Shown here in pieces: positions 1 through 64,000 of a stretch of DNA of 64,000 bases. Origin of the DNA: Nocardioidaceae bacterium SCSIO 66511. Lineage in GTDB: Bacteria > Actinomycetota > Actinomycetes > Propionibacteriales > Nocardioidaceae. The stretch is from contig CP095846.1 in NCBI GenBank assembly GCA_023100825.1, positions 558,001 to 622,000 of the forward strand. The letters are read 5' to 3'. The notes under the pieces were generated by a model, which had not been told where the DNA came from, made no database searches, and worked only from the letters and a program-made list of their open reading frames with translations. A program made the translations under genes and the position numbers. Each line of letters begins with the position of its first letter. Position 1 is the first letter of the stretch.

Positions 1-1
1 A

Positions 2-1417
2 GTGATTGTCACGCCGTTCGAACGGTTCGGCCGTGACGCTCCGGGTTTGCGCCATGGCATGGCGAAGGGCAAGTACGACGCGTACCTACTGATGCCGCGC
101 GGTCCGCGCGACGAGGAGTTCCACAACGCGATCACCGACCTGCTCTCTGACTGGGGCTCGACAGTGCCCGACCCGGAAGCGATCACGGCAAAGGTGATCG
201 GGGCGTCGAACTCCTTGTTGACCACTCAGATCCGCGACTTCTTCGACCGGATGGGCATGCCGACCCGGCTGTACGAACCGGAGAGCGAGGTGGGACGCCG
301 GGTACGTGACAGGTTCCCGTCCGACGTCGACTTCCCGCTGGTGTGGTCGATGATCAGAGACCCCATCGCCCCGCGGTCGGTCAGCGACGTGGCGCGGTCC
401 ATCTACGGCGCACCCGATGAGGTAAACGTCCGCGATGTGGTCGATCTGGTCGTGATCGGCGCCGGGCCGGCGGGCCTGGCCTCCGCGGTCTACGGGGCGT
501 CCGAAGGGTTGTCCACGGTTGTGCTCGAGACCGGAGCGGTCGGCGGGCAGGCCGGTACGAGCTCGATGATCCGCAACTACCTCGGTTTCCCCCGCGGCAT
601 CTCCGGAATGCGGCTCGCGCAGCGCGCCCGCAACCAGGCGCTCCGGTTCGGCGCGCAGTTCTTCACCGGCTGGCCGGCGCTGGAGCTTCGCCCCGGTGCC
701 CCGCACGTCGTACGCACCGAAGGAGGTGACATCCGAGCGCGCGCCGTGGTGATCGCGAACGGCGTCACCTACCGCAAGCTCGGGGTGAAGCCGATCGAGA
801 CGCTGGTCGGCGCCGGCGTCAACTACGGCGCGGCGCTCACTGCGGCCCGCGACCTCGAAGATCGCGATGTCGTCGTGGTCGGCGGCGGCAACTCGGCAGG
901 CCAGGCCGCGGTCCACCTCGCCCGTTTTGCGCGTTCGGTACGCCTGCTGGTGCGACGCGAGGGTCTCGAGGAGACGATGTCGTCGTACCTGATCGGCGAG
1001 ATCGCCTTCACCTCGCGCATCACCGTGCAGACGTGTACGCAGGTCGTCGACGGCGGCGGCGACCCGAATCTGGAATGGCTCTGCCTCGAAGACACTCGTA
1101 CGGGCGAGCGGACCAGAGTGGACGCACAGGGCCTCTTCCTGTTGCTCGGCGCCACGCCGGAATGCGACTGGATGCCCGAAGGACTCGCGCGTGACGACCA
1201 TGGCTTCGTTCTCACCGGCCGCGACGCACCGCAACACGCCTGGACCGACGGACTCCCACCGGTCGAGCTCGCGACAACAGTTCCGGGAGTCTTCGCGGTC
1301 GGTGACATCCGATCGGGCTCGATGAAGCGCGTCGCCGCCGCCAGTGGTGAGGGGGCCTCGGTGATTCCCCAGGTGCACCGCTGGCTCGCCGCCGCGCCGG
1401 ACGTCGCCACTCCCTGA
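2..1417 (+). CDS. REC/thioredoxin-reductase-like FAD oxidoreductase, 5' partial
   Basis: This flavoprotein is cut by the left edge of the window, and the GTG at base 2 is probably internal. The first ~45 visible residues (DAYLLMPRGPRDEEF) resemble the end of a response-regulator receiver domain, which known family members carry before a thioredoxin-reductase fold. An FAD-binding GxGxxG (VVIGAGPAGLASAVYG) lies near residue 151, followed by GGQAGTSSMIRNYLGFP. The NAD(P)H motif VVVVGGGNSAGQAA comes later, and the C-terminal FAD motif is GVFAVGDIR. The segment between the two nucleotide-binding motifs, where thioredoxin reductases have the redox CxxC, reads GAGVNYGAA. It should therefore not reduce thioredoxin by the classical disulfide. 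The substrate is unknown. Confidence 0.85.
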   Translation: MIVTPFERFGRDAPGLRHGMAKGKYDAYLLMPRGPRDEEFHNAITDLLSDWGSTVPDPEAITAKVIGASNSLLTTQIRDFFDRMGMPTRLYEPESEVGRRVRDRFPSDVDFPLVWSMIRDPIAPRSVSDVARSIYGAPDEVNVRDVVDLVVIGAGPAGLASAVYGASEGLSTVVLETGAVGGQAGTSSMIRNYLGFPRGISGMRLAQRARNQALRFGAQFFTGWPALELRPGAPHVVRTEGGDIRARAVVIANGVTYRKLGVKPIETLVGAGVNYGAALTAARDLEDRDVVVVGGGNSAGQAAVHLARFARSVRLLVRREGLEETMSSYLIGEIAFTSRITVQTCTQVVDGGGDPNLEWLCLEDTRTGERTRVDAQGLFLLLGATPECDWMPEGLARDDHGFVLTGRDAPQHAWTDGLPPVELATTVPGVFAVGDIRSGSMKRVAAASGEGASVIPQVHRWLAAAPDVATP

Positions 1418-1512
1418 CCGGCGGACAATGTCGCGGCCAATGCCGAGATCACGGCCCAGGTCGCCGTCCGTGCGCATTCCGCGATCGCCCGCCGAGTAAG
1501 GGAAAACTGACT

Positions 1513-1541
1513 CTAGCCCGGGAACCGATTCCCGGTGCTAG
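1513..1541. promoter_or_regulatory. Inverted repeat upstream of formaldehyde dehydrogenase
   Basis: The arms CTAGCCCGGGAA (1513-1524) and TTCCCGGTGCTAG (1529-1541) are complementary apart from one bulged base and flank CCGA. It lies about 78 bases before the fdhA start. It could be an operator for a dimeric regulator or a hairpin terminating the upstream oxidoreductase gene. No T-run follows, so I favour a regulatory site only weakly. Confidence 0.4.
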
Positions 1542-1618
1542 CCTGGGGTCGGATCGCCACGTAGGACCTTGCTGTGCAGTCGGGTTGCACGACCCGCACC
1601 GTCGCAGGAGGAGCAATC

Positions 1619-2839
1619 GTGTCCGGTAACAAGGCAGTCGCGTACAAGGAACCCGGAGTCGTCGAGGTCGTCGACACCGACTACCCGACGTTCGAGCTGA
1701 AGGACGGCCCAGGGGTCAACCCTGCCAACGTCGGAAGAAAGGTGCCGCATGGAGCGATTCTGCGCGCCGTCACCACCAACATCTGCGGCTCCGACCAACA
1801 CATGGTCAGGGGCCGTACCACTGCACCCGCCGGGCTCATCTTGGGTCACGAGATCACCGGGGAGGTCGTCGAGGTCGGGCCCGACGTCGAGTTCACCAAG
1901 GTCGGCGACGTCGCCTCCGTACCGTTCAACATCTCGTGCGGCCGCTGTCGCAACTGCAAGGAGCGCAAGACCGGAATCTGCCTGAACGTCAACCCGGACC
2001 GACCGGGCAGTGCGTACGGCTACGTCGACATGGGCGGCTGGGTCGGCGGACAGGCCGAGTACGTGCTGGTGCCGTACGCCGACTGGAACCTCCTCAAGTT
2101 CCCGGACCGTGACCAGGCGCTCGAGAAGATCATGGATCTCACCATGCTCTCCGACATCTTCCCGACCGGGTTCCACGGCGCGGTCACCGCAGGCGTCGGT
2201 CCTGGCTCAACCGTCTACGTCGCCGGAGCGGGGCCGGTCGGCCTTGCCGCAGCCGTCGGCGCACAGCTCCTCGGCGCTGCGGTCGTCATCGTCGGCGACA
2301 TGAACGATGATCGACTTGCGCAGGCGCGCAGCTTCGGCTGCGAGACGATCAACGTCGGTGCTGGTGCTCCAGAAGACCAGATCGAACAGATCCTCGGCGT
2401 ACCCGAGGTCGATGCGGGGGTCGATGCGGTGGGCTTCGAGGCGCGCGGACACGGTGGCGGAGACAAGGCGACGGAGGCGCCGGCGACGGTTCTCAACTCG
2501 TTGATGACGTTGACCGCTGCCGGCGGTGCACTGGGCATACCCGGTCTGTACGTGACCGGCGACCCCGGCGGCATCGACGAAGCGGCAAAGGTCGGGTCGC
2601 TGTCGATCAGCATCGGTACTGGTTGGGCGAAGTCTCTGTCGTTCACCACCGGCCAGTGCCCGGTGATGAAGTACAACCGTGAGCTGATGATGGCGATCCT
2701 GCATGACAAGGTCAACATCTCGAAGGCCGTCAACGCAAAGGCGATCTCGCTCGACGATGCGCCGCGCGGGTACGCCGAGTTCGATGCAGGGGCGGCCACC
2801 AAGTACGTCCTGAACCCGAACGGGTACGTCAAGAGCTGA
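1619..2839 (+). CDS. fdhA: Glutathione-independent formaldehyde dehydrogenase
   Basis: This zinc- and NAD-dependent medium-chain dehydrogenase should oxidise formaldehyde to formate in the cytoplasm without glutathione. It has 406 residues, like the Pseudomonas enzyme (about 399). Catalytic zinc ligands appear as Cys56 (NICGSDQHMV) and His77-Glu78 (GHEITGEV). The structural zinc site is the four-cysteine lobe CGRCRNCKERKTGIC (107-121). The NAD motif is VAGAGPVGLAAAVG. I chose the GTG at 1619 because GCAGGAGGAG lies about six bases upstream and the family's N-terminus starts there. An earlier in-frame GTG at 1574 has no ribosome site. A stem-loop follows the gene, and the next gene is an unrelated dehydrogenase, so it may be monocistronic. 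Confidence 0.93.
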   Translation: MSGNKAVAYKEPGVVEVVDTDYPTFELKDGPGVNPANVGRKVPHGAILRAVTTNICGSDQHMVRGRTTAPAGLILGHEITGEVVEVGPDVEFTKVGDVASVPFNISCGRCRNCKERKTGICLNVNPDRPGSAYGYVDMGGWVGGQAEYVLVPYADWNLLKFPDRDQALEKIMDLTMLSDIFPTGFHGAVTAGVGPGSTVYVAGAGPVGLAAAVGAQLLGAAVVIVGDMNDDRLAQARSFGCETINVGAGAPEDQIEQILGVPEVDAGVDAVGFEARGHGGGDKATEAPATVLNSLMTLTAAGGALGIPGLYVTGDPGGIDEAAKVGSLSISIGTGWAKSLSFTTGQCPVMKYNRELMMAILHDKVNISKAVNAKAISLDDAPRGYAEFDAGAATKYVLNPNGYVKS

Positions 2840-2886
2840 CCGGGGTCGCGTACGTACTGGCTCGTTCCGACCACACTGGTGTGATG

Positions 2887-2924
2887 ATGGGCGCCGGTCT
2901 CCTCGCTTGGGGGCCGGCGCCCAT
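2887..2924 (+). terminator. Stem-loop terminator after fdhA
   Basis: A perfect 11-bp stem (2887-2897 ATGGGCGCCGG, 2914-2924 CCGGCGCCCAT) encloses a 16-base loop. There is no U-tract, as is common for actinobacterial terminators. It sits between fdhA and the next start codon at 2943. Confidence 0.6.
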
Positions 2925-2942
2925 GTGTGAAAGGACCGCCGA

Positions 2943-3923
2943 ATGCCTGACCGCCCGACGCTGTTGGTACTCGATGACACCGAGGGCCTGATCGAGGCCG
3001 CGCCGGCGGCCGAGCGGTTGCGCGAGTTGGCAGACGTACGTTTTGCCGGCTCGCCGGTGGCAGATCTGTCCGACAACGAGCTCGCGGACGTACGCGTGGT
3101 GCTCGCGATCCGCGAGCGGACGAAGTTCGACGCGGCGACGCTCGCCCGATTCCCCTCGCTCGAGCTCATCTTGCAGACCGGCGGCCATGCGTACCACGTC
3201 GACGAGGCGGCGGCGAGAGCCAGCGGTGTCGCGGTCGCTCTCGGCCGTGGTGCGACGGCGGCGAGCGCCGCTGTCCCAGAGCTGACCTTCGCCCTGATGA
3301 TCGGTTGTCTGCGGCGCTTCCCGGAGGCGCAGCGCGGAATGGCTTCCGGCGAGTGGCCGGGGCTCGTCGGTCGATGCCTGCGCGGTCGGCGACTCGGCTT
3401 GCTGGGTGTCGGCCGGCTCGGCGCGGGTGTTGCGCGGATCGGGGAGGCGTTCGGTATGGACGTCGTCGGCTGGCAACGCCCGGGATCGTCCGGAGCAGAC
3501 GACGGCGTGACCCGCGTCAATCTCGACACCCTGCTCCGTACGTCCGACGTCGTTTCGATCCATCTCCGGCTGTCGGGCGAGTCGCGCGGTCTGCTCGGCG
3601 CGCGCGAGCTGGCGATGTTCAAACCCGGCTCGGTGCTGGTCAACACCGCTCGCGGCGCGATCGTCGACGAAGCGGCCCTGGTCGACACGCTCCGAGATGG
3701 CCCGCTCGCTGCGGCCGGTCTCGACGTCTTCGCCGAGGAGCCGCTGGCGGCCGACTCACCGCTGCGGGACCTCCCGAATGTGCTTCTCACCCCGCACGTC
3801 GGCTGGACCGTCGAGGAGCACTTCGAGGAGTTCGCGGCCATCGCCGCCCGTCAGCTCGCGGCGTACGTCAGCTGCGAACTCGACCCGGCGGAGCTCCTCG
3901 ACCCCTCGATGTCGACCCATTGA
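2943..3923 (+). CDS. D-isomer-specific 2-hydroxyacid dehydrogenase
   Basis: This NAD(H)-dependent enzyme of the phosphoglycerate-dehydrogenase superfamily interconverts a 2-hydroxy acid and a 2-oxo acid. It has 326 residues, the usual length for single-domain-pair members. The dinucleotide motif GLLGVGRLG is at about 152-160. The catalytic triad is visible as Arg237 (NTARGAIVDE), Glu266 (DVFAEEPL) and His285 (LLTPHVGW). It lacks the ACT domain of biosynthetic SerA, so a catabolic role (glyoxylate/hydroxypyruvate or sugar-acid chemistry) is more likely. GAAAGGA precedes the ATG. The gene ends about 105 bases before the ROK regulator and may belong to the following carbohydrate locus. A related but broken copy lies at 55935-56125. 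Confidence 0.88.
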   Translation: MPDRPTLLVLDDTEGLIEAAPAAERLRELADVRFAGSPVADLSDNELADVRVVLAIRERTKFDAATLARFPSLELILQTGGHAYHVDEAAARASGVAVALGRGATAASAAVPELTFALMIGCLRRFPEAQRGMASGEWPGLVGRCLRGRRLGLLGVGRLGAGVARIGEAFGMDVVGWQRPGSSGADDGVTRVNLDTLLRTSDVVSIHLRLSGESRGLLGARELAMFKPGSVLVNTARGAIVDEAALVDTLRDGPLAAAGLDVFAEEPLAADSPLRDLPNVLLTPHVGWTVEEHFEEFAAIAARQLAAYVSCELDPAELLDPSMSTH

Positions 3924-4028
3924 CCGCTGGGCCGCTGCACTGGACCTGTCGGATCTCGGTTGGCATACCGGCTCGAACAGCACATCGCGTACGGTGGCGA
4001 GCAGATATCTGGCGGAAGGGGGCGGACG

Positions 4029-5219
4029 GTGTCGGAGTTCGTCTCGGCAGGCACAGTTGGATCGTCGGATGTGCGACGCCATCACATCCGCCTCGTACTC
4101 GGCCTGATCCGCGACGGCGACGGCATCTCGCGCGCCGACCTCGTTGCGCGCACCGGCCTGACGAAGCCGACGGTCACGAGCCTCGTTTCCGATCTCGACA
4201 AGCGAGGCATCGTACGCGAGACCGGCACCCGTGAGACGGCGAGCCGCGGTCGTCCGGCACGTCTGCTCGAACTGAACGCCGCGCATGCCGTGACACTGGT
4301 CATCGAGGTGAACATCGACCGGGTTGTCGTATCGACCTTCGACCTTCGCGGAGACCTGGTCGCCGAGAACGTCGAGCAGTTCGACGAGTCGCCCCACCCG
4401 GACGAGGTGGTACGGATCGCTGCGAATGCGGCAGCGGAGCTCGAGGCCGCACATCGCACGTTGGCCGGGGTCGCGGTAGCTGTGCCGGCGATGATCGACG
4501 CAGGAGTCGTGCGATCAGGTCCCCACCTGGGCTGGGACGAGGTCCGGCTGGCGGACATGCTCCACGCGACCACTTCGATCGGTTCGACTCCGGTGATCGT
4601 TGACCGGTTGGTGAACTTCTCCGCGGCGTCCGAACGTGGCAGTCGTGGTGGTCTGGCGGACGACGTAGTCGTCGTTTACGGCGACGTCGGTCTCGGCAGC
4701 GCACATCTCGTCGACGGTGAGATCGTACGTGGTGCCCAAGGCCTCGCAGGCGAGGCCGGACACACGCTGCTCGACCCGGACGGCCCCATGCACGAATGCG
4801 GGCGACGGGGCTGTGCCGCGGCGTTGATCGGCCTCGGTCCGCTGGTACGCGACCTCGGTCTGGGGGAGGGTCGCGTGGGCGCAGCGGGCATGACTGCTCC
4901 GGATCTCCTGTCGCGGATCAGCGACCTGGCCGTCGACGCCGATCCCGAGACTCGCGAGGTGTTGGACCGGCAAGGGCGCTGGCTCGGCCGGCTCGTCTCG
5001 ACACTGCTACACCTGATGAATCCGTCAGAGCTGTTGCTCGGTGGGCATTTCACCACTCTCGCGCCGCTGTACTGGGACGCCTTCGACGACGAACTGCGTG
5101 TGCGCGCGCTGCCGCAGCATCTGCGTTCGTGCGAGATCAACGTGTCCGAGCTCGGCGCCGAGTCGGTCCGCAGAGGCGCGCATCGTGTCGTGGCGGACGG
5201 CTACCTCGCCCGTTTCTAG
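4029..5219 (+). CDS. ROK-family transcriptional regulator
   Basis: This 396-residue protein joins an N-terminal winged helix-turn-helix (about residues 15-75, ISRADLVARTGLTKPTVTSL) to a ROK sugar-kinase-like domain. Such proteins repress carbohydrate genes and respond to a sugar ligand. The ROK zinc signature reads HECGRRGC where CxCGxxGC is usual, so the first cysteine is replaced by histidine. The GTG at 4029 is preceded by GGAAGGGGG at good spacing; the 23-residue upstream extension from 3960 lacks family character. It sits immediately before an ABC sugar importer and sulfatase and is their most likely regulator. A putative operator lies at 5283-5299. Confidence 0.88.
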   Translation: MSEFVSAGTVGSSDVRRHHIRLVLGLIRDGDGISRADLVARTGLTKPTVTSLVSDLDKRGIVRETGTRETASRGRPARLLELNAAHAVTLVIEVNIDRVVVSTFDLRGDLVAENVEQFDESPHPDEVVRIAANAAAELEAAHRTLAGVAVAVPAMIDAGVVRSGPHLGWDEVRLADMLHATTSIGSTPVIVDRLVNFSAASERGSRGGLADDVVVVYGDVGLGSAHLVDGEIVRGAQGLAGEAGHTLLDPDGPMHECGRRGCAAALIGLGPLVRDLGLGEGRVGAAGMTAPDLLSRISDLAVDADPETREVLDRQGRWLGRLVSTLLHLMNPSELLLGGHFTTLAPLYWDAFDDELRVRALPQHLRSCEINVSELGAESVRRGAHRVVADGYLARF

Positions 5220-5282
5220 GCCTGGGGCGTACTTCGGAATCAACCCTTCCGCGTTCCGCCTTCCGTACGGTAAGGTCTCGAT

Positions 5283-5299
5283 TTAGGTAAAGCGCCTAA
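5283..5299. promoter_or_regulatory. Putative ROK operator / promoter of the sugar ABC operon
   Basis: TTAGG (5283-5287) and CCTAA (5295-5299) form an inverted repeat with a 7-base spacer, inside the only AT-rich stretch of this neighbourhood (5281-5310). It lies about 40-55 bases before the binding-protein start. ROK repressors bind such AT-rich palindromes. The assignment is by position only. Confidence 0.4.
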
Positions 5300-5337
5300 T
5301 ACTAAATAAACTCACTGCAGTTAAGGCGGAGGCCGGT

Positions 5338-6720
5338 ATGAAGCGAACGCGTACGACAACGGGGCAGACCGCGATGGGTTCCTGGAGTCGCCGACGCTTC
5401 TTGCGGGCGGCCGGAGTGAGCGGTGCCGCCGCGCTCGCACTTCCGGGGTGCGGCGGTGGCGGAGGCGGCGCGCTCGGTGGAGGGTCCGACGGTGAGGTCA
5501 CCGAACTCGTCGTCCCGACCGCGAGCACCCCGTGGGTCGATGCCTACAAGGCGGTTCTGGCGGAGTACGAGAACAGCAGCGGCATCTCGGTGACGGTGCG
5601 CGAGTTTCCCTATGAGGGGTTGGTGACGCAGTACACCAACGACATCCAGAGCGGCGCCGGCACCTTCGACCTGTTCCAGCTCGACGAGGCATGGACCGGC
5701 GAGTTCTACGACAAGGAGTGGGCACAACCCGTATCGGATGTCAGCTCCGGCTGGTCGCTCGACTCCGAGACGATCACGTACGCCGACCTCCCGTTCTGGG
5801 ATCCGAAGGCACGTGCGAGTTCACCAGACGGCAAGCCGATGGGCCTTCCGTACAACGGAAACGTCGAGCTGCTCACGATGCGCTCCGACGTGTACGAAGA
5901 CCTCGGACTCGAGACACCACGTACCTGGCAGGACGCGATCGAGAACGGCAACCGCGCGATGTCCAAGAAGGCGGTCGAGTTCGGTTACGCGCCGCGTGCA
6001 CAAGCGGTGCCCAGCGGGCAGTCGATCACCTACACGTTCATGCCGGTGTTCTACAGCTACGGTGCTGACTGGTTTGCAGAGCCGGGCAAGGACTGGACGC
6101 CGACGGTCAATACGTCGGAGGCGATCGAAGCGATCACGACGTACCGAGAGCTCGCCCGCCTGGGGCCACCCGAGACGAACAGTCTCGGCCAGGCAGAGGT
6201 GATCGCGTTGATGCAGAGCGGCCGGTTGCTCCAGACGCACACGGTCGCCGCTGCGTCGTCTCAGTTTCTCGATCCGGATGCCTCGAACGTCGCCGACGCG
6301 GTCTCGTTCGCCGAACTCCCGGCCGGTCCCGCCGGAATCGCTCCAACGAGCGGCACCTGGACGTTGGCGATCCCGGCGGGTCTGCCCGAGAACCGAGCCA
6401 AGGCCGCGGCCGACCTGCTGACCTGGTTGGGCGAGCGCGAGCAGCAGCAGAAGTTTGCGGACGAAGGTGGTATCCCCAACCGGCACGACGTTCTCGCGGA
6501 CGTGACGGGTGAGGCGAGCGCGTACCTGAAGCCGTACGCGCAGTCGCTGGAAAAGGACATCTACCCGTCCATCCGGTATGTCTTCAACGCGGCGATGCTG
6601 AAGCCGACCGAGCAGGTCCTCGCGTCCATCACCGCGGGCGACACTGAGCCGAAGAAGGGTATGAACCAGCTGCAGGACGAGCTGACATCGGTTGTCCGCG
6701 ACGCGGGATTCCTCGACTGA
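5338..6720 (+). CDS. ABC sugar transporter substrate-binding lipoprotein (Tat-type)
   Basis: This 460-residue family 1 (maltose/multiple-sugar type) solute-binding protein captures a sugar outside the membrane. Its N-terminus has a twin-arginine motif (SRRRFLRAAG, about 17-26) followed by a lipobox ending LPGC with Cys38, then a glycine-rich linker. Tat export implies folding before secretion. AAGGCGGAGG lies just before the ATG. It is the first gene of a unit with two permeases and a sulfatase. No ATP-binding gene is present, so the transporter probably borrows a shared MsiK-like ATPase encoded elsewhere. The substrate could be a sulfated oligosaccharide, inferred only from the linked sulfatase. 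Confidence 0.88.
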   Translation: MKRTRTTTGQTAMGSWSRRRFLRAAGVSGAAALALPGCGGGGGGALGGGSDGEVTELVVPTASTPWVDAYKAVLAEYENSSGISVTVREFPYEGLVTQYTNDIQSGAGTFDLFQLDEAWTGEFYDKEWAQPVSDVSSGWSLDSETITYADLPFWDPKARASSPDGKPMGLPYNGNVELLTMRSDVYEDLGLETPRTWQDAIENGNRAMSKKAVEFGYAPRAQAVPSGQSITYTFMPVFYSYGADWFAEPGKDWTPTVNTSEAIEAITTYRELARLGPPETNSLGQAEVIALMQSGRLLQTHTVAAASSQFLDPDASNVADAVSFAELPAGPAGIAPTSGTWTLAIPAGLPENRAKAAADLLTWLGEREQQQKFADEGGIPNRHDVLADVTGEASAYLKPYAQSLEKDIYPSIRYVFNAAMLKPTEQVLASITAGDTEPKKGMNQLQDELTSVVRDAGFLD

Positions 6721-6723
6721 CGT

Positions 6724-7620
6724 ATGCGTTCACACTCTCGCCGGACGGCGCTGATCGCGCTGGCGCCGTTCGCAGTTCTCATTGCTGCCCTCGGCGCCTA
6801 CCCGGCGGCGCAGGTGGTACGAATGTCGTTCTCCGACGTCGGCGTACGCTACGGCGCGTTCGAGTGGGCATTCGCCGGTTTCGACAACTTCCGCGATCTC
6901 GCAACCGACCCGATCGCGGGCGAGTCGATACGGGCAACGCTGCTGTTCACGCTTGGCGCACTTCCGTTGAGCCTGCTCATCGGCACCGCCCTCGCGCTTG
7001 CAGTTGACCGCGCCCGATGGCTCGGCGCCCTCGCGCGTACTGCCTTGCTCTGGCCGGTTGTGATGACACCGGTGGTGATCAGCGTGCTGTGGTTGCTCTT
7101 GTTGAGCCCGACGATCGGCGCCATCAACCGGACGTTCGACTCGTTCGGTCTACCGGAGCAGGGGTGGCTCGGCTCCGGAACGGGCGCGATGGCGTCGGTG
7201 ATCGCCGTCGACGTCTGGCACTGGACGCCGCTCGTCTTCCTGATCGTCTACACCGCGCTGCGTAACGTCGACGACAGCGTTGTGGAGGCGGCGCGCCTCG
7301 ACGGAGCCGGCGAGACCCGCCTCGTATGGCACGTCGTGCTGCCGATGATCGCGCCGGCGATCGCCGCCGCGGCAGTGATCCGGCTCGTCATGTGCGTCAA
7401 GGCGTTCGACGAGATGTACCTGCTCACCAGGGGTGGCCCCGATGGCGCGACCACGCTGGTCAGTCTCCATATCCGAACCCTCGTCTTCGACGAACGCGCG
7501 CTGGGGACCGGCGCGGCATTCAGCCTGCTGGTCGTGCTGGCTCTGACGGCGGTGCTCGGCATTGTGCGCCTTGCACAGCGCAGTCGGATCGTTCTCGCCG
7601 CTCGACGGGAGCACGTATGA
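6724..7620 (+). CDS. Carbohydrate ABC transporter permease (MalF/UgpA type)
   Basis: This 298-residue integral membrane protein has about six hydrophobic segments. It carries the cytoplasmic EAA loop that docks with the ATPase (VVEAARLDGAGETRLVWHVVLP, quoted in part: EAARLDGAGE). It starts three bases after the binding-protein stop and its own stop overlaps the next start (ATGA), so the three genes are translationally coupled. It forms one half of the heterodimeric sugar channel with the next gene product. Confidence 0.88.
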   Translation: MRSHSRRTALIALAPFAVLIAALGAYPAAQVVRMSFSDVGVRYGAFEWAFAGFDNFRDLATDPIAGESIRATLLFTLGALPLSLLIGTALALAVDRARWLGALARTALLWPVVMTPVVISVLWLLLLSPTIGAINRTFDSFGLPEQGWLGSGTGAMASVIAVDVWHWTPLVFLIVYTALRNVDDSVVEAARLDGAGETRLVWHVVLPMIAPAIAAAAVIRLVMCVKAFDEMYLLTRGGPDGATTLVSLHIRTLVFDERALGTGAAFSLLVVLALTAVLGIVRLAQRSRIVLAARREHV

Positions 7621-8465
7621 GTGGCCGGGTGGAACGTACGCCCGCCGGCGGGCGCTCGTGGATAGCGGACGCACTGCTGGCGGTTGCGATCCTGGTCGCT
7701 GTCGTGCCGGTCCTGTGGCTGGTCTTCCTGGCGCTCCAGCCGCAGCGCGTGATCATCAGCCGCGGCTGGAACTTCGAGTTCAGCCTGACCAACTTCGAGG
7801 CGCTGCTGGAGCCGGGTCAGCCGTACGCAGCGCAACTACTGAACAGCATGGTTATCGTGATCGGCACGGTCCTGATCTGCCTCGTGGTCGGTGCCGTATC
7901 GGGATACGCGTTGTCTCAACTACCGGTTCCGCGCAGCGTCGTGCGGATCCTGCTTGCCTTGGCCGGCTTCATCGCCGTCGTACCTCCGATGACTCTCGTG
8001 CCTGGACTGTACGTCACCTTGGACCAATTCGGACTGCTTGGAAGCCTCGGTGGCCTGGTGCTGCTCAACGCCGTGTTCCAGCTGCCCTTCGCCGTACTGC
8101 TGATGCGCGTCTACTTCGATGCCGTGCCCGCCGATATCGCCGAGGCGGCACGGATGGACGGTGCGGGAGACGTCCGCACGCTCTGGTCGGTCATGCTGCC
8201 GATCGTTCGTCCCGGACTCGCGACAGTCGCCGTTTTCACCGCAATCATGGCGTGGAACGACTTCCTGTTCGGCCTGACCATGACTTCTGGCGGCACCACA
8301 GCACCGCTCACTGTCGGCATCTCCTCACTGGTCCAGCCGTACGAGACCGCCTGGGGTGAGATGGCCGGGATCGGTGCCGTGGCGGCCGTCCCGCTGATCG
8401 TGCTGATCGTCGTCGCCAACCGCCACATCGTCTCGGGTCTCACCGGCGGCGCCGTCAAGGGCTGA
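7617..8465 (+). CDS. Carbohydrate ABC transporter permease (MalG/UgpE type)
   Basis: This 282-residue permease is the partner of the preceding one. Its N-terminal transmembrane segment is LLAVAILVAVVPVLWLVFLA, and an EAA motif (IAEAARMDGAGDVRTLW) lies near residue 180. I start it at the ATG overlapping the upstream stop codon at 7617-7620. The longer reading frame upstream lies inside the first permease gene. The substrate is the same as that of the binding protein. Confidence 0.88.
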   Translation: MSGRVERTPAGGRSWIADALLAVAILVAVVPVLWLVFLALQPQRVIISRGWNFEFSLTNFEALLEPGQPYAAQLLNSMVIVIGTVLICLVVGAVSGYALSQLPVPRSVVRILLALAGFIAVVPPMTLVPGLYVTLDQFGLLGSLGGLVLLNAVFQLPFAVLLMRVYFDAVPADIAEAARMDGAGDVRTLWSVMLPIVRPGLATVAVFTAIMAWNDFLFGLTMTSGGTTAPLTVGISSLVQPYETAWGEMAGIGAVAAVPLIVLIVVANRHIVSGLTGGAVKG

Positions 8466-8510
8466 GCCCGATCCATCTGATCGACCATGAGCAAGGAGCT
8501 GTGCCCACTG

Positions 8511-10088
8511 ATGACGAACGTCGTGCTGATTCTCGTCGACGACCTCGGCTACTCCGATCTCGGCTGCTACGGCAGTGAGATCGCGACGCCGAACATCGAT
8601 CGGCTTGCGTCGGAGGGCGTACGGATGACCCGCTTCTACAACACGGCGCGCTGCAGCCCGTCGCGGGCCTCGCTGCTGTCGGGTCGCCACCCGCACCAGA
8701 CGGGGATCGGCATCTTGACCAACGATGATTCGCCACGCGGATACCCGGGCAATCTGCGGTCTGATGTGAAGCTGATGCCCGAGTATCTGCGCGAGCGCGG
8801 ATTCACGACGGCGATGGCCGGCAAGTGGCACCTAGCCGCCGACGTCCAGAACCCCAACGCTGCCTGGCCGACTCGACGGGGGTTCGAGAGCTTCTTCGGG
8901 ACGCTCACTGGCTGCGGCAGCTACTTCGATCCGGGAACGCTGACCAGGGGCGAGGAGAACGCGGAGGATGAGGCGCACCGCGACGACTTCCACTACACCG
9001 ATGCGATCACCGATGAGGCCGTGAACCGGATCGCCGAACTGGCCGGCGGCGACAATCCATTCTTCACTTACGTCGCGTACACCGCTCCGCACTGGCCTCT
9101 GCACGCGTCCGAGGAACGCATCGCCGCGTACGAAGACTCCTATGCCGACGGCTGGGACGCGACGCGCGAACGCCGGTTCGAGCGGCAGTGTGAACTCGGC
9201 ATAGCCGACGAGTCGTGGGAGCTCAGCCCGCGACACCCCGATGCCCCCGCGTGGGAGTCCGAGGAGAACCCGCGGTGGCAGCAGCGACGGATGGCCGCGT
9301 ACGCCGCGATGGTTACCCAGCTCGATGAGGGAGTCGGCAGGATCCGCGCTGAGCTCGAGCGGCAGGGCGTGCTGGACGACACGATGATGATTTTCCTCAG
9401 CGACAACGGTGCATCCGCCGAGGAGCTGCCCTTCATCGAGCTCGACCGCTTCCTGGCGCGTACCGATATCGTCCGCACCCATACCCGAGACGGCGAGCCG
9501 GTCGCCGTCGGCAACGACACCGCGATCGATCCCGGTCCAGAGGACACGTACTGCAGCTACGGACTCGGCTGGGCGAACGTGTCGAATACGCCGTTCCGGC
9601 TCTTCAAGCAGTGGACACACGAGGGCGGGATCGCGGCGCCGTTCGTGGTCCGGTGGCCCGCTGGAGGAGTGCCGGCCGGAGAGATCGTGCGCACCCCGCG
9701 TCAGCTCACGCACGTTCTGCCCACAATCCTGGATGCGGTCGGCCAGGGGACCATGCCGCCTGAGCTCGAGTCGTCGAGCATGCTCGACTCGCTACGGGGA
9801 GAGCCCGAGGTCGACACGGCCCCACTGTTCTGGGAGCACATCGGCAACGCTGCGATGCGCACAGCTGAGTGGAAGCTCGTACGTATGTGGGGCTGCGGCT
9901 GGGAGCTGTACGACACCTACGACGATCCTTGCGAGCTCGTCGATCTCGCCGATCGCCACCCGGAGGTTGTCGCCGAGTTGAGCGCACAATGGCAGGACTG
10001 GGCCGATCGGGTCGGTGTGATCGATTTCGCCGTCACCCGCGATATCTACGCGGACCGGGGCTTGGGCTACCGCGACGCAATCGGCTGA
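8511..10088 (+). CDS. Sulfatase (formylglycine-dependent, Cys type)
   Basis: This type I sulfatase would hydrolyse sulfate esters. With the ATG at 8511 it has 525 residues and begins MTNVVLILVDDLGYSD, whose Asp pair (10-11) binds the metal. The modification motif C48-S-P-S-R52 is intact, so Cys48 should be converted to formylglycine by an activating enzyme not seen here. AGKWHL and FLSDNGAS are further active-site motifs. AAGGAG lies 12 bases before 8511, while an upstream ATG at 8487 has no ribosome site. No signal peptide is visible, which suggests cytoplasmic desulfation of an imported sugar. It ends the ROK-ABC unit, 45 bases after the second permease. Confidence 0.9.
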   Translation: MTNVVLILVDDLGYSDLGCYGSEIATPNIDRLASEGVRMTRFYNTARCSPSRASLLSGRHPHQTGIGILTNDDSPRGYPGNLRSDVKLMPEYLRERGFTTAMAGKWHLAADVQNPNAAWPTRRGFESFFGTLTGCGSYFDPGTLTRGEENAEDEAHRDDFHYTDAITDEAVNRIAELAGGDNPFFTYVAYTAPHWPLHASEERIAAYEDSYADGWDATRERRFERQCELGIADESWELSPRHPDAPAWESEENPRWQQRRMAAYAAMVTQLDEGVGRIRAELERQGVLDDTMMIFLSDNGASAEELPFIELDRFLARTDIVRTHTRDGEPVAVGNDTAIDPGPEDTYCSYGLGWANVSNTPFRLFKQWTHEGGIAAPFVVRWPAGGVPAGEIVRTPRQLTHVLPTILDAVGQGTMPPELESSSMLDSLRGEPEVDTAPLFWEHIGNAAMRTAEWKLVRMWGCGWELYDTYDDPCELVDLADRHPEVVAELSAQWQDWADRVGVIDFAVTRDIYADRGLGYRDAIG

Positions 10089-10140
10089 GTAGATCTCGGA
10101 GGCAACGCATCGGCCCCCTCGTGCGTCGTACCTGTTAGTA

Positions 10141-10157
10141 GGCCACTAGTGGTGGCC
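10141..10157. promoter_or_regulatory. Perfect palindrome before the microprotein gene
   Basis: GGCCAC-TAGTG-GTGGCC is a perfect 6-bp inverted repeat containing the inner palindrome CCACTAGTGG. It sits 25 bases before the start of the small membrane-protein gene. It may be an operator. The CACTAGTG core recurs at 31491-31516. Confidence 0.45.
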
Positions 10158-10181
10158 GAACACATCGCGAGGGAGCAGTGC

Positions 10182-10307
10182 ATGAGTATCGAGTCCCAGG
10201 GGCACACCGGCCGTCGCCGTGCCGACGCGCCGGACGAAGTGTCGGGGATCGTGTTCATGCTCGGTGTGATCGCCGTGCTGTGCGTCCTCGCGGTGCTCTT
10301 CGTCTGA
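10182..10307 (+). CDS. Small single-pass membrane protein (41 aa)
   Basis: This short gene encodes 41 residues. The N-terminal half is hydrophilic (MSIESQGHTGRRRADAPDEV). The C-terminal half is one hydrophobic helix (GIVFMLGVIAVLCVLAVLFV) ending at the stop. GAGGGAG is placed six bases before the ATG, an excellent ribosome site, and the hydrophobic pattern is coherent. I therefore consider it real despite its size. The function is unknown; small one-helix proteins often associate with membrane complexes. It stands alone between the sulfatase and a convergent reductase gene. Confidence 0.7.
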   Translation: MSIESQGHTGRRRADAPDEVSGIVFMLGVIAVLCVLAVLFV

Positions 10308-10327
10308 GTTCACCATTGCCGTACGCC

Positions 10328-10927
10328 TCAGCGGCGAATGCGGTAGCGCAGGTGGGTGGCGTCGCGTCCTCGGGTCACTCGGATCGTTTCGAGCTGCCGT
10401 TGCTCGGTGCCGAGATGGTCGAACAGCCTGCGCCCCTCGCCGAGCAGCACCGGTACAAGATGGAGCTGCAGTTCATCGAGGAGCCCTCTGGTCAGCATCC
10501 ATTGACCCATCAAGGCGCCGTGAACGAGTACGTTTCCGTCGCCGGCCGCGTTCTTTGACTGTTCGACAGCGGAGGTGAGGTCATCGACGTACGTGACGTT
10601 GGGCCAGCTGAACTCCGCAGTGGGCTCGTGTCGGCTGAAGATGAAGATGGGCACGCCGCCGTGGTGGTCGCCGTCCCACCCGTGTGCCGGTTCGAAGGTG
10701 CCGCGCCCGGCCAGTACGGAGCCGGTGGACATCACCTCGTCCCAGATCTCGCGGTCCGGGCCGGACAAGTCCTGTGTATGGAGGTGCTTGCCCTTGTCTC
10801 CCGGTCCCGACTGGAACCACTCGTGGAGCCGCATGCCGCCATCGCCCAAAGCGTTGTGGCGGGACTCGTTCGGCCCAGTGATGAAACCGTCGATCGACAT
10901 GGACATATAGAGAACGGTTGACGCCAT
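10328..10927 (-). CDS. Dihydrofolate reductase / RibD C-terminal family protein
   Basis: This 199-residue protein has the RibD-C/DHFR-like NADPH-binding fold: VLYMSMSIDGFITGP at the N-terminus, VLAGRGTFEP in the middle, and LVHGALMGQWMLTRGLLDEL and VPVLLGEGRRLF near the C-terminus. These stand-alone proteins are common in actinobacteria and their substrates are mostly unknown. I start it at the ATG at 10927; the longer upstream frame is not conserved in character. Two palindromes lie in its promoter region (10981-11021), so it is probably under local repression. Confidence 0.85.
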   Translation of the reverse strand: MASTVLYMSMSIDGFITGPNESRHNALGDGGMRLHEWFQSGPGDKGKHLHTQDLSGPDREIWDEVMSTGSVLAGRGTFEPAHGWDGDHHGGVPIFIFSRHEPTAEFSWPNVTYVDDLTSAVEQSKNAAGDGNVLVHGALMGQWMLTRGLLDELQLHLVPVLLGEGRRLFDHLGTEQRQLETIRVTRGRDATHLRYRIRR

Positions 10928-10980
10928 CGTCGGCTCCGGTTCACTCAGGATTGGTGCAGGCAGACCGAGGCCAACCACGT

Positions 10981-11021
10981 TAGTTCGTAATCGAACTAGT
11001 GTAAAGACGTAACAAATTACG
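10981..11021. promoter_or_regulatory. Two adjacent palindromic operator candidates
   Basis: TAGTTCG-TAAT-CGAACTA (10981-10998) has 7-bp perfect arms. CGTAA-CAAA-TTACG (11008-11021) has 5-bp arms. They lie between the leftward reductase gene and the rightward secreted peptidase-like gene. Such sites suit a MarR, TetR or HxlR-type dimer, but no regulator gene is adjacent. Confidence 0.5.
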
Positions 11022-11155
11022 GGTGCGCAGGTACGCCCGGAGCCGCGTCTCACTCAGTAGGTCATTTGTCCCGGACTCTTGACTCAGACAGGTGCAAACG
11101 CCATTCTCGCTCTTCAGGTAACCGCTGTGGATGCGGTCCGAGGAGGGAACGCACC

Positions 11156-12820
11156 ATGGGCCCGAGACGTACGATCGGCGTACTTGCCGCGCTGCTCGCC
11201 TTGGTCGTGACGGTGGCTGCGTCCGGCGGGGGCGCATCGGCCGGCGGCGCGGATCCGGCGGCGAAGGACAAGTGGTGGGTTCCGACCGATCGACCGGAAC
11301 CGGATTCGCGGATCAACGTCACGGGTGAGCCCTTCCGCGGGACCGACAAGCATGGCGACGTACGCGGGTTCATCGACGCGCACAACCATGTGATGTCGAA
11401 TGAGGCCTTCGGTGGGCGATTGGTCTGCGGTAAGCCGTTCGACGAAGCGGGTATCGAAGAGGCCCTCGAGGACTGCCCGGAGCACTACCCCAACGGACTC
11501 GGCGCGTGGTTCGAGAACATCACCGGCGGGAGCAACGGTACGCACGACCCCGACGGCTGGCCGACGTTCAACGACTGGCCTTCGCACAAGTCACTCACCC
11601 ATCAGCAGAACTACTACGCCTGGATCGAGCGTGCCTGGCGCTCGGGGCAGCGCTTGATGGTGACCAACTTGGTCAGCAACGGCGTCATCTGCACGCTGCT
11701 CCCGCGCGACCGCGGCTGCAACGAGATGGACGCGATCAGGCTGGAAGCCCGTAAGACCTGGGAGATGCAGGACTACATCGACGACATGTACGGCGGCCCG
11801 GGCAAGGGCTGGTTCCGGATCGTCAAGACTCCCAAGCAGGCGCGAAAAGTCATCAAGCAAGGCAAGCTCGCAGTCGTACTCGGCGTCGAGACCTCAGAAC
11901 CCTTCGGCTGCAAGCAGGTTCTCGGTTTCGCCCGATGCAGTAAGGATGACATCGACCACGGGCTGGACGAGCTGCACGACCTCGGCGTACGCAGCATGTT
12001 CTTGTGCCACAAGTTCGACAACGCGTTGTGCGGAGTTCGATTCGACGAAGGCGTGATCGGTACGGTCATCAACATCGGACAGTTCCTGTCGACCGGCACG
12101 TTCTGGCAGACCGAGCAGTGCGAGGGCCCTCAGCACGACAATCCGATCGGGATGGTCCGAATCCCTAAGCTGGAGGCGAAACTGCCGGTCGGCACGGTGC
12201 TTCCGAAGTACGCCCCCGACGCCCGCTGCAACACTCGCGGGCTGACCGGCCTCGGTGAGTACGCGCTGGACGGCTTGATGAAACGAAACATGATGGTCGA
12301 GATCGACCATATGAGCGTCAAGGCCGCAGACCGTACGTTCGACGTGCTCGAGGCGGCAGACTATCCGGGCGTCATCTCCAGTCACAGCTGGATGGATGCG
12401 AACTGGACCAAGCGCCTCTACCGGCTGGGCGGCTTCAAGGCCGAATACCCCGGCCAGCCGAAGAGTTTTGCCGAGCAGGCAGCCGACGGCCGGAAACTCA
12501 GGCAGAAGTTCCACAAGGGTCTTGGGCTTGGACTCGATATGAACGGTCTCGGCGGCTGGCCTGCTCCCGAGGGCGAGGACGGGAAGTACGCCGTGCACTA
12601 CCCGTACAAGGGCCTCGACGGCACGACTCGAATCAACCGACAGCAGACGGGCGAGCGTACGTGGGACGTCAACCGCGACGGGATGGCGCACTACGGATTG
12701 ATGCCCGACTGGCTCGAGCAGGTACGAAAGGCGAGCGGTGGCAAGGCCACCGACGACCTGATGCACGGCGCCGAGTCGTACCTCGAGACCTGGTCGGCCG
12801 CGAACTCGTACGGCAGGTAG
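11156..12820 (+). CDS. Secreted membrane-dipeptidase-like amidohydrolase (M19-related)
   Basis: This 554-residue exported protein begins with a Sec signal (RRTIGVLAALLALVVTVAAS). The mature part has features of the renal-dipeptidase/amidohydrolase barrel: IDAHNHV near residue 66, VVLGVETSE, MMVEIDHMS and GVISSHSWMD, which supply metal-binding His/Asp/Glu. It contains several cysteines that could form disulfides outside the cell. Clear GAGGAGGG lies upstream of the ATG at 11156; the longer frame from 11066 has no ribosome site. It may cleave dipeptides or related amides, but family members of this length are poorly characterised. It stands alone and faces a convergent MFS gene. Confidence 0.75.
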   Translation: MGPRRTIGVLAALLALVVTVAASGGGASAGGADPAAKDKWWVPTDRPEPDSRINVTGEPFRGTDKHGDVRGFIDAHNHVMSNEAFGGRLVCGKPFDEAGIEEALEDCPEHYPNGLGAWFENITGGSNGTHDPDGWPTFNDWPSHKSLTHQQNYYAWIERAWRSGQRLMVTNLVSNGVICTLLPRDRGCNEMDAIRLEARKTWEMQDYIDDMYGGPGKGWFRIVKTPKQARKVIKQGKLAVVLGVETSEPFGCKQVLGFARCSKDDIDHGLDELHDLGVRSMFLCHKFDNALCGVRFDEGVIGTVINIGQFLSTGTFWQTEQCEGPQHDNPIGMVRIPKLEAKLPVGTVLPKYAPDARCNTRGLTGLGEYALDGLMKRNMMVEIDHMSVKAADRTFDVLEAADYPGVISSHSWMDANWTKRLYRLGGFKAEYPGQPKSFAEQAADGRKLRQKFHKGLGLGLDMNGLGGWPAPEGEDGKYAVHYPYKGLDGTTRINRQQTGERTWDVNRDGMAHYGLMPDWLEQVRKASGGKATDDLMHGAESYLETWSAANSYGR

Positions 12821-12823
12821 CCG

Positions 12824-13993
12824 TCAAGGAACGGGTGCGCTGCGTGTGCGTGGTTCGAACTGGCGAGCCATCACCGGGAGTACGACCGCCACGAGCAACG
12901 GGAGTACGAACATGTAGCGCTCGCCGAAGGCATCCGACGTGAAGGCGATGGCAAACGCCGCAACAAGGTAGCCGAGGTAGTTGGCCACGTTGACTCGGGC
13001 GATCGCCGTCGTACCGCCTTCGCGGTCGAGGTGTCCGGCTGCCACGTACGAGAGCGGAGGTACGAGCGACAAGCCACCGCCGAGCAACGCGAACCCGATG
13101 ACCACGACGTACACGCTCGGCGCGGCAACGATCACGACAAGTGCCGCGACCGCGACGATGCCGCTGACTCGTACAACTGCGGTCGCGCCGTAGCGCCCGA
13201 CCAGTCGGTCGCCGACGAGTCGTACGACGAGCAGCACCGCCTGGTACGCGCCGTACGCGGCCGGTGCTGCGTACGCGGCGGCGTCGAGACCGTCCTGTAG
13301 GTAGATGCCGCTCCAGACCGAGGTCGCGGAGTCGTTGACCCACATCGCGAAGGTCGGGATTCCGATCAGGATCACGGGAAGCCACGGCACCCGGTGCGTG
13401 GGAGACGGGCCGGATGCCGACTGCGAGCTCGCGGGCTCGGTGCGCAGGAGGTCGGGTCCGGTCAGTGCGTTGGCGGCGAGGCCGACGAGGCAGACGACGG
13501 CGAGCGATGCGAACAGCGGCCAGTCCAAGGCGATGGTGAGAGCCGCGTACCCAGCGCCGACGACGGCGGCGATGCTCCACATGGCGTGGAAGCCGGTCAT
13601 GATGCTGCGGCCGTAGCGGTCTTGGACGGCGACGCCCTGCATGTTCAGCGCCGCATCGACTCCGCCGACGAAGAAGCCGTAGACGCAGGTGCAGGCGACG
13701 AGGGCCGGCAACGAGCCGGCCAGACCCGGCAGCACCGAACCGAGCGACGCACCCGCGAGAGCCACCCGCAGCGTCGCGGCGCTTCCCCATCGCTGCGCCG
13801 TGTAACCGGCGACGATGCTGCCGACAGCCGACAGAGCCGCGACGGCCGCCAGCAGGAGCAGGACGTCGAGGTCGTCGAGATCGAACTTGTCCTTGATTGT
13901 CGCGAGCCTGGTGACGATCGAGGAGAACGTGAGGCCCTGGATCGCGAAGCCGGTGAGTACTGCCCGCCGTGCCGCGACGTCGGTGGCCATCAT
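12824..13993 (-). CDS. MFS transporter
   Basis: This 389-residue major-facilitator protein has about twelve hydrophobic segments in two halves. The loop between helices 2 and 3 reads GYTAQRWGSAATLR and helix 4 includes GGVDAALNMQG, a pattern seen in sugar-type and fucose-permease-like MFS proteins. Its ATG shares one base with the stop of the upstream TetR gene (TAATG), so the two are translationally coupled. The substrate is unknown. Because the regulator pair is divergent from a GH1 glycosidase, a glycoside or sugar is possible, as is drug efflux. Confidence 0.85.
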   Translation of the reverse strand: MMATDVAARRAVLTGFAIQGLTFSSIVTRLATIKDKFDLDDLDVLLLLAAVAALSAVGSIVAGYTAQRWGSAATLRVALAGASLGSVLPGLAGSLPALVACTCVYGFFVGGVDAALNMQGVAVQDRYGRSIMTGFHAMWSIAAVVGAGYAALTIALDWPLFASLAVVCLVGLAANALTGPDLLRTEPASSQSASGPSPTHRVPWLPVILIGIPTFAMWVNDSATSVWSGIYLQDGLDAAAYAAPAAYGAYQAVLLVVRLVGDRLVGRYGATAVVRVSGIVAVAALVVIVAAPSVYVVVIGFALLGGGLSLVPPLSYVAAGHLDREGGTTAIARVNVANYLGYLVAAFAIAFTSDAFGERYMFVLPLLVAVVLPVMARQFEPRTRSAPVP

Positions 13994-14598
13994 TAGCCGC
14001 GCGCGCTGATGCGGTCGACGACGTGATCTGCGATCGAGTCGAGGATGCGTTCGGCGGAAGCGTTGTTGCCGGCCACGAGGTAGTTCAGGGTCAGCCCGTC
14101 GAGCGTGGAGGCGAGGTACCGGGCGAGATCGGCCTTCGACACAGTGGTGTCGGCGTCGAAATGGTCGAGCACCCGATCGATGACCTGCTGGTTGGCCTTG
14201 ACGTACCGGGCGTACTGCTCCCGCGCAACCTCCTCCAGCCCTGGCTGGCGAAGTACGTACTGCGTCAGTTCGTAGGTCAGCATGTGTTCATCGGGTTTGG
14301 CGACGACGTGATCCCAGTACGCCTGGAGGCTCGACCGAACGGTGTCACGCAAGGATGCATCGGGGTCGACGTCGGCGGCGGCCATCGCAGGCGAGGCGGA
14401 GTGTTCGGTCAGGGTCTCGATGACGGCTTCGAACAGTGCCTGCTTGGACTCGAAGCAGTAGTGGAAAACGCTCAGCGAGACGCCCGCCTCTCCGACGATC
14501 GCACGTGTGGTCGCCTTGGCGATGCCGTCGCGGGTCATGACCCGGATCGCGGCGTCGACGAGCTGGACTCGTCGCTGTGCTGACGACAACCGAGTCAT
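13993..14598 (-). CDS. TetR-family regulator
   Basis: This 201-residue regulator has an N-terminal helix-turn-helix (about 10-55, ending GVSLSVFHYCFESKQALFEAV) and a helical ligand domain. AGGAG lies about eight bases before the ATG at 14598; the longer frame upstream runs through the intergenic promoter region. It is coupled to the MFS gene and divergent from the GH1 gene. A palindrome at 14677-14689 between them is a candidate operator, so it may repress both directions. Confidence 0.88.
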   Translation of the reverse strand: MTRLSSAQRRVQLVDAAIRVMTRDGIAKATTRAIVGEAGVSLSVFHYCFESKQALFEAVIETLTEHSASPAMAAADVDPDASLRDTVRSSLQAYWDHVVAKPDEHMLTYELTQYVLRQPGLEEVAREQYARYVKANQQVIDRVLDHFDADTTVSKADLARYLASTLDGLTLNYLVAGNNASAERILDSIADHVVDRISARG

Positions 14599-14676
14599 TC
14601 GTACGCTCCTGCTGGTGCGGTGATGTGACGGACCGTGGGTCTGGATCGGTTGGGAGCCGGTTCGTCCGCCAATATA

Positions 14677-14689
14677 GACCCAATTGGTC
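14677..14689. promoter_or_regulatory. Palindrome between tetR and GH1 genes
   Basis: GACC-CAATT-GGTC forms an inverted repeat in the 168-base divergent intergenic region. It is directly preceded by AT-rich AATATA, which could be part of the leftward promoter. It is a plausible TetR binding site. Confidence 0.45.
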
Positions 14690-14766
14690 AGTCGACCCGG
14701 ACTCTTGACCTGGTACGCCTGGCCCGCGATGCTCGCACCAACCACTGTCACGACGAGGGGCCGCGG

Positions 14767-16143
14767 ATGTCCGACTTGCCGAACCTACCGTCCGACTTCG
14801 TCTACGGCGTTTCCACGGCGTCGTACCAGATCGAGGGAGCGGTCGAGGCCGATGGTCGCGGTCGTTCGGTATGGGACACGTTCTGCGCCGAGCCCGGGCG
14901 AATCAGGAACGGCGAGACGGGTGACGTCGCATGCGACCACTATCACCGATACGCCGACGACGTTGCGCTGATGCGCGAACTGGGGATCGACTCGTACCGG
15001 TTCTCCATCGCCTGGCCGCGCGTTCAGCCAACGGGTTCGGGGCCGGTGAACGACGCGGGTCTCGACTTCTACGACCGGCTCGTTGACGAGCTACTCGCGG
15101 CCGACATCAACCCTGCTGCGACGTTGTTCCACTGGGATCTGCCACAGACGCTCCAGGACGAAGGAGGCTGGCGCAACCGCGATACTGCGCACAGGCTTGC
15201 CGAGTACGCGACCGTGGTCGCCGAACGGCTCGGTGACCGGGTGCAGATGTGGATGCCGATCAACGAGCCGGTGGTCGTGACGATGTTCGGGCACGCTCTC
15301 GGCACGCATGCGCCGGGCGAGCGGCTCGGATTCGAGGCGCTTCCGGTCGCGCACCATCTGCTGCTCGGGCACGGGCTGGCGGTCCAGGCGTTGCGGGCGG
15401 AGGGCGTCTCGAACATCGGGATCGCCTCGAACCACCAACCCACCTGGCCGGCGAGTGAGTCTCCCGCCGATCAGGAGGCGGCCGCTGCGTACGACACGTT
15501 GATCAACGAGCTCTTCGCCGATCCGATCCTGCGCGGCGAGTATCCGAACGGAATCGGCGACGGCATGCCCGGACCGGTCAGCGAAGACCTCGAGGTGATC
15601 GCGTCGCCGCTGGACTGGTACGGAATCAACTACTACCAACCGACCCTTGTCGGTGCCCCGGGCAGCACCACTGGCGCTTCTCCGACGTTGGAGGGCGCCG
15701 AGGCCCCCGTCGAGCTGCCGTTCGACCTCGGGCAGATCCCCGACGTGCCCACGACTGACTTCGGCTGGGCGATCGTGCCGGAGGGCCTGACCCAGATGCT
15801 CACCTGGTTCCGTGACCGCTATGGAGACTCGTTGCCGCCGTTGTACGTGACTGAGAGCGGGTGTTCGTACCACGACCAGGTCGCCGAGGACGGTCGCGTA
15901 CGCGACCGTCCTCGGATCGACTACCACCGCGCCCATCTGGCCGCGGTCGCCGATGCGGTCGAGGCCGGCGTCGACGTACGCGGCTACTTCGCGTGGTCAC
16001 TGATCGACAACTTCGAATGGGCCGAGGGCTACACCGAACGCTTCGGCCTCGTCCACGTCGACTTCGAGACCCAGCGGCGTACGCCCAAGGACTCCTACCA
16101 CTGGCTACGCGAGCAGCTCGCCGCGCGGCGTGGAAACGGATAG
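14767..16143 (+). CDS. GH1 beta-glucosidase
   Basis: This 458-residue glycoside hydrolase of family 1 cleaves beta-linked glucosides or related glycosides. The start region FVYGVSTASYQIEGA is the family's N-terminal signature. The acid/base is Glu167 in MPINEPVV and the nucleophile is Glu363 in YVTESG, where TENG is more usual. No signal peptide is present, so it acts on imported glycosides. GAGGGG precedes the ATG at 14767; an in-frame extension from 14635 crosses the promoter. The MFS transporter on the other side of the divergent promoter may supply the substrate. Confidence 0.93.
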   Translation: MSDLPNLPSDFVYGVSTASYQIEGAVEADGRGRSVWDTFCAEPGRIRNGETGDVACDHYHRYADDVALMRELGIDSYRFSIAWPRVQPTGSGPVNDAGLDFYDRLVDELLAADINPAATLFHWDLPQTLQDEGGWRNRDTAHRLAEYATVVAERLGDRVQMWMPINEPVVVTMFGHALGTHAPGERLGFEALPVAHHLLLGHGLAVQALRAEGVSNIGIASNHQPTWPASESPADQEAAAAYDTLINELFADPILRGEYPNGIGDGMPGPVSEDLEVIASPLDWYGINYYQPTLVGAPGSTTGASPTLEGAEAPVELPFDLGQIPDVPTTDFGWAIVPEGLTQMLTWFRDRYGDSLPPLYVTESGCSYHDQVAEDGRVRDRPRIDYHRAHLAAVADAVEAGVDVRGYFAWSLIDNFEWAEGYTERFGLVHVDFETQRRTPKDSYHWLREQLAARRGNG

Positions 16144-16161
16144 TGCTGGGTACTGCTCGGC

Positions 16162-17664
16162 TCACTTGACGGTGGGTCTGCTCGAGTGACGAAGCGCGAG
16201 CAGGGACGAGCGAGCCATGAGTACGACCGCGACGACGACGACGCAGAGGATCACGATCGTTACCGGACGACCGAGAATATACGAAGGATCGCCATTGGAG
16301 TACGCCAAGGTCTGTCGCAGTGATGATTCGAGCGTTGGTTGCAGCACCACTGCCAGGACGAACACGGCCATACTGAAGCCGCTGGCGCGCAGGAGGAACC
16401 CGATCAGCCCGGCGATGAGCATGACGATCACGTCGAAGGTGGAGTTGCGGTCGGCGTAAACCCCAATCGTGCAAAGGCCGACGATCAACGGCATCATGAC
16501 GCGTGGTGGGACCGAGAGCAGTCGTGTGAACAGACCGACCAGCGGCAGGTTGAGCACCAAGAGCATGAGGTTGCCGATGTACATGGCGGCGATGACAGTC
16601 CAGAACAGCTCGGGTTCGTCATCGATCAGAGTTGGGCCGGGAACGATCCCGTTGAGGAGTAGGGCCGCGAGTACGAGTGCCATCGTGGGAGCGAAAGGTA
16701 TTCCCAAAACCATGAGCGGGATGAAAGCGGCCCCCGCGGCGGCATTGTTCGCGGCCTCCGGCCCGGCAACTCCCTCGATCGCTCCGTGGCCGAACTTTTC
16801 CGGATGCCGAGAGATTCGCTTCTCGGTTACGTATGAGGCGAACGTCGACAGCACTGCTGCTGGACCAGGCACCAGGCCGAGGAGGAACCCGATAACCGAG
16901 CCACGTGCGGCCGCAGGCGCAGCATCGCGCACTTCTCGACGGTTGGGGAGAAGATCGCGCAGGCCGGGCGCGGCGATGGCAGACGACCGCTGGTGCCCAC
17001 GGACCATGGTGAGTGCCTCGGCAATGCCGAACACGCCCATCACCAGCGCAATGAAACTGAACCCTTGGGCCAAGGTGGTGGAACCCATCGTGAAACGTAG
17101 GTCACCGGTTGCGGGGTCCATTCCGACGGTGCCAACCGCGAGACCCAGGCAGATCATGACCAGACCACGCGCCGTCGACCCCTGCGAAAGGGCTGCGAGA
17201 AGTACGAGTCCGGCAATGCACAGTGCCATGTACTCCGGTGGCCCGAGCTTGACCGCGACCGAACTGAGGAACGGGGCGAATAGCATCAGGCCGACGATCG
17301 AGAGCGTCCCGGCGACGAAGGACGACACCGCCGCCACTGTCAGAGCTGGACCCGATCTGCCCTTCTTCGACATTTGGTTGCCGTCGATCGCCGTAACGAC
17401 CGACGACGCCTCGCCCGGGATATTGAGCAGGATCGAGGTAGTCGACCCTCCGTACGTGGAGCCGAAGTAGACACCCGCGAAGAGGATCAACGACCCCGTC
17501 GGTCCAACCTGGGTTGTTACCCCGAGCAGCACGGACATGGCGCCGATCGGACCGATGCCCGGAAGGACTCCGACAAGCGTGCCGAGGAGAACACCAGCCA
17601 CGGCGAGCAGGACGTACGTCGGGTCGGCGAACGACGCGAACCCACCGCCTAGGTCGCTGAGCAC
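16162..17664 (-). CDS. tctA: Tripartite tricarboxylate transporter large permease TctA
   Basis: This 500-residue membrane protein has about twelve transmembrane segments and the TctA glycine-rich motifs GVLPGIGPIGAMSVL near residue 32 and GLVPGPAAVLSTFASY in the middle. It is the main channel of a TTT system that imports carboxylates using an ion gradient. It starts with GTG at 17664 behind AAGGGGG and follows tctB by 12 bases. It is the last gene of the tctCBA transcript. Confidence 0.92.
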   Translation of the reverse strand: MLSDLGGGFASFADPTYVLLAVAGVLLGTLVGVLPGIGPIGAMSVLLGVTTQVGPTGSLILFAGVYFGSTYGGSTTSILLNIPGEASSVVTAIDGNQMSKKGRSGPALTVAAVSSFVAGTLSIVGLMLFAPFLSSVAVKLGPPEYMALCIAGLVLLAALSQGSTARGLVMICLGLAVGTVGMDPATGDLRFTMGSTTLAQGFSFIALVMGVFGIAEALTMVRGHQRSSAIAAPGLRDLLPNRREVRDAAPAAARGSVIGFLLGLVPGPAAVLSTFASYVTEKRISRHPEKFGHGAIEGVAGPEAANNAAAGAAFIPLMVLGIPFAPTMALVLAALLLNGIVPGPTLIDDEPELFWTVIAAMYIGNLMLLVLNLPLVGLFTRLLSVPPRVMMPLIVGLCTIGVYADRNSTFDVIVMLIAGLIGFLLRASGFSMAVFVLAVVLQPTLESSLRQTLAYSNGDPSYILGRPVTIVILCVVVVAVVLMARSSLLALRHSSRPTVK

Positions 17665-17676
17665 GTTGGCCCCCTT

Positions 17677-18231
17677 CTAGACGAGACCTAGACTGCCGGC
17701 CGGCAGCGGGACGAACAGCCAGTACACGAAGAAGAACCACACGGTTACACCGAAGGACGCCCCAAGCAGCAGTGGCCACAGCACGCCACGCATGCCCATG
17801 AGTTTGGCTATCGCGACGACGGCAGCCGAAAGGGTCACGACGAAGCCGGTGGTGTCGGCCAGCAACGGTACGGCGAGAGCCGCGAGTAGGACACCAACGA
17901 TCCGCAGCCAGGAACTCGGTCGCTCGGTTTGGCCTCGTTCGTCATGGTCGGAAGGTTCGTTTTGGGCTTCCTGTGCAGCCGCGGTCTCGTCCTCGGCTCT
18001 CTCGGAGGAAGCGATACGAGGTCCAGACATCAGTACGACGGCCGACGCGCCGGCGAGCACCGCTGCGACCAGAAGAGGGAAGAATCCGGGGCCGGTGTCG
18101 GCCGGTGTGCCAACACCTTCCTGAACAGCCCGATAGCCGTAGAAGAGACCGAACAACAGGAGTACCCCCGCGGTTACGATCTCGGCGGGCAGCCGGCCGC
18201 GCTTTTCCGGCTGCCGGTCCATACTCGTCAT
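17677..18231 (-). CDS. tctB: Tripartite tricarboxylate transporter small subunit TctB
   Basis: This 184-residue protein has four predicted hydrophobic segments, with the TctB-typical PADTGPGFFPLLVAAVL near residue 43 and a long acidic loop between the second and third segments. It partners TctA in the membrane. Its ATG overlaps the tctC stop by four bases (ATGA). Confidence 0.88.
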   Translation of the reverse strand: MTSMDRQPEKRGRLPAEIVTAGVLLLFGLFYGYRAVQEGVGTPADTGPGFFPLLVAAVLAGASAVVLMSGPRIASSERAEDETAAAQEAQNEPSDHDERGQTERPSSWLRIVGVLLAALAVPLLADTTGFVVTLSAAVVAIAKLMGMRGVLWPLLLGASFGVTVWFFFVYWLFVPLPAGSLGLV

Positions 18232-19208
18232 CCGAGCGTCTCGAGGATCGGCGTCGAGGCTTCGGTCTTGTCGCGCAGATGCTGCGTCGCATCGTCCGGT
18301 CCGATACCGCTGACGATCAGTCCTAGCTTTTCTGCCGCGTCGGCGAACTCGTCGCTGTCGATGGCATCGGAGAACGCGCCCTCGAGATCTTCAACGACAT
18401 CGTCGGGGACTCCGTCGGGCGCTATGACCATGTTGTACGCGCTCCAGTCGATGTCGACACCTTGGCTGGCGAACGTCTCTACATCGGGCACCAGATCGAC
18501 AGGTTTTGCAGCGGTGACGCCGAGGGCCCGGATCTTGCCGGACTTCAACTGCGGCAGAGCGCTAGCCAACTGCATCACGCCGACGTCGACGTTGTCGCCG
18601 AGTAGAGCGGTGGTCGTGGCTTGGTCGCCGTCGAAATCGATGTGCTTGAGTTTGACCCCGGCCTTCTGCTCGAACTCAGTTGCCGGAATCGCGTAGTTGA
18701 GCGGGCCTTCCCCGATCGTGATCGACGACGGCTCATCCTTTGCCGCGTCAATGAGGTCCTGCAGATTCTGGTACGGCGACGCTTCCGGTACGACGAAGAT
18801 GATCGGGGACTCGATCACCTCGTCGATCATCGTGAGCGCATCCGGGTCGTACGCGATCTCTTCGACCTGAGGCACCAGCGTGAGCGGGCCGTCGGGGACC
18901 ACTCCTATGGTGTAGCCGTCGGCCTTCGCTTGGAGGATCTCAGTGGTGCCGACGGAGCCGCCCCCACCATCTCGGTTGACGATCTGAAGGTCTTCGCTCA
19001 GCGCATCGCCCTCGTTGATGATATCGGCGAGGGCACGTGTTGTCGTGTCGATGCCGCTGCCGGCCGGGTACGGAACGATGACTTGGATTGAGCGCTGCGG
19101 GAAGTTGCTCGGTGCGTTTTCGCGCGCACCGCACGCAGCGATCGGCAGCATCGTTGCGAGTGCGATTGCGGCAACGTACGTGCAACGGCGCGATGGGGTG
19201 GCCTTCAT
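18228..19208 (-). CDS. tctC: Tripartite tricarboxylate transporter binding lipoprotein TctC
   Basis: This 326-residue extracytoplasmic binding protein (Bug/TctC family) begins with a signal ending in a lipobox (MLPIAAC, Cys26), so it is membrane-anchored. The mature part has the family motif IQVIVPYPAGSGIDTTTRAL, which binds a carboxylate. AGAGGAG lies before the ATG at 19208. The gene is first in the tctCBA unit and divergent from genes for CoA activation and hydration, which suggests the imported acid is processed by them. Confidence 0.92.
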   Translation of the reverse strand: MKATPSRRCTYVAAIALATMLPIAACGARENAPSNFPQRSIQVIVPYPAGSGIDTTTRALADIINEGDALSEDLQIVNRDGGGGSVGTTEILQAKADGYTIGVVPDGPLTLVPQVEEIAYDPDALTMIDEVIESPIIFVVPEASPYQNLQDLIDAAKDEPSSITIGEGPLNYAIPATEFEQKAGVKLKHIDFDGDQATTTALLGDNVDVGVMQLASALPQLKSGKIRALGVTAAKPVDLVPDVETFASQGVDIDWSAYNMVIAPDGVPDDVVEDLEGAFSDAIDSDEFADAAEKLGLIVSGIGPDDATQHLRDKTEASTPILETLG

Positions 19209-19327
19209 CTGCGACTCCTCTGCGTTCCGGACGCCGACATCAAATCCAAGTGCCGTCTGGGGTGTGGTGAGGACCACAGTCGACTACGCGAATCGCAGCA
19301 CGTCAAAGACGTGAATCCATCACAACT

Positions 19328-19344
19328 CATTGCGTAGGGCAATG
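19328..19344. promoter_or_regulatory. LysR-type binding-site candidate
   Basis: CATTGC-GTAGG-GCAATG is a perfect inverted repeat that contains the LysR consensus T-N11-A (19330/19342). It lies in the 265-base divergent region between tctC and the enoyl-CoA hydratase gene. The LysR protein encoded at 21476-22474 is the obvious candidate to bind it. Confidence 0.55.
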
Positions 19345-19473
19345 TGTCATTCATTGGCTTCGGCGATGAGTCGCAGTCCTTTTTGCTCTTTGACGCACTG
19401 TGTCAGACGTACAGAGGATGAAATTGCCCCGCAGGCGGCCGCCTCGCGAACGATTTCGAGAAGGAGCGTACCG

Positions 19474-20310
19474 ATGGTAGACCGCCCGCCCCCTGGTTCC
19501 TCGGCATCAACGGTTCTGCTTGATGTGGACGATCGTGTCGCGACGCTGACGCTGAGCCGACCGGAACGCCGGAACGCGATGTCCTGGGAGCTTCTCGTAG
19601 ACCTGGTGTCCGCTGTGGAAGCGGCGAGCACGGACCCGCAGGTCGGCGCCATCGTGCTTACCGGCGCTGGGCGAGACTTCAGTGTCGGCGCCGACCTCGC
19701 CCGGGTGGCCTCGGATCGTCGTAGCGACCAGGACAGCCGTACGCTCCGCGGGCGCTCAAGGGACGACGATGTCGAGCGACTCACGTTCGCCTCGAAAGTT
19801 GCGGAGCTCATCGTGTCGTGCCGCAAGCCGACAGTAGCGAAGCTCAACGGTGCATGCGCCGGTGCCGGTCTGAGCCTCGCTCTGGCGACCGACTTTCGAA
19901 TCGCGGCGACCCGAACGGTGATCAACACCGCGTTCGTGAGTGCAGGAGTTTCCGGAGATCTGGGTAGTGCGTGGCTGCTGGCGAGGGCTGTGGGCGATGC
20001 CCGTGCGCGTGCACTGCTCCTCGACCCGATGAAGATGACCGCGGACGAAGCGCTCGTGGCGGGTATTCTGACCGAAGTGTCGACCGACCTGGATGCTCGT
20101 GTCGAGGCGCTGACCTACAGGTTGGTGCGGCAACCCCCGACGGCGATCGCGTTCGCGAAGGAGAATCTCGCCGACGCGGCTTCACTCACTTTCCCCGACT
20201 ACTTACGCCAGGAGATCCCGCGCATGGTCGACAGCGCTGCCAGCACGGACGCTCGCGAGGCAGCCCGTGCGTTCCTGCAGAACCGACGCGTGCATCCGTC
20301 AGGTGAGTGA
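19474..20310 (+). CDS. Enoyl-CoA hydratase/isomerase family protein
   Basis: This 278-residue crotonase-fold enzyme hydrates or isomerises an acyl-CoA. The oxyanion-hole segments are visible as RRNAMSW near residue 37 and KLNGACAGAGLSLALA near 126. The usual catalytic glutamates are not obvious in the SAGVSGDLGSAWLL segment, so hydratase activity is not certain and an isomerase or hydrolase reaction is possible. I start at 19474, where AAGGAG is well placed. The next gene starts six bases after its stop. Confidence 0.83.
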   Translation: MVDRPPPGSSASTVLLDVDDRVATLTLSRPERRNAMSWELLVDLVSAVEAASTDPQVGAIVLTGAGRDFSVGADLARVASDRRSDQDSRTLRGRSRDDDVERLTFASKVAELIVSCRKPTVAKLNGACAGAGLSLALATDFRIAATRTVINTAFVSAGVSGDLGSAWLLARAVGDARARALLLDPMKMTADEALVAGILTEVSTDLDARVEALTYRLVRQPPTAIAFAKENLADAASLTFPDYLRQEIPRMVDSAASTDAREAARAFLQNRRVHPSGE

Positions 20311-20315
20311 CCGGG

Positions 20316-21440
20316 ATGAGTGGGCCCCTGGAAGGGATTCGTGTCATTGAGTTCGGCCACTACATAGCTGCTCCGGCCGCCACCCAGATCATGGTTGATC
20401 TGGGCGCAGAGGTCGTCAAGGTCGAGCCACCGTCCGGCGATCAGGCTCGTTCCATCGGTGCGTACGGCGAGGGCATCGTGTGTGCGTACAACCGGGGCAA
20501 GCGTTCCGTGGTCCTCGATCTCAAGGACCCGGAGGAGCGCAGCGTAGCGCTGGATCTCATCGGCGCAGCTGACGTTGTCGTGCAAAATCTGCGTGCAGGG
20601 GCGATGGAACGGCTTGGACTCGACCGGGAGCGCCTGACGGCAGCCAATCCGCAACTGATCCACGTGGCGATCTCCGGGTTCAGCCGAAAGGGACCCTCCG
20701 CCGATCGGGCCGGTCTCGATATCGCTGCCCAGGCCGAGAGCGGGCTCATGTCGGTCACGGGCGAGCGCACCGGTGAGCCGCAGCGTGTGGGTTTCCCGAT
20801 CGCCGACGTCGGGGCGAGCTATGCGGTAGTGCAAGCCGTCCTCGCCGCTCTGTTCCGCCGCGAGCGAACCGGCAAAGGCGGCCACGCGGACATCTCTCTC
20901 GTCGATGTCGCCATCCACATGCAGTCGGCGCTGTGGGGCGAGTGGCACGCGTCGGGTACGCAACCTCGTCGTAAAGGGAACGGGCAAGCTACCGTCGCGC
21001 CGGCAGCTGACCTCGTCACGACCGCTGATGGTGAGATCGTTCTATCCGCGTACACGTCGGAGCACTTCTCACGTCTGTGTGCCTTCTTGGAGAAGCCATG
21101 GATGACAACCGATCCGCGCTTCGCCGACAACGATGCCAGGGTGCGGCATCGTGCTGAGTTGCTGGCCGAGATTTCAGCAGTCCTCCGCGGCTTCACCACC
21201 GAGGAGTGCGTGCGGCGTTTGGGTGCGATCGGCCTGGTGGCCGCTGCGGTCCGGACCTTCGCCGATGTGAAGACCGCTACAGATATCGCCGCAAGCGAGG
21301 TGTTCGTTACGGCGCGAGATACGGAGGGTCGCGACTTTGCGGTCCCGGGCCTTCCGTTCAGTCTCGATGGGTCGGCAGCGCGCACTGGCTTGTCGGTCGC
21401 TGGTATCGGAGCCGATAGCGAGTCGGTGCGACGCCAGTGA
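20316..21440 (+). CDS. CaiB/BaiF family III CoA-transferase
   Basis: This 374-residue enzyme transfers CoA between acids. The N-terminus GIRVIEFGHYIAAPAATQIM and the nucleotide-contact VVKVEPPSGDQAR are typical of family III. The conserved aspartate lies in ADRAGLDIAAQAE. It could activate the acid imported by TctABC before the crotonase step. AGGTGAG sits eight bases before the ATG at 20316; a GTG at 20307 overlapping the previous stop is the alternative start. It is followed directly by the LysR gene. Confidence 0.88.
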   Translation: MSGPLEGIRVIEFGHYIAAPAATQIMVDLGAEVVKVEPPSGDQARSIGAYGEGIVCAYNRGKRSVVLDLKDPEERSVALDLIGAADVVVQNLRAGAMERLGLDRERLTAANPQLIHVAISGFSRKGPSADRAGLDIAAQAESGLMSVTGERTGEPQRVGFPIADVGASYAVVQAVLAALFRRERTGKGGHADISLVDVAIHMQSALWGEWHASGTQPRRKGNGQATVAPAADLVTTADGEIVLSAYTSEHFSRLCAFLEKPWMTTDPRFADNDARVRHRAELLAEISAVLRGFTTEECVRRLGAIGLVAAAVRTFADVKTATDIAASEVFVTARDTEGRDFAVPGLPFSLDGSAARTGLSVAGIGADSESVRRQ

Positions 21441-21475
21441 AGCCCCAAGAGGACGCGGCGGGGCCGACGCGAGGA

Positions 21476-22474
21476 ATGAACCTGCGTGAACTCGAGTGCT
21501 TCTTAGCCGTGGTGGACCACGGCGGAATCACCCGCGCGGCATCTGCGCTCTATCTGGCACAGCCGTCGCTGTCGCAGGTAATTCGCCGACTAGAAGAGAG
21601 CATCGGCGTCGAGCTGTTCCGACGAGTGGGGAGGGGCCTGGTGCTCTCGCCCGCGGGAGAGGCGCTTGTCGGGCCCGCGCGTCAGGTGATGCGCGATCTC
21701 ATCCATGCGCGCAGTGTCGCCGCGGGATACCGGGGGCTATCCGGCGGCCGGGTCGACCTCGCGGTCTCCGCGTCGCTGACATCGAGCTTTCTGGCCGCTT
21801 GGGTCGGTGACTTCCGGCGTCAGCATCCGCAGATCACGGTGCGACTCACCCAACACGATGGTGACACCGGTGAAATCGCGGCACTCATACGGTCCGGAGC
21901 CGCTGAGGTCGCTTACACCGTTAGCCCGATGACCCAGCCCGGAGTGAAGTGTGCACACATCGGGAAGGGAGAAATCGTCCTGGCTCTCCCGCTCGGCTGG
22001 GGCAGAGATCTCCCGGACCCGGTGCCCTTGCCGATGCTCAACGGCTTGCCGATGGTTGTAGATCGTGGAATCGGGCGTAGCTATTTGGCGACGATCCGCG
22101 ATGAGCACGGGATCGATCCGAACGTGGTCGTGGACATCAGTGAATCCGGAGACCTACTTCCTCTGCTCACCTCTGGCGCGGGCGCAGCGCTGCTACCGAT
22201 GCGCCAGGCCATGGAAGCGCGACGACGTGGTGCTGTGCTGCGCATGCTGGACCCGCCTCCGACTCGCGATATCTATGCCATTACTCCGACGACCTCGCTC
22301 ACGCCCCCGGCTCAGCGGTTCCTCGATCTGAGCATCGACAACATTCAGCGTTGGCACCGAGCAGTCGGCAAGCGAACCTCGCAAGGAATGAAGCTGCTGG
22401 ATGCCGCCGTCGAAGCCGATGACCTGATCGAGAGGGCATATCGACGCCGAGCTGGGACCGAACCCACTCAGTAG
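21476..22474 (+). CDS. LysR-family transcriptional regulator
   Basis: This protein has a LysR helix-turn-helix at its N-terminus (GITRAASALYLAQPSLSQVI) and a periplasmic-binding-like inducer domain. It likely senses the acid, or its CoA intermediate, handled by this locus and controls the divergent promoter at about 19209-19473. I prefer the ATG at 21476 (MNLRELECFLAVVDHGG, 332 residues), the normal LysR start. A GTG at 21437 overlapping the preceding stop would add 13 residues and keep coupling. Neither has a convincing ribosome site. Confidence 0.87.
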   Translation: MNLRELECFLAVVDHGGITRAASALYLAQPSLSQVIRRLEESIGVELFRRVGRGLVLSPAGEALVGPARQVMRDLIHARSVAAGYRGLSGGRVDLAVSASLTSSFLAAWVGDFRRQHPQITVRLTQHDGDTGEIAALIRSGAAEVAYTVSPMTQPGVKCAHIGKGEIVLALPLGWGRDLPDPVPLPMLNGLPMVVDRGIGRSYLATIRDEHGIDPNVVVDISESGDLLPLLTSGAGAALLPMRQAMEARRRGAVLRMLDPPPTRDIYAITPTTSLTPPAQRFLDLSIDNIQRWHRAVGKRTSQGMKLLDAAVEADDLIERAYRRRAGTEPTQ

Positions 22475-22828
22475 GGGCCGGGTGGTTCATGTGGCCGACT
22501 CCGATGAGCAGAAGTGCACAGGCCTCTTAGCCTGCCGGGAGCCGACTGGGCGTCCACCCGTCCGCTCCGCCGGTTGCTCCTTTCACAGTTCCCCCGCCTA
22601 CTTCGGTTGCGTCCTTCATCGTTTCCCCACCGCTGCGGTTCTCTTCTTTGGCGGCGACGACGCCGGGTACGCGACTGGTGGCCGCCTTCCCGCGACCATC
22701 CCGCCCCATTTTCCCTGGGACCTTCACAGTTTCCGCACTTCGCCACGATCCCGTTTTCCCAACAAAACAAGGTGATTCGACCCTCTCAGCTCTTGCTCCT
22801 CGAACTTCTGTGCGATACAATAGGTTCC
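22475..22828. other. 354-base intergenic region with pyrimidine-rich repeats
   Basis: I see no gene here. Three imperfect copies of a motif resembling CTTCACAGTTTCCCC occur near 22582, 22615 and 22722, with further TTTTCCC runs. The right end contains TACAAT at 22815-22820, a good -10 element for the following HNH gene. Confidence 0.4.
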
Positions 22829-24313
22829 ATGTTCGAACCGCAGACCTACACCCGCCTCCACGATCAGGCGCGGCAGGCTGCGGACGCTTCCGAGCTCATT
22901 GGCCTCGCGACCGATGAGCAGCTGTGCCAGTCGTTGCGTGACCTGCAAGCGGCGTTGGATTTGCTCGACGGGGTACGCGCCTCGCTGTTCGCGCAGCTGA
23001 AAGAGTCTGAGGCCCACAAGTCCGACGGTGCGTCCACGGTCGCTGGGTGGGCTCGCCAAGAGTTGCGCATGGGGTTGGGTGAGTCGCGGCGGCACACCAA
23101 AGCCGGACAGACCTTGAAGACGTTGCCGAAGGTCGCCGCCGCTCTGGATGCCGGTCAGATTCGGGGTACGCATGTCGACGAGTTCACCGTCGGGGTCACC
23201 AAAGTCGGTGCGGACATCATGAGCGACCTGCAAGACGTCCTCGTCCCACTCGCACGGAACTGTGAGCCGCGTGATCTGCGGGTCGCGATCAACGAGCTGA
23301 ACGACATCGTGAACTGTGAAGAACGCGATAAGGCGTATCAGCGGGGGATGAACAAACGCGACATCCGGGTCGACAAATGCGGTGACGGGTTTTATGTGTC
23401 GGGGATGCTCGACCCCGTCACCGGAGCAAAGTTCGCCCGATGGGCCAAAACCGTGTCAATGCCTGAGTACGACGGCGACGACCGCGCACCGTCCGACCGG
23501 AGGGTCGACGGACTCGGACGGATGCTCGACGACCAAAACACCCCACCCCCGACCGAACAGCAGCAGCCGGCAGATAAGCAGTCCGAGCAGTCCGCCGACG
23601 AGCAGCCTGGTGAGTCATCCGAGCAGGAGCCGTCGAGGCCGCGTCGGCGCGCGGACACCACTCTGTTGGTCCTGGCCGACCTCGAAACCCTGCTGCGTCT
23701 GCCTGGTGCACGTCCGGCGACGTTGGTCGGGTTCGGCCCCATCGGGCCGCAACTGCTGGGCTACCTCACCTGCGGCGCCGACACGTCGGGCATCCTCACC
23801 CACGGCACGACGAACGGCCCGGTCCCGCAGGCCAACATCCTGAACGTCGGGCGTACCAGCCGCCTCGCCACGACAGCGCAACGCAAAGCGATCACCGCCA
23901 GACAAGACGGCATCTGCGCCAACCCCGGCTGCGGCTCCACCTTCCTGGAGTTCCACCACGTCAACTGGTGGAACCGCGACGGCGGGCGTACCGACCTGTC
24001 CAATTTGGTCGGGATCTGCGGCGGCTGCCACCACCTCGTCCACCAGAACAAGCTGATCATCAAAGCCGACGGCCACGGCGGGTTCACATTCCACCGCTCC
24101 ACCGGCGCCGTGATCGACGACCACGCCCGCATCACGAAACAACGCATCCGCGACCTCATCGCCAAAATCCGCCACACCGCCGAAACCGGCGACGAGCCCG
24201 AACCATCGGTACCGAAACCACGGATCGACGCTAGCTGGCTCACCCCACTCACACCAGACCAACGCTCACCCGGCGAGCAACACCTCTACGCACACCTCAC
24301 CCACCGCACCTAG
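22829..24313 (+). CDS. DUF222-HNH endonuclease (13E12-repeat type)
   Basis: This 494-residue protein belongs to the DUF222/13E12 family abundant in actinobacteria. The N-terminal helical DUF222 region (about 15-240) is followed by a low-complexity Gln/Glu/Pro linker (DQNTPPPTEQQQPADKQSEQ). A C-terminal HNH nuclease follows, with paired cysteines (GICANPGC, GICGGC), EFHHVNWW and a final HHLVHQNKL. The DNA target is unknown; members multiply in genomes and may be selfish or repair-linked. The start at 22829 lies eight bases after TACAAT with no ribosome site, suggesting leaderless translation. A strong hairpin follows the gene. Confidence 0.88.
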   Translation: MFEPQTYTRLHDQARQAADASELIGLATDEQLCQSLRDLQAALDLLDGVRASLFAQLKESEAHKSDGASTVAGWARQELRMGLGESRRHTKAGQTLKTLPKVAAALDAGQIRGTHVDEFTVGVTKVGADIMSDLQDVLVPLARNCEPRDLRVAINELNDIVNCEERDKAYQRGMNKRDIRVDKCGDGFYVSGMLDPVTGAKFARWAKTVSMPEYDGDDRAPSDRRVDGLGRMLDDQNTPPPTEQQQPADKQSEQSADEQPGESSEQEPSRPRRRADTTLLVLADLETLLRLPGARPATLVGFGPIGPQLLGYLTCGADTSGILTHGTTNGPVPQANILNVGRTSRLATTAQRKAITARQDGICANPGCGSTFLEFHHVNWWNRDGGRTDLSNLVGICGGCHHLVHQNKLIIKADGHGGFTFHRSTGAVIDDHARITKQRIRDLIAKIRHTAETGDEPEPSVPKPRIDASWLTPLTPDQRSPGEQHLYAHLTHRT

Positions 24314-24326
24314 CAAATTCGGGTCA

Positions 24327-24356
24327 CCGATCAGCCCGCCCCGGCGGGCTGATCGG
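24327..24356 (+). terminator. Strong hairpin terminator after the HNH gene
   Basis: A perfect 13-bp stem (24327-24339, CCGATCAGCCCGC) closes on a 4-base loop with its complement at 24344-24356. There is no T-run. It separates the HNH gene from the aminotransferase operon. Confidence 0.65.
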
Positions 24357-24403
24357 CATGCGTATGCTCTGACCGGAAGCTGTCGAAGCCGACGGAGGTA
24401 GTG

Positions 24404-25339
24404 ATGGCAGACAACACGCCCGAATCGGACTTCTCGCATGGCGCGGCGTATGTGGATGGTCAGCTGGTTCCGGTCGCGGATGCGCGAATCCCCTTACTGG
24501 ACACGGGTTTGACCCGATCCGACGTCACCTACGACGTTGTTGCGGTCTGGGACGGCGGGTTCTTCCGGCTCGACGATCACCTCGACCGCTTCCTGCGCGG
24601 ATGCGAGCAACTCCGGATGCAGGTCCCACTCGGGCGCGCCGAAATCGCCGACGTACTGACTCGCCTGGTTGCGGTGTCCGGACTGCGGGAGTCGTACGTC
24701 GAGGTCATGTGTACGCGCGGCATTCCGCCCGCAGGGTCACGCGATCCACGTACGTACCCCAACCGGCTCTATGCGTACGCCATCCCGTACGTATGGATCC
24801 TGCGGCCGGAAGACACCGAAGCGGGCATGGACGCCGTGATCGTGCGCTCGACCCGCCGGATCCCGTCCGACTCCATCGACCCGACTGTGAAGAACTTCCA
24901 CTGGGGTGACCTCACCCGCGGTCTGTTCGAGGCGTACGACCGTGGAGGGCAGCATCCGATCCTGCTCGATCATCGCGGGTACATCACCGAAGGCCCCGGT
25001 TACAACGTCTTCGCGCTGACCGGCGACGAGCTGATCACACCCGCGACTGGCGTACTCGAAGGCATCACCAGGCGCACTGTGCTCGAGGTCGCTGCCGAGC
25101 ACGGTGTGGCGACTCGAATCACTGATGTCGAGGAATCCTCGCTGCGCAACGCAGCTGAGCTGTTCGCTACCTCGACGGCCGGTGGCATCATGCCCATCAC
25201 CTCGATCGACGGAGTGCCCGTCGGTGATGGGCGCGCCGGCCCGGTGACGAGCCAGCTGCGTGATGCGTACTGGAAGGCGCACTCCGATCCGCGCTACGTG
25301 ACCACCGTCGACTATCAGGCGTTTGCGACGAATGGCTGA
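24404..25339 (+). CDS. Class IV aminotransferase (PLP-dependent)
   Basis: This 311-residue fold-type IV transaminase could act on branched-chain or D-amino acids or aminodeoxychorismate. The PLP lysine lies in DPTVKNFHWGD. The phosphate-binding region EGPGYNVFALTGDELITPA and VLEGITRRTVLE match the family signature. GGAGG precedes the ATG at 24404 by five bases. It overlaps the downstream methyltransferase gene by eight bases, so the two are co-translated, although I see no shared pathway. Confidence 0.87.
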   Translation: MADNTPESDFSHGAAYVDGQLVPVADARIPLLDTGLTRSDVTYDVVAVWDGGFFRLDDHLDRFLRGCEQLRMQVPLGRAEIADVLTRLVAVSGLRESYVEVMCTRGIPPAGSRDPRTYPNRLYAYAIPYVWILRPEDTEAGMDAVIVRSTRRIPSDSIDPTVKNFHWGDLTRGLFEAYDRGGQHPILLDHRGYITEGPGYNVFALTGDELITPATGVLEGITRRTVLEVAAEHGVATRITDVEESSLRNAAELFATSTAGGIMPITSIDGVPVGDGRAGPVTSQLRDAYWKAHSDPRYVTTVDYQAFATNG

Positions 25340-26108
25340 GCCGCCGCCCGCGATCGTCGAGTCGCTGCGCCGGGCGGGGTGCGTGTTCGCCGAGGACGAG
25401 GCGCAGTTGCTGACCGAAGCCGCGCAATCGGCGGAGCAGCTTGCCGCAATGGTCGAGCAGCGCGTATCCGGCACCCCGCTCGAGCACCTACTCGGCTGGG
25501 TCGAGTTCGCCGGTCTGCGCATTGCCGTTGACGACGGGTTGTTCGTCCCGCGCCGGCGCACCGAAGTGCTCGTACGAGAGACGCTCAACGTCATCCGGCC
25601 CGGCGGAGTGGTCCTCGAACTCTGCTGCGGAGTCGCTGCCGTCGCGACCGCGGTCGCCGCCGAGTCAGACGGTGTCGAGGTTCATGCCGCAGACCTCGAC
25701 CCGGCAGCCGTACGTTGTGCGGTACGCAACCTCGCGAGCGTCGGGGGGAAGGCGTACGAGTCCGACCTGTTCGACTCGGTGCCCGAGTCGCTGCGCGGCC
25801 GCGTCGACGTTCTCGTCGCCAACGCGCCGTACGTACCGACCGATGCGATCGCGACGATGCCACCCGAAGCGCGAGAGTACGAGCCACGCGAATCGCTCGA
25901 AGGTGGCCCCGACGGCGTCGACCTCCACCGGCGAATAGCCGACGGCGTACGCGACTGGCTCGCGCCCGGCGGGCACCTGATCATCGAGACCAGTGAGCGT
26001 CAGGTGCTGTTGACGATGGACGCCTTCACCCGCAACAGGCTGGAGGCCAAGGTCGCCCGCGCCGAGGATGTCGACGGTACGGCCGTGGTCGGGTCAGCGC
26101 CGCGCTGA
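25332..26108 (+). CDS. PrmC-related protein methyltransferase (putative N5-glutamine)
   Basis: This 258-residue SAM-dependent methyltransferase resembles HemK/PrmC. Motif I is VLELCCGVAAVATAVA. The catalytic NPPY motif is replaced by NAPYVPTDAI, as in the PrmC-related subgroup of unknown substrate. It is therefore probably not the release-factor methyltransferase. The ATG at 25332 lies inside the end of the aminotransferase gene. Its 3' end overlaps the convergent hydrolase gene by 15 bases. Confidence 0.83.
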   Translation: MAEPPPAIVESLRRAGCVFAEDEAQLLTEAAQSAEQLAAMVEQRVSGTPLEHLLGWVEFAGLRIAVDDGLFVPRRRTEVLVRETLNVIRPGGVVLELCCGVAAVATAVAAESDGVEVHAADLDPAAVRCAVRNLASVGGKAYESDLFDSVPESLRGRVDVLVANAPYVPTDAIATMPPEAREYEPRESLEGGPDGVDLHRRIADGVRDWLAPGGHLIIETSERQVLLTMDAFTRNRLEAKVARAEDVDGTAVVGSAPR

Positions 26109-26921
26109 GAGCCACCGCTGCAGGGCGACCGCGAGTCGGACGGGCTGATCGAACTGGATCAGGTGTCCGGCGCCCGCGATGATCTCTAGCTCTGCGCTGG
26201 GGATCAGCTCGGCCAGCCGATGCGCGCGATCGACCGGAATCCAAGCGTCGTCGGCACCCCACACGACGAGCACCGGCATCTCCAGCTCGCCGTAACGCTC
26301 CTCGACTTCGGCGGTGAATCGCTCATCGGCCTGCGCGATCTGGCGATAGAACGCCGGCTGACCATCCTCGGTGAGCCATGGCGCGGTCAGCAGCTCGCGT
26401 TGATCCTCTGTCAGACCTTGGCCACTCGCCGACTCGATGTACGCCTCGAGCGCACCGCGATGCACGGCAGACGGCTGGGAGGCGAAGGTGTCGGCGTGCT
26501 GCGCGACCAGCCGGAAGAACGGCGACCCCCACGGACGCAGAGCCACCACGTCGACGAGTGCGAGCGATGCATACTGCGCCCCATGCAGGAGGTGTGCGCG
26601 CAGAGACACGGCCCCGCCGAAGTCGTGGACGACGACGTCTGGCCGGGGCAACTCCCAGTACGTGAGCAGATCGGCGAACAGCTCGGCCTGCGTACCGAGG
26701 TCGACGGCGTGCTCGGGGTGCATCGACGATTGTCCGTAGCCGGGCATATCCCACAGGTAGACGGTGTGATCGCGGGCGAATGCCTCGGCGTACGCGCGCC
26801 AGAGCGCCGACGACCAAGGCGTGCCATGGCACATCACCACTGCGGGACCGGACCCGATGCGGTCCCAGGCGACAGTGCGCCCGCGCCACTCGAAGCTCTC
26901 GGTCAGAGTGTGGTCGATCAT
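26094..26921 (-). CDS. Alpha/beta hydrolase (epoxide hydrolase/dehalogenase-like)
   Basis: This 275-residue enzyme has an oxyanion motif CHGTPWSS, a nucleophile elbow VVVHDFGGAVSL, an acid in VWGADDAW and a histidine in GAGHLIQF. The elbow carries aspartate instead of serine, which places it with epoxide hydrolases and haloalkane/haloacetate dehalogenases rather than esterases. I use the ATG at 26921 because AGGA is eight bases upstream; an ATG at 26930 is the alternative. Confidence 0.82.
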   Translation of the reverse strand: MIDHTLTESFEWRGRTVAWDRIGSGPAVVMCHGTPWSSALWRAYAEAFARDHTVYLWDMPGYGQSSMHPEHAVDLGTQAELFADLLTYWELPRPDVVVHDFGGAVSLRAHLLHGAQYASLALVDVVALRPWGSPFFRLVAQHADTFASQPSAVHRGALEAYIESASGQGLTEDQRELLTAPWLTEDGQPAFYRQIAQADERFTAEVEERYGELEMPVLVVWGADDAWIPVDRAHRLAELIPSAELEIIAGAGHLIQFDQPVRLAVALQRWLSARR

Positions 26922-26997
26922 GGCGCCCATCCTGCCGCGGCGGTGTGACAGGTACGCACGCAGCGCACCCGGTCGACGACCGCGCCACCCCTCGGGA

Positions 26998-28458
26998 CTA
27001 CTCCTTGAGCGGTGCCTCGTCGAAGGTTCCCTGCTCGGTGAGGATCCCGAAGATTCGCTTGTACGAGTCGTTGCCGGATCCGTCGACCATCGCCTGGCCG
27101 AGGTCGATCACGACGCGCGTCTCGCCGTCGGGGGTCTCCTGGAACACGAAGTTGCCTGCGTACTCGTTGTTCGCCGCGAGCTGTTGGTTGTACAGGACGT
27201 TCTCCCCGGCGACGATGGCGAGGTCGAGACGGGCGCCCATCCGTTGGAACTTGTCGAGTCGCGGATTCGGACCGAGCACATCGTCAAGGTCGCCGGACTC
27301 GCGGGCAGTTTCGGGATAGGGCCCGCCCGGCTGCGGTTTGATCGTCCCGGTCGGCGCTTCGGGACCGCCGGCGTTGACGAGATTCCCGTTCGCGTCGATC
27401 GCCCAGTAGTTCGTCTGATCGTCCTGCACCGGTTGCGGCCCGATCTGTGGCGGCGGACCGAGCGGCAACAGCACCGCCAGGTCTTGGCCGAGCTCGATGT
27501 CCGTGAGGTGGCTGTAGAGGTTGGTCCACCCGAAGTTGTGGATCGTCTGTGTGTTGTCGGCGGGCCCGTACGGGACCTCAACCGGGTACCAACGTCCGTC
27601 CGGGCCCTGGATCCAGCCGTCGTCCGAATCCATCCCCTCGGGCGAATGACCGGCGGGAATGATGTGATCCTTCGGATTCCAGTCATCGGCGAACTGCTGC
27701 ATCTCCTCGGGGAAGTTCAGCCACAGCCATTCCAGCTCCTCATCCGTACGCGGGTCTTCTGGATCGCTGAGGATGTCGGGGAAATCGTCGGCTTCGACCT
27801 CGAGCAAATCAGTGCTGACCCCCTTGATGGGGACCTTGGTGAGGTCGAGCTCCGGCCATGCCAACGCTGCCCACGCGGGGAGGTTCCCGTTCTGCCAGGC
27901 GCGCAGGATTGCACCGTCCGTCGGGCCCGTGTCGATCGCGGTAGCGACACTCCGCGCGGCCGCATCGAGCTCGGCCTCGAGCCGTCGATGTTCATCGTCG
28001 AGTCGTTTCTGCTCTGCTGCCTCGAGGTCGGGTGGATCGGTGATGGGGTTCGTGGTGACCAGATCCTGGATGTCGGTCGACGCCGGAGTGGCCGGCAGAC
28101 AGTCAGCCTCGGCGACTCCTCCGGCGGCAATGATCTCTTGGACCCGGGCATTGAGCCTCGAGATCGACATCGGATCGACGCTCGTGTTGTTGTAGCGCTC
28201 GATGGCGTCACAGAATCGCTCGACCTGCAGCCCGGCCCAGATGGCCGTGCGGTTGACCTGAGCTGCGTCCTTGTTGGTCGGCTTCAACAGGGCCGAAAAG
28301 TTGGTCACGAGCTCGCCGTCGGCCGCCGACACTGCCTTCTCATGCTGTTGAGCCACGATGCCGCTCACGTCATGGACGGCCTTGCCCGACTTTCGCGCTT
28401 CGCCTGCCATCGTGCGAAGAGCGGCCGGATCCGTCGGGTAGTACGCGTAGTACCTCAT
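26998..28458 (-). CDS. Hypothetical protein with helical WXG100-like N-terminus
   Basis: I do not recognise a characterised family for this 486-residue protein. Residues 1-115 look like an all-helical hairpin of the kind found in WXG100/ESX-associated proteins (DPAALRTMAGEARKSGKAVH). A Glu/Arg-rich coiled-coil (AAEQKRLDDEHRRLEAELDA) lies near 150-175. An acidic region and a Gly/Pro-rich domain follow (QGPDGRWYPVEVPYGPADN). No signal peptide or transmembrane helix is present. GGAGG is five bases before the ATG. It resembles the architecture of actinobacterial polymorphic-toxin precursors, but no toxin motif or immunity gene is visible, so this is inference. Confidence 0.7.
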   Translation of the reverse strand: MRYYAYYPTDPAALRTMAGEARKSGKAVHDVSGIVAQQHEKAVSAADGELVTNFSALLKPTNKDAAQVNRTAIWAGLQVERFCDAIERYNNTSVDPMSISRLNARVQEIIAAGGVAEADCLPATPASTDIQDLVTTNPITDPPDLEAAEQKRLDDEHRRLEAELDAAARSVATAIDTGPTDGAILRAWQNGNLPAWAALAWPELDLTKVPIKGVSTDLLEVEADDFPDILSDPEDPRTDEELEWLWLNFPEEMQQFADDWNPKDHIIPAGHSPEGMDSDDGWIQGPDGRWYPVEVPYGPADNTQTIHNFGWTNLYSHLTDIELGQDLAVLLPLGPPPQIGPQPVQDDQTNYWAIDANGNLVNAGGPEAPTGTIKPQPGGPYPETARESGDLDDVLGPNPRLDKFQRMGARLDLAIVAGENVLYNQQLAANNEYAGNFVFQETPDGETRVVIDLGQAMVDGSGNDSYKRIFGILTEQGTFDEAPLKE

Positions 28459-28559
28459 TCATTCCTCCGAGACAGCGCATGCCCACGCCCGATCGGTGCC
28501 GCGACATCGATCGCACAGCGACGTGGAACTCCCGAGAGTCTGCGCTGTTCGGAGTGTAA

Positions 28560-28591
28560 GAGCCGATCGGCTCATGCGCCGCTAAGGGCGC
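28560..28591 (-). terminator. Palindrome plus hairpin at the 3' end of the E1 gene
   Basis: GAGCCGATCGGCTC (28560-28573) is a perfect 14-base palindrome. GCGCC-GCTAAG-GGCGC (28576-28591) is a 5-bp hairpin directly beyond the leftward E1 stop codon. Together they are a plausible terminator for the E1 transcript. Confidence 0.45.
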
Positions 28592-28594
28592 GGA

Positions 28595-30760
28595 TCAGCC
28601 GGTGAGGGAGCGCGCGGCAGAGACGATCGTGTCCTCGTCCAGCAGCACGTGCCGGGTCGCGTCGCCGAGTGGTACGAAGCTGTCCTCGCTTGCGACCCGG
28701 ACGAGCGGTCCGGTAAACCCGCCGTCAACGAGCGCCGTGATGACTTGCTCGGACACTCCGCCCGTGCGCCGCGTCTCGTCGGCGACGAGTACTCGTCCCG
28801 TGGCGCGTGCGGCATCGAGGAGGTCCTGGACGGGCAGGGGAGCGAGCCACCGCAGGTCGAGCACTCGGGCATCGACTCCCTGCTCGGCCAGCCGTCGCGC
28901 TGCGCGCAGACTCATTCGTACGCCGTTGCCGAAGGTGACGATGGTCAGATCGGAGCCTTCGCCGTACGTACGAGCAGAGCCGATCGGCACGTGCGTGGTC
29001 GGGTCTGCCGGGTCGGGGTAGGCGGCGAGCCATTCGCCGTCGTCATCGTCGTGGAGATCCTTGGTGTGGTACAGCGCGATCGGCTCCAGGAACACGCACA
29101 CCCGGCCATCGACGCCGGCCGCCGAGACGCAGGTGTGCATCATGGCGGCCGCATCGTCGGGGCGCGCCGGCGATGCGATCACCAGCCCGGGTATGTCGCG
29201 CAGCGCGGCAACCCCGTTGTCGTTGTGGAAGTGACCCCCGAATCCCTTCTGGTACGCGTACCCGGCGATGCGTACGACCATCGGGTTGCGGTACCGACCG
29301 TTCGAGAAGAAGCTCAGCGTGCTCGCCTCGCCGCGCAGCTGATCGGCGGCGTTGTGCAGGTACGCGAGGTACTGGATCTCGGGTACGGGCAGTAGACCGG
29401 CGAGGCCCGCACCGAGCGCCGTGCCGAGCACACTCTGCTCGTCGAGCAGCGTGTCGAAGACCCGTCGTGCGCCGAACTCCTTCTGCAGGCCGCGCGTCAC
29501 GCCGTAGACACCACCCTTGCGGCCGACGTCCTCGCCGAACGCGATCACCCGCTTGTCGTACGCGAGCTCGTCGGCAAGCGCCCGATTGATCGACTGCGCA
29601 AGAGTCAGCGGAGTGTCGTCTGCCGTCGTCGTGACCTCGGTGACGCGTCGTGCGACCGACTCAGGAGACGATTTTGCGATCGACGACATGACCTCGTCGG
29701 GACTCTCCAGCCGGCGGCTCGTGAGCACCTCGTCGACGAGTGCGGCGACCTCGCTGCGCTTTGCCTCGTACAGGTCCACGATCTCGTCGGGGGTCGACAC
29801 ACCGGACGCGACGAGTGCGCGCGCTGTGCCGAGCAGCGGATCGCGCGCGTACTCGTCGACGATCGCGGACTGGCGCCGGTACGCGGACTCGACGTCGGAT
29901 CCCGCGTGACCCATCAGGCGGACGGTGCGCAGGTGCAGGAACGCCGGCGACCTGCGGTTGCGTACCCAGTCTGCGGCGGCCGCGGCGGTTTCGAGGCAGC
30001 CGAGTGGGTCGCGCCCGTCTGCGGAGAAGTATGCGAGGCCTTCGCGATCGGCGTAGGTGCGCTCGATCCAGTCGGCCGGCGTCGGGACGCTGATGCCGAT
30101 CTGGTTGTCCTCGCAGACAAGCAGCAGCGGCATCGGAGCGCCTTGGTAGTTCGCATGTAATGCCGCGTTGATTGCGCCGACAGTGCTGGAGTGGTTGGCC
30201 GAGGCGTCGCCGAAGCTGCAGACCACGACCGAGCCGGGCGGCCACTCGGAGACGACGCCGAGCTGTTGTGCTCTGCCGAGCGCGAAGGCCAGCCCGACCG
30301 AACGAGGCAGGTGCGATGCGATTGTCGAGGTCTGCGGGATCACGGACAGGTCGGCGTTGCCGATCACCTTGTGGCGTCCGCCCGAGATGGGGTCGTCGAC
30401 GGACGCGACGATGCCGTGCAGCATGTCGCGAAGTGGATGCTGGCCGGGTAGTTGACCCGCTCGCTCCACATAGAACGCGCCGGAGCGGTAGTGCAGCAGT
30501 GCGGGATCGGAGGGCCGCAACGCGGCCGCAACCGCGGCGTTCGACTCATGGCCCGCCGAGCCGATGCTGTAGTAGCCGAGGCCTCGCCGACCGAGGTCTC
30601 GGGCAGCGAGGTCAACGTGGCGGCTGCCGGCTTGAGCGTCGAACAGCGCCAGCAGTCGCTTGCCGTCGGCATCGGATTCGGCGACGGACGCGGGATCGAT
30701 GCCACGGATCGCGTCAAGGAGATGACGGTCGACGTCGGCGGCTGGGTCGGTACGTGCCAT
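28595..30760 (-). CDS. 2-oxoacid dehydrogenase E1, alpha and beta subunits fused
   Basis: This 721-residue thiamine-diphosphate enzyme decarboxylates a branched-chain or related 2-oxoacid for an E2/E3 complex. Residues ~1-370 match the E1 alpha subunit, including the ThDP region GDASANHSSTVGAIN and CEDNQIG. Residues ~385-721 match E1 beta (AFGEDVGRKGGVYGVTRGL, LLDEQSVLGTALGAGLAG). Alpha and beta are usually separate genes, so this is the fused form. Translation from ATG 30760 keeps the family N-terminus. The upstream scramblase-like gene ends ten bases away, implying co-transcription. No E2 gene is near; an E3 gene lies at 38108. Confidence 0.88.
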   Translation of the reverse strand: MARTDPAADVDRHLLDAIRGIDPASVAESDADGKRLLALFDAQAGSRHVDLAARDLGRRGLGYYSIGSAGHESNAAVAAALRPSDPALLHYRSGAFYVERAGQLPGQHPLRDMLHGIVASVDDPISGGRHKVIGNADLSVIPQTSTIASHLPRSVGLAFALGRAQQLGVVSEWPPGSVVVCSFGDASANHSSTVGAINAALHANYQGAPMPLLLVCEDNQIGISVPTPADWIERTYADREGLAYFSADGRDPLGCLETAAAAADWVRNRRSPAFLHLRTVRLMGHAGSDVESAYRRQSAIVDEYARDPLLGTARALVASGVSTPDEIVDLYEAKRSEVAALVDEVLTSRRLESPDEVMSSIAKSSPESVARRVTEVTTTADDTPLTLAQSINRALADELAYDKRVIAFGEDVGRKGGVYGVTRGLQKEFGARRVFDTLLDEQSVLGTALGAGLAGLLPVPEIQYLAYLHNAADQLRGEASTLSFFSNGRYRNPMVVRIAGYAYQKGFGGHFHNDNGVAALRDIPGLVIASPARPDDAAAMMHTCVSAAGVDGRVCVFLEPIALYHTKDLHDDDDGEWLAAYPDPADPTTHVPIGSARTYGEGSDLTIVTFGNGVRMSLRAARRLAEQGVDARVLDLRWLAPLPVQDLLDAARATGRVLVADETRRTGGVSEQVITALVDGGFTGPLVRVASEDSFVPLGDATRHVLLDEDTIVSAARSLTG

Positions 30761-30770
30761 GCAGCCATTC

Positions 30771-31382
30771 TTACCGGGTCGGCGATGCAGATCGGCAGGG
30801 GTCCGATCCGGAGGGCTCCTGCCGCTGCAGGGAGAGGTCGAGTCCGATACCCGCCGCGATCGCGAGCGTACGTAGCGGACCTTCCACGTCGGGCTGCAAC
30901 GTGATCGCGCATCCGACGGTGCTTGCACTGGTGCCGCGCGGGTACGTGCCCTGCACCGAACCGATCGGTCGTTCCTTCACGTCGAGGATGTCGAACGCAT
31001 GCTGCTTCGCGTTCCGAGTACGCAGCTCGCCCACCGGGGTGCCGCCGCTGGTGAGTCCGAACCGGATCTTGCCGACGGAGTTCAGCTGCGTCACCTCCCC
31101 GACCTCACGATCTGTGGCGTCGCTGACGACGAGCTGAGCGCGTACGAAGCGGGCCGGCTGGTCCAGCCGTAGCGTGACATCGCCGTCCTGGTCGACCACC
31201 TCGAACTGGTGACTGAGGTACTCGTCGATCTTCGATACCAGCCGAAACGCCTTACGTGCAGCGGACTGCTCGACGCGGCGTACGTGCCCGATCGAGTTTC
31301 CTTCGCGGTCGACGATCGCATGATCGGAGCAGACCTCCTTGCGCTCGACGACGAGAACTGGCTGCTGCAGCAGCGTCGACAT
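30771..31382 (-). CDS. LURP-one-related / scramblase-like protein
   Basis: This 203-residue protein matches the LURP-one/Tubby-C2-like fold: repeated short beta-strands with the pattern LVVERKEVCSDHAIVDREGN, FDILDVKERPIGSVQG, and repeated I/V-G-x-V turns. Bacterial members are uncharacterised; eukaryotic relatives bind membranes. There is no signal peptide. GGAGGG precedes the ATG. It lies ten bases before the fused E1 gene, an unexpected operon partner. Its promoter region contains tandem CACTAGTG repeats. Confidence 0.72.
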   Translation of the reverse strand: MSTLLQQPVLVVERKEVCSDHAIVDREGNSIGHVRRVEQSAARKAFRLVSKIDEYLSHQFEVVDQDGDVTLRLDQPARFVRAQLVVSDATDREVGEVTQLNSVGKIRFGLTSGGTPVGELRTRNAKQHAFDILDVKERPIGSVQGTYPRGTSASTVGCAITLQPDVEGPLRTLAIAAGIGLDLSLQRQEPSGSDPCRSASPTR

Positions 31383-31490
31383 GGTTGCCCTCCGCGGGAT
31401 AGTCCTGGATGCGGCCGGCTGGGTTGCCGGCGCGCACTTTGATGCAGGACATCCGCGTTGGGTTTCACTTCGGCGCGTACCAACGAATCC

Positions 31491-31524
31491 AGGTCACTAG
31501 TGCAGGTCACTAGTGCAGAGCACT
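31491..31524. repeat. Tandem CACTAGTG operator-like repeats
   Basis: AGGTCACTAGTGC occurs twice in perfect tandem (31491-31503 and 31504-31516), and a third partial copy, GCACTAG, follows. Each unit contains the palindrome CACTAGTG at 13-base spacing. The array lies about 110 bases upstream of the leftward scramblase-like gene and touches the 3' end of the ABC permease gene. Confidence 0.6.
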
Positions 31525-33148
31525 AGGTGGAGGGGATATCCCGCCGCCGCAGACAGGCGAGCGCCGAGGCGCCGAATGCGATCGCAAGCGCGAGCGCCGC
31601 GCCGAGCGCCCAGGTCGCCACCGACTCCGTCGGGACCCGGCCGACCCAGTGCATCGGCGAAAGGTTCATGGCCCAGTCGGGTAGCTGCAACGTATCGCCG
31701 AGGGTCGCGACCACGGCGAAGTACGCGTAGACAGCCCAGCCGATCGGTTGCAGCGACGGCTTGGCCGCGTAGAGCAGTACGGCCAACGCGGCGAGTGCGA
31801 GAGTCGCGGGGAGGTACGCGAACGTCGCCCCGAGCATCCTCGTGAGCTGACTCGAATCACCTTCGGATGCAGCGACGCCAACCCCGAGGGCAAGGCCGCT
31901 CGCGAGCGTGACGAACACGATGCCTCCGCAGATCGCGGGTAGGTGACCGAGCAGCCAGCGTGTCCTGCCGAGCGATCCGGCGAGGACGGGTTCGAGGCGT
32001 CCTTCTCGTTCCTCCTCACTCACCCGGCTCGCGGCCGCGACTGCGTATCCGGCGACGACGAGCGCCACGATCATCACCACAAAGGCGACGAACGCATCGG
32101 CTTGGTCGGATCCGCCGGCCATCACGTCCTGCAATGCAGTGTTGTCCGATGCGACGTCCTCGATCGCGTCGATGACCGACCCGAACGATGCACCGACGAG
32201 GATGCCGACGACCGCCCACGCGATCACGAGGCCGCGGTGCATCCGTGCTGCGAGTCCGACGTTGCCCAGGACCGAACGGCTTGCAGCGGTCGGTCCCGGT
32301 CGGGCGATGAGCACCCCGCTGCCCAGGTCGCGGCGCTCGAGTACGGCGAACGCCGCCGCTGCGACCGCGACAGCTGTTCCGACGGTGATCGCGATCGGCC
32401 ACCAGCGGGTGTCGTCGGCGAACGCGCGTACCTCGTCGGTCCAGCCGAGCGGCGTGAGCCAGGTGATGAAGTTGTGCTCGACGGCTCCGACGCCACGGAG
32501 CACGAAGGCGACGGCGAGTACGCCGATGGTCATCGCGTACACGCCGCGGGTACGTTCGGCGAGTTGCGCGGCGAGCGCTGCGACCGCGGCGAACCAGACG
32601 CCGAGCGCCGCTTGCGCGACGGCGTACGCCGAGGCGTCCGACGACGACACTCCGATCGTGACGAGCGAGAGTACGAAGCCGACTGCGGTGACTGCGAGAG
32701 CCGCGACCGTCCAGGTGAGTGCGGCGGCCAGCGGCGCCCGGCGCGAGACGGCGCCGGCGCGGATCATCTCCAGTCGACCGCTCTCCTCTTCTCGTCGAGT
32801 CCAGCGCGCCATCAGCAGTACGCCCATCAGCGGGATGGCGATCGAGCTCATGAAGCCGTACTCGTAGCCGATGACGCCGCCGATGTTGTCGACGCCATGC
32901 GGGCGGCCGTTGATGGCGAGCGTCGAGCTGTCGGACCCGCTCACACCGGCCGCATACTCGGCGACCTTCGCGGGGGTGTTGTAGACGCTGTCGAGCGACC
33001 ACGCGGTCGACGCGAAGAGCGCGATCATCGCGATCACCCAGATGAGCAGGGCACGCCTGCCGCTTCGCCAGTGCGTGGCCAGCATGATTCGGAGCCCGCC
33101 GCGCTCCGAGAGCGTCGCCGTTTCGACGGTTGCGGCTCGCGTACTCAT
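31523..33148 (-). CDS. ABC exporter permease (ABC-2 type, duplicated)
   Basis: This 541-residue membrane protein contains two similar six-helix halves, as in the actinobacterial 'polyketide antibiotic exporter' permeases. Each half starts with a cytoplasmic-amphipathic stretch followed by hydrophobic segments (LIWVIAMIALFASTAWSL; GLVIAWAVVGILVGASFG). It works with the ATPase encoded just upstream; the start and stop overlap by four bases. The divergent TetR gene suggests induction by a toxic or signalling compound. Confidence 0.87.
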   Translation of the reverse strand: MSTRAATVETATLSERGGLRIMLATHWRSGRRALLIWVIAMIALFASTAWSLDSVYNTPAKVAEYAAGVSGSDSSTLAINGRPHGVDNIGGVIGYEYGFMSSIAIPLMGVLLMARWTRREEESGRLEMIRAGAVSRRAPLAAALTWTVAALAVTAVGFVLSLVTIGVSSSDASAYAVAQAALGVWFAAVAALAAQLAERTRGVYAMTIGVLAVAFVLRGVGAVEHNFITWLTPLGWTDEVRAFADDTRWWPIAITVGTAVAVAAAAFAVLERRDLGSGVLIARPGPTAASRSVLGNVGLAARMHRGLVIAWAVVGILVGASFGSVIDAIEDVASDNTALQDVMAGGSDQADAFVAFVVMIVALVVAGYAVAAASRVSEEEREGRLEPVLAGSLGRTRWLLGHLPAICGGIVFVTLASGLALGVGVAASEGDSSQLTRMLGATFAYLPATLALAALAVLLYAAKPSLQPIGWAVYAYFAVVATLGDTLQLPDWAMNLSPMHWVGRVPTESVATWALGAALALAIAFGASALACLRRRDIPST

Positions 33149-34089
33149 GCTCCGGCTTCCGTCGATGCGGAGTCGGCGCCGTAGTAGCTGCTGAGGAACA
33201 GGTCGTCGAGGCTCGGCGGCTCCACCGTCAGCGAGTGCAGGCCGGCCGCGTGCACAAGGCCGATCGCTTCGTCGACGTGGTCTGTATCGACCTTGAACGT
33301 GACATCGAAACGATCGTCGACCGGAGTCGTTGTCAGATCGTGAACCCCCCCGAGGTTCACGATCTCGACCGGATCGACCTTGGTCACCGCATGCACCGAA
33401 GTACGCGTATGCCTTCTCATCTCGGAGAGAGTCCCGGAGGTCACGGTCTTGCCCTTGCGGATGATGGTGACTCGGTCGCCAAGCGCCTCGACCTCGGACA
33501 GGATGTGGCTCGACAACAACACGGTCGTACCTTCGCTCGTACGCTCGCGGACGGTGTCTTGGAACACCTTCTCCATCAGCGGGTCGAGGCCCGAGGTCGG
33601 CTCGTCCAGCACGAGCAGGTCGACCTCGGCGGCCAATGCTGCGACGAGGGCGACCTTCTGCCGGTTGCCCTTCGAGTAGTCATCGCTGCGCTTGGTCGGA
33701 TCGAGGTCGAAGCGATCGATCAGGTCCGCACGCCGGCCGGCGGGGAGCCCGCCGTGGACCGATGCGAGAACGTCGATGCATTCACCGCCGCTCATGCCCG
33801 GCCACAGCGAGACGTCGCCCGGCACGTACGCGAGGTTGCGATGCAGTCGTACGGCGTCCTGCCACGGGTCGCCTCCGAACAACCTCGCCTGACCGCCGCT
33901 CGCGCGTACGAGCCCGAGCAGGATGCGGATCGTCGTCGACTTTCCTGCTCCGTTCGGGCCGAGGAAGCCATGCACCTCGCCGCGGCGTATGTGCAGGTCG
34001 AGGCCGTCGAGAGCCCGGAAGGAGCCGAAGGTCTTCTCCAGGGCGCTGATGTCGACGACCACCTCGTCTGGGGTTGTCTGAGTTGTCAC
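33145..34089 (-). CDS. ABC exporter ATP-binding protein
   Basis: This 314-residue ATPase has Walker A GPNGAGKST (about 44-52), signature YSKGNRQKVAL and Walker B LLVLDEPTSGLDP. Its C-terminal domain is of the DrrA/antibiotic-efflux kind. I start it at the GTG at 34089, because upstream sequence runs through the divergent promoter and the TetR gene. It powers the duplicated permease. A 19-base palindrome at 34133-34151 lies in its promoter. Confidence 0.9.
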   Translation of the reverse strand: MTTQTTPDEVVVDISALEKTFGSFRALDGLDLHIRRGEVHGFLGPNGAGKSTTIRILLGLVRASGGQARLFGGDPWQDAVRLHRNLAYVPGDVSLWPGMSGGECIDVLASVHGGLPAGRRADLIDRFDLDPTKRSDDYSKGNRQKVALVAALAAEVDLLVLDEPTSGLDPLMEKVFQDTVRERTSEGTTVLLSSHILSEVEALGDRVTIIRKGKTVTSGTLSEMRRHTRTSVHAVTKVDPVEIVNLGGVHDLTTTPVDDRFDVTFKVDTDHVDEAIGLVHAAGLHSLTVEPPSLDDLFLSSYYGADSASTEAGA

Positions 34090-34132
34090 GAGAGTCCAAT
34101 CTGCCGGGTCGGACGGCGCGCCCGACACATCA

Positions 34133-34151
34133 TGTGTACCACTTGTACACA
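34133..34151. promoter_or_regulatory. TetR operator candidate (divergent promoter)
   Basis: TGTGTAC-CACTT-GTACACA is an inverted repeat with perfect 7-bp arms in the 91-base gap between the leftward ABC exporter and the rightward tetR gene. Its size and position are classical for a TetR repressor controlling itself and an exporter. Confidence 0.65.
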
Positions 34152-34180
34152 CCACCCGTCCAGCGGCTACGATCGTTGCC

Positions 34181-34771
34181 GTGCCGCTTCCTCGATTCAC
34201 CCGACTTCCCGCTGACGAGCAACGTCGCATCCTCGACATAGCGTTGACGGCGTTTGCGGAGAAGGGCACCGACGCCGCGTCGTACAACCAGATAATTGCC
34301 GCTGCGGGCATCTCCCGCTCGTCGGCGTACAACTACTTCGACGGTCGAGAGGACCTACTCGACGCCGTGCTCGATGAGGTCGCTCAGCGCTTCGGTGACG
34401 TACTCGGCACCTGGCCGCCGGTCGCCGACGCCGCGTCGTTCTGGGCCGAGCTGGCGCGGAGCACGGAGCGAATCGCGGCGCATATCGAGCAGCATCCGGC
34501 CGACCTCGCGCTCATCGATGCGGCGTTCTACGACCGGAGTCGTGGCCGGTTCGTCGGCTGGATCGAGGACCTCGTGGCGAACGCCGCGGATATCGGGCTG
34601 GTGACCATCCCGGTGGACCGATCCCTGCTCGTCACGATCATGACGACCGTGCTTCCGGCGTTCGACACCTGGGCGATCGAGGTGATGCGGTCGGGCGGGC
34701 CGATGCCCGACTTCGCCGAGCTGAAGACGGTGCTGTGCCATCTCTGGGGTACGCCCGACGAACTGCGGTGA
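34181..34771 (+). CDS. TetR-family repressor, probably of the adjacent ABC exporter
   Basis: This 196-residue regulator has a helix-turn-helix at about 28-55 (YNQIIAAAGISRSSAYNYF) and a helical ligand-binding domain. The GTG at 34181 has no ribosome site. TACGAT at about 34167-34172 fits a -10 element giving a leaderless message. It is divergent from the exporter genes with a perfect palindrome between, so autorepression and exporter control are likely. Confidence 0.88.
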   Translation: MPLPRFTRLPADEQRRILDIALTAFAEKGTDAASYNQIIAAAGISRSSAYNYFDGREDLLDAVLDEVAQRFGDVLGTWPPVADAASFWAELARSTERIAAHIEQHPADLALIDAAFYDRSRGRFVGWIEDLVANAADIGLVTIPVDRSLLVTIMTTVLPAFDTWAIEVMRSGGPMPDFAELKTVLCHLWGTPDELR

Positions 34772-34772
34772 G

Positions 34773-35396
34773 TCAGGTCCGGATGATGCGCCGCTCGATC
34801 GCTGCGGCTACGGCACCGGCACGGGTGTCGACGCCGAGCTTGCCGTAGATGTGTGACAGATGCGATTTGACCGTGGCCTCGCTGACCAGGAGTCGCTTGG
34901 CCAGCTCCTTGTTCGCCAATCCCCTGGCCAGCAGCTCAACGATCTCGACCTCCCGATCGGTCAGGGTAGGCACCGGCGAGCTCGCGCGTCGTACGAGGGT
35001 TGCTGCAACTGCTGGTGCGAGCACAGTCTCGCCGCGGGCGGTGCCGCGGATCGCTCGGAACAGCTCGTCCGACGGAGCATCCTTGAGCAGGTAGCCCGCC
35101 GCACCCGCTTCGACCGCTGCCAGGATGTCGGCCTCGGTGTCGTACGTCGTCAGTACCAACACCTGTGGCGGATCGGGCAGTGAGCGTACGGTCGCCGTCG
35201 CGTCAGCACCGCCGCAACCGGCCCCGAGGTTCAGATCCATCAACACGACGTCGGGCTTCGTCTGCCGCACCGTCGCGGTCGCCGAGGCGGCGTCGGCCGC
35301 CTCACCGACGACGGTGAGGTCGTCTTGTCCATCGAGCAGCGCCCGGACCCCCGCGCGTACGACGGGGTGGTCATCGACGAGGACGATGCGGATCAC
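34773..35396 (-). CDS. LuxR-type (NarL) response regulator
   Basis: This 207-residue DNA-binding response regulator has receiver acidic residues Asp8-Asp9, phosphorylation site Asp54 (VVLMDLNLG) and Lys105 (YLLKDAPSD). A LuxR helix-turn-helix follows (about 145-205, [20 protein letters not shown]). It is encoded four bases after its cognate sensor kinase. Targets are unknown; the neighbouring ABC exporter is a possibility. Confidence 0.92.
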
Positions 35397-35400
35397 CAGG

Positions 35401-36600
35401 TCATTCTCCCTGTATGGAGGCGTCCAGCGGAATGCTCACTGCGAGTGCCGTGCCCTCGCCGGGGGCGGACTCGATGACGAAACTGCCGCCCAGCCCGTCG
35501 ATACGGGCCCTGATGCCCGCCAGTCCGCGGCCCCGCCCGCGACCGTCCGGGCGTACTGCCGTCGGGTCGAAGCCGCGACCGTCGTCGCGTACGTCGAGGG
35601 TGACCGAGTCCGGTTGGTACGTCAGCGACACCGCGACGCGGTCCGCGTTTGCGTGCTCGATGACGTTGGCAAGAGCGCCGCGCACGGTGCGTACCAAGGC
35701 GGTGGAGATCGGCCCAGGCAACGTGGCGGCCTGCCCATGAACACGCATCGAAACCTCGACCCGCCCGCGTACGGATTCCTCGGTCGCGCGCTCGATCGCC
35801 GCCTGAAGGCCGGCGCCGCCGCTCAGCTCTGCCGGGGCCAGATCGCGTACGACCCTGCGTACCTCGTCGAGCCCGTCGCGTGCCGTGAACGCCGCCTGCG
35901 ACATATGCTTGCGCGCCGCAGACGGGCGGGTGTCCCAGTCCTGGTCGGCTGCCTGCAACAGCAGGTTGATGCTCGACAGGCCCTGCGCGACGGAGTCGTG
36001 GATCTCCCGCGACAGCCTGGATCGTTCGGCCTCGACCCCGGCCTGATGTTGCGCTGCGGCGAGGTCTCCTTGCGCCTCGTGCAGTTCGTCGAGGAGCCGC
36101 TGGCGCTCTGCGGCTTGTCGTTCGAGCGCGCGGTAGGCACCGACGGCGAGCACGGCAATCGCGATCGGACCGGCGATCACCGTGGGATCGAGAGAGTCGG
36201 ACATCGTCGACCACGACACGACGACCGTCGTGACCATCACCGCGACGACCACGTACGCAGCGGCGTAGGAGAGGACCCGCAGCGCGACGAACGCGAGCGG
36301 GACGGCACACCAGGAGAACGACGGCGCCAGCACGGTGAGGCCGACCCAAACGGCGACGACCAGGCAACACCAGGCCGCGGCGGGAAGCAGCCGGAAGCTC
36401 GCGTACGCGCAGAGCAGTAGCACCGCGCCGGACAGGACCAGCGGCCCGCGATCGGATAAGCCGTGGCCATCGAGGTATCGCCACGTGGACGTGACCGTGA
36501 GCACCACGAATGCGACGTGGAGCCAGGACTCGAGGCGTTCGACACCGCCGAGCAGGGGACGGATGCGTCCGTGCGCCGACCCGTCCATAGCTGTCGACAC
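35401..36600 (-). CDS. Membrane sensor histidine kinase (NarL/DesK type)
   Basis: This 399-residue kinase has about five N-terminal transmembrane helices (residues 25-155) and a short coiled linker. The HisKA_3 phosphoacceptor is His201 ([13 protein letters not shown]), followed by a HATPase domain ([25 protein letters not shown]). It would phosphorylate the response regulator of the next gene. The start is GTG 36600 or ATG 36588; neither has a good ribosome site. Confidence 0.9.
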
Positions 36601-36805
36601 TAGCGAAATGAGTGGACCTCGGCATCATCCGTTCGGCTATTCGCGGCAAGCCGATCGGGTGGACGACGCATGGCTGGTTGCCCGATGTGCGGGCGCGTTC
36701 GAGCGGCGAGGGTGGTGGAACACGCAAGTGAGTCGATGAGGGAGCACCTATGGCGCGCACGGCCGAAGCGATGCCCGCAGTCACCTCCAACGGACCGGAG
36801 GCGAC

Positions 36806-38083
36806 ATGATCCGCGGGATTGCCATGGTGGCGGTGGCCTTGACACTCGTCGTTGGCTGCGCCGGGCAGGGCGAGAATGGTGCGCCGGCCGCCGAGCCACA
36901 GGGAACAAGCACCTCGCAGCCGACCGGAACGCCAGATCAACCGAAGGAAGCGCAGGAGACGACGGTGCTGAGTGACGAACGCCAGGCGGAGCTCGACGCC
37001 GAACTGATCGAGGCATCGTGGGACAACGACGTGCCGCGAGCCCGTCGACTGATCGAACAGGGCGCCGACGTCAACGCCAAGGACGACACGGAGCAGAGTG
37101 CGTACCTGATCTCCACCAGCGAGGGGTACGCGCGGTTGCTCGATCTCACGCTGCGGCATGGAGCCGACGTGACGTCGTTGGACAGCTTCGACGGCACCGG
37201 GCTCATCCGTGCCGCCGAGCGTGGGCACGCAGACATCGTCGGCCGGCTGATCCGGGCGAACGTCGAGGTCGACCACGTCAACAACCTCGGCTGGACGGCA
37301 CTGCACGAGGCGATCGTCCTCGGCGACGGATCGCGCCGGTACATCGACACGGTTCGTACGCTCGTCGCAGGGGGTGCGGACGTATGCATTCGCTCCGAAA
37401 GGGACGGCGTAGCGCCGCTCGACCACGCCTCGTCGAAGGGATTCGACGCGATCGCGGCGACGCTGCGTGGCGCGATCGATGATGCGCCGATCGCGGGGGC
37501 CGATCGGGCGCTGCTGGAGGCTTCGGCGGCGGGCGATGCCGATCGAGCGGCCCTCGCCATCAGGGCGGGTGCCGACCTGGAGACGCGTGACGACCGCCGG
37601 CGGACGCCGCTGCTGGCCGCCGTCACGAACGACCGAGTCGGCGTTGCGCGGCTGCTCGTATCGCTCGGGGCCGATCCCGATGCGCTCGACGGCCAGCACG
37701 ACACGCCCTGGCTGGTCACGGGTGTGACGGGAAGCGTTGTGATGATCGAGGCGCTGCTGCCCGCAGAACCCGATCTGTCGATCCGCAACAGGTACGGCGG
37801 CCTCTCGGTGATTCCGGCGAGCGAACGCGGGCACGTCGAGTACGTACGCCGAGTGGTGCGTACCGGGATCGACGTCAACCATGTCAACGATCTCGGGTGG
37901 ACCGCGCTGCTGGAGGCGGTTGTCCTCGGCGACGGTTCGCGGCCGTACCAGCAGATCGTCCGTGCCCTGCTCGATGCGGGTGCAGATCCGTCGATCGCTG
38001 ACCGCGACGGCGTCACGGCACTGCGGCACGCGGAGACGAGCGGGCAGACCGTGGTCGCGCAGATCCTCGGGGCGGCGTCCTGA
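36806..38083 (+). CDS. Ankyrin-repeat lipoprotein with internal duplication
   Basis: This 425-residue protein has a lipoprotein signal with Cys18 (LVVGC), a Thr/Pro/Gln-rich tether, and at least eight ankyrin-like repeats (residues ~65-425). The halves are duplicated: VDHVNNLGWTALHEAIVLGD near 155 recurs as VNHVNDLGWTALLEAVVLGD near 355, with matching flanks (AERGHADIV / SERGHVEYV). It should sit on the outer face of the membrane and bind another protein. CGGAGG is four bases before the ATG. It is not clearly in an operon. Confidence 0.85.
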   Translation: MIRGIAMVAVALTLVVGCAGQGENGAPAAEPQGTSTSQPTGTPDQPKEAQETTVLSDERQAELDAELIEASWDNDVPRARRLIEQGADVNAKDDTEQSAYLISTSEGYARLLDLTLRHGADVTSLDSFDGTGLIRAAERGHADIVGRLIRANVEVDHVNNLGWTALHEAIVLGDGSRRYIDTVRTLVAGGADVCIRSERDGVAPLDHASSKGFDAIAATLRGAIDDAPIAGADRALLEASAAGDADRAALAIRAGADLETRDDRRRTPLLAAVTNDRVGVARLLVSLGADPDALDGQHDTPWLVTGVTGSVVMIEALLPAEPDLSIRNRYGGLSVIPASERGHVEYVRRVVRTGIDVNHVNDLGWTALLEAVVLGDGSRPYQQIVRALLDAGADPSIADRDGVTALRHAETSGQTVVAQILGAAS

Positions 38084-38107
38084 GCACGGACGTCCTACGC
38101 TTAGGGC

Positions 38108-39508
38108 ATGACTGAACGGTTCGACGTCGTTGTCCTCGGCGGTGGAGTCGGCGGTTACGTCGCCGCCATCCGCGCCTCCCAGCTCGGCAAGTCCGTTGCC
38201 GTGATCGAACGGAAGTACTGGGGCGGTGTCTGTCTCAATGTCGGATGCATCCCGAGCAAGGCGCTGCTACGCAACGCCGAGGTCGCGCATCTGATCCAGC
38301 ACGAGGCGACCGACGTCTACGGCGTGACGGTCGGCGACGTGAAGCTCGACTACTCCAAGGCGTACGAGCGCAGCCGGTCGGTCTCCGACGGTCGCGTCAA
38401 GGGGGTGCACTTCTTGATGAAGAAGAACAAGATCAAGGAGTACGACGGCTGGGGCACGTTCGTCGACGCGAACACCATGCAGGTGACGCTCAACGACGGT
38501 GGCGAGGAGACGGTGTCGTTCGACAACTGCATCATCGCGACCGGCGCCACGACGAAGCTGCTGCCCGGCACGTCGCTGTCGGAGCGCGTCGTGACGTACG
38601 AAGAGCAGATCATGTCGGACTCCCTGCCCGACAGCATCGTCATTGCCGGCGCGGGTGCGATCGGTATCGAGTTCGCGTACGTGATGGCCAACTACGGCGT
38701 CGATGTGACGATCGTGGAGTTCCTCGACCGAATCCTGCCGCTCGAGGATCCCGAGGTCTCCAAGGAGCTGACCCGCCAGTACAAGAAGCTCGGCATCGAG
38801 CTGCTGACGTCGACCCGCGTCGACTCGATCGACGACAGCGGTGACAAGGTCACGGTGGCTGTCACCAAGGGCGATCAGCAGCAGACCCTGCAGGCCGACA
38901 AGGTGCTGCAGGCGATCGGGTTCCAACCGCGGGTCGAGGGCTTCGGTCTCGAGAACACCGGTGTCACCGTGACCGAGCGTGGCGCCATCGACATCGACGA
39001 TCGCATGCGTACGAACGTGCCGAACATCTACGCCATCGGCGATGTGACCGCCAAGCTGATGCTCGCGCACGCCGGCGAGGCGATGGGCATCGTCGCGGCC
39101 GAGACGATCGCCGACGCCGAGACGTTCGAGCTCGACTACACGATGATTCCGAAGGCCACGTACTGCCAGCCGCAGGTCGCCAGCTTCGGCTACACCGAGG
39201 AGCAGGCCAAGGAGCTCGGCCACGACGTGAAGGTGGCGAAGTTCCCGTTCATGGCCAACGGCAAGGCGCATGGCCTCGGCCAGACAGCCGGGTTCGTCAA
39301 GGTGGTCGCCGACTCGCAGTTCAACGAGATCCTCGGCGCGCACATGATCGGTCCCGATGTCACCGAGCTCCTACCCGAGCTCACCCTCGCCCAGCTGTGG
39401 GACCTCGGCGCCGACGAGATCGCCCGCAACGTACACGCGCATCCGACGCTGTCCGAGGCGGTCAAGGAGGCCGTTCACGGCATCGCCGGCCACATGATCA
39501 ACATGTGA
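38108..39508 (+). CDS. lpdA: Dihydrolipoyl dehydrogenase (E3)
   Basis: This 466-residue FAD enzyme reoxidises dihydrolipoamide in 2-oxoacid dehydrogenase complexes. The FAD motif is [13 protein letters not shown]. The redox disulfide is Cys42-Cys47 ([13 protein letters not shown]). The NAD motif is [16 protein letters not shown], and the His-Glu pair lies in [13 protein letters not shown]. The upstream TACGCT close to the ATG and lack of a ribosome site allow a leaderless message. It could serve the fused E1 enzyme at 28595-30760. The convergent integrase gene ends six bases after its stop. Confidence 0.93.
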
Positions 39509-39514
39509 TCGAAA

Positions 39515-40705
39515 CTAGGCGCTGACCTGCGAAGACTCATTCGCGCCACCCTCTGTGGACACAGCCGGTACACGGAGCGCTGCGTCGATGGCCCGTCGTG
39601 CACGCTCGCCGCTCGATGGCATCAGGTGCGTGTACGTCCGCAACGTGAAGCCGGGATCGGTGTGTCCGAGGTACTCGCTCAGGGCGCGAATGTTCTCCCC
39701 GGCGTCGAGGAGCGCGCTTGCGTAGTAGTGCCGTAGCGCGTGCATTCCGTTCTCGCGGCTTGGCCTTGCCTCTGCCCCTTTCAGCGCGGGAACCCAGACG
39801 CGACGGTTGAACTCATTGCGTACGAGTGCATCGCCAGACTTGGACGTAACGATGAGATCGAACCCCGACGGGGAGCCGTCAGGTGTGCCCCACGGCAGCA
39901 CGACCCGCTGTGCAGGCAAGACCGCAAGATGAGCCGCGAGGGCGTCCCGGACGGAGCTCGGTAGCGGCACGGTTCGTTCAGCCTTGCTCTTGGGCAGGCG
40001 GAACGCGAGACCGCCCGTCGAGAACTGACGGACCTGCCGCCGCACGTGTACCTCGCCACCCAGGAAGTCGACATCATCGACTGAGAGGCCGAACACCTCA
40101 CCCTGACGAAGGCCAAGGCCCGCCGCGAGCGTCGCCACGATCCGGTATCGCTCCGGCAGCGCATCCCGCACAGCGTGGACCCGCTCGACCGACCACGGCA
40201 CGACCTTGCGCGACGTGCGACGCGGAGCACGTACGGACCCCGCCTTGCACGGGTTCGACCGAACTACCTCGTCATCGACCGCCGCCGTGAAGATTGCCGA
40301 AACGACTCCTAGCACGTCGTGTTGGTAACTCTCGCTGATCGACAGCCCACGTAGCCAACTCTGCACCGTGGACGGCTTGATCTGCCGCATCTGCTTACCG
40401 CCCAGGACCGGGTACACGTGACGCCTAAGCGCACGCCCCTGAATATCGCGTGAGGTCATGTCGAAGGTCTGAGCCTCTAGCCACCCTGCCGCGTACTTCT
40501 CAAACGTGACCTTTCCCGCATCAGGGTCGATGTACTGACCACGCACAAGGTCGGCAGCCACGTTGTCCCGATGGCGCTCAGCGTCACGCTTCAACCGGAA
40601 CGTCTTGGCACGCTGTCGTCCGTCAGGATCACGCCAACGTACGCGATAGCTCACAATCTCCTTGCCGCTGTCGTCCTCGCGAGTACGACGTTCGATGCTT
40701 GCCAT
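39515..40705 (-). CDS. int: Tyrosine site-specific integrase
   Basis: This 396-residue recombinase looks intact. It has an N-terminal arm-binding region (YRVRWRDPDGRQRAKTFRLK), a core-binding domain near 75-160, and a catalytic domain with Arg in GLGLRQGEVFGL, His-x-x-Arg in HALRHYY, a second His in LGHTDPGF and nucleophile Tyr in LRTYTHL. It integrates a circular element at an attachment site. Its stop lies six bases from the lpdA stop on the other strand. It starts three bases after the excisionase gene. Confidence 0.92.
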   Translation of the reverse strand: MASIERRTREDDSGKEIVSYRVRWRDPDGRQRAKTFRLKRDAERHRDNVAADLVRGQYIDPDAGKVTFEKYAAGWLEAQTFDMTSRDIQGRALRRHVYPVLGGKQMRQIKPSTVQSWLRGLSISESYQHDVLGVVSAIFTAAVDDEVVRSNPCKAGSVRAPRRTSRKVVPWSVERVHAVRDALPERYRIVATLAAGLGLRQGEVFGLSVDDVDFLGGEVHVRRQVRQFSTGGLAFRLPKSKAERTVPLPSSVRDALAAHLAVLPAQRVVLPWGTPDGSPSGFDLIVTSKSGDALVRNEFNRRVWVPALKGAEARPSRENGMHALRHYYASALLDAGENIRALSEYLGHTDPGFTLRTYTHLMPSSGERARRAIDAALRVPAVSTEGGANESSQVSA

Positions 40706-40708
40706 CAG

Positions 40709-40894
40709 CTACGCCGCCTCGTCGAACAGCCATTGCCGAATAACGTCGGGGTCGTACCGCAGGTACCGACCGACACGAAACGCCTTAGGCCCGATACCCA
40801 GATGCCGCCAGTGATACAACGTCGCAACGGGAACGCCCAGGTACGCCGAAGCATCCTCTGCCGTCCACAGGGCCTCACGAACTGCTCTACTCAT
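40709..40894 (-). CDS. xis: Excisionase-like helix-turn-helix protein
   Basis: This 61-residue protein of the AlpA/excisionase (HTH_17) group reads WTAEDASAYLGVPVATLYHW and ends VIRQWLFDEA. It should bind near the attachment site and direct the neighbouring integrase toward excision. AAAGGA is well placed before its ATG. It lies directly upstream of int. Confidence 0.87.
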   Translation of the reverse strand: MSRAVREALWTAEDASAYLGVPVATLYHWRHLGIGPKAFRVGRYLRYDPDVIRQWLFDEAA

Positions 40895-40914
40895 GCTGAT
40901 CGTCCTTTCTCCGG

Positions 40915-41702
40915 TTATGCCGCATCGGACGCGGCGGGCTGAGTTGCCGAACGGTTGTCGGGTGGTCCGTCTCGTGCGGCGATGAGTTCGCGTGCTCGTT
41001 CGTACTCGGCTCGCCGTTGGTTGCGTTCGGTGATGGCGGATTTGATGATGAGTCGGTATTCGGGTCCGCCGTCGTCGTCGGGGTCGAGGTTTTCCCAGGC
41101 GTAGCGGGCTTGGCCGTCGTCGTCGGTGGCGTCGGCGGCGTAGCGGTCGGTACGTGGCGCGTCGATCCCGGCTTGGATAAGAACTTGCCGAATGACGGCG
41201 GCACGATCGGCCTTGTGCTCGACGAGCGTCTTACCGGACCACTGCCGCGAGGTCAGGACCCGCCGTCCGCCGTGGCCGAGGTTGTTCGGGTCGTGTGCAG
41301 CTTTGCCGCAGTCGCCGGGTTCCATACCAGGCTCGACGCCATCGGGTTGGATTCCGAACCGGAGCCAGTTCGGGCACTCCGGCGAACAGGGCAGGTATTT
41401 CGTTTCGGCGGCCAGCCGCGACCGGTGCTCACGCTGACGTGCGCTGACGGTGCCGGGGTCGTAGGCGTCCGCGATCGACTTGGTGAGGTACTTCGTCAGG
41501 TACCCGACGGTGCGTTTGACCTCGGCCCGGTTGGTCGGTGCCACTCCCTGGTAGTCGAACTGTGAGCCGAACCGGATCGTGTGGGCCGGTTCGGCGTTCT
41601 CGTCGTCGAGCTCCCGCATGGCCGCATCCCAGGTCTGCAAGGGCGTACGGGTGTCGGGGTCGACGTAGCCGCCGCGTGAACCGTCACGGGTTTCGGACCG
41701 GT
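40915..41702 (-). pseudogene. RepSA-type replication initiator, 5' truncated
   Basis: The last ~260 residues of an actinomycete plasmid/AICE replication initiator remain: GYVDPDTRTPLQTWDAAM, RTVGYLTKYLTKSIADAY, and cysteine/histidine motifs including CSPECPNWL. The reading frame stays open rightward, but beyond about 41702 it no longer resembles RepSA and instead crosses an IS3 fragment in another frame. The catalytic N-terminal part is therefore missing, so the element cannot replicate through it. Confidence 0.8.
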
Positions 41703-41705
41703 CGG

Positions 41706-41940
41706 TTATGTGTGGGCTGGCTCCGGTTGGAGCACTGGTAGGAGCCGATCGTAGTGGGCTTGTTCGTACTCGATCGGCGGGAGGTAGGTCAGGCTGGAGT
41801 GCAGACGATCGTGGTTGTACCAGTCGACCCATTCGGCGGTCAGGTACTCGGCCTCGGCGAGGGTCTTGATCGGCCCGTCGGGCTTGATGCACTCGTTCTT
41901 GTAGAGGCCGTTGATCGATTCCATCAGATTTGCTACCAGC
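41706..41940 (-). pseudogene. IS3-family transposase C-terminal fragment
   Basis: About 75 residues of OrfB (DDE integrase core end) are visible: SINGLYKNECIKPDG, EWVDWYNHDRLHSSLTYLPP and IEYEQAHYD. The conserved final Glu region and the typical C-terminus are intact, but the upstream two thirds of the transposase are absent. It sits exactly between the truncated repSA and the truncated second integrase, so this insertion probably caused the deletions. Confidence 0.85.
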
Positions 41941-41947
41941 TTTGCTA

Positions 41948-42200
41948 TCACGGCACCGCCGGGACGCCCTCCGCACCATCGTCGGTGTCGTCGTCCTCGT
42001 CATCTGCCTGGTCCATGGCGTCAGCGAACAGGTCAGCGACGCCGTCCGTGTGCTTTCGGATCACGTGCGCGTACACCCGGAGCGTGATCGACGGGTCGGC
42101 ATGTCCGAGCCGTTCGGCCACCACATGCACCGGGACGCCAGCGAGCAGTAGGTGAGTCGCTTGCACATGCCGCAGGGCACGCGCGGCCGGCTTCGATTCG
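41948..42200 (-). pseudogene. Second tyrosine integrase, C-terminal fragment
   Basis: The fragment keeps the catalytic box II: ALRHVQATHLLLAGVPVHVV, LGHADPSITLRVYAHV with the nucleophilic tyrosine, and an acidic tail ending at 41948. The N-terminal arm-binding and core-binding parts are lost, and the frame begins without a ribosome site at about 42208. It differs from the intact integrase at 39515, so two elements have inserted in or near this place. Confidence 0.85.
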
Positions 42201-42210
42201 GGAGTCACTG

Positions 42211-42239
42211 TTGACGATGATCAGATTATGGTAGATAGT
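42211..42239 (+). promoter_or_regulatory. Sigma70-type promoter of the phytase operon
   Basis: TTGACG (42211-42216), a 17-base spacer and GATAGT (42234-42239) form a near-consensus promoter. It would start transcription at about 42246, upstream of the deoR-type gene at 42275. It lies in an unusually AT-rich stretch directly beyond the mobile-element debris. Confidence 0.6.
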
Positions 42240-42274
42240 GTGATGTATTGGTAGAAGTTGAGAGGATTTGGGCG

Positions 42275-43072
42275 ATGGCGACGGAGATTCCGGCGGCACG
42301 GCTGGAGCGGCTGCGTGAGCTCGTCGACCGGCGCGGGGTCGTTTCTCTGAAGCAGGCGCAGGAAGCGCTCGATGTTTCGGTGATGACGGTTCGCCGCGAC
42401 TTCGCCGCGCTCGAGGAGCTCGGTGTCGTACGCCGGACCCGTGGCGGGGTGGTCGGTGTAGGGCGGGTCGTTCCGGATACGTCGTACGCCGATCGCAAGG
42501 ATCGCGAGGTCGACGCGAAGTCCACGATCGGGCGGGCCGCCGCCGGGCTCGTCGAGGACGGCGACACGATCTTCCTCAGCGGCGGGACGACCTGTCTCGC
42601 GATGGCTCGGGCACTCGCCTCGACCAAGGGTGTGACCGTGGTGACCAACTCTCTCGACGCGCTCGCCGTCCTGGTACCGATGCCGGAGCTCACGGTGATC
42701 GGCACCGGCGGGCATGCGAGCGGCCGCAACAACGACATGACCGGGCCGGTGGCGGAGTCGATGATCGCCGGACTGCGTGCGACGAAGGCATTCATCGGCG
42801 CCTCGGGCCTGACACCCGACGGTGTGTTCAACGCAGACCTCGGGCGAGCTTCGATCGACCGGGTGATGTCGGAGGCGGCGAACGAGACGGTCGTCCTGTC
42901 CGATCACACGAAGATCGGAGCATCGGCGTTCGCCCTCGTCACGGCGCTGAGCGGTGTCGACAGCGTCGTCACCGACAAGACCCTGCGCAAGGCCGAGCGC
43001 GAATGGCTCACAGCGGAGGACGTTTCGGTCCTCGTCGCGCGGGCGGGTACGCGACTCGACGACGCCGGGTGA
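42275..43072 (+). CDS. DeoR/GlpR-family transcriptional regulator
   Basis: This 265-residue repressor has an N-terminal DeoR helix-turn-helix (VVSLKQAQEALDVSVMTVRR) and a sugar-phosphate-sensing DeoRC domain (FLSGGTTCLAMARAL, VVLSDHTKIG). Members of this family are typically released from DNA by phosphorylated sugars, which suits a phosphate-ester import operon. GAGAGGA lies eight bases before the ATG. It is the first gene of the unit and is followed 74 bases later by the phytase gene. Confidence 0.9.
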   Translation: MATEIPAARLERLRELVDRRGVVSLKQAQEALDVSVMTVRRDFAALEELGVVRRTRGGVVGVGRVVPDTSYADRKDREVDAKSTIGRAAAGLVEDGDTIFLSGGTTCLAMARALASTKGVTVVTNSLDALAVLVPMPELTVIGTGGHASGRNNDMTGPVAESMIAGLRATKAFIGASGLTPDGVFNADLGRASIDRVMSEAANETVVLSDHTKIGASAFALVTALSGVDSVVTDKTLRKAEREWLTAEDVSVLVARAGTRLDDAG

Positions 43073-43146
43073 CAGTCAGGCGATCGGTCCGGTTCGGGTC
43101 GTTCGGGTCGCCCTTCTCGAATCAAACGAATCAGGAGGAAGGACCC

Positions 43147-44526
43147 ATGCTCAAAGCAGGCACGGGAGTGGTCGTCTTCGCGGCCGTCGTTTCACTGACA
43201 GGTGGAGGCAGTGTCTCGGCGATGCCGGGCAATCATTCGGGCGCCGCGGAGATCGGTTCGGTGGCCGCGGAGTTCGAGACCCGGGCGGTATTCGACGACG
43301 AGGCCGGTGGCTTCGCCGACACCGACGACCCGGCGATCTGGGTGAACCCGGAGCACCGTGATCGCAGTGTCGTGATCGTCACCCAGAAGGAGGCCGGGCT
43401 CGTCGTCTTCGATCTCGGCGGGAATCCGCTGCAGGAGCTCCCGGCTCCGCCCGCACCAGGCGATGGGGATGCACCGGGTCGCCTCAACAACGTCGATCTC
43501 GTCTACGGGGTGCCGCTCGGCGACGACGAGGAGCCCACCGACCTTGCCGTCGTGAGCGACCGCGGCCGTGACCAGGTGCGGATCTACGCGATCGATCCGG
43601 AAGCGGCGGACGACGGCGATGCGCCCTTGCGGGATGTGACGGCCGACGATGTGCCGTACGTGTTCTCCGCCGATCAGGACGAGGTCAACGGCGAGGCGAC
43701 CGCGTACGGCCTGGCCGCCTGGCAGGACGGCGATCAGGCGTACGCCGCCGTCAGTCGCAACAACGACACGGCCCTGGCACAGGTTCGCCTCGAGCCGACC
43801 GACGATGGTCACGTCACGTACGAGACCGTCGATCGGCTGAACCTGCCTTCCAGCTTCGACCTGCCCGACGGCACCCGATGGACACCGTGTGGCGATCCCG
43901 GGGAGCTGCCGCAGGTCGAGGGCATGGTGGTCGATCGCGATCGTGGAGTGCTCTATGCGGCGCAGGAGAACGTCGCCCTCTGGCGGGTTCCGCTCGACGA
44001 GGAGGAGTTCGGTTCTGTGCGCATCGTCGACAAGGTACGCGAGTACGGCATCCCGTGGACGTACGACCCGAACGCGGACGAGGAGTGCGCGGTTGACTAC
44101 GCCGACGACCCGGGCTTCGGAGGCAAGCATCTCGCTGCCGATGCCGAGGGGTTGACGATCTACGACGCGGGTGACGGCGACGGGCAGCTCGTTGCCTCCA
44201 GCCAGGGCGACAACACGTTCGCGACCTACGACCGTGCCGCGGGCAACGCGTTCACGGGATCGTTCGAGATCGTCGACGGTGACGCGACCGACGGTGTGCA
44301 GGAGTGCGACGGCGCCGACTTGACGAGCGCCGACCTCGGCGGTGCGTTCGAGGACGGACTGCTGGTCGTACAGGACGGAGACAACACCCCTGACGTACCC
44401 GGCGACGGTGGCGAGGCACGCGACAACTCGAACGTGAAGTTCGTGAGCTGGGGCGAGATCGCGCCCGGGCTTGCGCGCCGAGCCCACCTCGGATCACATC
44501 GTCACTCGAAGGGACATGCACGATGA
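43147..44526 (+). CDS. Secreted beta-propeller phytase
   Basis: This 459-residue enzyme begins with a Sec signal ending near SVSA (residues 22-25). The mature protein carries the beta-propeller phytase landmarks: ADTDDPAIWV (57-66), GLVVFDLGG, LNNVDLVYG, QVEGMVVDRDRGVLYAAQEN, AADAEGLTIY and LVASSQGDNTFATYDRA. These supply the acidic calcium-binding residues. The family hydrolyses phytate at neutral pH to lower inositol phosphates, typically a trisphosphate. AGGAGGAAGGA precedes the ATG at 43147. Its stop overlaps the start of the ABC binding protein (ATGA), a direct link between extracellular hydrolysis and uptake. Confidence 0.92.
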   Translation: MLKAGTGVVVFAAVVSLTGGGSVSAMPGNHSGAAEIGSVAAEFETRAVFDDEAGGFADTDDPAIWVNPEHRDRSVVIVTQKEAGLVVFDLGGNPLQELPAPPAPGDGDAPGRLNNVDLVYGVPLGDDEEPTDLAVVSDRGRDQVRIYAIDPEAADDGDAPLRDVTADDVPYVFSADQDEVNGEATAYGLAAWQDGDQAYAAVSRNNDTALAQVRLEPTDDGHVTYETVDRLNLPSSFDLPDGTRWTPCGDPGELPQVEGMVVDRDRGVLYAAQENVALWRVPLDEEEFGSVRIVDKVREYGIPWTYDPNADEECAVDYADDPGFGGKHLAADAEGLTIYDAGDGDGQLVASSQGDNTFATYDRAAGNAFTGSFEIVDGDATDGVQECDGADLTSADLGGAFEDGLLVVQDGDNTPDVPGDGGEARDNSNVKFVSWGEIAPGLARRAHLGSHRHSKGHAR

Positions 44527-45704
44527 GTCCGCTGTTGAACAGGCATCGGGCCAGGATCGGGTTGGCGGCGGCCGTTGCGACAGTTAGCGCCCTGGTCGCG
44601 GCCGGGTGCGGCACCTCCGACGACGCGCCGGCAGAGGAGTCCGCGGAGCTCTCCGACACCGACTTCGACCTCGAGGATATTGCCTCCGCTGCGAAGGAGG
44701 AGGGTGAGCTCAACGTCTACAACAACTCCAGCTCGGTCGAGGACGTCGCGGCGAACTTCAGCGACGAGTTCGGGATCGACACAACCGGCACCAAGGCCGA
44801 GACCAGCGAGATGGTCGAGAAGGTGACGCGCGAGGTCGACTCGGGCAATGTGACCGTCTCGGTCATCCAGATCGAGGACGGCGCGGCACTGGTCGGCCAA
44901 CTGCTCGACCGGGGATACGTGCAGTCGTGGGTGCCTTCCGACCTCGAGTCGAAGATCGATGGGCAGAACGCCGACCCGCTCGCGTACGTCTGGCGTGCGC
45001 TGACGGTCGCGTACAACCCGGACGTGTATCCAAAGGGATGTCCGGTCGACAACATGTGGGAGCTGACCGACCCGGAGTGGAAGGGGAAGGTTGCCTTCCA
45101 GGATCCGCGGCTCAAGACCAACCTGCTGAACTGGTTCATCGAGCTCACCAACAGCGGAGCGACACCGCTCGAGGACGCGTACAAGGACTACGCCGGTGAG
45201 GCCCTGGACACCGATGAGGACAACGCGGGTTGGGAGTTCATCCAGCGGCTGGCCCAGAACGAACCGATCCTGACCGACTCGGACAGCGATGCCGCGGCCG
45301 CGACCGGGGCGAGCGGCCAGGACGATCCGCCGCTCTCGATCCTGTCGTCGGCCAAGTACATCGATGCGGAGGAGGACGGTAACTCGCTCGCCGTCTGCGA
45401 CACGCTCAAGCCCTGGGTCGGGGTGGCGTACCCGAAGTACATGGCCATCGTCTCCGACGCCCCGGCGCCGAACGCGGCCAAGCTCTGGGTCCACTACGTG
45501 CTCACCGAGGAGGGCATCGAACCCGAGCTCGAGGACGGAGGCTTCTCCGCGAACACCGAGGTTCCGCCGGCGTCGGATAACGACCCCGAGGGTCTGGAGG
45601 ACTGGGGCAAGCAATTGCTGCCCCTGCTGCCTAAGAACAACGGCGACTACTGGGACGGACGACAGACCATGTCGGACTTCTGGCAGATCAACGCGGACAG
45701 CTGA
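44523..45704 (+). CDS. ABC transporter binding lipoprotein (AfuA/FbpA-like)
   Basis: This 393-residue binding protein has a lipobox (LVAAGC, Cys29) and an acidic linker. It belongs to the iron/sugar-phosphate (family 1, 'Fe3+-type') class, with LNVYNNSSS near residue 60 and WELTDPEWKGKVAFQDP in the middle. Homologous AfuA proteins bind hexose phosphates rather than iron, and linkage to a phytase and phosphatases supports a phosphate-ester ligand. The tyrosine pair of true FbpA iron sites is not evident to me. It is coupled to the phytase gene by a four-base overlap. Confidence 0.87.
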   Translation: MSPLLNRHRARIGLAAAVATVSALVAAGCGTSDDAPAEESAELSDTDFDLEDIASAAKEEGELNVYNNSSSVEDVAANFSDEFGIDTTGTKAETSEMVEKVTREVDSGNVTVSVIQIEDGAALVGQLLDRGYVQSWVPSDLESKIDGQNADPLAYVWRALTVAYNPDVYPKGCPVDNMWELTDPEWKGKVAFQDPRLKTNLLNWFIELTNSGATPLEDAYKDYAGEALDTDEDNAGWEFIQRLAQNEPILTDSDSDAAAATGASGQDDPPLSILSSAKYIDAEEDGNSLAVCDTLKPWVGVAYPKYMAIVSDAPAPNAAKLWVHYVLTEEGIEPELEDGGFSANTEVPPASDNDPEGLEDWGKQLLPLLPKNNGDYWDGRQTMSDFWQINADS

Positions 45705-45743
45705 CGTCGATCCACCACCGACAACGAATGCGGGAGGCGAGAC

Positions 45744-47570
45744 ATGCCAACGGCCCTGGCCACGCGCCCTGAGGCGCCACGGACGCGTCGGTTGCGTTAC
45801 CGGCTGACCGTGGCAGGACGCGAACCCACCCTCCTGGTGGGCCTCATCCTGACCGTGCTGCTCCTCTACCTCGTCGTCGCGCCCGTTGTCGCCCTGCTGT
45901 CGGACGGCTTTCGGGTTCACTACGGCGACGAGGGTGCGGCCGGGGCTCCGGCGGGCGAGTGGACGCTCTACTACGCGCAGCGGGTGTTCAGCTCGCCGAT
46001 CAGCAAGCTGCTGCTCTGGGAGCCGCTGGTCAACACGCTGGTCGCCGCCGTCGGCGTCACGATTCTGGCGCTCTTACTGGGTGGTGGACTGGCCTGGCTC
46101 GTCTCTCGCACCGACCTTCCCGGACAGCGAGTGCTCGGGACCGCGCTGATCATCCCGTACATGCTGCCGTCCTGGACGTTCTCGCTGGCCTGGCTCGCGG
46201 TCTTCAAGAACCGCCGCATCGGCGGGCAGGCCGGTCTGATGGAGACCGTTGGCTTCACACCGCCGGACTGGCTTGCGTACGGCCGAGTGCCGATCATCAT
46301 CTGCCTCGGGGTGCACTACTTCCCGTTCGCGTTTCTCCTTGTCAGCAACGCGTTGCGGCGAGTCGACTCCCAACTCGAGGAGTCGGCGCGGATACTCGGC
46401 GCGCCGCGGCGGGTCATCGCCCGCAGGATCATCATCCCGTTGCTCCTGCCGGCGCTGATGTCCGGAGTGCTGCTGACCTTCTCGCGGGTGATCGGGACAT
46501 TCGGCACACCGTACGTGCTCGGGCTTCCGGTCGACCACACGATGCTGTCGACGTCGCTGTACCAGGCGTTCCGCCAGGGCTCGGTCGGAGTGATGGCGGT
46601 CCTGGCCGCGGTGATCGTCGCGATCGGTGTGTCGATCCTGGTCGCCGATGCGTGGTTGCTTCGAGAGCATCGAAGGTTCGTCACGGTCGGCACGAAGGGC
46701 GCGATGCACCGGCCCGTCGACCTCGGGCGCTTCCGGACACCGGTCGTCGCCGGGGTGTGGCTCGTCTTCGGGCTGACCGTCATCGTTCCCGCCGGTGTCC
46801 TGCTGCTGTCGACGATCAGCCGGGTGCCCGGAGACTTCAGCCTCGACAACTTCACGCTCGACTTCTGGTTCGCCGAACACATCGACCATCAGGACGCTCT
46901 ACCGCAAGGACTGTTGCGGAGTCCGGAGATGATCGAGGCGACCTGGAACACGCTCCGCATCGTGGGGCTCGCGGCACTCGTCTGTGGCGTACTCGGCCTG
47001 CTCATCGGCTACCTGGTGGTCCGGCTCGCGCACACGAAGATCGCGCAGATCCTGCGCCAGGTGTCCTTCCTGCCCTATCTCGTGCCGGGCATCGCGTTCG
47101 CGGCGGCGTACCTCTCGCTCTTCGCCGTCGCACGCGGTCCGATCCCGGCGCTGTACGGCACCTTCTTCCTGCTGCTGTTGGTTCTCGTGGTGCAACACAT
47201 TCCCTACTCCTCGCGATCCGGCATCTCCGCGATGATGCAGCTCGGCCGTGAGCCCGAGGAGGCCGCGCAGATCTGCGGCGCGGGATGGATCTCTCGCATC
47301 GGCCGGATCGTGATACCGATCCAGAAGGGCGCCTTGGCGACCGCCGTGATCCTGCCGTTCATCTCGACCGTCAAAGAGCTGTCCGCGGTGATCATGCTCG
47401 CCACGCCGGGGACCGAGCTGCTGACCACCTTGTCCGTACGCCTCAACGACTACGCCTACACGCAGGCGGCCAACGGTGTCGTTCTCGTCATCGCGTTCAT
47501 CGCGCTGGTCTTCACGTGGATGGCGCAACGCATCGGCCGCAACACACTCGACTCCGGAATCGGAGGGTGA
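45744..47570 (+). CDS. ABC transporter permease, two fused domains (AfuB/FbpB-like)
   Basis: This 608-residue protein fuses two permease domains of about six helices each, the normal arrangement in the FbpB/AfuB class. Both halves carry ATPase-docking loops (LEESARILGAPRRVIARRII near 213 and EEAAQICGAGWISRIGRI near 508). GGGAGGCGAG precedes the ATG. It forms the entire channel of the importer with the flanking binding protein and ATPase. Confidence 0.9.
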   Translation: MPTALATRPEAPRTRRLRYRLTVAGREPTLLVGLILTVLLLYLVVAPVVALLSDGFRVHYGDEGAAGAPAGEWTLYYAQRVFSSPISKLLLWEPLVNTLVAAVGVTILALLLGGGLAWLVSRTDLPGQRVLGTALIIPYMLPSWTFSLAWLAVFKNRRIGGQAGLMETVGFTPPDWLAYGRVPIIICLGVHYFPFAFLLVSNALRRVDSQLEESARILGAPRRVIARRIIIPLLLPALMSGVLLTFSRVIGTFGTPYVLGLPVDHTMLSTSLYQAFRQGSVGVMAVLAAVIVAIGVSILVADAWLLREHRRFVTVGTKGAMHRPVDLGRFRTPVVAGVWLVFGLTVIVPAGVLLLSTISRVPGDFSLDNFTLDFWFAEHIDHQDALPQGLLRSPEMIEATWNTLRIVGLAALVCGVLGLLIGYLVVRLAHTKIAQILRQVSFLPYLVPGIAFAAAYLSLFAVARGPIPALYGTFFLLLLVLVVQHIPYSSRSGISAMMQLGREPEEAAQICGAGWISRIGRIVIPIQKGALATAVILPFISTVKELSAVIMLATPGTELLTTLSVRLNDYAYTQAANGVVLVIAFIALVFTWMAQRIGRNTLDSGIGG

Positions 47571-47576
47571 TCACGT

Positions 47577-48716
47577 ATGCCCGACATTCGCCTTTCTGGC
47601 ATCTGTAAGGACTTCGGCAGCGCACGAGCGGTCGACGACCTCGACCTGACGATTCCCGACGGCTCCTTCACTTGTCTGCTGGGGCCCTCGGGCTGCGGCA
47701 AGACGACCACCCTGCGCATCATCTCGGGCCTCGAGCATCCGACCGACGGGGAGCTCGCCATGGACGACCGGGTACTCGACTCCGTCGCGGCGGGGACGTT
47801 CGTACCGCCAGAGCGCCGCGACATGGGTCTCGTCTTCCAAAGCTACGCGCTGTGGCCGCATCTCACCGTGCGCGAGAACACCGAGTTCGGTCTGCGGATG
47901 CGCCGCCTCGGGCACGCGGAGCGGGACGCGCGGGTGGACGAGACGCTCAGACTGGTACGCATCGACGACGTCGCCGACCGCTACCCGGCGCAACTGTCCG
48001 GCGGACAGCAACAGCGGGTCGCACTCGCCCGTATGCTCGCGATGCGGCCCAAGGTGCTACTGCTCGACGAGCCACTGTCGAATCTCGATGCGCAGCTTCG
48101 TCTCGAGATGCGTACCGAGCTGAAGCGGATACACGACGAGCTCGACACGACCATCGTCTTCGTCACTCATGACCAGCTCGAGGCGATGACGCTCGCAACG
48201 GATGTCGCGGTCATGAACAACGGCCGGCTCGAACAGTTCGCGCCTCCACTCGAGGTGTATGGGCGCCCGGCGTCGGAGTTCGTGGCGCGTTTCGTCGGCA
48301 GCCCGCCGATGAACCTGATCTCGCTCGCAGGCGACCGCCTCGGCGCGTCGTTGAACGCATACACGAGCGCGTTCGGCCCGGGTCGGACAGACATCGAGTC
48401 AGTCGGAATCCGCCCGGAGGCGCTCCAGCTCGGATCGTCCGCGGCCGGCACGGGATGTTGGCAGGAGACCGCGACGGTCGAGACCATCCTGCCGACCGGG
48501 TACGCCTGGATCGTACGACTCAGCGTGCTGGACGGCACGGTGTTCGCCGTCGCCTTCGCCGAGGACGGTCTGAGGCCGGGCGCGACCGTACGTTTCCACG
48601 TCGAAGCCGCGGACATCCACCTGTTCGACAATGGAGGGCGTCGGGCCGGGTCGGTTGCCGGCGACGACCGTGACGCCGCAGCAGAGTCCATGCGTGACTC
48701 GACAGAGGTGGCGTGA
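47577..48716 (+). CDS. ABC transporter ATP-binding protein (AfuC/FbpC-like)
   Basis: This 379-residue ATPase has Walker A GPSGCGKTT (36-44), a Q-loop in LVFQSYALWPHL, signature LSGGQQQRVALAR, Walker B VLLLDEPLSNLD and a C-terminal regulatory (TOBE-like) domain. GGAGGG precedes the ATG. It completes the importer: binding protein, fused permease and ATPase all have dedicated genes, in contrast to the two other sugar importers of this window. The next gene starts at its stop codon. Confidence 0.92.
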   Translation: MPDIRLSGICKDFGSARAVDDLDLTIPDGSFTCLLGPSGCGKTTTLRIISGLEHPTDGELAMDDRVLDSVAAGTFVPPERRDMGLVFQSYALWPHLTVRENTEFGLRMRRLGHAERDARVDETLRLVRIDDVADRYPAQLSGGQQQRVALARMLAMRPKVLLLDEPLSNLDAQLRLEMRTELKRIHDELDTTIVFVTHDQLEAMTLATDVAVMNNGRLEQFAPPLEVYGRPASEFVARFVGSPPMNLISLAGDRLGASLNAYTSAFGPGRTDIESVGIRPEALQLGSSAAGTGCWQETATVETILPTGYAWIVRLSVLDGTVFAVAFAEDGLRPGATVRFHVEAADIHLFDNGGRRAGSVAGDDRDAAAESMRDSTEVA

Positions 48717-49501
48717 TGACCGGACGGCGGCCGTTCGTCCCCGAGGCGCTCCTCGTCGATTTCGGCGGCGTGCTGATGTCGTCGACTGTCAAGCAGGGCT
48801 GGCGCGAGCAGGTCGTCGACGCCGTTGCGTACGCCGTCGGGTCCGGCGTCTCGCGGGAGCAGATCCGCCACGACCTCGACGCCGGCCTGACCGCCTGGCG
48901 GGCGTGGAAGGCGGCGATGAATCGCCCGTACGCCCCGCGTGACCTGAGCCATGTCGAGTTCTGGTGCGATTTCGTCGGCGCGGACTGGCCGGGCGCAGCC
49001 CGCGATGCCGTGCGTGATCGGGCGAGCGAGCTCTGCTGGTTCCTCGACCGGTCGAGGGCAGCTCGCGAACCCCGCACCGGCACCGGCGGGCTGCTGCAGG
49101 CGGCATACGACGCCGATATCCCGGTCGCGGTCGTGAGCAATGCGCTGTGTGGGCAGGTGCATCGCGAGGAGCTTGCGCGTCTTGGCATGACGAAGCACAT
49201 CGCCGTGGAGCTCTACTCGGACGAGGCCGGCATCCGCAAGCCGAACCCGCATCTCATCCACCAGGCGGCCAAGCGGCTCGACGTACCAGTCGGACGCGCC
49301 TGGTACGTCGGCGACCGGTACGACCGTGACATCGTCTGCGGTCGCCGTGCAGGCGCCGGTCTGGTGGTGCTGATGCGGGCCGGCGACACCGAGGCCAGCA
49401 AGGCGAACGTCGCCGCCGCACCAGATCTGATCGTCGACGACCCGGCCGACCTGTGCCGTCGACTGCGCGACATCCAAGACGAAGGGGAGCGATCCGGATG
49501 A
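48716..49501 (+). CDS. HAD-family hydrolase, probable phosphatase
   Basis: This 261-residue haloacid-dehalogenase-fold enzyme has motif I LLVDFGGVL with the Asp nucleophile, motif II VVSNAL, the lysine in RKPNPHL and motif IV YVGDRYDRDI. The second acidic residue of the usual DxD is replaced (DFGG), as in some HAD subgroups. The ATG at 48716 overlaps the ATPase stop (TGATG); a GTG at 48713 is the alternative. In context it may dephosphorylate the imported ester. Confidence 0.83.
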   Translation: MTGRRPFVPEALLVDFGGVLMSSTVKQGWREQVVDAVAYAVGSGVSREQIRHDLDAGLTAWRAWKAAMNRPYAPRDLSHVEFWCDFVGADWPGAARDAVRDRASELCWFLDRSRAAREPRTGTGGLLQAAYDADIPVAVVSNALCGQVHREELARLGMTKHIAVELYSDEAGIRKPNPHLIHQAAKRLDVPVGRAWYVGDRYDRDIVCGRRAGAGLVVLMRAGDTEASKANVAAAPDLIVDDPADLCRRLRDIQDEGERSG

Positions 49502-50337
49502 CCAACACGACTGGGTACGACTCGGCCGGCCTGCTCGACGTGGCCCGCTCGGCGGCGCTCGAGGTCGGCGATCTCATCCGCGAGGGCTTCGGAGCGGCAG
49601 GAGGGATCTCCTTCAAGCGGGATTTCCACGACGTGGTGACCGAGTACGACAAGCGCGCCGAGCAGGTCATTGTGGACATCCTGCAGTCCAAGGTTCCCGG
49701 CTCGACGGTGTGCGGTGAAGAGGGCGGATTCCTGGCAGGCGACGCCGACGCCACCGTCGAGTCGGCCATCACCTGGTACGTCGACCCGATCGACGGTACC
49801 GGCAACTTCGCCCGCGGGCTCCCGTTCTGCTGCGTGTCGATCGCCGCGGCCACCGCCGACGCCCTCGTCGCAGGGATCGTGTACGACCCCTTGCGTCGTG
49901 AGGAGTTCACCGCCGCCGACGGTGCTGCGTACTGCAACGGTGAACGGCTCGAGGCCAGCGCGGCCCGCAGCGACTCGGAGGCGGTTCTGGTCACCGGGTT
50001 CCCGAAGCATCGGCCGTGGGAGCGCGGGGGCAGGCCGGACCCCGCGCGTTTCGCCGAGTTGGTCGACCGGTTTCGTTCGGTGCGGCGCATCGGGTCCGCG
50101 GCGCTGACACTCGCGTACGTCGCCGCCGGCAGGATCGACGTCGCGCTCGGCGTTCGTACGAGCCCGTGGGACGTCGCGGCGGGAGCGTTGCTCGTCGAGT
50201 GTGCGGGTGGGGCGTACGTGCCGCTGCGATCCGAGGGCGATGACGACCTGCCCGTGTGGGATGTCGACAGCCACGTCGCGTTCGGTCGCGGCTTCGACCT
50301 GGACCAGTCCTGTCTCGCCGACCTGGTCGGTCGGTGA
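49498..50337 (+). CDS. Inositol-monophosphatase-family phosphatase
   Basis: This 279-residue Mg-dependent, Li-sensitive-type phosphatase has the metal sites CGEEGG (GEE motif), WYVDPIDGTGNF (DPIDGT) and WDVAAGALLVE (WDxAAG). The family includes inositol-1-phosphatase, histidinol phosphatase and fructose-1,6-bisphosphatase-like enzymes. Placement downstream of a phytase and a complete phosphate-ester-type importer favours an inositol phosphate or sugar phosphate. The ATG overlaps the HAD stop by four bases, with GGGGAG upstream. Confidence 0.88.
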   Translation: MTNTTGYDSAGLLDVARSAALEVGDLIREGFGAAGGISFKRDFHDVVTEYDKRAEQVIVDILQSKVPGSTVCGEEGGFLAGDADATVESAITWYVDPIDGTGNFARGLPFCCVSIAAATADALVAGIVYDPLRREEFTAADGAAYCNGERLEASAARSDSEAVLVTGFPKHRPWERGGRPDPARFAELVDRFRSVRRIGSAALTLAYVAAGRIDVALGVRTSPWDVAAGALLVECAGGAYVPLRSEGDDDLPVWDVDSHVAFGRGFDLDQSCLADLVGR

Positions 50338-50341
50338 AGGA

Positions 50342-51151
50342 ATGGAACGGCACAGCCTTCGCTACCGCTGGCTGGTCACGGATCTCGACGGCACCCTACT
50401 CGACAGGCGACAGCGGATCGTGACCCGCAGCCACCACGCACTCGACCGCTTCCAGGAGCTCGGCGGAACGGTGCTGATCGCCACCGGCCGGATCGAGAGT
50501 TCGGCTCTGCCGTACTACCGCGAGCTGGGCTTGCATACCCCGGCGATCCTGCACAACGGCGCACGCGTCGTCGACCTGTCGACCGATCGGACGCTGCTGC
50601 GCAGAGAGCTTCCCGAACGCTCCGTGGCGGCCATCGTGAAGGTCGCCGAGAGTGTCGACTTTCCGTGCTCGTTCGCGGTGTTCTCTGGACGGACCGCGTA
50701 CGTGACGGCGGTCGACTCCGCGTTGTCCGGCTACGCGAGCAGGGACGGCCTCGAGTTCGAGATCCGTGCTGAGGTGAGCGATCTACGCGCGTCCAAGGTG
50801 TTGCTGATCGCCGCCGAACGCGACCAGACGGCACTGCTCGCGGAACTCGCGAACGTCGACGGCACCCATGTCGTGCAGTCCGAACGAACGTATCTCGAGG
50901 TACTTCCCGAGCACACCGACAAAGGCAGCGCGTTGGACTGGCTGCTTCGAGAGAACTCGGTCGCCGCCGCGGACGTAGTCGCGATCGGCGACGGAATGAA
51001 TGACGTCGCGATGATCGGTCGCGCCGGACTCGGTGCATGCGTCTCGGACGCGCAGCCCGACGTCGCTGCGATGGCAGACCTGATAGTCGGGTCATGCACG
51101 GCCGGTGGGGTCGCCGACGTAGTGGACCTCGCCATCAACGGGCTGCGATGA
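50342..51151 (+). CDS. Cof-type HAD phosphatase
   Basis: This 269-residue HAD IIB (Cof) enzyme has motif I VTDLDGTLLD, motif II ATGR, a type C2 cap domain (about 85-185), and motif IV GDGMNDVAMI. Cof enzymes dephosphorylate sugar phosphates, nucleotides or pyridoxal phosphate. It is the third cytoplasmic phosphatase in a row. The ATG at 50342 follows the previous stop by four bases with GGTGAAGGA overlapping. Its stop overlaps the permease start. Confidence 0.87.
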   Translation: MERHSLRYRWLVTDLDGTLLDRRQRIVTRSHHALDRFQELGGTVLIATGRIESSALPYYRELGLHTPAILHNGARVVDLSTDRTLLRRELPERSVAAIVKVAESVDFPCSFAVFSGRTAYVTAVDSALSGYASRDGLEFEIRAEVSDLRASKVLLIAAERDQTALLAELANVDGTHVVQSERTYLEVLPEHTDKGSALDWLLRENSVAAADVVAIGDGMNDVAMIGRAGLGACVSDAQPDVAAMADLIVGSCTAGGVADVVDLAINGLR

Positions 51152-52107
51152 GTGCGGCGTACGCGGCGGCAATTCTGCCGCTGGTGGTGGCGGGTGCGTT
51201 CTCGATCGTGACCGGATTGAACGACGGCGGCACGCTGCTCTCGGCCGGTCTCAAGGTGCGCGGGTTGCACTTCCCCGTCGCGGTCGGCGTTCTCGCCATC
51301 GCGCTTGTCGTGGTGCCCATCATCGTCGGTACCTACGTCGCAAGCATGTTCAGCGAACGGATGGTCTCGTTCACCGGTTCCGGCGCCTCAGGCGTACACG
51401 CGGCCGTGACCATCGCGATCGTCGTCGCGCTTGCCACGACGAGTTGGCTCGCATCTCGTGGTAAGCCCACCAGCCTGACCCTTGCGACCGTCGGCGCTCT
51501 CGTCGGAGCCGGCCTCGGACTCGGGCTGCCCGTGTCGGGGCGAACGGTCGTGACCGTGTTGCTCGCCGGTATCGCCGCGCCACTTGCCGGCGGACTCGTC
51601 GGGAATGCGATGGTCCGGATACTCGGCCGGATCTCCTTGACCGGCTCGCTGCGCCGCGTACACCGGCTCGCGTTCACCGGGCAGTGCATCGCGTACGCGG
51701 CCGGCGACGGCCAGAAGATGTACGCGATCTTCGCGCTCACCGGCGGAGCGACTGGCTCGACCGCAATCCATCCGTGGATGATCCCCGTCGCAAGCGTCCT
51801 GTTCGTGGTCGGCGCGGTCGGCGGTCTTGCAGGGACCGGGCGCGCCCTCAACTCGGCGCTCGCCCCGGTACGTCCCGTGCACGCCGTGTCGGCCGAGCTC
51901 GGCTCGGCGGGCGCGGTGTCGGGCTGCGCGGCACTCGGATTCCCGGTCAGCATGACCCAAGCCGTCGCCGGAGGCATCGTCGGCTCGGGTCTCGACCGCG
52001 CTCGCTGGCCGGCGGTCTTGCGTCTGGCGGGAGCATGGATCGTCACGCTTCCAGTCAGCCTGCTCGCCGCCGGTATTGGCGTCCTTACCATGCGGACGAT
52101 GCTGTGA
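51148..52107 (+). CDS. Divergent PiT-family inorganic phosphate transporter
   Basis: This 319-residue membrane protein has about nine hydrophobic segments. It keeps two PiT repeats in altered form: GLNDGGTLLSAGL near residue 25 where GxNDxANA is usual, and AAGDGQKMYAIFAL near 190 where a GANDxQKxxG pattern is usual. The second Asn is changed to Gly. It lies between phosphatase genes and a DUF47 gene, the usual PiT partner, so phosphate transport is likely. Direction and ion coupling cannot be told from sequence. Start and stop overlap neighbours (ATGA, GTGA). Confidence 0.8.
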   Translation: MSAAYAAAILPLVVAGAFSIVTGLNDGGTLLSAGLKVRGLHFPVAVGVLAIALVVVPIIVGTYVASMFSERMVSFTGSGASGVHAAVTIAIVVALATTSWLASRGKPTSLTLATVGALVGAGLGLGLPVSGRTVVTVLLAGIAAPLAGGLVGNAMVRILGRISLTGSLRRVHRLAFTGQCIAYAAGDGQKMYAIFALTGGATGSTAIHPWMIPVASVLFVVGAVGGLAGTGRALNSALAPVRPVHAVSAELGSAGAVSGCAALGFPVSMTQAVAGGIVGSGLDRARWPAVLRLAGAWIVTLPVSLLAAGIGVLTMRTML

Positions 52108-52742
52108 GCGCGGTGCGCAGGCTGCTGAGCCTCACCACCGGCCGGATCGACGGCACCCTCGTCAGCGCGCTGTCCGGCCAACTGCACGCGGCGCAGGAAG
52201 GTGCCGATCTCGCCCTCGCCATGACGAGTGGAGCGCTGGCTGCCGCTGAGGCGCGCGAGCAGATGCGGCTGACCGAACATCGCGGCGACCGCGAACGCGG
52301 CCGCCTCGTCGGCGGTCTCAGCAGGGCGCTCGTCACGCCGATGGACCGCGAAGACCTGTTCCGATTGTCTCGCTCGATCGATGACGTACTCGACACGCTG
52401 CGCGACTTCGTACGGGAGTCCGACCTGTTCGGAATGGGCGACCAGGCTGATCTCGCGCCGATCCTGGACCAGATCCGGGCCGGTCTCTCCGCGCTATCCG
52501 ACGCCGTCGACGACCTGCTCGCAAACCCCGATCGGGTGGCTGCCAGTGCACTGGCTGCGAAGAAGGCAGGCGGCGGCGTACGCCGCCTGTACGAGGACGA
52601 GATCGCCCGCATCCTCGCCGACGAGAACGGCGTACTCGCTCTGCGCAAGCATGAGCTGGCACGCCGGCTTGACGACGTCGGCAGGCAGCTCAGCCAGGCC
52701 GCCGACTCGATCGCCGACGGTGCGATGAAACGCTGGCATTAG
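52104..52742 (+). CDS. DUF47/PhoU-like protein, PiT partner
   Basis: This 212-residue all-helical protein resembles the DUF47 (PhoU-related) family that regulates PiT permeases. It has heptad-like regions and repeated Asp/Glu-rich turns (DREDLFRLSRSIDDVLDTLR). It starts with GTG at 52104, overlapping the permease stop. It is the last gene of the operon; no clear terminator follows. The function is inferred from family and context. Confidence 0.78.
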   Translation: MSAVRRLLSLTTGRIDGTLVSALSGQLHAAQEGADLALAMTSGALAAAEAREQMRLTEHRGDRERGRLVGGLSRALVTPMDREDLFRLSRSIDDVLDTLRDFVRESDLFGMGDQADLAPILDQIRAGLSALSDAVDDLLANPDRVAASALAAKKAGGGVRRLYEDEIARILADENGVLALRKHELARRLDDVGRQLSQAADSIADGAMKRWH

Positions 52743-53308
52743 TTAGATCCTCGGCCCGATCGAGTACTGACACGCGCGCTCGCGGTGCAGACGCGTAGGA
52801 GCGGTCGATCTGCGTCGCGGATCGGTTTGAACTCCTGACGACGAACATGCCCGGTGCCCATTGAATGCGTAGGTGACCGAGCACCTCGGCGAGGACAGCT
52901 ACGGCCCGGTACAGCACGGTGAGCGAAAGTCGATCGCGTTACCTCGACGCGCACCGCTAGGGTCTGTTACGAAGTCGGCGTCGATCAGTGAGCGGGATAT
53001 CCGCGCCCGGTCCGGCAAGGCGTGGGAGCGAAGTAGTAGTCGGTCTCTCCGGCGAGCGACCGCAACGCAGCCGGTCGGGATGCGGGATCACGCGAACCGG
53101 CGACGACTTTGGTAACAGGCCCTAGCCTTCTACGGTCGATGTGGCGAGGCCGAGTCACGCGATTCTTGCATGCGCGAGTTGGTCACGCGCGCTCATTGCC
53201 CGTGATATGTACGACGTTCCTGCCCGGGAGGCGATGGTGGTTAGGCAGTGACGTGCAGCGGTTCAGAGCGCGCGGTCTGAGGTCTCTCGAGAGGATGTGA
53301 GGAATGCG
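52743..53308. other. 566-base region without genes, containing a MITE
   Basis: No convincing coding sequence is visible. The central part (52957-53125) is a small inverted-repeat element described separately. The left flank shows nothing I recognise. The right flank (53126-53308) carries the ribosome site GAGGA at 53299-53303 of the next gene. Confidence 0.5.
52957..53125. mobile_element. 161-bp IS5-like MITE with CTAG target duplication
   Basis: The terminal repeats GGTCTGTTACGAAGTCG (from 52961) and GGCCTGTTACCAAAGTCG (reverse strand, from 53121) match at nearly all positions, allowing one gap. Both ends are flanked by CTAG (52957-52960, 53122-53125), the target duplication expected for some IS5-group elements (YTAR). 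The 161-base interior has no transposase. It therefore fits a miniature inverted-repeat transposable element mobilised by an IS5-type transposase elsewhere. Confidence 0.75.
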
Positions 53309-54082
53309 ATGCCGGTCAGCGCCGGACAAGTACTGCCCTACCGCGACTATGGAGGCAACGGTCCACACATCGTTGCTCTGCACGGCCATTTCGGGAGCTC
53401 AGCGTCGTTCGGGGCACTGGCGGCCGCGCTGGATGAGAAGACGGCTCGGCTCACGGCGCCGGACCAGCGTGGCCACGGCTTCGCGCCGCGCGGAAGTGAT
53501 GCAAGCGTCGAGTCGTACCTGGCCCTGCTCGAGGCGTTTGTCGAGCACCACATTTCAGCGCCGGTGACGCTTTTCGGTCATTCGATGGGTGGCACCCACG
53601 CCATGCTCCTCGCGGAGCGCCGTCCCGATCTGGTCGGGGCGCTCGTCGTCGAGGATCAGCCGATGGTCGTCGGCTCGACGGTCCTCGACGTCACCGCGTG
53701 GCCGAGACGCTGGCCATCATTTCTGGCGCTCGCTGAGGATCTGCGTGGGCGCGGCATCGATGATCCGAGCTACTTCATACGTGATGCCTTGCGGTTCGCC
53801 GATGGTTGGGGTCTCGGTTTCGACCACGACGATATGGTCGAGTCGCAACGCAGGCTCGTCGGTGACTACTCGCGGAGTTGGCAGGCAATCCAGGTACCGA
53901 CCCTGCTCATTCGTGGTGCGGAGAGTTTCATCCTCGATGGGGACATGGCTGCCGAGATGATCACGATGCAGCCGAAAGCCGTGTTACGTGAGTTCGACGG
54001 GTGCGGGCACTGGGTCCATGACGATGACCCCGCCGGCGTCGCAGGCGCCGTACGCGAGTTCATCGCGAATGCGATCCGTTGA
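53309..54082 (+). CDS. Alpha/beta hydrolase (serine type)
   Basis: This 257-residue hydrolase has the oxyanion HGHFGSS, nucleophile elbow FGHSMGGTHAM with serine near residue 94, and a histidine in GCGHWVHDD. The acid is less obvious, near LIRGAESFILDG, where a Glu or Asp may serve. It could be an esterase, lactonase or C-C hydrolase. GAGGA lies five bases before the ATG at 53309. It stands alone between the MITE and a tRNA-like remnant. Confidence 0.82.
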   Translation: MPVSAGQVLPYRDYGGNGPHIVALHGHFGSSASFGALAAALDEKTARLTAPDQRGHGFAPRGSDASVESYLALLEAFVEHHISAPVTLFGHSMGGTHAMLLAERRPDLVGALVVEDQPMVVGSTVLDVTAWPRRWPSFLALAEDLRGRGIDDPSYFIRDALRFADGWGLGFDHDDMVESQRRLVGDYSRSWQAIQVPTLLIRGAESFILDGDMAAEMITMQPKAVLREFDGCGHWVHDDDPAGVAGAVREFIANAIR

Positions 54083-54278
54083 CCAACGGATGTCCAGCCG
54101 GATGAGCAGTGAAGAGGCGTCCCCGGGGCGAGCGATCGGCCACGGCAGCCACCTCCTAGGGTCTGGCGTCTCCACCGACACCCAGATTCCGACCGGGTGG
54201 GGCCCAAGTGGGCACTCCCGCAGGCGAATGGTGGTGACCGGGAAGGTGCTCTACCAGGGCCGTTACAGCCCCAAGGCC

Positions 54279-54307
54279 GTCGGTTCGATTCCGACTGGCG
54301 GCTCACC
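54279..54307 (+). other. tRNA-like T-arm: possible tRNA 3' remnant
   Basis: GTCGG-TTCGATT-CCGAC (54279-54295) is a perfect canonical T-arm: 5-bp stem and a 7-base TTCRANN loop. TGGCGGC-T follows in the place of the 3' acceptor strand and discriminator. No complementary GCCGCCA lies 60-100 bases upstream, and no D-arm or anticodon loop with U33 is visible. A weak alternative acceptor pairs GGTGA (54233) with TCACC (54303). I think it is the 3' part of a tRNA, perhaps an old attachment site, or a structured RNA. Confidence 0.45.
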
Positions 54308-54312
54308 GCTAC

Positions 54313-54346
54313 AAACCCCCGGCTGACCCAGGTCAGCCGGGGGTTT
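54313..54346 (+). terminator. Very strong intrinsic terminator hairpin
   Basis: AAACCCCCGGCTGACC (54313-54328) and GGTCAGCCGGGGGTTT (54331-54346) are perfect complements separated by two bases, so about 15 bp can pair around a small loop. It ends in GGGTTT. Such hairpins commonly follow tRNA genes in actinobacteria, and it starts six bases after the T-arm feature. Confidence 0.85.
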
Positions 54347-54491
54347 CCAGTCTCGTCGTGGCTGACACGCCGCCGAATACTGCGCTCCCCAAGGTCTGCG
54401 TGGAGTGCACGATCCGGTGACGATGTGAGCAGCACGTGTAGTGGTGGATGACTCCGACCGAGTCCGCTCCGGACGGCTGAGCGTCCGGGTG

Positions 54492-55190
54492 CTAGTCGAC
54501 AGGCAGTCTCATGGCTTCTGCAGATTCGTCGACGATTGCGCGCATGGCGGCTTGTGCGGCGTCTGGTTTGCCGAGTTGGATCGATTCGGCGACGTCGCCG
54601 TGGAGTCGGATCGCGCTCACTTCGGGTCGTGTGGGCATGAGGTCGTGGTGCGTCCTTCCGGCGAGAACCTCCGCGACGGTGTCGGCGATGGCGGCGAACA
54701 TGTCGTTCCCGGAGGCCTGGAGGACGACGCGGTGGAACATTATGTCGTGGTCGAGGTAGGCGTCGAGGTCTCCCTCTTGTCCGGTGATCGACATGCCGAT
54801 CACTGCCGCGGTCAGGGCGCCGCATTGGCCGGCGGTCGCGTGCATCGCGGCGAGCGCGGCCGCTGCCGGTTCGATCGCGGCGCGGAGTTGGCTGAGCGTG
54901 GCGAGCTGTTGTAGTCGGTCGTCGCCTGACAGGCGCCATCGGATGATCATCGGGTCGAACACCCGCCAGGACTCGCGTGAGCGAACAATGATCCCGACGC
55001 GACGTCTGCTCTCGACCACGCCCATCGATTCGAGTACGCGTATCGCCTCTCGGACGACCGTCCGTGAGACCTGATGGGTCCGTTCGAGCTCGTCGAGTCG
55101 CCAAACGGTGCCCGCGGGGTGGTCCCCGCGGACGATCGAGGCGCCGAGGGCGTCAAGTACCTGGTGGTGGAGGTCAGTCAGTTGCGTCAT
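54492..55190 (-). CDS. GntR/FadR-family regulator (probable gluconate regulator)
   Basis: This 232-residue protein has a GntR winged helix (about 10-75, LDELERTHQVSRTVVREAIR) and an FCD ligand domain with histidines in DHDIMFHRVVLQAS and IRLHGDVAESI. FCD regulators respond to organic and sugar acids. It is divergent from gluconokinase, so gluconate is the natural guess. I use the ATG at 55190; upstream in-frame GTG 55193 and ATG 55208 are alternatives. No good ribosome site is seen. Confidence 0.87.
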   Translation of the reverse strand: MTQLTDLHHQVLDALGASIVRGDHPAGTVWRLDELERTHQVSRTVVREAIRVLESMGVVESRRRVGIIVRSRESWRVFDPMIIRWRLSGDDRLQQLATLSQLRAAIEPAAAALAAMHATAGQCGALTAAVIGMSITGQEGDLDAYLDHDIMFHRVVLQASGNDMFAAIADTVAEVLAGRTHHDLMPTRPEVSAIRLHGDVAESIQLGKPDAAQAAMRAIVDESAEAMRLPVD

Positions 55191-55250
55191 CACGAGCAAG
55201 AATCTCACGACAGGGGTGCAAAAGATATGATCTAAGTGGAAGATGCGTTC

Positions 55251-55799
55251 ATGTCATCATCTCTTATGGCTCCGCCGCGGGTTGTTGTCATGGGGGTGAG
55301 TGGCTGCGGCAAGACCACTGTCGGTCGCGAACTCGCGGCCAGGCTGGGTGTGTCGTACGCGGATGCGGACGGCTTCCACACCGCCGCGAGCATCTCGAAG
55401 ATGTCGGCGCATGTTGCCCTCGATGACACCGACCGTGAGCCGTGGTTGAGGGCGATCGGTCGGTGGCTCTGCACACAGCCGGACGGTGGAGTGGTCGGAT
55501 GCTCCGCGCTCAAGCGGCGTTATCGAGACGTTCTACGCCACGAGGTCCACGGCGTGTGGTTCCTCCACCTCAGTGGTCCAGAACAGGTCGCGAGGGCGCG
55601 CGTACGGCAGCGGTCCGGACATTTCATGCCTCCAGAGGTCGTACACACGCAGTACGAGGCACTCGAACCCCTCATGACCGATGAACCCGGCAGAACCGTC
55701 GACTTCACCGCCAGTGTGGATCGACTGGTCGGCGCGGCACTGACCTCGCTCGGCCGGCATTCGAAGGAAGAAGACAGTGACACAACACGTATCCAGTGA
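55251..55799 (+). CDS. gntK: Gluconokinase
   Basis: This 182-residue P-loop kinase phosphorylates gluconate to 6-phosphogluconate. Walker A is GVSGCGKT (15-22). The substrate region YADADGFHTAASISKMSAHV and the LID-like arginines QVARARVRQRSGHFMP match GntK. GGAAG lies nine bases before the ATG at 55251; GTG 55236 and ATG 55266 are other possible starts. The following ABC-ATPase gene overlapped its end but is now broken, so the gluconate operon seems damaged. Confidence 0.9.
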   Translation: MSSSLMAPPRVVVMGVSGCGKTTVGRELAARLGVSYADADGFHTAASISKMSAHVALDDTDREPWLRAIGRWLCTQPDGGVVGCSALKRRYRDVLRHEVHGVWFLHLSGPEQVARARVRQRSGHFMPPEVVHTQYEALEPLMTDEPGRTVDFTASVDRLVGAALTSLGRHSKEEDSDTTRIQ

Positions 55800-55932
55800 T
55801 CGGACCGCCGCAAGCGTCGAGCTTCGCGGGATCGTCAAACGCTTCGGTTCGGCTGTTGCGGTCGACGGCGTGAACCTCACCATCGGCGAGGGCGAGTTCA
55901 TCTCGCTGCTAGGTCCTTCCGGCTGCGGCAAG
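55777..55932 (+). pseudogene. ABC transporter ATPase, truncated after Walker A
   Basis: A GTG with GAAGGAAG upstream, overlapping the gntK end by 23 bases, begins VELRGIVKRFGSAVAVDGVN and continues to ISLLGPSGCGK. At about 55932 the resemblance to an ATPase stops exactly inside the P-loop, and what follows is unrelated DNA read in the other direction. The Q-loop, signature, Walker B and all later parts are missing. It was probably the sugar importer ATPase of the gntK operon. Confidence 0.85.
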
Positions 55933-55934
55933 CG

Positions 55935-56125
55935 ACCCCGCGCGGAGCGCCTCGATCACGGCCCGCTCGTCCACGATCGCCCCGCGCGCAGTGTTGACCA
56001 ACACCGCACCCGGTTTGAGCAGTGCGAGCTCACTTCGGCCCAGGAGGCCACGGGACTCCTCCGACAGACGCAAGATAGGCGACGACGAGGTCGTCCTTGC
56101 TCCGGAGGTAGGCGTTTCCCGCCTG
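55935..56125 (-). pseudogene. D-2-hydroxyacid dehydrogenase fragment, inverted and frameshifted
   Basis: On the minus strand, residues RLSEESRGLLGRSELALLKPG and VLVNTARGAIVDE match the catalytic-arginine region of D-2-hydroxyacid dehydrogenases. Upstream coding (AGNAYLRSKDDLVVAY) is in a different frame, so a small indel separates them near 56055-56062. The fragment abuts the truncated ABC gene directly, head to tail against it, and both ends of the dehydrogenase are missing. The same motif in the intact gene at 2943 reads RLSGESRGLLGARELAMFKPG. Confidence 0.8.
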
Positions 56126-56213
56126 GCGTGCGATCAACATGCGAGTATGGCGTCCAAGAACGCGCGTCGACCCACGAAGAGTCGGGGGTCGCGCATCGCT
56201 GGAGGATGAGTGC

Positions 56214-57017
56214 GTGACTGGTCGAGAAGTGAGTACTGAGGGTCCGGCGCACCGACGTGCCAACGATTACGACGCCTTCGCTGCCGCCTACTCGGCAGAG
56301 AACGACGACAGCGTTGCCAACGCGTATTACGAGCGTCCAGCCATGTTGGAACTCGCCGGAGACGTGGCGGGCCGCAGCGTACTCGACGCGGGGTGCGGAT
56401 CGGGCTCTCTGAGTGCCGCCCTGCGCGACCGTGGGGCGACCGTCGCGGGCATCGACGTCAGCGCCAGGATGCTAGATCTTGCTAGGGAGCGGCTCGGCGG
56501 TGACGTGGAACTCCGCGTGTCCGACCTAGACGACCGACTCCCGTTCGACGATGCCTCGTTCGACGACGTCATCGCCTCGCTCGTACTGCACTACCTCGAG
56601 GACTGGACGGCCGCGCTAGCCGAGACGCGACGCGTCCTCAAGCCCGGCGGGCGCCTACTCGTGTCCGTCGACCACCCCATCGTCGCGTACACCATCGAGG
56701 AGCAGCGCCCTGACTACTTCGCGACCACCAGCTACGAGTTCGAGTGGGAATTCGGCGGGCAGCGGGTCCCGATGCGATTCTGGCGCAAGTCGTTGCAACA
56801 GATGATCGAGGCCTTCACATCAGCCGGGTTCCGCCTCGTGAGCATCACCGAGCCGCAGCCCCTGCCCGAGGCGCGCGACCTACACCTGGATGGTTTTACC
56901 CACTTCTCGACCTCGCCGGGATTCCTCTTCTTCGCGCTCGAAGCGGTCAGAAAGCCCGGGTCGAGTGAGTGCCCGAGTCATGATCGCGGTTCCACTCGTA
57001 GGAGAGGCAGTGCGTAA
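56214..57017 (+). CDS. Class I SAM-dependent methyltransferase
   Basis: This 267-residue enzyme has motif I VLDAGCGSGSLSAALRDRG, an acidic residue after beta-2 (VAGIDVSARML), and post-motif residues LPFDDASFDDVIASLVLHYL. It methylates a small molecule of unknown identity. GGAGG lies eight bases before the GTG at 56214. Its start region borders the gene debris at 55777-56125, so its original promoter may have changed. Confidence 0.86.
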   Translation: MTGREVSTEGPAHRRANDYDAFAAAYSAENDDSVANAYYERPAMLELAGDVAGRSVLDAGCGSGSLSAALRDRGATVAGIDVSARMLDLARERLGGDVELRVSDLDDRLPFDDASFDDVIASLVLHYLEDWTAALAETRRVLKPGGRLLVSVDHPIVAYTIEEQRPDYFATTSYEFEWEFGGQRVPMRFWRKSLQQMIEAFTSAGFRLVSITEPQPLPEARDLHLDGFTHFSTSPGFLFFALEAVRKPGSSECPSHDRGSTRRRGSA

Positions 57018-57075
57018 TTGCGTTGCGGCGCCGAACGCGGCGGCTTAGCGTTGCGAAACCGCTAACGAGCGGGCG

Positions 57076-57092
57076 ACGTGGTACGACCACGT
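57076..57092. promoter_or_regulatory. Palindrome before the VOC gene
   Basis: ACGTGGT-ACG-ACCACGT has perfect 7-bp arms and lies 20 bases before the start codon at 57112. It could be an operator or a hairpin in the leader. A looser repeat (TTAGC...GCTAA) lies just upstream. Confidence 0.45.
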
Positions 57093-57111
57093 GCGCAGAT
57101 CGGAGCCACCG

Positions 57112-57834
57112 ATGTCCTCGAACCTCGTCGCGTTCTGTTTCGACGCCAACGACCCCCGCCGTCTTGCCGAGTTCTGGTCCGGCATGCTCGGCCGGGAAGT
57201 CGTCGATGAGGCGAACGCGGTTGCGGTTCTCCCGGCGGGGCAGGCCAACGAGTTCGATATCTGCTTCCTGCCGACCGACGTCGAGAAGACGACTGAGAAC
57301 TACACCCACTTCGACCTGACGAGCGCTACACCCGAGCAGCAAGACGAGACGGTTGCCAAGGCCCTTGAACTCGGTGGCCGGCACATCGACGTCGGCCAGC
57401 TGCCCGAGGAAGGTCACGTCGTGCTCGCCGACCCCGAGGGCAACGAGTTCTGCGTCATCGAAGCGGGTAACAACTTCCTCGCTGACACTGCCTTCATCGG
57501 CGCACTTTCGAGCGACGGTACGCAAGCCGTCGGGTACTTCTGGAGCGAGGCGCTGGGCTGGCCGCTGATCTGGGACCAGGACGAGGAGACGGGGATCCAG
57601 TCGCTACAAGGAGGCTCGAAGATCACCTGGGGTGGCCCTCCGGTTGCGCCGAAGCACGGCAAGAACCGCCTCCACCTCGACATCGCACCAGCTGCCGGGA
57701 GTGACCAGCAGGCCGAGGTCGACAGGCTCATCTCGCTCGGCGCGCGCCGGGTCGACATCGGGCAAGGTGACGTCAGCTGGGTGGTCATGGCAGACCCCGA
57801 CGGCAACGAGTTCTGTGTGCTGACGCCTCGATAG
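57112..57834 (+). CDS. VOC (glyoxalase/bleomycin-resistance) family protein, two domains
   Basis: This 240-residue protein has two vicinal-oxygen-chelate modules of about 115 residues. Both end in the same pattern: VVLADPEGNEFCVIEAG near residue 113 and VVMADPDGNEFCVLTPR at the C-terminus. Such proteins bind or transform small hydrophobic metabolites; the metal ligands (His/Glu) are only partly evident. GGAG lies seven bases before the ATG. Confidence 0.84.
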   Translation: MSSNLVAFCFDANDPRRLAEFWSGMLGREVVDEANAVAVLPAGQANEFDICFLPTDVEKTTENYTHFDLTSATPEQQDETVAKALELGGRHIDVGQLPEEGHVVLADPEGNEFCVIEAGNNFLADTAFIGALSSDGTQAVGYFWSEALGWPLIWDQDEETGIQSLQGGSKITWGGPPVAPKHGKNRLHLDIAPAAGSDQQAEVDRLISLGARRVDIGQGDVSWVVMADPDGNEFCVLTPR

Positions 57835-57890
57835 GAGGCGCTCGTCCCGCTATCGTCGATTGATACGCGGCGAGACGAAGAAGGTTGCCC

Positions 57891-58502
57891 GTGGGCGATC
57901 CTGGCTATGGCAGGGGCCAACGGCCGGTGGAGACGCTCCAGTCCGGCCCTTCCCGTCCGCCTTGTCTACAAAGGATTCCGGCTCGTTGGCGGTTGCGCGG
58001 GGCGGTATTGTCCGCGCTCATTCTCGGCGCCGCCGCAGGCGTTGGCGCCGTGCTGTGGCTGGAGGACGAGCCGAAGCCGGATGCGCACGTTCCGCATGAG
58101 CACGCAGTAGAACTCGTGTTGCTCGGGCAGAGCGCTTCCCGCGTCACGCAGACCGCAGAGCCACCGATCCGAGGTGTGGTGGCCGTCGACGCCGCAGTAC
58201 TACTCTCCGGTGCGGTGACATCGACCGTCACCGACATCAAGAACCTCGACCGCCGTCTCGCGGTACGCGCAGAAGGCCTGCCGTTGACGGTTTCTCCGGC
58301 CGACCGCTTCCAGCTCGTCGACCTCGAGGTCAAGGTCAGAGACTGCACCGCCGCGTCGAACGACGAGTCGCTCGATCTGCCCTTCACCATCGCGTGGCGA
58401 GACGAGTACGGGCGAGAGCACACCGACTCGGCGGGCGACATGAACGGTGCGATACGGCGTGAGCTGACCGGCTTCATCGACCAAGCGTGTGCCGACCGGT
58501 AG
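57891..58502 (+). CDS. Hypothetical membrane-anchored protein
   Basis: I do not recognise this 203-residue protein. An Arg/Pro-rich cytoplasmic start (about 1-35) precedes one hydrophobic helix (AVLSALILGAAAGVGAVLWL). The remaining ~145 residues should be extracellular and mostly beta-structured. GAAGAAGG is placed six bases before the GTG at 57891. It has no obvious operon partner. Confidence 0.65.
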   Translation: MGDPGYGRGQRPVETLQSGPSRPPCLQRIPARWRLRGAVLSALILGAAAGVGAVLWLEDEPKPDAHVPHEHAVELVLLGQSASRVTQTAEPPIRGVVAVDAAVLLSGAVTSTVTDIKNLDRRLAVRAEGLPLTVSPADRFQLVDLEVKVRDCTAASNDESLDLPFTIAWRDEYGREHTDSAGDMNGAIRRELTGFIDQACADR

Positions 58503-58518
58503 CGCGCACGTCGACAGG

Positions 58519-59106
58519 TCAACGAGTCGTACCGACTGCACCCAGGTACGCGGCGCCGCGCGGAGAGAGGCGGTAGCCGACTTCGAGGCTGCGAGTGAGC
58601 CCGAGCGCTTTCAACTTGCGCACATCGAGCTTGAACGGGTCACGTTCGCGGCCGATCGACTCGGCAAGATCTTGCGCGCGTACGCCCGGGTTTACCTCGA
58701 TCAGTCGGAGCGTTTCGTACGTCCAAACCCCGTGCGTACTGTGCTTGTCGAGCATGCCGAGGCGTGCGGTGATCTCGGCGACCTGGGCATCCGACAGATC
58801 GGCGTCGTCGCCGAGCGCGATGCGCGGATCGGGGCCGGCGTACGCAAGCCCGACGCGGAACACCGGATCGGGCTCGCGTTTCCGCATGCGTTTGAGCACC
58901 TCGTCGACCGAGCCCGCGCCGGCAGCACGCGCATCGGCCGCCGTGATGCGGTCGGGATCGACCTGATCGACGTCGGTGACCTCGATCAGTCCCGCAGTGG
59001 TCAGGAACGTGCCGCCGACCTTCACCCGAGGCTGTTTCCAGCGCCGGTACGCGAGGCGTACTTCACCCGAGGCGACGGCGGCGGCGATGGCAGGTGGCAA
59101 CAGCAT
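58519..59106 (-). CDS. ASCH-domain-like protein
   Basis: This 195-residue protein opens with a sequence like the ASCH (PUA-fold) domain: VRLAYRRWKQPRVKVGGTFL and AGLIEVTDVDQVDPDRIT. The C-terminal half contains a winged-helix-like part (LDVRKLKALGLTRSLEVGYRL). ASCH domains are thought to bind RNA or nucleotides. The ribosome site is weak. It is divergent from the methyltransferase gene and convergent with the membrane protein gene. Confidence 0.68.
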   Translation of the reverse strand: MLLPPAIAAAVASGEVRLAYRRWKQPRVKVGGTFLTTAGLIEVTDVDQVDPDRITAADARAAGAGSVDEVLKRMRKREPDPVFRVGLAYAGPDPRIALGDDADLSDAQVAEITARLGMLDKHSTHGVWTYETLRLIEVNPGVRAQDLAESIGRERDPFKLDVRKLKALGLTRSLEVGYRLSPRGAAYLGAVGTTR

Positions 59107-59230
59107 GACGGTGCTCTCGGTCGGTGCGGATGCTCAGCAGGATAACCGCGGCAGCGTACTGGCAGTACCTTGACAGAACCACCAACTAGCGCCGTGACTT
59201 GCGTCGATCCGCCAATGTGGAGGTGCGGAC

Positions 59231-60049
59231 ATGTCCGAGCACAACGACTACGTGTTCGACGAGACGAACGAGCATCGTCGCCTACGATCGCAGTCAACCG
59301 TGTTCGACCCGATCACCTCGCGGTTGTTCACCGAGGCCGGTCTTGCCGCAGGTATGCGGGTGCTCGATCTCGGAAGTGGAGCAGGCAACGTAGCGATGCT
59401 CGCGTCGCAGTTCGTCGGACCGCGCGGCAGCGTAGTCGGGATCGAGCGCGATCCTGAGTCGATCAGGGCGGCGCGTCACTGGGCTGAGGCTGCGGGCCGG
59501 GACAACATCGAGTACGTCGAGGGTGACGTGACGACGCTCGGCGGGGTCGACGGAGAGTTCGACGCCGTGGTGGGCCGCACGATTCTCGTTCACCTCGCCG
59601 ATCCGAAAGCCGTTCTTCGTGCTGCGATCGGGCGGCTACGCGCCGGTGGCCTCCTGTGCATGCAGGAAGTCGATCTGACGCACGTCTGGGCACAGCCGGA
59701 GACACCACTGTGGAAGCAGATCCGCCGCTGGGTCGTCGATACGTGCTCCTTGGTCGGGGTCGACTATGGGTACGGACGGTCGTTGTTCTCCGTCCTGGGA
59801 TCACTCGGCCTTTCCGACGTGCGCCTCTCGATCGAGGCGTCAGGCGGCGGCGGTGAACGCTCGGTCGCGTTCGCGTGGGCAGAGGCTGTCGCCGGGATCC
59901 TGCCGGCGATGGAGCGGTTGGGGATAGCGTCGGCCGACGAAGTCGGCATCGGCGATCTGGAGCAACGTCTCGACGCCGAGCTCGACGCACAGCACGGCTT
60001 TTCGGTGTCCCCGTTGGTATTCGGCGCGTGGACACGCTTAGCGGAATGA
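59231..60049 (+). CDS. Class I SAM-dependent methyltransferase
   Basis: This 272-residue enzyme has motif I VLDLGSGAGNVAMLASQFVG, motif II VVGIERDPESIRAA and VGRTILVHLADP. The C-terminal cap region is long, as in small-molecule methyltransferases of the UbiE/type 11 group. GGAGGTG lies seven bases before the ATG. Its 3' end overlaps the convergent AcnX small-subunit gene by 12 bases. Confidence 0.86.
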   Translation: MSEHNDYVFDETNEHRRLRSQSTVFDPITSRLFTEAGLAAGMRVLDLGSGAGNVAMLASQFVGPRGSVVGIERDPESIRAARHWAEAAGRDNIEYVEGDVTTLGGVDGEFDAVVGRTILVHLADPKAVLRAAIGRLRAGGLLCMQEVDLTHVWAQPETPLWKQIRRWVVDTCSLVGVDYGYGRSLFSVLGSLGLSDVRLSIEASGGGGERSVAFAWAEAVAGILPAMERLGIASADEVGIGDLEQRLDAELDAQHGFSVSPLVFGAWTRLAE

Positions 60050-60484
60050 TTCTGACGGCTGGGTCAGACTCGCTGTCGACTCGGACGCATCGACGGTGAT
60101 GAGCGCGTTGTCGGATAGCCGGGCGTACTCCCGCGATGAAAGCACGACGATGGGCATTGCGATCTCGTAGAGCTCCGACGCGACGATCGCGCCGAGCGTC
60201 ACGATCGCGTCGGGCTCGGTCATCACGATGCCTGCCGGACCGTTACCCGTGCGCAGCAGCTCGGCGAGCACGTTGGCGCTCGAGCTCGACCCGCGCCCGG
60301 ACGTCATGGCGAGTACGCGCCTGCGTACCGACGCTCCGGACTGCGGATGGTGGCGATCGACGATCCGCCCCGACTCGTCGACACCGCCCCAGAACGACAA
60401 GGGTCCGTCGAGCTCGAGTACGACACCCGATGCGACGCCGTTGTGCAGTGTCGTGCCCGTGAGCTCAACGGAGGAGGCCGTCAT
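60038..60484 (-). CDS. Aconitase X small (swivelling) subunit, DUF126
   Basis: This 148-residue protein is the swivelling domain of an aconitase-X-type dehydratase (DUF126). GVVLELDGPLSFWGGVDESG and HPQSGASVRRRVLAM followed by GRGSSSSANVLAELL, a serine-rich substrate-binding loop, are visible. It pairs with the catalytic subunit whose gene overlaps its start by 20 bases. Known bacterial AcnX enzymes dehydrate cis-3-hydroxy-L-proline; archaeal ones act on mevalonate 5-phosphate. Confidence 0.85.
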   Translation of the reverse strand: MTASSVELTGTTLHNGVASGVVLELDGPLSFWGGVDESGRIVDRHHPQSGASVRRRVLAMTSGRGSSSSANVLAELLRTGNGPAGIVMTEPDAIVTLGAIVASELYEIAMPIVVLSSREYARLSDNALITVDASESTASLTQPSESFR

Positions 60485-61733
60485 CGAGCGTCACCCTTCC
60501 CGCGCGGGCCGACGCGACGCACTCCCGCAGATCCGCGAGCACCACGTCGACGCCGAGGTTGGCGGGCGCGTAGTGCGCCCACTTGCCGGAGTTCGTCATC
60601 ACCACGCGCGTGCTCGGGTCGAGGATCGACGTGACGTACGTACAGGTGTCGACCACGATGCGTACGCCGGAACCTTCGAGCACATCGACGATGCCTTGTC
60701 GGGTCGCCTGCTCCAGCACCGTGCGACCTGTCGACACGTACACCGCGACCCCATCGTGGATCGGTGGTCCGTCGCGCAGCTCGTTGGCCAGCGACGCCAG
60801 CTCGGCTAACGAGGCATGCGGGGTGCCGATGCTGACGGCATCCAGGTGATCACCGCCGGCGGTGCTGAGCTCCGACCGCGCAGCAGACAACCGCTCAGCC
60901 GTGATCACCTCGGTACGCGCCGCGGGCTCGCCGCGCAGAGCAGCTTCCAGGGTCTTGGCCTCGGGCGTCACGCCGACGACATGGAAGAGCGCGACGCCGC
61001 CTGCCGAAGCGGCCGCCGCGCCGAGCGCCTTCAGCCGGTCCTGGGACGTCTCGGGCGGTAGCCCGACGAAAACCGGGTTCTTCGTACCGGCGATGCCGCC
61101 CGCGATATAGCCGAGCAAGGGGTACGCGAGGTCGAGATCGAGCACGGCTCCAAGACCGCGGCAGTCCAACACGACCTCGGCGCGGCGGTTCTCGTCCAGG
61201 TGGAGCCCGGCGTACGGTGCGCGCCCGGTGACGGCGGCGCACACGTCGAGGAAGTCGCCGTAGCGGTCGGTACGCGCGCCCAGCACGGAGTTCGCGAACA
61301 CGATCGCATTCGACTCCGCCCAGGCGATGTGCTCGCCGAGCGCCGGTCGGAGGTCGGCCTGGTACGGCGCGCACGTCCAGGTCGGCCGGGCGCCGAGCGT
61401 CGCGTACGCGCCAGCGAGGCGGCGACCGCCAGTTGCGACGTCTCGCTCATGCGGTGTCGTCGTTCGCACCAGGCCCGGATGCAGCAGGTCGAGCGAACCG
61501 ACGTTCAACGTCGTCGGCACTCTCGTATGCGCGCCGAGCTCGACCAGGCGCTCGGCGAAGTCGACGCCCGCCTGACCGTGGTAAAGGCACCCGTCGATGT
61601 GCACGGACGAGATCTCCACCAGCCGCTCGGCGCCGGACGCCCGCGCGAGCCCGGTGACGACCCGCATGGCCATCGCAACGCCGGGCCCGTCCTCGCCATC
61701 GAGCATCGCGCGCTCGCCGGGTTCGAGGTACAT
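60465..61733 (-). CDS. Aconitase X catalytic subunit (DUF521)
   Basis: This 422-residue protein is the large AcnX subunit, an iron-sulfur dehydratase. Recognisable parts are MYLEPGERAMLDGEDGPG at the N-terminus, ISSVHIDGCLYHGQAG, TLNVGSLD, ESNAIVFANSVLGARTDRYGD and VVDTCTYVTSIL. Cysteines in these segments are the likely cluster ligands. It is encoded upstream of and overlapping the small subunit. The neighbouring importer is carbohydrate-type, so the substrate need not be a hydroxyproline; a sugar-derived acid is possible. Confidence 0.87.
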   Translation of the reverse strand: MYLEPGERAMLDGEDGPGVAMAMRVVTGLARASGAERLVEISSVHIDGCLYHGQAGVDFAERLVELGAHTRVPTTLNVGSLDLLHPGLVRTTTPHERDVATGGRRLAGAYATLGARPTWTCAPYQADLRPALGEHIAWAESNAIVFANSVLGARTDRYGDFLDVCAAVTGRAPYAGLHLDENRRAEVVLDCRGLGAVLDLDLAYPLLGYIAGGIAGTKNPVFVGLPPETSQDRLKALGAAAASAGGVALFHVVGVTPEAKTLEAALRGEPAARTEVITAERLSAARSELSTAGGDHLDAVSIGTPHASLAELASLANELRDGPPIHDGVAVYVSTGRTVLEQATRQGIVDVLEGSGVRIVVDTCTYVTSILDPSTRVVMTNSGKWAHYAPANLGVDVVLADLRECVASARAGRVTLDDGLLR

Positions 61734-61805
61734 GCCGGCACCCTAGTTCCCCCGCCCGGAAGGTCACGATTAGGTCGCAACCGCGTCCTGCATCCTGGCG
61801 CACAG

Positions 61806-61833
61806 TGGTCTATTCGGTGTACCAATGGTCTAT
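61806..61833. promoter_or_regulatory. Direct TGGTCTAT repeats: GntR operator candidate
   Basis: TGGTCTAT occurs at 61806-61813 and again at 61826-61833, exactly two helical turns (20 bases) apart, in the divergent promoter between AcnX and gntR. The half-site GGTCT recurs in the operator at 62577-62589. Confidence 0.55.
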
Positions 61834-62578
61834 GGCGGTGGAAGCGGCAGGTGCCAAGCGCTCGCTGGTACGCGAGCGGCTCGAGGCGTTGATCCAGCCA
61901 CTGCTGCCGGGTGAGGCGATTCCGGCCGAGCGCGAGCTCGCCCGCGAGCTCGGCATCGCCCGGATGACGCTGCGTCGCGCTGTCGACGAACTCGTCGCCG
62001 AACGCAAGCTGGTGCGTCGACACGGCTCCGGTACGTTCGTCGCACCCAGCCAGGTAGCCAAACCCTTGTCGGCCACGTCGTTCTCCGAAGACATGCGTGC
62101 TCGGGGGCTGCGCCCCGGCAGTCGTACAGTCTCCTGGCGGCAGCTCCCGGCGAGCCTCGCGTACGCGGCGCTGCTCGAGATCTCACCGCACGCCACGATC
62201 CTGAGCGTACGAAGGCTGCGCCTCGCCGACGACATCCCGATGGCGATCGAAGACCTCTACGTACCGCAAGACCTGGTACCCGGACTCACCGGTGCAGAGT
62301 TGCAGAACGCGTCGTTCTACGAGTTGCTCACCGAGCGCTTCGGCGTGACGATCCGCTCCGGTCAGCAGGTCATCGAGCCCTGCCTCGTCGACCCCGAAGA
62401 CGCCGAGCTGCTCGACGTACCCGCAGGTGATCCGGCGTTCTGCTTCGAACGCACCTCGCGTACCGGCGACGGACGCGTCGCGGAGTTCGTGCGCTCCATC
62501 TACCGCGGCGACCGGTATCGGATCGTCGCCCCGATATTCCCCGAACCGATCATGACAACCCAAGGTGACAAAAGTTAG
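61832..62578 (+). CDS. GntR/HutC-family regulator
   Basis: This 248-residue regulator has a GntR winged helix (about 20-80, LARELGIARMTLRRAVDELV) and a UTRA ligand-binding domain (FSEDMRARGLRPGSRTVSW; final SIYRGDRYRIVAPI). HutC-type regulators sense sugar phosphates, histidine derivatives or similar. The ATG at 61832 has no ribosome site and may be leaderless; a GTG at 61805 is the alternative. Its location between AcnX and the ABC importer, with GGTCT-type sites on both sides, implies control of both. Confidence 0.87.
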   Translation: MAVEAAGAKRSLVRERLEALIQPLLPGEAIPAERELARELGIARMTLRRAVDELVAERKLVRRHGSGTFVAPSQVAKPLSATSFSEDMRARGLRPGSRTVSWRQLPASLAYAALLEISPHATILSVRRLRLADDIPMAIEDLYVPQDLVPGLTGAELQNASFYELLTERFGVTIRSGQQVIEPCLVDPEDAELLDVPAGDPAFCFERTSRTGDGRVAEFVRSIYRGDRYRIVAPIFPEPIMTTQGDKS

Positions 62579-62589
62579 ACCTCTGGTCT
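62577..62589. promoter_or_regulatory. GntR operator candidate before the ABC operon
   Basis: AGACC-TCT-GGTCT is a perfect inverted repeat overlapping the gntR stop codon and 19 bases before the binding-protein start. It resembles the GGTCTAGACC-like sites bound by HutC/DasR-type regulators. Confidence 0.6.
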
Positions 62590-62608
62590 GGTAAGGAAGG
62601 CAAGGACG

Positions 62609-63937
62609 ATGAGACGTCGAACCATCAGCGGTGTGGCGTGCCTGGCGGCACTCGCGCTCACCGTCGCGGCATGCGGCGGCGACGACGACAGTAGTGCGGG
62701 CGGCGAGCTCAAGGAGTCTTCCTGCGCGCCGGTCACCGACGGCAGCGCAAAGGGCGAGAAGCTGACGGTCTGGATCATGGAGGGCACCAACCCGGACGCG
62801 ACGCCGTTTTTCAAGGAGGTCAGCAAGAAGTTCGAGCAGCAGACCGGCGCGGAGCTCGACGTCCAGTTCGTCGCCTGGGCCGATGCGCAGGCGAAGTTCA
62901 ACAACGCCATCGGTGGCGGTACGACCCCTGATGTTGCCGAGACCGGCACCACCTGGACCCCTGGGTTCGCCGATGCGGGCGCCCTGACCGACATCGACGC
63001 ATGCGTCGACGAGGCCGGCATCCGCGACGATCTCGTCGACAGCCTGGAAGAAGCGGGTACGTACGAGGACGACCTGTACGGCATGCCGTGGTACGCGGGC
63101 GTGCGCAGCATCGTCTACCGCACCGATGTCTTCAAGAAGGCCGGCGTCGAACCGCCCAAGTCCTGGGACGAGCTGGTCGAGGTCTCCGAGAAGCTGAAGA
63201 AGGCCGAGCCCGACATGCTGCCGTTCCCGGTTGCGGGCGACAGCGAGTACGGCGTCGACCCGTTCATCTGGGGCGCCGGCGGCGAGATCGCAACCGAGGA
63301 GGACGGGCAGTGGACCTCACAGCTCGACTCCGATGAGGCCCGCGAAGGCATCGAGTTCTACACCGGGCTCGACACCGAGCACGGCTTCTCCTCGGCCGCA
63401 GCGCGTACGTGGGACGAGACCGGCCTCAGCGACGCCTTCGCTCGCGGCGAGGCCTCGATGATCATCTCGGGTAGCTGGACGCCGGGCGCTCTGGTCGAAG
63501 AGAATCCCGAGCTGAAGGGCAAGATCGGCGCGTTCCCGATCCCGGGTCCGGAGGGCGACATGAGCCCGTCGTTCGTCGGCGGCTCGCATCTGAGCATGTT
63601 CAACAACGCCGAGAACCAAGACCTGGCGTGGACGTTCGTTCAGATGATGACGACCGGTGAGTTCGCCGAGAAGTGGGGCGAGCAGTCCGGCTTCTTCCCG
63701 GGCACCGAAACCCTGCTGAACAAGGTGATCGAGGAGGACGACCCGATCGTCGCCCCGTTCGCCGAGCAGATGGTCGACGCAGGCGCGAGCGTGCCGGTGA
63801 CGCCGCTGTACGAGAAGGTGCAGGGCAAGAGCACCATCCCGGCGATGGTGCAGGAGATCATCACCGGTAAGGCATCGGTCGACGACGCAACCTCGGCGGC
63901 GGCCGAGGAGATGAACAACATCTTCCAAGGCGGGTAG
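62609..63937 (+). CDS. Carbohydrate ABC transporter binding lipoprotein
   Basis: This 442-residue family 1 solute-binding protein has a lipobox (LTVAAC, Cys22) and typical sugar-binding motifs: LTVWIMEGTNPDATPF near 52, GTTPDVAETGTTW, GMPWYAGVRSIVYRTDVF and GEASMIISGSWTPG. It delivers an unidentified sugar or polyol. AAGGAAGGCAAGGA precedes the ATG. A permease gene appears to follow ten bases after its stop. Confidence 0.9.
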   Translation: MRRRTISGVACLAALALTVAACGGDDDSSAGGELKESSCAPVTDGSAKGEKLTVWIMEGTNPDATPFFKEVSKKFEQQTGAELDVQFVAWADAQAKFNNAIGGGTTPDVAETGTTWTPGFADAGALTDIDACVDEAGIRDDLVDSLEEAGTYEDDLYGMPWYAGVRSIVYRTDVFKKAGVEPPKSWDELVEVSEKLKKAEPDMLPFPVAGDSEYGVDPFIWGAGGEIATEEDGQWTSQLDSDEAREGIEFYTGLDTEHGFSSAAARTWDETGLSDAFARGEASMIISGSWTPGALVEENPELKGKIGAFPIPGPEGDMSPSFVGGSHLSMFNNAENQDLAWTFVQMMTTGEFAEKWGEQSGFFPGTETLLNKVIEEDDPIVAPFAEQMVDAGASVPVTPLYEKVQGKSTIPAMVQEIITGKASVDDATSAAAEEMNNIFQGG

Positions 63938-63947
63938 GAACAGCTAA

Positions 63948-64000
63948 GTGTCCGTCCTCTCATCCGGGCGACGCAGCCGGGCGCTGCCACACCGAAGGGT
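63948..64000 (+). CDS. Probable sugar ABC permease, N-terminal start only
   Basis: A GTG at 63948, ten bases after the binding-protein stop, opens a frame to the window end encoding MSVLSSGRRSRALPHRR. A basic, Ser/Arg-rich start of this kind is usual for MalF-type permeases of actinobacteria. Only 17 residues are visible, so the call rests mainly on position. Confidence 0.5.
   Translation, partial: MSVLSSGRRSRALPHRR

Follow-up and report, generated by a model that had tools for sequence, protein, structure and literature searches.

A CTAG-bracketed 161-bp element in a Nocardioidaceae genome is a member of a widespread family whose defining feature is a conserved one-strand hairpin core, not the ends

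The element in the window and its setting

Downstream of a DUF47 gene in the window (the whole 64,000-nt stretch of the Nocardioidaceae bacterium SCSIO 66511 genome that was analysed), two CTAG tetranucleotides at 52957-52960 and 53122-53125 bracket 161 bp in which no convincing gene is found. What is this sequence, how did it come to be there, and which part of it is kept? Its ends form an 18-nt terminal inverted repeat that is 89% complementary (52956-52973 against 53109-53126); we annotate the left, IS5-type arm at 52961-52978 on the plus strand and the right arm, which by inverted-repeat comparison has one base more than the left, at 53104-53121 on the minus strand. Exact matches to CTAGGGYCTGTTAC occur twice in the window, both at the ends of the element; four further matches carry three mismatches each, and shuffled sequence yields a mean of 3.4 for all such matches together. 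Open reading frames overlapping the element, for example one of 80 aa at 52873-53115, are taken as chance.

The segment 52957-53125, flanking CTAGs included, is a MITE, as a sequence-only reading of this DNA had proposed: it has inverted ends, is present in many copies and is mobile (see below). That reading also described the CTAG flanks and the near-matching ends correctly, but it missed the palindromy over the entire length. Taken as a whole, the insert forms an imperfect palindrome (-94 kcal/mol, z = -6.8, none of 200 shuffles being equally stable), that is, a single hairpin of ~168 nt, of which the ends are the most variable and the core, GGCAAGGC...CAACGCnGCC, the least variable part. 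On the evidence of ends, fold, copies and G.U bias we assign the element to the plus strand, the strand of hairpin conservation.

The upstream ORF (51684-52742, plus strand) has a Pfam match to DUF47 (PhoU_div) confined to residues 187-293 of 352, and the true start of the gene therefore probably lies further in. This gene stands behind a PHO4-type phosphate transporter. The sequence-only reading had placed the insertion directly after a phytase operon, which is loose: an ORF at 43003-44526 that we take by eye to be a beta-propeller phytase does lie upstream of this gene run, but the element begins 214 bp beyond the DUF47 stop (52742). Downstream follows an alpha/beta hydrolase gene (53297-54082, plus strand). 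Elsewhere in the window, at 24093-24188, a stretch of ~95 bp that flanks another copy of the element (L004) recurs, as it does at eight other places in the genome with 82-91% identity. Here it sits in the 3' part of an ORF (22514-24313) that we presume to be DUF222/HNH-like, and its recurrence is probably that of a protein family repeated in the genome and not of a repeat element.

Copies, empty sites and IS5-type ends

BLASTN against the organism's own genome (G000; 4.61 Mb, one contig), as the sequence-only reading had suggested for counting copies, returned about ten diverged copies, most of which match over the inner ~125 bp only. A covariance model built from eleven own-genome copies (R1) finds 14 full-length copies, the window copy included, and one shortened copy, which disposes of the notion that the sequence might be single-copy. 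The same model gives 42 matches in the sister species (G001), the only other genome of the genus compared; it has matches in 23 of 58 genomes of relatives, own included, and in 44 of 196 genomes sampled from the class (18 of 82 genera). At least 80 stretches in named genomes contain the core pattern: among the 80 listed, 75 hold an R1 match with E up to 0.001 (the others being L250, L263, L264, L297 and L305), and by title 33 are from Nocardioides and 19 from Gordonia, with Streptomyces, Frankia, Kribbella and Actinomadura among the rest. Of the 276 ends of 138 copies, 132 read CTAG, and lengths of 168-169 are the most frequent. Near-identical copies in several genomes, such as L043/L044 (98%), L071/L169 (99%) and L073/L175 (99%), point to recent amplification.

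Several variants were seen besides the modal type. Six are 200-236 nt long instead of 168 (L103, L104, L105, L090:2898-3099, L109 and L064), apparently because the hairpin is longer in its apical part. A contig labelled as a betaproteobacterial Ramlibacter MAG (L312) carries a copy of actinobacterial type that has CTAGGGCTTGTCTCC as one of its ends; the contig may be misbinned. Two half-elements of the sister species (L119, L120), considered as autonomous copies with a gene in the loop, proved to be cut-down copies beside ordinary genes.

Empty sites were sought by entering eight own copies as joined flanks against the sister genome. The site of L009 is cleanly empty there and reads as a single CTAG. 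Continuous empty counterparts exist for L003, with CTTG in place of the CAAG...CTTG that surrounds the copy and is thus inverted, not duplicated, and for L005, where no CTAG is recognisable; the counterpart of L002 is empty, diverged and less clear, and that of L010 is empty but untidy. The L006 site is occupied in both species, by L102 in the sister genome, the right end of which shows a short duplication of the arm, with GCGGAACCTCTTA present twice. L004 finds a match on one flank only. At the L008 site the sister species carries other DNA of ~1.1 kb with a 353-aa ORF (1099-2160 of L141, G001:C1:2202300-2205700), between genes that we take to be formamidopyrimidine-DNA-glycosylase-like and sulfurtransferase-like. 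The earlier suggestion to look for empty sites in relatives was therefore borne out cleanly by L009 and less tidily by L003 and L005; the window copy itself gives 34 matches to the sister genome, every one within the element and none in its flanks.

An IS5-type parent had likewise been guessed from the sequence. In relatives the guess was right: the copies L071 and L169 are identical over 23-24 bp to the ends of ~935-bp IS5 elements (L209, L210, L211, L225 and L226). IS5-family elements of 934-936 bp in three genomes (G044, G047 and G055) carry CTAGGGCGTGTCCTGCGGATCT at both ends, and L209, the member of this set that was domain-tested, encodes DUF4096 and DDE_Tnp_1 domains. A MITE on a Streptomyces plasmid, found via its end (L144), scores 79.6 bits with R1 and shares its ends with IS5-type L147 (18/18 and 17/18) and less exactly with L145 and L146 (15-16/18). 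A second end type, AGAGRTCGCGCGGATAGG, is found at one end each of IS5-type L224 (18/18) and L234 (17/18); their proteins, representing a more divergent transposase, fall under the DUF4096 cut-off and above that of DDE_Tnp_1, from which we infer another IS5 subgroup. Among the best 40 of 86 BLAST matches between MITE and IS5 loci, all lie at the element ends, within the outer ~24 bp (37 bp in one Streptomyces pair), and none extends to a shared interior such as would mark a deletion derivative. The identity with IS5 ends and the empty sites are thus directly supported in relatives, and insertion at CTAG by the cleanly empty site of L009.

For the window copy the guess of an IS5 parent holds in part. 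Positions 52960-52977 at its left end agree at 15 of 18 bases with one of the two ends of L212, an IS5 element from G042, but its own genome contains neither DUF4096 nor DDE_Tnp_1. Each domain has 0 matches in both genomes of the genus, so that the copies there look like orphans today; the parent transposase may have been lost. A search of these two genomes for a kilobase-scale IS bearing the commonest own ends (exact TAGGYCGTGTC) formed no pairs; once the copies already known, a shortened one and a half-copy were set aside, it left 6 and 9 matches against 5 and 7 for the reversed pattern as control. The copy-rich genomes G001, G006, G007 and G049 are without DUF4096, G057 with 23 copies has seven matches, and by eye no correlation was seen between copy number and DUF4096 transposases.

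The core and its pairing strand

The arms are usable in 131 of the 138 copies and fall into 32 end clusters. Behind different IS5-type ends stands one and the same core (52977-53102, plus strand, as delimited by own-genome BLAST, R1 and covariation), and this core has no match to the IS5 loci examined, again among the best 40 of 86 matches. The clearest case is L006, which has another end type: its central ~68 nt are identical to those of the window copy (53011-53078, plus strand, coordinates read off the alignment) at 66 of 68 positions, and the outermost parts at only 12/27 and 10/25. L006 and L102, occupying the same site, are alike in their outer parts (23/28 and 20/26) and agree in the centre at only 47/67. 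L096/L090 repeat the mosaic pattern (60/64 inside, 12/28 and 8/27 outside) and L099/L082 do so less sharply (57/64 inside, 15/28 and 9/27 outside). These figures come from direct alignments; column-based outer identities were discarded as unreliable because of alignment shifts. The copies are mosaics, which shows that core and ends have been exchanged by recombination.

In an alignment fitted to the model, two-sided changes occur in 58 of 60 pairs, and the covariation score is 0.672 as against at most 0.088 for slid structures (102 of the 138 copies). Taken alone, covariation in the outer arms could arise from both ends tracking one transposase. Compared without the model, and with seven copies dropped for poor arms or Ns, the arms contain 166 G.U to 17 A.C on the strand defined by the core, or 85:16 when each cluster and position is counted once; the three outermost target positions of the same copies, a built-in control, give 24:25. 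G.U outnumbers A.C in 22 of the 32 end clusters, is outnumbered in one and equals it in nine; the second-largest cluster (15 copies) shows no bias (4 G.U, 5 A.C). Orientation by CAAGGC alone leads to 160:18 on 118 copies, with the 20 copies lacking the motif set aside (21:4). A second set, for which the search pattern gave the orientation, comprises 61 copies in named genomes with pairing at 15 or more of the 20 arm positions; it yields 69:13 in the arms and 15:21 at the four terminal positions. This set is largely, not wholly, independent, L271 and L057 being one and the same Kribbella copy, and two of its members, L255 and L264, come from outside the actinobacteria. In the inner stem the ratio is 284:23 (fitted alignment), with 82 of the G.U cells in one column where G.U is the usual pair. 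Inner columns with A-T as the usual pair have 52 G.U against 2 A.C, and deamination of C alone is thus insufficient as a cause. With genes called by an ad hoc ORF heuristic, the bias is 20:3 in sense-only copies, 31:3 in antisense-only copies and 11:2 in copies that have neither the end nor the start of a gene within 60 nt.

The near-invariant bases are concentrated at an internal loop and next to it (C-AA-GG opposite CAAC-G); the GGCAAGGC motif at 53014-53021 makes up the 5' side of this loop and the CAACGCAGCC motif at 53063-53072 its 3' side, both on the plus strand. Both motifs also stand out in the cross-phylum alignment A5, where the first is nearly invariant, the members of A5 having been picked partly by that motif. 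Over all inner columns conservation is no higher in unpaired (0.74) than in paired positions (0.75). By the slid controls on the fitted alignment and by the model-free G.U bias, compensatory changes go beyond relatedness, as is asked of a structured RNA. The sequence-only reading had held out a single-copy sequence, conserved as part of a regulatory RNA, as the alternative to a MITE; a conserved structured RNA is still conceivable, because the copies do show one-strand structural conservation. Ten copies searched against Rfam 15 matched no family at gathering score, the best hit on the window copy having E = 0.77. A requirement of the transposase for double-stranded DNA does not predict a G.U bias, and a folded single strand does. 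Since G.U exceeds A.C on the core strand and not in the target bases, the hairpin apparently serves in single-stranded form, whether as RNA or as ssDNA.

Our preferred reading, to which we give a probability of about 0.8, is a non-autonomous IS5-type MITE that is moved in trans and has a folded, one-strand core shared across IS5 lineages and acting as a single strand. An IS5-family transposase would recognise the terminal repeats and move the 161-bp element between CTAG targets; the ~120-nt core folds on one strand into a bulged hairpin maintained by base-pair changes; recombination exchanges core and ends, so that copies with ends of different IS5 lineages share the core; and the core, most likely as a short RNA, would aid the spread or the tolerance of the element. 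RNA is our first choice because tolerance of G.U is typical of RNA and because near-invariant bases round an internal loop are seen in protein-bound RNAs. That the conserved strand is instead DNA, forming a hairpin on one strand that promotes spread or shields the element while it is replicated or transposed, we consider rather unlikely: the independence of the bias from host gene orientation and the lack of a known transcript would suit it, and G.T pairs stabilise ssDNA hairpins as well, but we know of no need for such a hairpin in IS5-type DDE transposition.

Three further accounts were considered. An ordinary MITE with a neutral passenger core, its arms pairing because both ends match one transposase and its G.U bias reflecting differences between left and right IS5 ends, would fit the end identity with IS5 elements, the unbiased second-largest cluster and the recurrence of G.U positions within the largest one, where cells are not independent; it is already strained, and improbable in our view, given that the inner stem away from the ends is biased and covarying too, that most end clusters lean the same way, and that the core survives complete replacement of the ends. 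Slightly less credit still goes to template switching or conversion between the arms (quasi-palindrome correction), which would make them alike without selection: the compensatory-looking arm changes in the orthologous pair L006/L102 speak for it, but it predicts neither a core-oriented excess of G.U over A.C nor a conserved internal loop. Least probable of all is a REP/YPAL-like regulatory element of host 3' UTRs, kept for mRNA stabilisation or termination. It draws on the 24 of 55 genus copies with a stop codon at the CTAG (ad hoc ORF heuristic), a position that needs no function because CTAG supplies TAG and insertion there spares the gene; purifying selection would leave over just such insertions. 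Relative to the upstream gene the copies lie in mixed directions, 13 being sense only, 16 antisense only and 7 both, and this, like the empty sites in the sister species, also argues against it.

Matches beyond Actinomycetota and relation to known systems

Pattern matches in three genomes labelled as other phyla (L255, L264 and L305) form long hairpins round the same internal loop; a Xanthomonas match (L297) does not form the hairpin and was taken as chance. A cross-phylum model (R2) that includes one copy from each of these three sources has 5 matches in Noviherbaspirillum, 13 in a Phycisphaerae MAG, 2 in a Chitinophagaceae MAG and 3 in Gordonia, MAG labels being taken as given, and 136, the highest number seen, in the 5.0-Mb genome of Frankia sp. 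CIT1 (G252). R1, which derives from the window genome only, was run on the loci of 15 of the 20 non-actinobacterial R2 matches (45 kb) and recovered 13 with E up to 0.024: strongly in Noviherbaspirillum (3/3, down to 1.7e-10), moderately in the planctomycete (9/10) and weakly in Chitinophagaceae (1/2), L385 and L367 being missed. In a 616-kb search it found L255 at 3.8e-9, and L264 and L305 not at 0.001. Across phyla two-sided covariation is present in 24 of 29 pairs (fitted alignment), and the non-actinobacterial arms have G.U:A.C of 6:0, 7:0 and 2:1. In Noviherbaspirillum three near-identical copies occupy different sites; apparent 4-bp duplications (TTCA, TAAA; read by eye) accompany some of the planctomycete copies and not others. 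The 24 DDE_Tnp_1 loci in the betaproteobacterial, planctomycete and Bacteroidota genomes were compared with the elements present there, and none showed an IS with matching ends. Searches of phages and plasmids with L005, and of plasmids with L255, L305 and L371, gave no match; the exact core pattern was not found in viral contigs, nor a match to the 63-nt betaproteobacterial core in E. coli genomes.

The likeness of these cores may be homology or convergence on a shared recogniser. Tentatively, and at somewhat less than even odds, we entertain a self-standing module, active as single-stranded RNA or DNA, for which unrelated transposon ends serve as vehicles across phyla. If this were so, a recogniser common to bacteria would be needed, and the core would have to pay its way by helping the element that carries it. 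The presence of the same core in distant bacterial groups suggests that the core may serve a purpose in its own right. In the usual view a MITE is a gutted transposon that its conserved ends hold together; in this family the ends can be exchanged, and what persists is the folded middle, on one strand, through such exchanges and apparently in distant bacteria too. Should the core act as RNA or ssDNA, it would represent a large, widespread non-coding class unmatched by Rfam, judging by the 44 of 196 sampled class genomes, and why bacterial MITEs form hairpins would become a testable question.

No earlier account of the family was recognised in the literature searched, which was mostly literature outside subscription. 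Structured RNAs of Rfam resemble it in their conserved structure with compensatory changes, none being matched by the ten copies. YPAL or RU-2 (167-168 bp) and ERIC of enterobacteria are long hairpins with terminal TA and TA target duplication (PMC2759123, as far as seen), and RU-2 shares with our element the size class, the long hairpin and the TA at the ends. Kinship by sequence was rejected: over every second copy the best score was 28, while shuffles averaged 26.8 and reached 42. The parts of PMC2759123 consulted do not speak of conserved pairing on one strand. REPs and REPINs of RAYT transposases are palindromic, and a TAG stop codon frequently comes from their tag (PMC3733652, in the parts consulted); according to the same parts REPs are 20-40 bp long and tagged on one side by GTAG or CGTC, whereas here 168 nt carry IS5-type ends on both sides. 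The closest likeness is to IS5-family MITEs and their DUF4096/DDE_Tnp_1 parents, which have the same CTAG target and, in some copies, identical ends, the MITEs being non-coding as well. The family described here differs in a core that is unmatched in the IS5 loci examined, is more conserved than the ends and is common to several IS5 lineages.
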